Shown in pieces: positions 1-18,573 of a stretch of 18,573 bases of DNA. The DNA is from Megamonas hypermegale. GTDB lineage: Bacteria; Bacillota; Negativicutes; Selenomonadales; Selenomonadaceae. Within the stretch, counting starts at the first letter, position 1, and each line of letters opens with the position of its first letter. The notes under the pieces are model-generated. The model was not told the DNA's origin, searched no databases, and saw only the letters and a list, made by a program, of their open reading frames with translations. The stretch is taken from positions 1-18,573 of the forward strand of contig DCFC01000036.1 in NCBI GenBank assembly GCA_002314325.1, given 5' to 3'. The position numbers and the translations under genes were made by a program.

Positions 1-42
1 GCCCAGTGCAGCGATAGCGAAACGTTAAAAAGTTTCTTTTTG

Positions 43-75
43 GTTCGTTTTTCTTTGCATCAAAGAAAAATGAAC
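43..75. repeat. Hairpin, repeat-like element
   Basis: Positions 43-56 pair with 62-75 to give a 14-bp stem with one G-U pair and a 5-nt loop. The T/A-rich stem has no following T-tract of its own on the plus strand. The bases just before it (about 30-42) are also T-rich. It may be the 3' terminator of a gene upstream of the window or a member of a dispersed intergenic repeat family. A related T-rich run (TTCGTTTTTCTTT) occurs again near 18509. Only the stem itself is certain. Confidence 0.45.
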
Positions 76-93
76 AATAAATAATGCTTTTTA

Positions 94-102
94 TGATATA
101 AT
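94..102 (+). promoter_or_regulatory. Extended -10 promoter for the NYN nuclease gene
   Basis: TGATATAAT is a perfect extended -10 (TGn plus TATAAT at 97-102). No good -35 lies 17 nt upstream (ACAATA at 74-79), which is tolerable for an extended -10 promoter. Transcription would begin near 109, leaving a leader of about 37 nt before the start at 146. Confidence 0.55.
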
Positions 103-145
103 TTTGATATGACGATAAAACTTGTGATGAGGTAGTGGATATATT

Positions 146-703
146 ATGAGAAGCAGAACTTATTTGACACCGAACAGACACGAAAAATATATGATTGTTG
201 ACGGATATAATGTTATAAATGCGTGGGATTTTTTGCAGAAAATCAGTAATGAAGATTTGGCTTTTGCCAGGGATAAATTAATTCATCTGCTGATGGAATT
301 CGGGCAGTATGAAAAATACGATGTTACGATTGTGTTTGACGCGCAGTATACGAATACGGAGGAAAATGTGGAAGAAATAACACCGCATTGCAAAGTGGTG
401 TACACGAAGGAAAAGGAAACGGCGGACAGCTATATTGAGCGCAGTGCGTATGAGGCGACGCGCTATTACGGCAAGGAAGTTTATGTCGTAACGTCTGATG
501 GAGCGGAGCAGAGTCTGATTTTGGGAGCGGGCGCGTACCGCATTACGGCGAAGGAACTTTTGCGCAGTGTAAAGCACAGCAAGAAGAATATACGCGATGA
601 GTATACGGGCGTGCATGCGCTGCCGATTAAGCGCCGCGAGCTCGGTTCGCGCATTGATGACGAGGTTATCGCCAAGTTGGAGAGGATGCGGAAAAATAAA
701 TAA
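146..703 (+). CDS. NYN (PIN-like) domain ribonuclease, YacP/Rae1 family
   Basis: This 185-residue protein has the hallmarks of the YacP/Rae1 NYN family: IVDGYNVINAW near residues 17-27 with an acidic metal ligand, TIVFDAQYT near 61-69, TADSYIER near 92-99 and YVVTSDGAEQ near 113-122. In Bacillus the family member Rae1 enters the ribosomal A site and cleaves mRNA; that role is established for the family and inferred here. Most relatives start just before the VDGYN motif, so the ATG at 191 is an alternative start. I kept 146 because a GAGGT (129-133) lies upstream, though the spacing of about 12 nt is long. The gene is monocistronic or the end of an unseen unit, and the rimP promoter begins 13 nt after its stop. 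Confidence 0.85.
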   Translation: MRSRTYLTPNRHEKYMIVDGYNVINAWDFLQKISNEDLAFARDKLIHLLMEFGQYEKYDVTIVFDAQYTNTEENVEEITPHCKVVYTKEKETADSYIERSAYEATRYYGKEVYVVTSDGAEQSLILGAGAYRITAKELLRSVKHSKKNIRDEYTGVHALPIKRRELGSRIDDEVIAKLERMRKNK

Positions 704-715
704 TGTCTGTGCAGG

Positions 716-744
716 TTGCATTGATAAATTTTCTGTGTTATACT
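716..744 (+). promoter_or_regulatory. Promoter of the rimP-nusA-infB operon
   Basis: TTGCAT (716-721), a 17-nt spacer and TATACT (739-744), with TGT directly before the -10 as an extended element. This is a near-consensus housekeeping promoter, and the predicted start is near 751. It lies between the nuclease gene and the leader hairpin, so the hairpin would be in the transcript. Confidence 0.75.
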
Positions 745-774
745 GGTTTAAGAAATTCATTTAATTATTCCTAG

Positions 775-798
775 AAGAGTGGGTGTTTACCCACTCTT
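775..798 (+). terminator. Leader hairpin before rimP (attenuator-like)
   Basis: A perfect 10-bp stem (775-784 with 789-798) closes a GTTT loop, followed by a broken T-rich stretch (TTTGCTTTAT). It sits about 24 nt after the predicted transcription start and 13 nt before the ribosome binding site of rimP. The position suggests an attenuator, NusA-responsive pause or terminator controlling the operon. The weak T-tract means it may be only a leaky terminator or an RNA-stability element. Confidence 0.6.
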
Positions 799-822
799 TG
801 CTTTATATTGGGAGGTGTTCCA

Positions 823-1269
823 GTGGCAAATCGTGTAGAAGAAGCAGTTGAAAAACTTGCTGAAGAAATTTTAGCTGATACTGATTATGAACTTGTCGAC
901 GTTGAGTACGTGAAAGAAAGAGACTGGTTTTTGCGTATCTATATCGATAAGGACGGCGGAGTCGGCCTGGATGATTGCCAGGAAGTGAGCGGTCTTTTGG
1001 ACGAGCGCATTGAAAAGCTCGGTATTTTGAACGACCGTTTTATTTTGGAAGTTTCTTCGCCGGGTCTTGACCGTGCATTGAAGAAGGAAAAAGATTTCCA
1101 GCGGGAAATGGGCAAAAAAGTGGATATCACTTTGTACAAACCGCTAAACGGCGAAAAAAATATTACAGGTGTTCTGACCGGTTATGCCGGCGACACGATA
1201 ACAATCGACGAAGAAAGAGAACTTCCGCTGAAGGATATTGCTCTGGTTCGTCTGCATATTGATTTTTAA
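823..1269 (+). CDS. rimP: Ribosome maturation factor RimP
   Basis: A 148-residue protein of the RimP (YlxS) family, which binds the pre-30S subunit and assists head assembly around uS12. Family sequence is clear: VEEAVEKLAEEILADTDYELVDVEYVKE at the N-terminus, LRIYIDKDGGVGLDDCQEVS, then EVSSPGLDRALKKEKDF, followed by the C-terminal SH3-like barrel (GVLTGYAGDTITIDEE). The start is the GTG at 823, which follows GGAGGT (811-816) by 6 nt. An upstream TTG at 808 overlaps that ribosome binding site and is unlikely. It is the first gene of the operon, 24 nt before nusA. Confidence 0.95.
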   Translation: MANRVEEAVEKLAEEILADTDYELVDVEYVKERDWFLRIYIDKDGGVGLDDCQEVSGLLDERIEKLGILNDRFILEVSSPGLDRALKKEKDFQREMGKKVDITLYKPLNGEKNITGVLTGYAGDTITIDEERELPLKDIALVRLHIDF

Positions 1270-1293
1270 ATTAGATTAAGGAGTTAGTACAAA

Positions 1294-2421
1294 TTGGCAA
1301 CCAAAGATAAAGGTGATAAAGGTTTTTTAGAAGCTTTGAAAGAAGTCGGAAAAGAGAAAGGAATTGCACCGGAAGTTTTATTTGATGCGGTGGAAGCGGC
1401 GCTCGTATCCGCTTATAAGCGTAATTTCAACACGGCATCCAACGTGCGTGTCTACCTCGAACGGGCTACGGGAGAAATTCATGTGTATGCTCAGAAAAAG
1501 GTAGTGGAAAGAGCGGAAAATAAAGTTACGGAAATTTCTTTGGAACAGGCGAAAAAAATCAACAGCAATTATGAGCTGGATGATGTTATCGAAATTGAAG
1601 TAACGCCTGCCAACTTCGGACGCATTGCGGCGCAGACGGCGAAACAGGTAGTCGTGCAGCGCATAAGAGAAGCGGAACGCGGCATTATTTATGAAGAATA
1701 TTCCAACCGTTCCAGCGATATTCTGACAGGTATCGTACAGCGCATGGAAGGACACAACGTATTTATCGACCTCGGCAAGACGGAAGCTGTGCTTGCGCCG
1801 TCGGAGCAGATAAGTACGGAAAAATACAAGCACAACGACAGAATTAAAGTTTATGTTGTCGAAGTGAAAAGAACGTCCAAAGGTCCGCAGATTTTAGTTT
1901 CGCGCACGCATCCAGGACTTTTAAAACGCCTGTTTGAGCTGGAAGTGCCGGAAATTCAGGACGGTACGGTGGAAATCAAATCCGTAGCGCGCGAACCGGG
2001 CATGCGTTCCAAAATCGCTGTTTACTCGGCTGACGAAAATATCGACCCGGTAGGTTCCTGCGTAGGACAGAAAGGTCTGCGCGTGCAGGCTGTCGTGGAT
2101 GAACTGCGCGGCGAAAAAATCGATATCGTAAAATGGAATGAAGACCCGGCAAAATACATCGCCAATTCTTTAAGCCCGGCGAAGGTTGTTTCCGTAGCGA
2201 TTAACGAGGAAAAGAAAATGTCCCGCGTCATCGTGCCGGATTATCAGTTGTCGTTGGCTATCGGCAAGGAAGGACAGAACGCCCGTCTGGCGGCAAAGCT
2301 TACCGGCTGGAAAATCGACATCAAGAGTGAAACGCAGGCGCAAGAAGAAGGCGACGAAGCTGACGATATGAGCATGAACATGGTTGATGTGGTCAGCGAA
2401 GACTCTTTTTCTGTGGATTGA
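1294..2421 (+). CDS. nusA: Transcription termination/antitermination factor NusA
   Basis: A 375-residue NusA, the usual short Firmicutes form without C-terminal AR repeats. The order is an N-terminal RNA-polymerase-binding domain (about 1-130), an S1 domain (about 137-200), KH1 with the GSCVGQKG loop (254-261) and KH2 with the AIGKEGQN loop (322-329), then a short acidic tail. It modulates RNA polymerase pausing and intrinsic termination. The start is TTG at 1294, with AAGGAG at 1278-1283. The rare start codon may lower expression. It lies in the rimP operon, and NusA may act on the leader hairpin at 775-798, an inference from position. Confidence 0.97.
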
Positions 2422-2442
2422 TAATTAAATAGGAGGTAAAAC

Positions 2443-2712
2443 ATGAAAAAACTTCCTGTACGCTTATGTGTCGGCTGCCAAGAGCCGCACACGAAGCGGG
2501 AAATGATACGCATTGTGAAAAGTCCTGAAGGGGAATTTTCCGTAGACGCTACCGGCAAAAAATCCGGACGCGGCGCTTATATCTGCAAAAAGGTCGAATG
2601 TCTGGAAGCGGCAATCCGTCAGCACCGTCTGGAAAAATCCTTTAAATGCCCGATAGACAATTCAGTATACGAACAGTTGAAAGAGGAATTTGCCAAACTT
2701 GATGAAAAGTAG
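2443..2712 (+). CDS. rnpM: RNase P modulator RnpM (YlxR family)
   Basis: An 89-residue YlxR protein, a family renamed RnpM after work showing that it binds the RNase P RNA. Visible family features are the N-terminal RLCVGCQ with C9 and C12, the KREMIRIV strand, and the signature GRGAYIC (residues 42-48). AGGAGG lies 6 nt before the ATG. It sits in its canonical place between nusA and ylxQ. Its last 11 nt overlap the likely start of ylxQ, indicating translational coupling. Confidence 0.93.
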
Positions 2713-3013
2713 GAAACTGATTAACATATTAAGTATGGCCTGCCGTGCCGGTAAAATTCTGTCAGGCGAATTCGTGATAGAAAAAGCGCTGGCAGGCAGA
2801 CATAATATTAAATTGATATTGCTGGCCGAAGATACGGCGCAGGCGACGCAGGCAAAATATGAAAAACTGGCTGAGAAGCATAAAATTCTGCTGCGCAAAA
2901 CGCCGTTGACGAAAGAAGAGCTGGCAAATAGCATCGGCAAGACCGACAGAGCGGCAGCGGCAGTCTGCGACGACGGTTTTGGCAAAGCCATGCTGAAAAT
3001 CCTGGACAACTAA
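2702..3013 (+). CDS. ylxQ: L7Ae/L30e-family RNA-binding protein YlxQ
   Basis: A 103-residue protein of the L7Ae/L30e/S12e/Gadd45 fold, which binds kink-turn-like RNA. Typical sequence: LINILSMACRAGKILSGEF, then a strand of LILLAEDTAQATQAKYEKLAE, and a C-terminal IGKTDRAAAAVCDDGFGKAM. Its place between rnpM and infB is the standard one for ylxQ. I chose ATG 2702, inside the end of rnpM, because the upstream TTG at 2690 directly abuts the GAGGAA ribosome-binding sequence. The exact cellular role of YlxQ is unknown. Confidence 0.9.
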   Translation: MKSRKLINILSMACRAGKILSGEFVIEKALAGRHNIKLILLAEDTAQATQAKYEKLAEKHKILLRKTPLTKEELANSIGKTDRAAAAVCDDGFGKAMLKILDN

Positions 3014-3035
3014 TCAAACCTAAGGGGGTGAATTG

Positions 3036-5450
3036 ATGTCCAGATACAGAGTGTATCAATTAGCAAAGGAATTCGGCCTGGATACAAAACAGGTCATTGA
3101 TATATTGAATAAGAATAAATTCAAAATAACCAACAACTTTAATCTTGTTGGAGAGAAAGAACGTGAGGTTATAGCTACTATCGTGAATAATAAAGAACAT
3201 AATAACAATAAAAATACCGCTAAGAAAAACAATCAGCCGAACAATCAAAATGCCAATCAGAATAAAAACAGCGGTGCTGTGAATAACAACAGACATAAAA
3301 ATAATAATGGCAATGGCGGCAATAATCAGGGAAGCAGCCGCAATAATAATCACAATAGCGGTCATAATAAATCCGGCAATAACAATGCGGAACACAGACA
3401 GAGAAATAATAAAAATGCCGCAATGAATAATAATAACGCCAAAACAGGTGAAAAGAACGAACGCAACGACCGCATGGAACGCGGCGAACGCGCAGAACGC
3501 ACGGAACGTAATAAAAACCGCAACAACAAGAACAGCCGCAATCAAAATCAAAACAACGGCCGCAATAATAACCGCCCGAACAATAATAAAAACAACGGCA
3601 AGAACAATGCTACTGCCAATAATAAATTCGGCGGCAATAAAAAGAACAAAGGCAAAAACGCTAAACAAGCGCCTGTAGAAGTTAAGCATCAAGAAATCAT
3701 TCGCCCGAAACACATCAAAGTAGGGGAAACGATTACTGTAAAAGAACTGGCCAGCAAGATGACGTATCCGGTAACGGATGTCATTAAAAAATTAATGCTG
3801 CTGGGCACAATGGCGACAATCAATCAGGAACTCGATTTTGAAACGGCTTCGCTTATCGCGGAAGAATTCGGCATTGCCGTGGAAGAACTGCCGCCGGAAG
3901 TCGACCTTACGGAAATTCCGGAAGTGGAAGATGCGCCGGAAAAACTGCAGCTCCGTCCGCCTGTTGTTACAGTAATGGGTCACGTTGACCACGGTAAAAC
4001 ATCACTGCTCGACGCTATCCGCAAAACGTCCGTTACATCGAGCGAAGCCGGCGGTATCACGCAGCATATCGGTGCTTATCAGGTAATGTGCAACGGTCAG
4101 AAAATTGTATTTCTGGATACGCCGGGCCATGAAGCATTTACGGCTATGCGTGCGCGCGGTGCACAGGTTACGGATATTGCCGTGCTCGTAGTTGCAGCCG
4201 ACGACGGTGTTATGCCGCAGACGCTCGAAGCAATCAACCATGCCAAAGCGGCAAAAGTGCCGATTGTAGTGGCTATCAATAAAATCGACAAACCGGGGGC
4301 AAATCCCGACCATGTAAAACAGCAGCTGGCTGAACATGAACTCATTCCGGAAGAATGGGGCGGCCAGACAATCATGGTGCCTGTTTCTGCGAAAAAGAAA
4401 ACAGGTATCAGTGATTTATTGGAAATGATACTGCTCGTGGCGGAAGTACAGGAATTGAAAGCCAACCCGAACCGCGAAGCGCGCGGCGTAATCATCGAAG
4501 CACGCCTTGATAAAGGTCGCGGCCCTGTAGCGTCCGTACTTGTACAGAACGGTACACTGCGCATTGGTGATTTCATCATCGCCGGAACGGCATGCGGCAA
4601 AGTCCGCGCTATGGTTAACGACCGCGGCGAAAACGTGAAGAAAGCCGGTCCGTCTATGCCGGTCGAAGTGCTCGGTCTGTCCGACGTACCGGAAGCAGGG
4701 GACGAACTTGCTGTACTGGATGAAAAACTGGCTAAAACGATTGCAGAAAAACGTATCGAAAAACAGCGCAACGAACTCATGCGCTCCAAGAAAGTTTCCC
4801 TTGATGACCTGTTCAATCAGATTAATCAGGGCGATATAAAAGAACTGAACCTGCTCGTCAAAGCCGACGTTCAGGGCTCGGTGGAAGCTGTATGCTCCTC
4901 GCTTCTGGCTCTGAACAAAAACGAAAGCGAAGTCCGCGTAAGCATTGTACACTCCGGTGTCGGTGCTGTAACGGAGTCAGACGTAATGCTTGCTTCGGCA
5001 GCCAATGCCTTAATCATCGCTTTCAACGTGCGTCCTGATGCCAATGCGCGCAAACTTGCCGATACGGAAAAAATCGAAATTCATACGTACCGCGTAATTT
5101 ACGAAGCTATCGACGATATCCAGTCGGCTATGAAAGGTATGCTTGCGCCGAAGTACAAAGAAGTAATTCAGGGCAAAGTGGAAATCCGTCAGGTTATGAA
5201 ATTCTCCAAAGCGCTCGTTGCCGGTTCATACGTACTGGAAGGTAAAGTATGCAACAACTCGAAAATCCGCATAATCCGCGACAATATCGTATTGTATGAA
5301 GGTCAGATTGAGTCCTTGCGCCGTTTCAAAGATGATGTGAAGGAAGTAGCGCAGGGTTATGAATGCGGTATCACAATCGACAATTACCGCGATTTCCGCG
5401 AAGGAGATATTCTCGAAGTCTATACTATGGAAGAAATTCCGCAGAAATAA
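3036..5450 (+). CDS. infB: Translation initiation factor IF-2
   Basis: An 804-residue IF-2 GTPase that places initiator fMet-tRNA on the 30S subunit. The order is an IF2_N helix domain (1-52), a long Asn/Lys/Arg-rich low-complexity linker (about 53-210), a second IF2_N module (about 225-283), the G domain with GHVDHGKT (315-322), DTPGHE (361-366), NKID (415-418) and SAK (451-453), then domains II, III and the C-terminal fMet-tRNA-binding domain. The start is ATG 3036, 5 nt after GGGGGTG; a TTG directly before it is ignored. The linker is unusually asparagine-rich. Internal ATGs in the linker could yield short IF-2 isoforms, as known in E. coli, but I see no strong ribosome binding site for one. 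Confidence 0.97.
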
Positions 5451-5460
5451 GGAGGCAGTG

Positions 5461-5820
5461 ATGGGAAGCGTTCGAGTAGAAAAAATACAGGAACTGATAA
5501 AACAGGAAGCTAGTGAAATCATCATGCGCGAACTGAAAGACCCGCGCATCGGTTTTGTTACTGTAACGGAAGTGGATGTTTCCAGCGATTTGCGCAATGC
5601 CAAATTATACGTAAGCATACTCGGTAGCGACAAGCAGATTGAAGACACGTGGAAAGGGCTCAACTCCTCGCTGGGCTTTATCCGCCGCGAACTGGCGCAC
5701 CGCATCCGCCTGAAATTTATTCCGGAAATCAAATTCTTAATGGATACTTCATTGCAGTACAGTGCACACATTCAGGAACTGCTGATTAAAGTGCAGAAAG
5801 ATGAAGAGGATAAAAAATAA
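5461..5820 (+). CDS. rbfA: Ribosome-binding factor RbfA
   Basis: A 119-residue RbfA, a KH-type cold-shock and 16S maturation factor of the 30S subunit. Family sequence: RVEKIQELIKQEASEII, MRELKDPRIGFVTVTEVDVSSD, AKLYVSILG, then LGFIRRELAHRIRLKFIPEIKF. The ATG at 5461 follows GGAGG (5451-5455), which begins directly after the infB stop codon. The same frame is open further upstream inside infB, but no signal supports an earlier start. Its stop overlaps the nrnA start by one base (TAATG). Confidence 0.95.
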   Translation: MGSVRVEKIQELIKQEASEIIMRELKDPRIGFVTVTEVDVSSDLRNAKLYVSILGSDKQIEDTWKGLNSSLGFIRRELAHRIRLKFIPEIKFLMDTSLQYSAHIQELLIKVQKDEEDKK

Positions 5821-6770
5821 TGGAAGTAACACTGAAACAAGCCGGAGAAATAATCTTAAAGGCTCAGAATATAGTGTTGTCCTCCCATGTCAATCCGGAC
5901 GGCGATAATGTCGGTTCTACTTTGGGGCTGTATCATGCCCTGAAGGGAACCGGCAAAAATATCCGGATTTTGCTCGATGATGATTTGCCGGATAATCTGG
6001 GTATGATGGAAGGACTGGAGCTTTATCAAAAACCGGAAAAAGAGCTGGAAAATGTCGATTTGCTCGTTATTTTGGATGTGGATATCGACCGCATCGGCAG
6101 AGTGCGCGACGCTGTAAAAGCACCGGTGCTCAATATCGACCACCATATTTCCAACAGCAAAGTATGCGATTACTGCTATGTAGACGCGAAAGCGGCGGCG
6201 ACGGCGCAGATTGTGTACAGTTTAATCAAAGAAATGAACGTGCCGTTCAACCAGCAGTGCGCTATGTGTCTGTATACGGGAATTGCCTCCGACACGGGAT
6301 TTTTCCGTTACAGCAATACGACACCGTTCACATTGAGAGCGGCGGCCGAACTTCTGGAAGCGGGCGCAAGACCGGATAAAATCTCCGAGATTTTTGACCA
6401 GCGTTCTTTTTCCAGCGTGAAAGCGGCAGGCAGAGCAATCGACACGATTGAACTGCACGAAAACGGCAAAATCGCGCTGATGACGGTGGATAAAGCACTG
6501 AAAGAGTCCGCTGACAATACGGAGGGCTTTGTCAATTTTGCCAGAAATATCCGCGGCACTGATGTTGCCGTTATGATAAAATACGCTGATGAAAACGTTA
6601 CGCGCGTAAGTATGCGCTCTAAAAATACGAACGTCAGCGAAATTGCACAGTCAATCGGCGGCGGCGGCCATATCCGCGCAGCCGGTGCCACCGTCTATAA
6701 AAATCTGGACGAGGCCAAAGAGATTGTGCTCAATGCTATTGTTGAAGGAATGAAGAAACAAAATGCCTAA
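5820..6770 (+). CDS. nrnA: Bifunctional oligoribonuclease/pAp phosphatase, DHH family (NrnA)
   Basis: A 316-residue DHH/DHHA1 phosphoesterase. The metal-site motifs are HVNPDGDNVGS (H23, D27, D29), DVDIDRIGR, DHH (107-109) and the C-terminal DHHA1 signature GGGGHIRAAG starting at G280. NrnA degrades short RNAs and dephosphorylates pAp. It is a usual neighbour of rbfA and truB in Firmicutes. Translation is coupled at both ends: the ATG overlaps the rbfA stop by 1 nt, and the truB start overlaps its last 8 nt. Confidence 0.92.
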   Translation: MEVTLKQAGEIILKAQNIVLSSHVNPDGDNVGSTLGLYHALKGTGKNIRILLDDDLPDNLGMMEGLELYQKPEKELENVDLLVILDVDIDRIGRVRDAVKAPVLNIDHHISNSKVCDYCYVDAKAAATAQIVYSLIKEMNVPFNQQCAMCLYTGIASDTGFFRYSNTTPFTLRAAAELLEAGARPDKISEIFDQRSFSSVKAAGRAIDTIELHENGKIALMTVDKALKESADNTEGFVNFARNIRGTDVAVMIKYADENVTRVSMRSKNTNVSEIAQSIGGGGHIRAAGATVYKNLDEAKEIVLNAIVEGMKKQNA

Positions 6771-7632
6771 CGGTTTTGTAAATGTGCTGAAAGCTCCCGG
6801 CATAACATCGCACGATATAGTCGCACATCTGCGCAAGGTTTACGGCATGAAGAAAATCGGTCATGCCGGAACACTCGACCCGGCGGCGGCAGGTGTCCTG
6901 CCGATTGCACTGGGCAAGGCGACGCGCATGCTGGAATATATGGATAACGCGGATAAATCGTATACAGCGGAAGTTACGTTCGGTTATACGACCGACAGCG
7001 GCGACGATACGGGCAACGTGATAGAAGAAGCGCCGTATCAAATGCCGACGATAGAGGCGATAAAACAGGTGCTGGAAACTTTCCGCGGCGAAATAAAACA
7101 GCGGCCGCCGATGTATTCGGCTGTGCGCATCAACGGGCAGAAGGCGTACAATCTCGCCCGCAAGAATATTGAAGTGGAAATGCCAGAACGAACGGTTGTA
7201 ATTCATGCGATAGATTTTCATGAAATGACGGAAAACGGTTTCGTTTTTTCCGTGAAATGCTCCAAAGGAACGTATATCCGCAGTCTGTGCATGGATATCG
7301 GGAAAAAACTCGGCATACCGGCTGTGATGAGCTTTCTCGTGCGCACGCATGTAGGCGAGTTCAAGCTGGAAAATGCCTGGAGTACGGAGGAAATCGGCAT
7401 GCTGCCGCATAAGGCGCTATGTCCGATGGATTTTCCGATAAAACATCTGCCGGAGTATAAAATCACGGAAGATGAAGCGTTGATGATAAAACAGGGCAAG
7501 AAAATCAATGTAGCTGAAAACGTAGAGTTTGCTGACAAATTTATCCGCCTATATACGGATAAGGAATTTGCCGGTATTGGACGATATGTGTTCAGTGAAC
7601 GAAAAATCGCCCCGCATAAAGTTGTGTTATAA
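6763..7632 (+). CDS. truB: tRNA pseudouridine(55) synthase TruB
   Basis: A 289-residue TruB, which makes pseudouridine-55 in the tRNA T-loop. Signature sequences: GITSHDIVAHLRKVYGMKKIGHAGTLDP with the catalytic D39, GVLPIALGKATRMLEY, the KQRPPMYSAVRINGQKAYNLAR segment, and CSKGTYIRSLCMDIGKKLG. A C-terminal PUA-like region follows (about 225-289). The start lies inside the nrnA 3' end. It is the last gene before a strong terminator. RibF, a frequent next gene in Firmicutes, is absent here, which marks the edge of the accessory block. Confidence 0.96.
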   Translation: MPNGFVNVLKAPGITSHDIVAHLRKVYGMKKIGHAGTLDPAAAGVLPIALGKATRMLEYMDNADKSYTAEVTFGYTTDSGDDTGNVIEEAPYQMPTIEAIKQVLETFRGEIKQRPPMYSAVRINGQKAYNLARKNIEVEMPERTVVIHAIDFHEMTENGFVFSVKCSKGTYIRSLCMDIGKKLGIPAVMSFLVRTHVGEFKLENAWSTEEIGMLPHKALCPMDFPIKHLPEYKITEDEALMIKQGKKINVAENVEFADKFIRLYTDKEFAGIGRYVFSERKIAPHKVVL

Positions 7633-7633
7633 G

Positions 7634-7662
7634 AAAAGAGCCGATATTTTCGGCTCTTTTTT
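7634..7662 (+). terminator. Intrinsic terminator of the nusA-infB operon
   Basis: GAGCCGA (7638-7644) pairs with TCGGCTC (7650-7656) around a 5-nt loop, extended by A4/T4, with a T6 tract at 7657-7662. It begins 2 nt after the truB stop and is a strong, textbook terminator. Confidence 0.9.
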
Positions 7663-7669
7663 ATATACT

Positions 7670-7692
7670 TATATGATATTATATGATATCAT
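7670..7692 (+). promoter_or_regulatory. Tandem repeat and palindrome upstream of mqsR-like gene (operator candidate)
   Basis: TATATGATAT occurs twice in tandem (7670-7679 and 7680-7689), and the second copy runs into the perfect palindrome ATGATATCAT (7683-7692). A possible -10 (TATGAT, 7682-7687) overlaps it, but no clear -35 is present. Antitoxins of this class usually repress their own promoter by binding palindromes. AT-rich background sequence could produce this pattern by chance. Confidence 0.35.
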
Positions 7693-7727
7693 GTAAATGA
7701 AGAACATTTAAAATAGGAGGAAAATCT

Positions 7728-8075
7728 GTGTCGAGTATTGATGATATAGAAGAATTTCTGTGCAAAGTAAGAGTTTTGATAGCAAATAATAAATTTCGTT
7801 TTTTAAAGAAGCGCAAGAAGAATATGATAAGTTTAGCTCTGTTAGGTTTAACACCTGAAGATATACCGGAAATTATTGCTGAATTGAGATATGAAAATTA
7901 TTCAAGCGGACCGGAAGACGATAGAGATAGAGAAGATAAAAATTGCATATGGGTTTTTGAATACCAATATGAAGAGTATGAAATTTATATAAAGTTGAAA
8001 ATAACAACAGAAGAATTATTGAATATATCATTTCATATAGCGGAATATCCTATGAAATATCCGCATAAAAATTAG
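7728..8075 (+). CDS. MqsR-family toxin (type II TA, predicted mRNA interferase)
   Basis: A 115-residue protein that I place in the MqsR toxin family. The evidence is the core IWVFEYQYEEYEIYIKLKIT (residues 74-93), matching the VYLKIT strand of MqsR with its Tyr (Y87) and Lys (K89), then LNISFHIAEYPMKYP where MqsR has a LIVSF strand. Its partner directly downstream is MqsA-like. MqsR is a ribosome-independent, mainly GCU-specific RNase; specificity here is unknown. The start is GTG at 7728 with AGGAGG (7715-7720). A basic N-terminal segment (KKRKKN, 27-32) is notable. The gene is AT-rich compared with truB, suggesting acquisition. Confidence 0.75.
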   Translation: MSSIDDIEEFLCKVRVLIANNKFRFLKKRKKNMISLALLGLTPEDIPEIIAELRYENYSSGPEDDRDREDKNCIWVFEYQYEEYEIYIKLKITTEELLNISFHIAEYPMKYPHKN

Positions 8076-8119
8076 GACGAAATAAATGGATAGATAGATT
8101 TTAGAAAGGACGATATTTT

Positions 8120-8824
8120 ATGAGCAAAGAGAGAAAAGATTGTTTACATGAAAGAACAGTAATTATAGAAAAAGAAGAAATTTATAATGTAAAAGGAGAG
8201 GATATTAAAGTTAATGCACATGTAAGAAAATGTCTTGACTGTAATGAAGAAATACTGGATATGGTATTGGATACGGATAATCTCAAACAAGCGTATGACA
8301 TATATAGAAAAAAACATAATATGTTGTCAACAAAAGATATCATCAATTTAAGAAGAAAATATAATTTGAGTCAAAGAACGTTTGCTATACTTATTGGTTG
8401 TACTCAAGCCACTGTGGTTAGATATGAAAAAGGCGCACTGCAAAATTTAACATATGATAATATAATGAAAATGTTGGAAGAACCTGCAAATTTAAAATCG
8501 GCGTTGGAAAAAAATAAAGATAAGCTAGATGCAAAAGAAGTAGAAAAAATAGAAATGACGTTAAACGATTTGCTTAAGGAGGAAAAGTGTATTTCGTCTT
8601 ATGAAAAATTTTTGGCAACGTTGCCATTGAAAGATGATAACTACAGTAATGTTCAATCTGATTTTCTGAATTCATTAAATACATTATTTGAAAAGAACGA
8701 TTTAGAAGAAAATATGCAAATGGTTTTTGTAAATAAAGAAGAAGAGGTATTGTTAAAGAATTTAGAAGAAATTTTTAAGCTGCTGAATGCTATGGGAAAA
8801 ACTTTAAAAATAACATCATTATAA
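8120..8824 (+). CDS. MqsA-like antitoxin, YgiT-type zinc region plus Xre HTH, long C-terminus
   Basis: A 234-residue predicted antitoxin. The N-terminus resembles the YgiT/MqsA zinc domain but has C8-x-H10 in place of the usual first CxxC, with the second pair intact (C38-LD-C41). It is followed by the antitoxin sequence DIINLRRKYNLSQRTFAIL and a helix-turn-helix (about 83-105) ending in ATVVRYEKG. E. coli MqsA is about 130 residues, so roughly 100 C-terminal residues of charged helical sequence are extra. It follows the toxin by 44 nt, the toxin-first order typical of mqsRA. It probably neutralises the toxin and represses the operon. Confidence 0.78.
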   Translation: MSKERKDCLHERTVIIEKEEIYNVKGEDIKVNAHVRKCLDCNEEILDMVLDTDNLKQAYDIYRKKHNMLSTKDIINLRRKYNLSQRTFAILIGCTQATVVRYEKGALQNLTYDNIMKMLEEPANLKSALEKNKDKLDAKEVEKIEMTLNDLLKEEKCISSYEKFLATLPLKDDNYSNVQSDFLNSLNTLFEKNDLEENMQMVFVNKEEEVLLKNLEEIFKLLNAMGKTLKITSL

Positions 8825-8907
8825 GAAAAAATTTTTAAGTTAAGTTTTAGTTCTTTGTTGAATGTTGAAGTCTTTTATTATGAAGATAAAGAGCAGACAG
8901 CTCAAAT

Positions 8908-8913
8908 TATAAT
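8908..8913 (+). promoter_or_regulatory. Possible -10 of the first Rpn gene
   Basis: TATAAT lies only 7-12 nt before the ribosome binding site AAGGAG, which would give a very short leader. No convincing -35 is seen (GATAAA at 8885-8890). The second Rpn gene has a similar TATAAT placed just before its ribosome binding site, which lends this weak site some support. Confidence 0.3.
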
Positions 8914-8933
8914 AAAACAAAGGAGCTGATAGG

Positions 8934-9806
8934 ATGAAATTTAATAGATTGAATGATTTATATTTTAAACGACTTCTTGGTGATAAGAATAAAAAGAGTC
9001 TAACGCTCAATTTTTTAAATTCAATTTTAGATAGAGATGCCAATAATTACTTTACGGATATTACATTTTTAGATAAAGATAACGAACCGGAAACGATAGA
9101 CGGCAAATTATCCAAGTTGGATATTCGAGCAGATATGAATGACGGTACCCAGATAGAGATTGAAGTACAGGTACTGCCGTTTAAGCTGATGGCGGAACGC
9201 TCTTTGTATTACTGGTCGAAAATGTATGCTGAACAACTGGGAAAAGGTGAACGTTACAAAAAACTGAAAAAGACGATTGCCATAAATCTTTTAAATTTTG
9301 ATTATCTCACTGACGAGAAAGACTGGCACAATATTTATAGGCTCTTAAATGCTAAGTCTTACAGAAAATTAACAGACCATATGGAAATTCACTTTGCGGA
9401 GATACCGAAGTTCAAACTGAAAGATATTAGAAAAATGAGAGCATCCGAAACCTGGATAGCGTATTTTTCCGGTAACTATGATGATAAGGAACTGGAGGAA
9501 TTATCAATGAATAAGCCGATTATGAAAGAAGTAATGGATTTTGAGCGTTCTTTTTTGATGGATAAAATGCAAAGAAGAGAATATGAACAAAGAGAAAAAG
9601 CCCTTAGAGATTATTACTCTTATATGGGAGAAAGTTATGAAGATGGTTATGATAAGGGTTATGATAAGGGTTATGATAAAGGCAAAACAGAAGAAGTAAA
9701 CAAGATTGCTTTAAATCTGTTGGACTTAGGAGCTAATATAGAAATGATAATGAAAGCTACAGGTTTAAGTGAAAACGAAATAAAAAATTTGCAAAAAGAA
9801 AAATGA
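8934..9806 (+). CDS. Rpn-family PD-(D/E)XK nuclease/putative transposase, copy 1
   Basis: A 290-residue protein of the Rpn / PDDEXK_2 family, annotated variously as recombination-promoting nuclease or putative transposase. It has the usual opening LNDLYFKRLLGDK, LTLNFLNSIL, then the nuclease core LSKLDIRAD (D63) and IEIEVQ (E77 and Q79, the family's ExQ variant), RSLYYWSKMYAEQL and the later WIAYFSG. A basic-acidic tail with a DKGY repeat and a terminal helix-turn-helix-like segment (GANIEMIMKATGLSENEI) follows. Characterised relatives cut DNA, promote RecA-independent recombination, and some act in phage defence. It is about 33% identical by eye to the second copy at 15706-16602. AAGGAG precedes the ATG. 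A bidirectional terminator follows. Confidence 0.85.
   Translation: MKFNRLNDLYFKRLLGDKNKKSLTLNFLNSILDRDANNYFTDITFLDKDNEPETIDGKLSKLDIRADMNDGTQIEIEVQVLPFKLMAERSLYYWSKMYAEQLGKGERYKKLKKTIAINLLNFDYLTDEKDWHNIYRLLNAKSYRKLTDHMEIHFAEIPKFKLKDIRKMRASETWIAYFSGNYDDKELEELSMNKPIMKEVMDFERSFLMDKMQRREYEQREKALRDYYSYMGESYEDGYDKGYDKGYDKGKTEEVNKIALNLLDLGANIEMIMKATGLSENEIKNLQKEK
9507..9806 (+). CDS. Candidate intragenic RpnS-like small protein (in-frame within Rpn copy 1)
   Basis: The in-frame ATG for M192 is preceded by GGAGGA (9494-9499) with a 7-nt gap, a better ribosome binding site than many annotated starts here. The product would be 99 residues: the C-terminal part without the nuclease core. In E. coli, Rpn genes encode such small C-terminal proteins (RpnS), which block toxicity of the full-length protein. 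The second Rpn gene has the same arrangement at the same aligned codon. Expression is inferred only, and an internal promoter is not clear. Confidence 0.45.
   Translation: MNKPIMKEVMDFERSFLMDKMQRREYEQREKALRDYYSYMGESYEDGYDKGYDKGYDKGKTEEVNKIALNLLDLGANIEMIMKATGLSENEIKNLQKEK
9645..9680 (+). repeat. Three tandem 12-bp repeats inside Rpn copy 1
   Basis: GGTTATGATAAG is repeated at 9645-9656, 9657-9668 and 9669-9680 (last base A), encoding GYDK three times. Its length is a multiple of three, so slippage would change the length of the linker before the terminal helical segment without a frameshift. Confidence 0.9.
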
Positions 9807-9814
9807 ACGTAAAA

Positions 9815-9865
9815 AAGACTTTTTCAGTTGAATTTTGATTTGGATACTGAAAAAGTCTTTTTTTA
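9815..9865. terminator. Bidirectional terminator between convergent genes
   Basis: A 14-bp perfect stem (9815-9828 with 9846-9859) has a 17-nt loop. T-runs follow on the plus strand (9858-9864), and on the minus strand the A-run at 9811-9816 supplies the T-tract. It serves Rpn copy 1 (plus) and the Xre regulator (minus), which ends at 9863. Confidence 0.85.
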
Positions 9866-10225
9866 ATTCTTTTCTTCCATATTCATTAATAAATTTGCCA
9901 ATAACTTGCGGTTTTCCGTTGACAATTTTAAATATTTTTTGAGAAATTGGATATCAAGCTCGGTTAAGTTCTGCGTTTGGGAGATTTCTTCTATCAGCAT
10001 GTTGCTGTTTTTGTTTTCCATTTCTCCTTCGCCGGTGAGCAACCAATCCTTATTGATATTGTATGTTTTGCACAACATACCAATGTTTCTATCGGTTATA
10101 TTGCGTACACCTGTTTCGTATTGACCTATAATAGCTTGCTTTAATCCTAGTGGTTTGCCGAAATCTGTCTGGTTAAGACCGAGAGATTTGCGAAGCAAAC
10201 GAATTCGTTTACCGATATCAGACAT
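9863..10225 (-). CDS. Xre-family transcriptional repressor
   Basis: A 120-residue protein with a classic Xre/Cro helix-turn-helix at residues 4-62: IGKRIRLLRKSLGLNQTDFG, LGLKQAIIGQYETGVRNITDRN, LCKTYNINKDWLLTGEGEM. The C-terminal half (ELDIQFLKKYLKLSTENRKLLANLLMNM) is a helical tail like that of many phage-type repressors and probably dimerises. No peptidase or metal-binding domain is present. It is divergent from a small ORF at 10395 with back-to-back promoters, so it probably represses both. It is convergent with Rpn copy 1. It may be the relic of a prophage or of an integrative-element switch. Confidence 0.88.
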   Translation of the reverse strand: MSDIGKRIRLLRKSLGLNQTDFGKPLGLKQAIIGQYETGVRNITDRNIGMLCKTYNINKDWLLTGEGEMENKNSNMLIEEISQTQNLTELDIQFLKKYLKLSTENRKLLANLLMNMEEKN

Positions 10226-10267
10226 TTTACTACCCTACCTCTTTTATAGAATTTGTTGATATAAGTA

Positions 10268-10296
10268 ATGATAGCATAGAAAATAGTGCAAATCAA
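10268..10296 (-). promoter_or_regulatory. Promoter of the Xre repressor gene
   Basis: On the minus strand TTGATT (10296-10291), a 17-nt spacer and TATCAT (10273-10268), with TGC directly before the -10. Transcription would start near 10261, leaving a leader of about 36 nt with GAGGTAGGG before the ATG. Confidence 0.65.
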
Positions 10297-10334
10297 TAAA
10301 ATTTAAATATAAAGCATTTATTGACTATAAAGTA

Positions 10335-10363
10335 TTGACATAAATATTGCTAAGCAGTAATAT
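10335..10363 (+). promoter_or_regulatory. Promoter and operator candidate of the divergent small ORF
   Basis: TTGACA (10335-10340), a 17-nt spacer and TAATAT (10358-10363) form a near-consensus promoter. A dyad TGCTAAGCA (10348-10356) lies inside the spacer, and TAATATATTA (10358-10367) is palindromic over the -10. Upstream, an ATAAAG-ATT-TTGAC block occurs twice (about 10310-10325 and 10326-10339). The dyads are good candidates for Xre binding. Confidence 0.65.
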
Positions 10364-10394
10364 ATTAGTAAAAAGAATAGAGGTGGGGAGTTTG

Positions 10395-10565
10395 ATGGCG
10401 AAAGAAAATAAATTATACGAAGAACAGCGGAATACCGCAGTGCAAATGCTCAAGATTTTCCAAAAGTTGTCATACGAGGATAAATTAAGGGTGATAGGCA
10501 TTACGGAAGGGTTATTGATTTCACAAAACGGCAGTAATCTTTCGGTGAATGCGCGCAATAAATAG
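10395..10565 (+). CDS. Small hypothetical protein (56 aa), divergent from Xre repressor
   Basis: I do not recognise a named family. The ATG at 10395 follows AGGTGGGGAG and gives 56 residues, mostly charged and helical, with a central KIFQKLSYEDKLRVIGITEGLL segment (helix, Ser-Tyr-Glu-Asp cap, amphipathic helix). This segment loosely resembles the tail of the neighbouring Xre protein (LSTENRKLLANLL), so a direct interaction is conceivable but unproven. It has no membrane segment and no cysteines. Small genes in this position opposite a repressor are common in phage-like switches. The strong promoter and ribosome binding site support it as real. Confidence 0.6.
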   Translation: MAKENKLYEEQRNTAVQMLKIFQKLSYEDKLRVIGITEGLLISQNGSNLSVNARNK

Positions 10566-10647
10566 TTCTTTATTTTTAATGGTAATAAAAAATCCTGATG
10601 AAACAGATTAAACATTTTTGGTATTTTATGTTGGCTTGGGAGGATTT

Positions 10648-11457
10648 ATGAAAATTACATATAAGACGGAGATTAAGCCAACAACGGAGCAGGTCAATAA
10701 AATCAAGCAGAATATAGGTACGTGTTGTTGGATTTACAATCAATATGTCAGATTGAATACACAGTTGTATGAGATGCGGCAGCGCGGGCTTTTGGATGAG
10801 AAACAGGCTGATTTTGTCAGCGCCAATGATTTTGCTGAAAGTATACGGCAAAAATTAACGGCAGGGAATGATTTGTTCTGGGTCGGTCAATGCGACAGTT
10901 ATGCCAGAAACATTACGCTGATTAATGCGGAAAAGGCTTTTAAAAGGTTTTTTCAGGGCAGGAGCAATCTGCCGAAGTTGAAGAAGTTCAACGGGCAGGA
11001 CGCTAAACTGCATTTGAAAAGTAAAAAAGATGATGCCTGGATTATTGAAAGGCACAGGGTGAATATCCCGACAATCGGTTTTGTGAAGCTGAAAGAGTTC
11101 GGGTATCTGCCGATAGATGAGGAAGTTCTGTCGGGTACGGTTTCGTGCGAAGCCGGAAGGTATTATGTGGCTGTTACAGTGGAAAAGGACAGGGCGAAAA
11201 TGCCTTCAAGTGATAAAAATACTGTTGGAAGCCAAAGTGATATCAGTAATATTAATGACAGGATTGAGAAAATCGAGAAGAAAATCCGGCGCGAAAAGCG
11301 CAGTCTGGATAGGAAATATGCCAGCCGAAACGGTTCGGGCTGTTTCGCCAATATTGAGAAACAGCGGGAAAAGATAGATAAGCTGGAGCAAAGGCTGCGG
11401 TTTATGCAACAGGACTGTTGGCATAAGGCTGTTAAGTTTGATAGAAAAGATGTCTAA
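10648..11457 (+). pseudogene. tnpB: IS200/IS605 TnpB remnant lacking the RuvC catalytic core
   Basis: A 269-residue open frame, against roughly 370-420 for intact TnpB. The N-terminal region is typical: KITYKTEIKPTTEQVNKIKQ, CCWIYNQYVRLN, ITLINAEKAFKRFFQGRSNLPKLKK, then VNIPTIGFVKLKEFGYLP and the beta-strand GRYYVAVTVEK. Where RuvC-I (GIDLG) should follow, VG is joined directly to SQSDISNINDRIEKIEKKIRREKRSLDRK, so the first catalytic Asp is gone. After the helical segment QQDCWHKA the frame ends, without RuvC-II, zinc ribbon or RuvC-III. The start is ATG 10648 with GGGAGGA. No tnpA is visible. It is most simply a decayed insertion sequence, but the frame is intact, and a DNA-binding, nuclease-dead role cannot be excluded. 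Confidence 0.8.
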
Positions 11458-11504
11458 TAGACTCTTTGATATAAATAAATTTTAGGCGGGGGGGTAGAAG
11501 ATAA

Positions 11505-11600
11505 CAGGTACCGATGGCTAGTCGGGAACTTACGCCTTTGGAGTGTCGATAAATTGCACGAGGAAAAAGGAATTTTTCTTGAATTTTATTTCAAGTAGCA
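11505..11600 (+). mobile_element. TnpB 3'-end and IS right-end remnant (omega-RNA-like)
   Basis: The frame from 11505 to the stop at 11550-11552 reads QVPMASRELTPLECR, which resembles the extreme C-terminus of TnpB proteins (RELTPLE). It is cut off from the rest by deletion, with stops in between. A GC-rich block and then a CTTGAA/TTCAAG hairpin (11578-11583 with 11590-11595) follow, as in right ends of IS605 elements, where the omega RNA scaffold is encoded. A transcript through here would expose bases after about 11600 as a guide. The remainder to 11725 holds only AT-rich sequence leading to the adhesin. Confidence 0.5.
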
Positions 11601-11725
11601 GAAGTACATAGAAATGATGAACGAATGTTTATGTGTGTAATATTCGCGGGAATGGTTATATTTATAAAATCTTGGGAGTACTTTAAAAGCGAAAATTTTA
11701 TTGTATTAGATTAGGGGTTTTATTT

Positions 11726-14296
11726 ATGGCAAAAAATAAAAAAGCTCAAATTTTAGCCGCTGTAATGTGTGCTGCAACAGTTGCAGGTGTATCTCCAGCA
11801 ATATCTTCAGCAAATGGTATTTATGATAATGGAGAGCCATTAGAGTCTGCATCTACTTATGTTGTAGCTGAAGGTGGAGAAATTCGTGGACAAGCTGACA
11901 AAAATTTAGTTTTTAGTATTGGTGAGAATGCACTCAATATGAATGAATCTCTTACAACTTTGACAGGAGATTTAAGTGTTGCAGGTTATATAAACGCTAA
12001 TACAATTAGTGCTGGTGTAGTTACAGGAGAAGCTTTACAAAATGCAAATGGAAGCTTTGTAGCAGATGCTAACGGCAATGTTACAGCAACAACAGTAAGC
12101 ACAACGGGATTATCTGTATCAAATGAAAACGGAACAAATTTCCAGGTATTATCTGATGGTACTGTAAATGCGACCAATATAAATGCTGGAGTGATTACAG
12201 GTGAAACACTTCAGAATGTAAATGGAACTTTTGTAGCAGATGCTAACGGCAATGTTACAGCAACAACAGTAAGTACAACGGGATTATCTGTGTCAAATGA
12301 AAATGGAACAAATTTCCAGGTACGTTCTAATGGTGATGTAACAGCTAATGATTTGACAGTTAATAATGTAAATGCCGGTGTAGTTACAGGAGAAGCTTTC
12401 CAAAATGCAGATGGAAGTTTTGCAGCAGATGCTAACGGTAATGTTACAGCAACGACAGTAAACGCAACAGGATTATCTGTAGTAGATGATGAAGGAAATA
12501 CAAATTTCCAGGTATTATCTGATGGTACTGTAAATGCGACCAATATAAATGCTGGAGTGATTACAGGTGAAACACTTCAGAATGTAAATGGAACTTTTGT
12601 AGCAGATGCTAACGGTAATATCACAGCAACTACGGTAAGTACAACAGGATTATCTGTAGTAGATGATGAAGGAAATACAAATTTCCAGGTATTGTCTGAT
12701 GGTACTGTAATTGCTGATAAGGTAGATATTGGTATAGTTTCTGGTGAAACTATTCAAAATGCAGATGGAAGTTTTGTAGCAGATGCTAACGGTAATGTTA
12801 CAGCAACAACAGTAAGTACAACAGGATTATCTGTAAAAGATGATGAAGGAAATACAAATTTCCAGGTATTATCTGATGGTACTGTAAATGCAACTAATGT
12901 AAATGCTGGCACAGTTACTGGAGAAATTCTCCAAAATGCAGATGGAAGTTTTGTAGCAGATGCTAACGGTAATGTTACAGCAACAACAGTAAGCACAACG
13001 GGATTATCTGTAAAAGACGATGAAGGAAATACAAACTTCCAGGTATTGTCTGATGGTACTGTAAATGCAACTAATGTAAATGCTGGTATAGTTACTGGAG
13101 AAATTCTTCAGAATGCAGATGGAAGTTTTGTAGTAGATGCTAATGGTAATGTAGATGCAACAACAGTAAGAACAACAGGATTATCTGTAGTAGATGATGA
13201 AGGAAATACAAACTTCCAGGTATTATCTGATGGTACTGTAACTGCAGATGATTTTGTAGCTAATGGTATCTCTTTAGGTGGCTTAGCCGATACCATTAAT
13301 AATATTTCTCCAGAGGGAGGTCTTTCTAACCTCGGTGGTATTAGACGTGATGATACGAATTTTGTTGATCCAGGTAAGTCTTTTACTCATATTGAACAGA
13401 GCACAACTATCAGCAAAGATGGCGTAAATGTAAAAGTAGAAAATACACTGACTACTATTGATGAAGCTGGTGTAACTACTGATGGAGCATTGAAATCTGA
13501 TAACGAAAAAGGTTCGTCTACAATTGATGGCGGTACTGTAGAAGTTACTGGCGGTACTAATGGCGGTACTACAACTATCGATGGCGGTAGCATTGTTACT
13601 GATAGCATTACTGCAGGTCAGATTAATGGTGTTGGCATTGGCAAAGATGAAAATGGTAACACTATTATTAATGGCACAAATTTAGGTGAACTGGCTACAG
13701 ATACAACTGTTACTGAAAAAGTAAATGCTGCAGTTGGCGATACTACTAAACTTAATGACGATATTAAAGATGCTAAAGAATATCAAGACAATCAGTCTTT
13801 AGTTGGTGCTATCAATGCTGAATCTGCTATGCGCCAGCAGTTAGGTAAAGATGTTAAGGCTTTAGATGGTCGTGTAAGCAACTTGGAAGATCGTATGGGC
13901 GATGTTGAAGACCGTATTGATAAAGTTGGTGCTATGGCTGCTGCTATTGCTAACTTACGTACAATGGGTTATGATCCGGAAGCTCCGACTGAAATCGCTG
14001 TTGGCGTTGGTCAGTATGAAAGCGAAACTGGTCTGGCTCTTGGTGTATTCCATTATCCAAATGAAGATTTCATGCTCAGCGCAAGCATTTCCACTTCTGG
14101 CGATGAAGTAATGGGCGGTATCGGTGCTACTTGGAAAATCGGCCGCAAATCTGCAGCTGAAAAAGAACGCACTGTAGAAGAAAAACGTGTGGAAAAAGCT
14201 GAAGAAATGCAGGAAATGGCAAAAGCTGAAAAAGTAAAAGCGCAAAGAGAAAGACATGCAAAAATGCTGGCAGAAAGACAGCAGCAGGAAGCTTAA
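11726..14296 (+). CDS. Trimeric autotransporter adhesin (YadA-type anchor)
   Basis: An 856-residue type Vc secretion protein. A Sec signal peptide comes first (KNKK, hydrophobic stretch, likely cleavage SSA-N at 29/30). A short head follows (30-90), then seven 58-66 residue repeats (91-506) containing FVADANGNVTATTVSTTGLSV and NFQVLSDGTV. A Gly/Thr-rich stalk (about 507-680) leads to a coiled coil with RVSNLEDRMGDVEDRIDKVG and the YadA-like four-strand anchor (about 755-806) ending GGIGATWKIG. About 50 highly charged residues (807-856, Lys/Glu/Arg/Gln-rich) extend beyond the anchor, where YadA proteins normally stop. Trimers would display the passenger on the cell surface and may bind host or bacterial partners. 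The start at 11726 has a weak AGGGG site. The promoter is unclear. Confidence 0.92.
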   Translation: MAKNKKAQILAAVMCAATVAGVSPAISSANGIYDNGEPLESASTYVVAEGGEIRGQADKNLVFSIGENALNMNESLTTLTGDLSVAGYINANTISAGVVTGEALQNANGSFVADANGNVTATTVSTTGLSVSNENGTNFQVLSDGTVNATNINAGVITGETLQNVNGTFVADANGNVTATTVSTTGLSVSNENGTNFQVRSNGDVTANDLTVNNVNAGVVTGEAFQNADGSFAADANGNVTATTVNATGLSVVDDEGNTNFQVLSDGTVNATNINAGVITGETLQNVNGTFVADANGNITATTVSTTGLSVVDDEGNTNFQVLSDGTVIADKVDIGIVSGETIQNADGSFVADANGNVTATTVSTTGLSVKDDEGNTNFQVLSDGTVNATNVNAGTVTGEILQNADGSFVADANGNVTATTVSTTGLSVKDDEGNTNFQVLSDGTVNATNVNAGIVTGEILQNADGSFVVDANGNVDATTVRTTGLSVVDDEGNTNFQVLSDGTVTADDFVANGISLGGLADTINNISPEGGLSNLGGIRRDDTNFVDPGKSFTHIEQSTTISKDGVNVKVENTLTTIDEAGVTTDGALKSDNEKGSSTIDGGTVEVTGGTNGGTTTIDGGSIVTDSITAGQINGVGIGKDENGNTIINGTNLGELATDTTVTEKVNAAVGDTTKLNDDIKDAKEYQDNQSLVGAINAESAMRQQLGKDVKALDGRVSNLEDRMGDVEDRIDKVGAMAAAIANLRTMGYDPEAPTEIAVGVGQYESETGLALGVFHYPNEDFMLSASISTSGDEVMGGIGATWKIGRKSAAEKERTVEEKRVEKAEEMQEMAKAEKVKAQRERHAKMLAERQQQEA
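11996..13243 (+). repeat. Seven tandem ~174-177 bp coding repeats in the adhesin
   Basis: Repeats begin at 11996, 12170, about 12368, 12536, 12713, 12890 and 13067. Most units are 58 or 59 codons; the second is longer because of an inserted TANDLTVNN stretch. Units 4 to 7 are nearly identical at the DNA level over the DANGN and NFQVLSDG segments, pointing to recent duplication or gene conversion and likely copy-number variation. This is a protein-coding repeat, not a CRISPR array. Confidence 0.92.
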
Positions 14297-14323
14297 TTAC
14301 AGCTGAATAAATCAATAAATTAA

Positions 14324-14354
14324 GGATAAGCGGCAGTGTATCTGTCGCTTATTC
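14324..14354 (+). terminator. Long hairpin between adhesin and secreted-protein gene
   Basis: A 13-bp stem (14324-14336 with 14342-14354, two G-U pairs) carries a 5-nt loop. No T-tract follows (TATAATTGGG), so it is a poor intrinsic terminator and may instead be a processing or mRNA-stabilising element, or a weak terminator. TATAAT at 14355-14360 directly after it could be a -10 for the next gene. Confidence 0.5.
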
Positions 14355-14374
14355 TATAATTGGGGGTTAATATC

Positions 14375-14809
14375 ATGAAGAAATTATTATGCGCATTGGC
14401 AATGGTTATGACGATGAGCTTCGGCAGTATGTGTTTTGCGGCTGACGGCGGCGATTTGAACGCTGAGCAGAAAACAGCGGAAACGTTTATCTCTGTGTTT
14501 GCAGGGCAGGAAGTGCCGAGCTATGAAGATTTTACGAAAGGTTTTTCGGATGAATTGAAAACGGCTGTTACGGAACAGGCTTACAGCAAAATGCAGAGAG
14601 ATGTTAAAGTGCAGATGGGCACTATGAAGGACGCAAAATTTTATTCTTTCCAGCGTTTTGACCAGGAAGACCGCGTAACTTATATTGCAAGTTTTGACAG
14701 TGCCAATCTGGTAGCGATTGTATTATCTTTTGATAAAGAACAGAAAATGACGAATTTTGCTTTAACGCCTATGCAGCAGCAGAACCAGCAGGCTGTACCG
14801 GCTAAGTGA
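14375..14809 (+). CDS. Secreted protein with DUF3887-like domain
   Basis: A 144-residue protein with a Sec signal peptide (MKKLLCALAMVMTMSFGSMCFA, likely cleaved before ADGG). The Cys in SMC lacks a small residue at -1, so a lipoprotein is unlikely. The mature part (AEQKTAETFISVFAGQEV, then DELKTAVTEQAYSKMQ, FQRFDQEDRVTYIASFDSANLVAIVLSFDKEQKM) resembles the NTF2-like DUF3887 pattern; that assignment is by eye. The start is ATG 14375, 8 nt after GGGGG. It probably resides in the periplasm. Its stop overlaps the next gene by one base (TGATG), so the two are co-translated. Function is unknown. Confidence 0.7.
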   Translation: MKKLLCALAMVMTMSFGSMCFAADGGDLNAEQKTAETFISVFAGQEVPSYEDFTKGFSDELKTAVTEQAYSKMQRDVKVQMGTMKDAKFYSFQRFDQEDRVTYIASFDSANLVAIVLSFDKEQKMTNFALTPMQQQNQQAVPAK

Positions 14810-15318
14810 TGCCTATGGATATGAATTTTCTTAAAGACCATATATATTTAGTGGCTGTATTTTTTGCAGTGTTTGTCGTTGCTTTTATGTGGCTCAGACC
14901 GAGTGATAAAGTACAAGCGGAAGTTCAACCTCAACTTCAGGAAGTGGGAAAAAGCGATTTCGGTACGGTGTATATTGATACGAATACAATTGATACGGTC
15001 AAGAAAAACAATGTGTATTATTTAATCGTTTCGGTGGAAGAACGGTATACGGATGAAACATTCCTGCAGCAGCTTCGCCAGAGCGAGGAAACGAAAGACG
15101 CTGTTTCGGCGCTTGATCTGTATATGTTTACGAATGACGGCAGATATTATTGTATTCCGCAGCGGTTTTTGGTAGATAAGGACGGCAAGGTGTGCTCCAA
15201 TCTGGGCAGTGATATGCAGATGAAGCCGATTGATGAGAAGATTATTTCTGATATCTATGTCAAAGCTTTGAAGGTTTTGGAAGATAGACAGAGATTTCAG
15301 TCAATGATGGGAAAATGA
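14809..15318 (+). CDS. Membrane-anchored extracytoplasmic protein, adhesin-E-like domain
   Basis: 169 residues, with one N-terminal membrane segment (about 10-27, IYLVAVFFAVFVVAFMWL) and a periplasmic domain. The domain pattern FGTVYIDTNTIDTV, VYYLIVSVEERYTD, LDLYMFTNDGRYYCIPQRFLVDKDGKV and then a terminal helix resembles the 'surface-adhesin E' family found in many small Negativicutes and proteobacterial envelope proteins. The resemblance is weak and by eye. The ATG at 14809 overlaps the previous stop codon; ATGs at 14815 and 14821 are alternatives. No independent ribosome binding site is evident, suggesting translational coupling. It may be anchored in the inner membrane. Confidence 0.65.
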   Translation: MPMDMNFLKDHIYLVAVFFAVFVVAFMWLRPSDKVQAEVQPQLQEVGKSDFGTVYIDTNTIDTVKKNNVYYLIVSVEERYTDETFLQQLRQSEETKDAVSALDLYMFTNDGRYYCIPQRFLVDKDGKVCSNLGSDMQMKPIDEKIISDIYVKALKVLEDRQRFQSMMGK

Positions 15319-15328
15319 GCTGATTAAT

Positions 15329-15652
15329 ATGTTTTGGAAGATATGTCCGGTGTGTCATAAGGCTTTTGAGTCAAGAGGCAGACACCATATTTACTGCAGT
15401 GCTCATTGCAGGAAAGCGCATCATAAAGTTGTCTATTATGATAAAAACCGCACGGTGGATTGGCAGAATAATGATGAAGTACAAGGCAAGAAAGTTATTC
15501 GCCATTTTGTATGCAAGAAATGCCATAAAGTCGTTGCAGTCACGGATAAGAAGGACAGACGGCAGAAGTTCTGCTGTCCGCATTGTGAAAAGCTGTACTG
15601 GAAGCATCCGGAGAAATACAGAGTTGAGGAATTACTGTATAAGAGCGTGTAA
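15329..15652 (+). CDS. Small protein with two zinc-ribbon-like modules
   Basis: A 107-residue, cysteine- and lysine-rich protein. The first module has C6-PV-C9 and C23-SAH-C27; the second has C62-KK-C65 and C82/C83-PH-C86. Both look like structural zinc ribbons. The order CPVCHKAFESRGRHHIYCSAHCRKAHHK resembles zinc-finger regions of small DNA-binding or transposon-associated proteins. I do not recognise a named family. The second module plus the terminator is duplicated 1220 bp downstream (16705-16890), where it has lost the first module. The gene follows the adhesin-E-like gene by 10 nt with a weak ribosome binding site. Confidence 0.7.
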   Translation: MFWKICPVCHKAFESRGRHHIYCSAHCRKAHHKVVYYDKNRTVDWQNNDEVQGKKVIRHFVCKKCHKVVAVTDKKDRRQKFCCPHCEKLYWKHPEKYRVEELLYKSV

Positions 15653-15670
15653 GAGTGCACGCTCTTTTTT
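15485..15670 (+). repeat. 186-bp direct repeat, copy A (3' end of zinc-ribbon gene)
   Basis: This matches 16705-16890 without gaps at an offset of exactly 1220 bp, with about 12 differences in 186 (roughly 94% identity). It covers codons 53 to the stop of the zinc-ribbon gene and its terminator. Confidence 0.93.
15641..15670 (+). terminator. Terminator of the zinc-ribbon gene
   Basis: AAGAGCGTG (15641-15649) pairs with CACGCTCTT (15658-15666), with a T6 run at 15665-15670. The stem overlaps the last codons and the stop codon of the gene. Confidence 0.85.
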
Positions 15671-15674
15671 GTGC

Positions 15675-15700
15675 AAAAAAAATAAGGAGCTAATAGCTCC
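15675..15700 (-). terminator. Terminator of Rpn copy 2
   Basis: GGAGCT (15686-15691) pairs with AGCTCC (15695-15700), and reading leftwards it is followed by TTATTTTTTTT on the minus strand. It lies 5 nt beyond the stop of the minus-strand Rpn gene. Confidence 0.75.
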
Positions 15701-15705
15701 CTATT

Positions 15706-16014
15706 TTATGCTTTGCTTAATTTTATTATTTCTTCTAAAGGTAATTCTGTATATTTAGCAATTATTTTTAAATCCACATTATCGGCCAACATTTTTCTTG
15801 CCATAGTTTCAGCTTTCTCTTTTTCTCCTTGTTTTTTGCCTATAGTAATACCTTCTTTTCTACCAATAATAATACCGCGTTTTTCACCTAAACGTATTTT
15901 GGTAGTTTCCTCACGGATGGCATCTTCACGTTGCTGATATTTTCTGTACATTTCATCGTTATTGGTAAAAGCCTGTTCATAAGATATAGCTTCTTTTAAT
16001 AAAGGTTCATTCAT
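15706..16014 (-). CDS. Candidate intragenic RpnS-like small protein (in-frame within Rpn copy 2)
   Basis: The internal in-frame ATG for M197 (complement of 16012-16014) follows GGAGG (16027-16023) with an 8-nt gap. The 102-residue product would start MNEP, matching MNKP in Rpn copy 1 at the aligned codon. Both internal starts lie after the YDEKELE / YDDKELE motif. The site probably reflects codons for Leu-Glu in part, but both genes use GGAGG-forming codons here. Confidence 0.45.
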   Translation of the reverse strand: MNEPLLKEAISYEQAFTNNDEMYRKYQQREDAIREETTKIRLGEKRGIIIGRKEGITIGKKQGEKEKAETMARKMLADNVDLKIIAKYTELPLEEIIKLSKA

Positions 16015-16602
16015 ACATAAAACCTCCAATTCTTTTTCATCGTATACACCCGAAAAATATGCGCCCCATGCTTCCAGCCGTTTGGCTTTTTTCACGTCGC
16101 TGAATTTGAGCTTCGGCAGTTCCAGAAAGTGCATTGTAATACAGTCAGTTATAGGCTTTTCTATCCCTTTTACAGTAAAGTTTGCTGTATTATGCCAGTT
16201 CGGTAGTTCTTCAAATAGTTTAAAATCCAGCAGATTTATACCGATTATCGGTTTAAGTTCATCATAATCTTGACCTACAACAGCTTGTTCAGAAAATATG
16301 CGGGATAGATAAAACATGGAACGTTTAATTATATAATTCTGCCGCGATACCTGCAGTTCTATATTGACGAATGTTTTATCATCAACACTTGCTTTCACAT
16401 CGAGAATGGACAATTTGCCGTCTTTCGTCAGCGGGTCCTGTTCTGTTTTGAGAAACTGTATGCTTTTAAAAGCATTTTCTTCTGTTCTATTTAAGATAAG
16501 ATTTAAAAATCTAAGAGTCAGATTGCTTCTTTTTTCGTCGCCCATAAGATTTTTAAAGAAAAAATCATTCAGCCGATATACCTTGCGCTTTGATTTTGTC
16601 AT
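15706..16602 (-). CDS. Rpn-family PD-(D/E)XK nuclease/putative transposase, copy 2
   Basis: 298 residues, same family as the gene at 8934-9806. The opening is YRLNDFFFKNLMGDEKRSNLTLRFLNLIL, the nuclease core is LSILDVKAS (D68) with IELQ (E82 and Q84), then RSMFYLSRIFSEQ and AWGAYFSGVYDEKELE. The C-terminus has GRKEG/GKKQG repeats, then a helical segment (NVDLKIIAKYTELPLEEII). The start is ATG 16602 with GAGGTG 6 nt before; the frame is open further upstream, but that region is the duplicated zinc-gene copy read in antisense. The gene stands alone between two direct repeats and points against its neighbours, as expected of an insertion. Confidence 0.85.
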   Translation of the reverse strand: MTKSKRKVYRLNDFFFKNLMGDEKRSNLTLRFLNLILNRTEENAFKSIQFLKTEQDPLTKDGKLSILDVKASVDDKTFVNIELQVSRQNYIIKRSMFYLSRIFSEQAVVGQDYDELKPIIGINLLDFKLFEELPNWHNTANFTVKGIEKPITDCITMHFLELPKLKFSDVKKAKRLEAWGAYFSGVYDEKELEVLCMNEPLLKEAISYEQAFTNNDEMYRKYQQREDAIREETTKIRLGEKRGIIIGRKEGITIGKKQGEKEKAETMARKMLADNVDLKIIAKYTELPLEEIIKLSKA

Positions 16603-16621
16603 AGTATACACCTCATTTATT

Positions 16622-16630
16622 ATTATATCA
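16622..16630 (-). promoter_or_regulatory. Extended -10 promoter of Rpn copy 2
   Basis: On the minus strand TGATATAAT (16630-16622) is a perfect extended -10 with no clear -35. It is the same 9-mer as the promoter at 94-102. Transcription would start only about 12 nt before the ATG, so the leader would be very short. Confidence 0.5.
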
Positions 16631-16704
16631 TATCTTTCCTCTTGTTTCTTTCTTTTCGCGTTTGCCTTTATGTCGTAAATTTTTCTTTGAAACATTAGGA
16701 ATTG

Positions 16705-16872
16705 GGCGCGAAAGTTATTCGTCATTTTGTATGTAAGAAATGCCATAAAGTCATTGCAGTCACGAATAAGAAGGACAGACGGCAGAAGTTTTGCTGTCCG
16801 CATTGTGAAAAGCTGTACTGGAAGCATCCGGAGAAATACAGAGTTGAGGAATTACCGTATAAGAGCGTGTGA
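16705..16872 (+). pseudogene. Duplicated 3' fragment of the zinc-ribbon gene
   Basis: This copy encodes residues 53-107 of the zinc-ribbon protein in an open frame (GAKVIRHFVCKKCHK ... LPYKSV), with conservative changes such as V to I, D to N and L to P, and TGA in place of TAA. It lacks the first zinc module. A stop (TAG at 16696-16698) lies just upstream, and TTG 16702 has no usable ribosome binding site. It is the downstream half of a direct duplication that brackets Rpn copy 2. Confidence 0.85.
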
Positions 16873-16890
16873 AGTTGCACGCTCTTTTTT
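16705..16890 (+). repeat. 186-bp direct repeat, copy B
   Basis: Second copy of 15485-15670, in the same orientation. The 1034 bp between the two copies (15671-16704) contain Rpn copy 2, its terminator and its promoter, and nothing else. Confidence 0.93.
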
Positions 16891-16892
16891 TT
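16861..16892 (+). terminator. Terminator in repeat copy B
   Basis: AAGAGCGTG (16861-16869) pairs with CACGCTCTT (16878-16886), followed by a T8 run ending at 16892. It is intact in the duplicate and would insulate the toxin-antitoxin pair downstream. Confidence 0.8.
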
Positions 16893-16899
16893 GTATTCA

Positions 16900-16916
16900 T
16901 TTTTCTTTCTAACTTA
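16900..16916 (+). repeat. 17-bp direct repeat, left copy, flanking the AbiE-like pair
   Basis: TTTTTCTTTCTAACTTA is found here and again at 18512-18528. The flanking base context (TTC then A or G) is also shared. The copies bracket the AbiE-like pair. The CTAACTTA part also belongs to the operator-like half-sites. Confidence 0.7.
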
Positions 16917-16969
16917 AAAAATTGCATTATAACTTTAATTAAGTTAAAATAGTAAAAAAAGAGTTAGAA
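16907..16969 (+). promoter_or_regulatory. Promoter and operator array of the AbiE-like pair
   Basis: TTGCAT (16922-16927), 17 nt and TAAAAT (16945-16950) form a good promoter. Two nested inverted repeats frame it: TTCTAACT (16907-16914) with AGTTAGAA (16962-16969), and AACTT (16931-16935) with AAGTT (16941-16945) inside the spacer. AbiEi antitoxins are known to repress by binding inverted repeats in their promoter, so the nested repeats are plausible binding sites. Confidence 0.65.
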
Positions 16970-16985
16970 TGAAAGTGGTGAGATT

Positions 16986-17918
16986 TTGGATTATATTGAA
17001 GATGTTTTAAAAGTAGCGGTTTCTTGTCAGTCATGGAAATATAAAAATAAGTTACCGTTATTTATGATTGATAAATATGATATTAAGAAAGTTAAGATAG
17101 GAAATATTGATACTATATTTTTATTTGTAAAATCCAGTTTAGATTCTATACCTGTCTTAAAGAAACACATATCTAAAATTCAAAAATTAGAGTGCTTGCC
17201 GGTTGTTTTCGTTTTGAAGTCGAATATTAGAACTTTTATAGAATATTTAATTCAGGAAGGTATTTCGTTTATAGTTCCATATAAACAAATTTATCTTCCT
17301 TTTATGGGAATGATGTTAAAAGATAATTATAATTTTACTGATAATGATAAATTTTTGCCGTCAACACAAGTTGTATTGTTTTATTATTTTTATAAGCAGG
17401 AAAAAAAACTTTATATAAAAGAAATTATAAAATATACGGGTTTTTCCGGAATGACTATTACTCGAGCTATAAGGCAATTAGAACAAACAGGATATTTTTT
17501 TTTAGAAAAAGCTAGTACGCAAAAAATTTTGTGTAGCAAATACTCACCGAAAGAACTATATGAACAGCTTTCATCATATTTAATTTCTCCAGTGCGAAAG
17601 ATAAAATATGTTTCATCTATTGAGATTGATAAAAAAAGTTTATGTTTATCGGGTTTATCGGCTCTTTCCAGTATGACTATGATAAATCCGGATTTGGTAG
17701 AGTGTTTTGCTGTTAAAGATAATTTATCAAAATGGAAAGGTTCAGATATATTACTAAATCCATTAAATCAGGTAAAAATAGAAATATGGAAATATAGTCC
17801 ATTTATATTGGCTAAAGATAATATAGTTGATCCTTTATCATTAATAATGACTTTGAAAAATGAAAATGATGAACGTATACAGGAAGCTGTTGAAAGTTTA
17901 TTAAAGAAAGTGTGGTAA
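16986..17918 (+). CDS. AbiEi-like antitoxin with winged-helix domain (type IV TA)
   Basis: 310 residues. A winged helix is visible at about 126-180 (STQVVLFYYFYKQ, LYIKEIIKYTGFSGMTITRAIRQLEQTGYFFLEKA). The N-terminal 120 residues resemble a Rossmann-like or AbiEi-type cap without motifs I can name. The C-terminal part (SSIEIDKKSLCLSGLSALSSMTMINPDLVECFAVKD, then EIWKYSPFIL, VDPLSLIMTL) matches the pattern of antitoxins encoded before AbiEii nucleotidyltransferases. The start is TTG 16986 after GTGGTGAG. The antitoxin-first order and the 5-nt gap to the toxin fit type IV systems. It is very AT-rich, suggesting acquisition. It is the likely binder of the repeats at 16907-16969. Confidence 0.72.
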   Translation: MDYIEDVLKVAVSCQSWKYKNKLPLFMIDKYDIKKVKIGNIDTIFLFVKSSLDSIPVLKKHISKIQKLECLPVVFVLKSNIRTFIEYLIQEGISFIVPYKQIYLPFMGMMLKDNYNFTDNDKFLPSTQVVLFYYFYKQEKKLYIKEIIKYTGFSGMTITRAIRQLEQTGYFFLEKASTQKILCSKYSPKELYEQLSSYLISPVRKIKYVSSIEIDKKSLCLSGLSALSSMTMINPDLVECFAVKDNLSKWKGSDILLNPLNQVKIEIWKYSPFILAKDNIVDPLSLIMTLKNENDERIQEAVESLLKKVW

Positions 17919-17923
17919 AATAA

Positions 17924-18460
17924 ATGGTTGTAGGATTAGAAAGTTTTAAAAAATGGTTTAAAGATTATGAAGAGCAGTATGTGATTATTGGTGGTACAGC
18001 ATGTTCATTATTGATGATGGATGAAGGGCTGGACTTTAGGGCAACAAAAGATCTGGATATGGTATTGATAATAGAAGCAATTACACCAGAATTTGGTAAA
18101 TGTTTTTGGGAATATATTTTAAATACTGAATATGAACACAAAAATAAAAGTACAGGGTTACCGCAGTTTTACAGATTTAGTCATCCAAGAAGTAGGGAAT
18201 ATCCTTTTATGATTGAATTATTTACTAAACATGTAAAAGGAATATATTTGCCAGATGATGCAATTTTGACGCCGTTACTGATGGATGAAGATATTTCAAG
18301 CCTGTCTGCAATTTTATTAGATGAAGATTATTATCATTTATTATCTGATGGAAAAATTAAAATCGATGATATTAGCATATTAGAGGCAAAATATTTAATT
18401 CTTTTTAAAGCAAAAGCGTGGTTGGATTATTGCTCAAGAAGATATTTTGAAACTTCTTAG
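17924..18460 (+). pseudogene. AbiEii-like nucleotidyltransferase toxin, C-terminally truncated
   Basis: 178 residues, against about 240 for close family members as I recall them. The nucleotidyltransferase core is clear: IIGGTACSLLM (GG at 23-24), then FRATKDLDMVL with the DxD pair D43 and D45, PFMIELF, and SLSAILLDEDYY, ILFKAKAWLD near 156-167. After AWLD the frame reads YCSRRYFETS and stops. The expected DVxRLxxLL-type helix instead appears in the next frame as QEDILKLLSKIYIEE (18435-18482), so roughly 20 codons plus a frame were lost. Family toxins transfer nucleotides (for example to tRNA) and cause growth arrest or phage abortive infection. This one may be inactive or attenuated. Confidence 0.72.
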
Positions 18461-18511
18461 TAAAATTTATATTGAAGAATAATTTCTATTTTACATTCAC
18501 CTTTGCGTTCG

Positions 18512-18528
18512 TTTTTCTTTCTAACTTA
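18512..18528 (+). repeat. 17-bp direct repeat, right copy
   Basis: Second copy of the sequence at 16900-16916. Here it runs on as TTTAAGAAAG, making an imperfect palindrome around CTTAATTTAAG, so it may mark another operator or the right boundary of the AbiE-like cassette. Confidence 0.7.
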
Positions 18529-18538
18529 ATTTAAGAAA

Positions 18539-18552
18539 GTGCCGTTCGGCAC
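18539..18552. repeat. Short GC hairpin near the window edge
   Basis: GTGCC (18539-18543) pairs with GGCAC (18548-18552) around GTTC. No T-run follows, so it is not a clear terminator. The window ends before its context can be judged. Confidence 0.4.
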
Positions 18553-18573
18553 AATATAAGATAAAGAGAATTA

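Follow-up and report, generated by a model that had tools for sequence, protein, structure and literature searches.

A conserved internal start in a PF12784-type rpn gene of Megamonas hypermegale probably encodes a long RpnS

Introduction

Does a single rpn gene of Megamonas hypermegale encode both a nuclease and a small protein that restrains it? The gene in question, rpn copy 1, lies on an 18,573-nucleotide stretch (contig DCFC01000036.1 of assembly GCA_002314325.1), here called the window, which also carries a second rpn copy. The original prediction, made from the letters of the window, placed a strong ribosome-binding site and an in-frame ATG inside copy 1 and proposed the two-proteins-one-gene design of Escherichia coli.

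In Zhong et al. (2023; PMC10327210), the E. coli rpn genes (RpnA-E and RpnP2) are described as RpnL/RpnS intragenic toxin-antitoxin systems. RpnS binds to RpnL; it prevents growth inhibition, induction of the SOS response, and cleavage of DNA. It dimerises through the repeat helix, RpnA-L and RpnA-S assemble into a 2:2 complex, and the number of repeats sets the specificity of RpnS for RpnL. The same text proposes that the design is broadly conserved. The active site of RpnA is D63/E82/Q84, according to a separate report (PMC5350276).

Results

The two rpn genes of the window

Copy 1 (8934..9806, forward strand) encodes a 290-residue protein of the PD-(D/E)XK nuclease family, the candidate full-length RpnL. 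In profile searches it matches PF12784 (E 4.1e-54, 184 bits, curated cut-off 27.4) and TIGR01784 (E 1.1e-53, 183 bits, curated cut-off 52.1). Residues D63, E77, and Q79, which are assumed without an alignment to be equivalent to D63/E82/Q84 of RpnA, are invariant in 55 of 55 aligned sequences, both window copies included, and the PD-(D/E)XK core is intact. All three lie outside the 99-residue C-terminal part of the protein. That part includes four-residue repeats encoded by 12-bp tandem repeats (3.8 copies, 9634..9679, forward strand). Repeat number varies between proteins that are 98-99% identical (P0001, P0002, and P0004), and these three have fewer four-residue repeats than copy 1. Directly 5' of the gene is an MqsR-like toxin/MqsA-like antitoxin pair (7728-8824; Pfam E 1.4e-7 and 7.2e-8). 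On its 3' side, a long A/T-rich inverted repeat with a T run behind it (9810-9868) looks terminator-like by eye and is absent from the output of the sigma-70 scan.

Copy 2 (15706..16602, reverse strand; PF12784 E 4.9e-44) would encode a full-length RpnL of 298 residues if it starts at ATG 16602, which has GAGGT ahead of it. This start is inferred, having been picked from a duplex scan, and the listed open reading frame (ORF) runs from 16827. An internal Shine-Dalgarno GGAGG (16023..16027, reverse strand; duplex energy -10.0) stands 8 bases before an internal ATG at 16014, from which a 102-residue RpnS is proposed (15706..16014, reverse strand). GGAGG-N8-ATG is found at the equivalent place in both rpn copies. 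Beside copy 2, the stretch 16986-18460 encodes a winged-helix-like protein and then one whose AbiEii match is very weak (E 0.061), a pair that is perhaps AbiE-like.

Position and strength of the internal start

The predicted geometry of copy 1 is borne out by its sequence. GGAGGA (9494..9499, forward strand) is followed by a 7-base gap (9500-9506) and by ATG 9507-9509, which is in frame, (9507-8934)/3 being 191, and thus codon 192. Starting here leaves 99 of the 290 codons, omits the D63/E77/Q79 core, and keeps the repeats and the terminal helices. The resulting product (9507..9806, forward strand; 99 residues, about 12 kDa) is the proposed RpnS of copy 1, a proposal that draws on the frame, the ribosome site, stand-alone relatives, and a model match to 7TH0. 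Among the in-frame starts scanned in copy 1, M192 has the best anti-Shine-Dalgarno pairing (-9.3 kcal/mol), and the runner-up is codon 271 at -6.5 kcal/mol.

The window has six distinct places with GGAGG-N4-12-ATG (eight overlapping matches; shuffled sequences have a mean of 2.54 and a largest value of 8). Judged against the ORF list, three are probable true gene starts, namely ATG 2443, ATG 5461 (inside ORF 5359-5820), and ATG 10648 (inside ORF 10618-11457). Another two are the sites within the rpn copies, and the last, GGAGG-N8-ATG at 7386-7401 with ATG 7399, is an in-frame internal site of ORF 6763-7632. Given these six places, the internal ATG 7399 among them, the motif alone is not proof of a start. 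Counting against the internal start, the ribosome site of copy 1 can pair in a predicted hairpin (9460-9505) with a UUUUUCC stretch that lies upstream, a prediction that is not significant (z -1.27). A sigma-70 scan returned nine promoter-like sites, compared with 4.7 in shuffled sequences, and no site among the nine was clearly internal to the M192 start. The infB-region DNA is 80-83% identical to two genomes, one of which includes the Megamonas funiformis JCM 14723 plasmid NZ_CP048628. Among the other window genes, 10648-11457 probably encodes a truncated IS605-type OrfB/TnpB with the N-terminal HTH_OrfB_IS605 domain only, and 11726-14296 encodes a repeat-rich protein with a YadA-like membrane anchor.

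Conservation of the ribosome site in relatives

The site was compared in 207 loci plus the window, drawn from among the matches listed. Merging identical sites gave 202, of which 179 had the nuclease part aligned and were kept; the other 23 were dropped for having fewer than 120 columns aligned ahead of residue 192. M192 is nearly invariant as a residue in the 55 aligned sequences, so the methionine by itself says little. GGAGG 4-12 bases ahead of the M192 equivalent is present in 116 of the 135 relatives with Met and in 3 of the 44 without it, and the gap between it and the start measures 8 bases at 116 of the 119 sites and 9 bases at the other three. Synonymous resampling with each gene's own codon usage yields only 29.8 of 135. 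The excess persists when one gene per cluster is counted, both at 70% identity (41/49 observed, 10.3 expected) and at 55% (21/24 observed, 4.8 expected). The original prediction had named random synonymous codons at this site in homologs as the result that would speak against it; the codons are far from random.

The constraint is specific to this position. Among 64 representatives, the residue triplets found at the M192 site are encoded with GGAGG in 40 of 42 cases there, compared with 43 of 540 at other places in these genes. Of the other in-frame ATGs beyond codon 30, 7 of 576 are preceded by GGAGG. A scan for synonymous constraint over 283 columns, with 60 Met-bearing genes less than 75% identical, ranks the two Shine-Dalgarno codons highest, residue 188 first (52/60 codons end in G, 22.4 expected) and residue 187 second (53/60 codons, 32.7 expected), with residue 186 third. 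The residue ahead of GAG is variable (K, M, L, W, R, T, or V), yet its codon ends in G. With a slightly wider set of ribosome-site words, 50 of 60 starts at the M192 column have a site, compared with 28 of 1218 at all other columns (75 representatives). At the level of sequence comparison, the M192 ribosome site is shown to be under selection and not a product of chance.

Shifted starts and lineages without the signal

Among representatives lacking Met, 9 of 16 have another in-frame ATG, GTG, or TTG with a strong site between -15 and +20 codons, where resampling expects 2.6; four control windows gave 0, 1, 0, and 0. In one Selenomonadales clade without Met at 192, GGAGG-N8-GTG/ATG sits 14 codons downstream (L064, L086, L152, L172, L176, L179, L185, L191, L193, and L203). 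At this place, GAG followed by a start codon is found in 23 of 23 non-Met rows with MEV, which are close relatives, compared with GAG in 4 of 12 Met rows with ME there. GAG makes up 300 of 750 Glu codons in the A/Q-type genes of the clade. The internal start of this clade may have moved.

The signal is absent from most Clostridium-type relatives. Of the representatives with Met and no strong site, none of 10 has another strong site nearby, and seven of the 10 come from Clostridium and its relatives. In a Clostridia-centred set of 25 representatives, 14 have a start codon at 192, none of the 14 with a strong site; the set has no synonymous-constraint peak at the junction, and no alternative internal start stood out in it. 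The claim of a conserved start accordingly applies to part of the family, namely Negativicutes, Paenibacillus, Brevibacillus, and some others. In a tree of 106 rows, 13 rows keep Met without GGAGG, and Met and GGAGG each need at least nine changes. Across independent pairs on this tree the two change together in the expected direction, which is not significant (median p 0.125).

A viral-listed contig (IMGVR_UViG_2639762957_000001; locus L081, 1501-2406) carries an rpn gene in which GGAGG precedes the M192 equivalent by 9 bases. One relative was found on viral contigs, P0127 as query returned two weak ones, and the 99-residue protein had no match in the 'phages' collection.

Stand-alone copies of the tail

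Tail sequences also occur as separate ORFs. Non-edge ORFs with the tail and fewer than 40 core positions were counted in 276 loci plus the window, from among the matches listed, giving 43 distinct tail ORFs without the nuclease core. The M192 equivalent (profile position 195) is reached by 26 of them, and all 26 have Met there; GGAGG is kept in 18 of the 26. The other 17 fall short of it: eight begin 1-19 positions later (model positions 2-20), with Met at the extrapolated place in none of the eight, and nine begin later still. Homology in the 26 starts at most 6 positions from the Met in 10, at profile positions 181-188 in eight, and further upstream in eight. Because of this last group, about a third of the 26 may be eroded relics.

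Eight of the 26 follow, at a distance of 17-186 bp, a complete rpn gene that has a tail of its own (M. funiformis, Paenibacillus turicensis, P. selenitireducens, Intestinibacter bartlettii, and four Selenomonadales loci). On the M. funiformis JCM 14723 plasmid NZ_CP048628, for example, a 99-codon ORF lies 24 bp beyond a complete rpn gene, begins at the M192 equivalent, and keeps GAGGAAATAGCA-ATG. In this region (L128, 1811-2416, reverse strand), the first 140 bases of the stand-alone rpnS equal the upstream gene, and the repeats and tail differ, with 16 of the last 36 residues alike.

A length-limited protein search found 35 short relatives, whose starts are gene-caller predictions. Three begin exactly as proposed (P0124, P0125, and P0131), at least 12 start from the following Met (197), eight carry an unrelated leading stretch, and five include part of the nuclease domain. 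Two tail types occur on one N-terminal part among them. Judging from these sequences, the tails of the short proteins and of the M. funiformis copy look as if they had been exchanged.

Structure of the predicted product

An AlphaFold2 model of full-length copy 1 (pLDDT 84.4) has C-terminal helices at 184-193, 195-209, 211-264 (the repeats), 269-276, and 280-289, which puts the M192 start at a helix end. Modelled alone, the 99-residue product is predicted with moderate confidence (pLDDT 75.5, pTM 0.39). Foldseek against the PDB ranks 7TH0, E. coli RpnA-S, first for this model (rmsd 1.1 over 41 columns, TM 0.79 by target length, probability 0.99, and E 0.26, the chain being short). The full-length model had no PDB match at E <= 0.001. 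The sequence profile matches 7TH0 at positions 249-288 (E 0.0069), which means that RpnA-S begins nearly 50 residues after the M192 start. The tail of copy 1 thus appears, from model and profile, to resemble RpnA-S.

Discussion

The conservation of the site, the stand-alone ORFs, and the 7TH0 match make it very likely that ATG 9507 is used as a start. The likeliest reading of the locus is that one gene encodes an RpnL nuclease and, from ATG 9507, a longer RpnS that restrains it. The idea of two proteins from one gene holds up with regard to the internal start. Identity with the E. coli design does not, because the proposed RpnS of copy 1 is about twice as long and starts much further ahead of the repeats.

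The E. coli genes of Zhong et al. (2023) and copy 1 have in common a ribosome site and a start inside a nuclease gene, close to its 3' end, variable four-residue repeats, and a C-terminal helical bundle in the tail. They differ in family (PF04754 for RpnA, PF12784 for copy 1), in RpnS length (49 residues for RpnA-S, 99 for copy 1), and in the distance from start to repeats (8-20 residues in E. coli, 42 in copy 1, from 9507 to 9634). Relative to RpnA-S, the product of copy 1 would be longer by one helix and by half of the long helix, namely its first half. A C. difficile rpn gene provides a Gram-positive precedent: the same paper reports its RpnS, shown in E. coli, to be gone when the ribosome site and start are mutated. 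In contrast, the Clostridia genes compared here have no strong site at M192. The RpnL/RpnS kind is already known; what is new is a predicted RpnS of about twice the length that starts 42 residues before the repeats. No report of a long RpnS in PF12784 genes was found in a literature search that covered mostly papers available without subscription.

By analogy with E. coli, ribosomes would bind GGAGGA 9494-9499 within the message for the 290-residue PD-(D/E)XK nuclease and translate the 99-residue RpnS of about 12 kDa from ATG 9507. This protein would consist of the C-terminal helices, including the repeat helix, through which, being shared, it could bind RpnL and hold the nuclease inactive. 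RpnL would remain inactive until release, for example during phage infection. Inhibition and a role of the copy 1 pair in phage defence are thus assigned by homology, and the product from ATG 9507 is probably an inhibitor of RpnL.

The main rival accepts the internal start and makes the small protein a structural subunit that RpnL needs for assembly or activity. The 2:2 complex of RpnA-L and RpnA-S could be read in this way, and a precedent cited in PMC10327210 is Cas11d, which is made from an internal start of cas10d. Like the proposed RpnS, Cas11d is a small C-terminal protein; unlike an antitoxin, it is a needed partner and not an inhibitor, and its family is unrelated to Rpn. The sequence evidence fits a subunit and an antitoxin alike. 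However, the small proteins of E. coli prevent growth inhibition, SOS induction, and cleavage of DNA (PMC10327210), and the tail of copy 1 resembles RpnA-S, which makes the subunit an unlikely alternative.

It is very improbable that the conserved GGAGG merely slows elongating ribosomes between nuclease and tail and so aids folding without initiation. The site does lie at a helix boundary in the AlphaFold2 model. A pause, however, needs no ATG 8 bases on, and GGAGG follows the presence of Met closely; new pairs of start and site appear where Met is lost, and stand-alone ORFs begin at the M192 equivalent. On the Met-GGAGG association and the shifted starts, a pause without initiation is rejected. 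Least credible of all is a by-product of a conserved protein motif and codon bias. In its favour, Met is nearly invariant, codon use alone would give GGAGG in about 30 of 135 genes, and ATG 7399 illustrates that such a site can arise inside another window gene. A chance ribosome site and a pure protein-motif or codon effect are nevertheless rejected on the G-ending codon ahead of GAG despite a varying residue, the excess at 55% clustering and over the same triplets in the same genes, the synonymous nulls, and the 283-column scan.

An RpnS that restrains RpnL from within the same gene remains the preferred reading, and it can be extended tentatively. PF12784-type Rpn proteins of Negativicutes and some Bacilli may form a 'long RpnS' class, in which the antitoxin of about 85-130 residues has an added helix and half of the long helix. 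The internal start would have been kept while moving, as in the Selenomonadales clade with the start 14 codons downstream. Starting near its ribosome site, the unit would repeatedly have been copied out to form a stand-alone gene, and some of the copies, as on the M. funiformis plasmid, have a different tail. If so, these different-tail copies would be immunity genes against other Rpn variants.

The comparison supports selection on an internally started RpnS well beyond E. coli and C. difficile, and it suggests that the antitoxin boundary is not fixed. GGAGG-N8-ATG in two genes of one window, together with natural stand-alone copies, provides precise sites for testing the mechanism. Stand-alone copies 3' of some rpn genes are a further feature shared with E. 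coli, where ypaA, a DUF4351 stand-alone rpnS, is likewise a tail-only gene behind a complete rpn (PMC10327210). The copies described here differ from ypaA in starting at the M192 equivalent. The M. funiformis plasmid copy carries the annotation nuclease/transposase (Rpn nuclease), and its annotated start lies a little further upstream; proteins of this kind may therefore be mislabelled.
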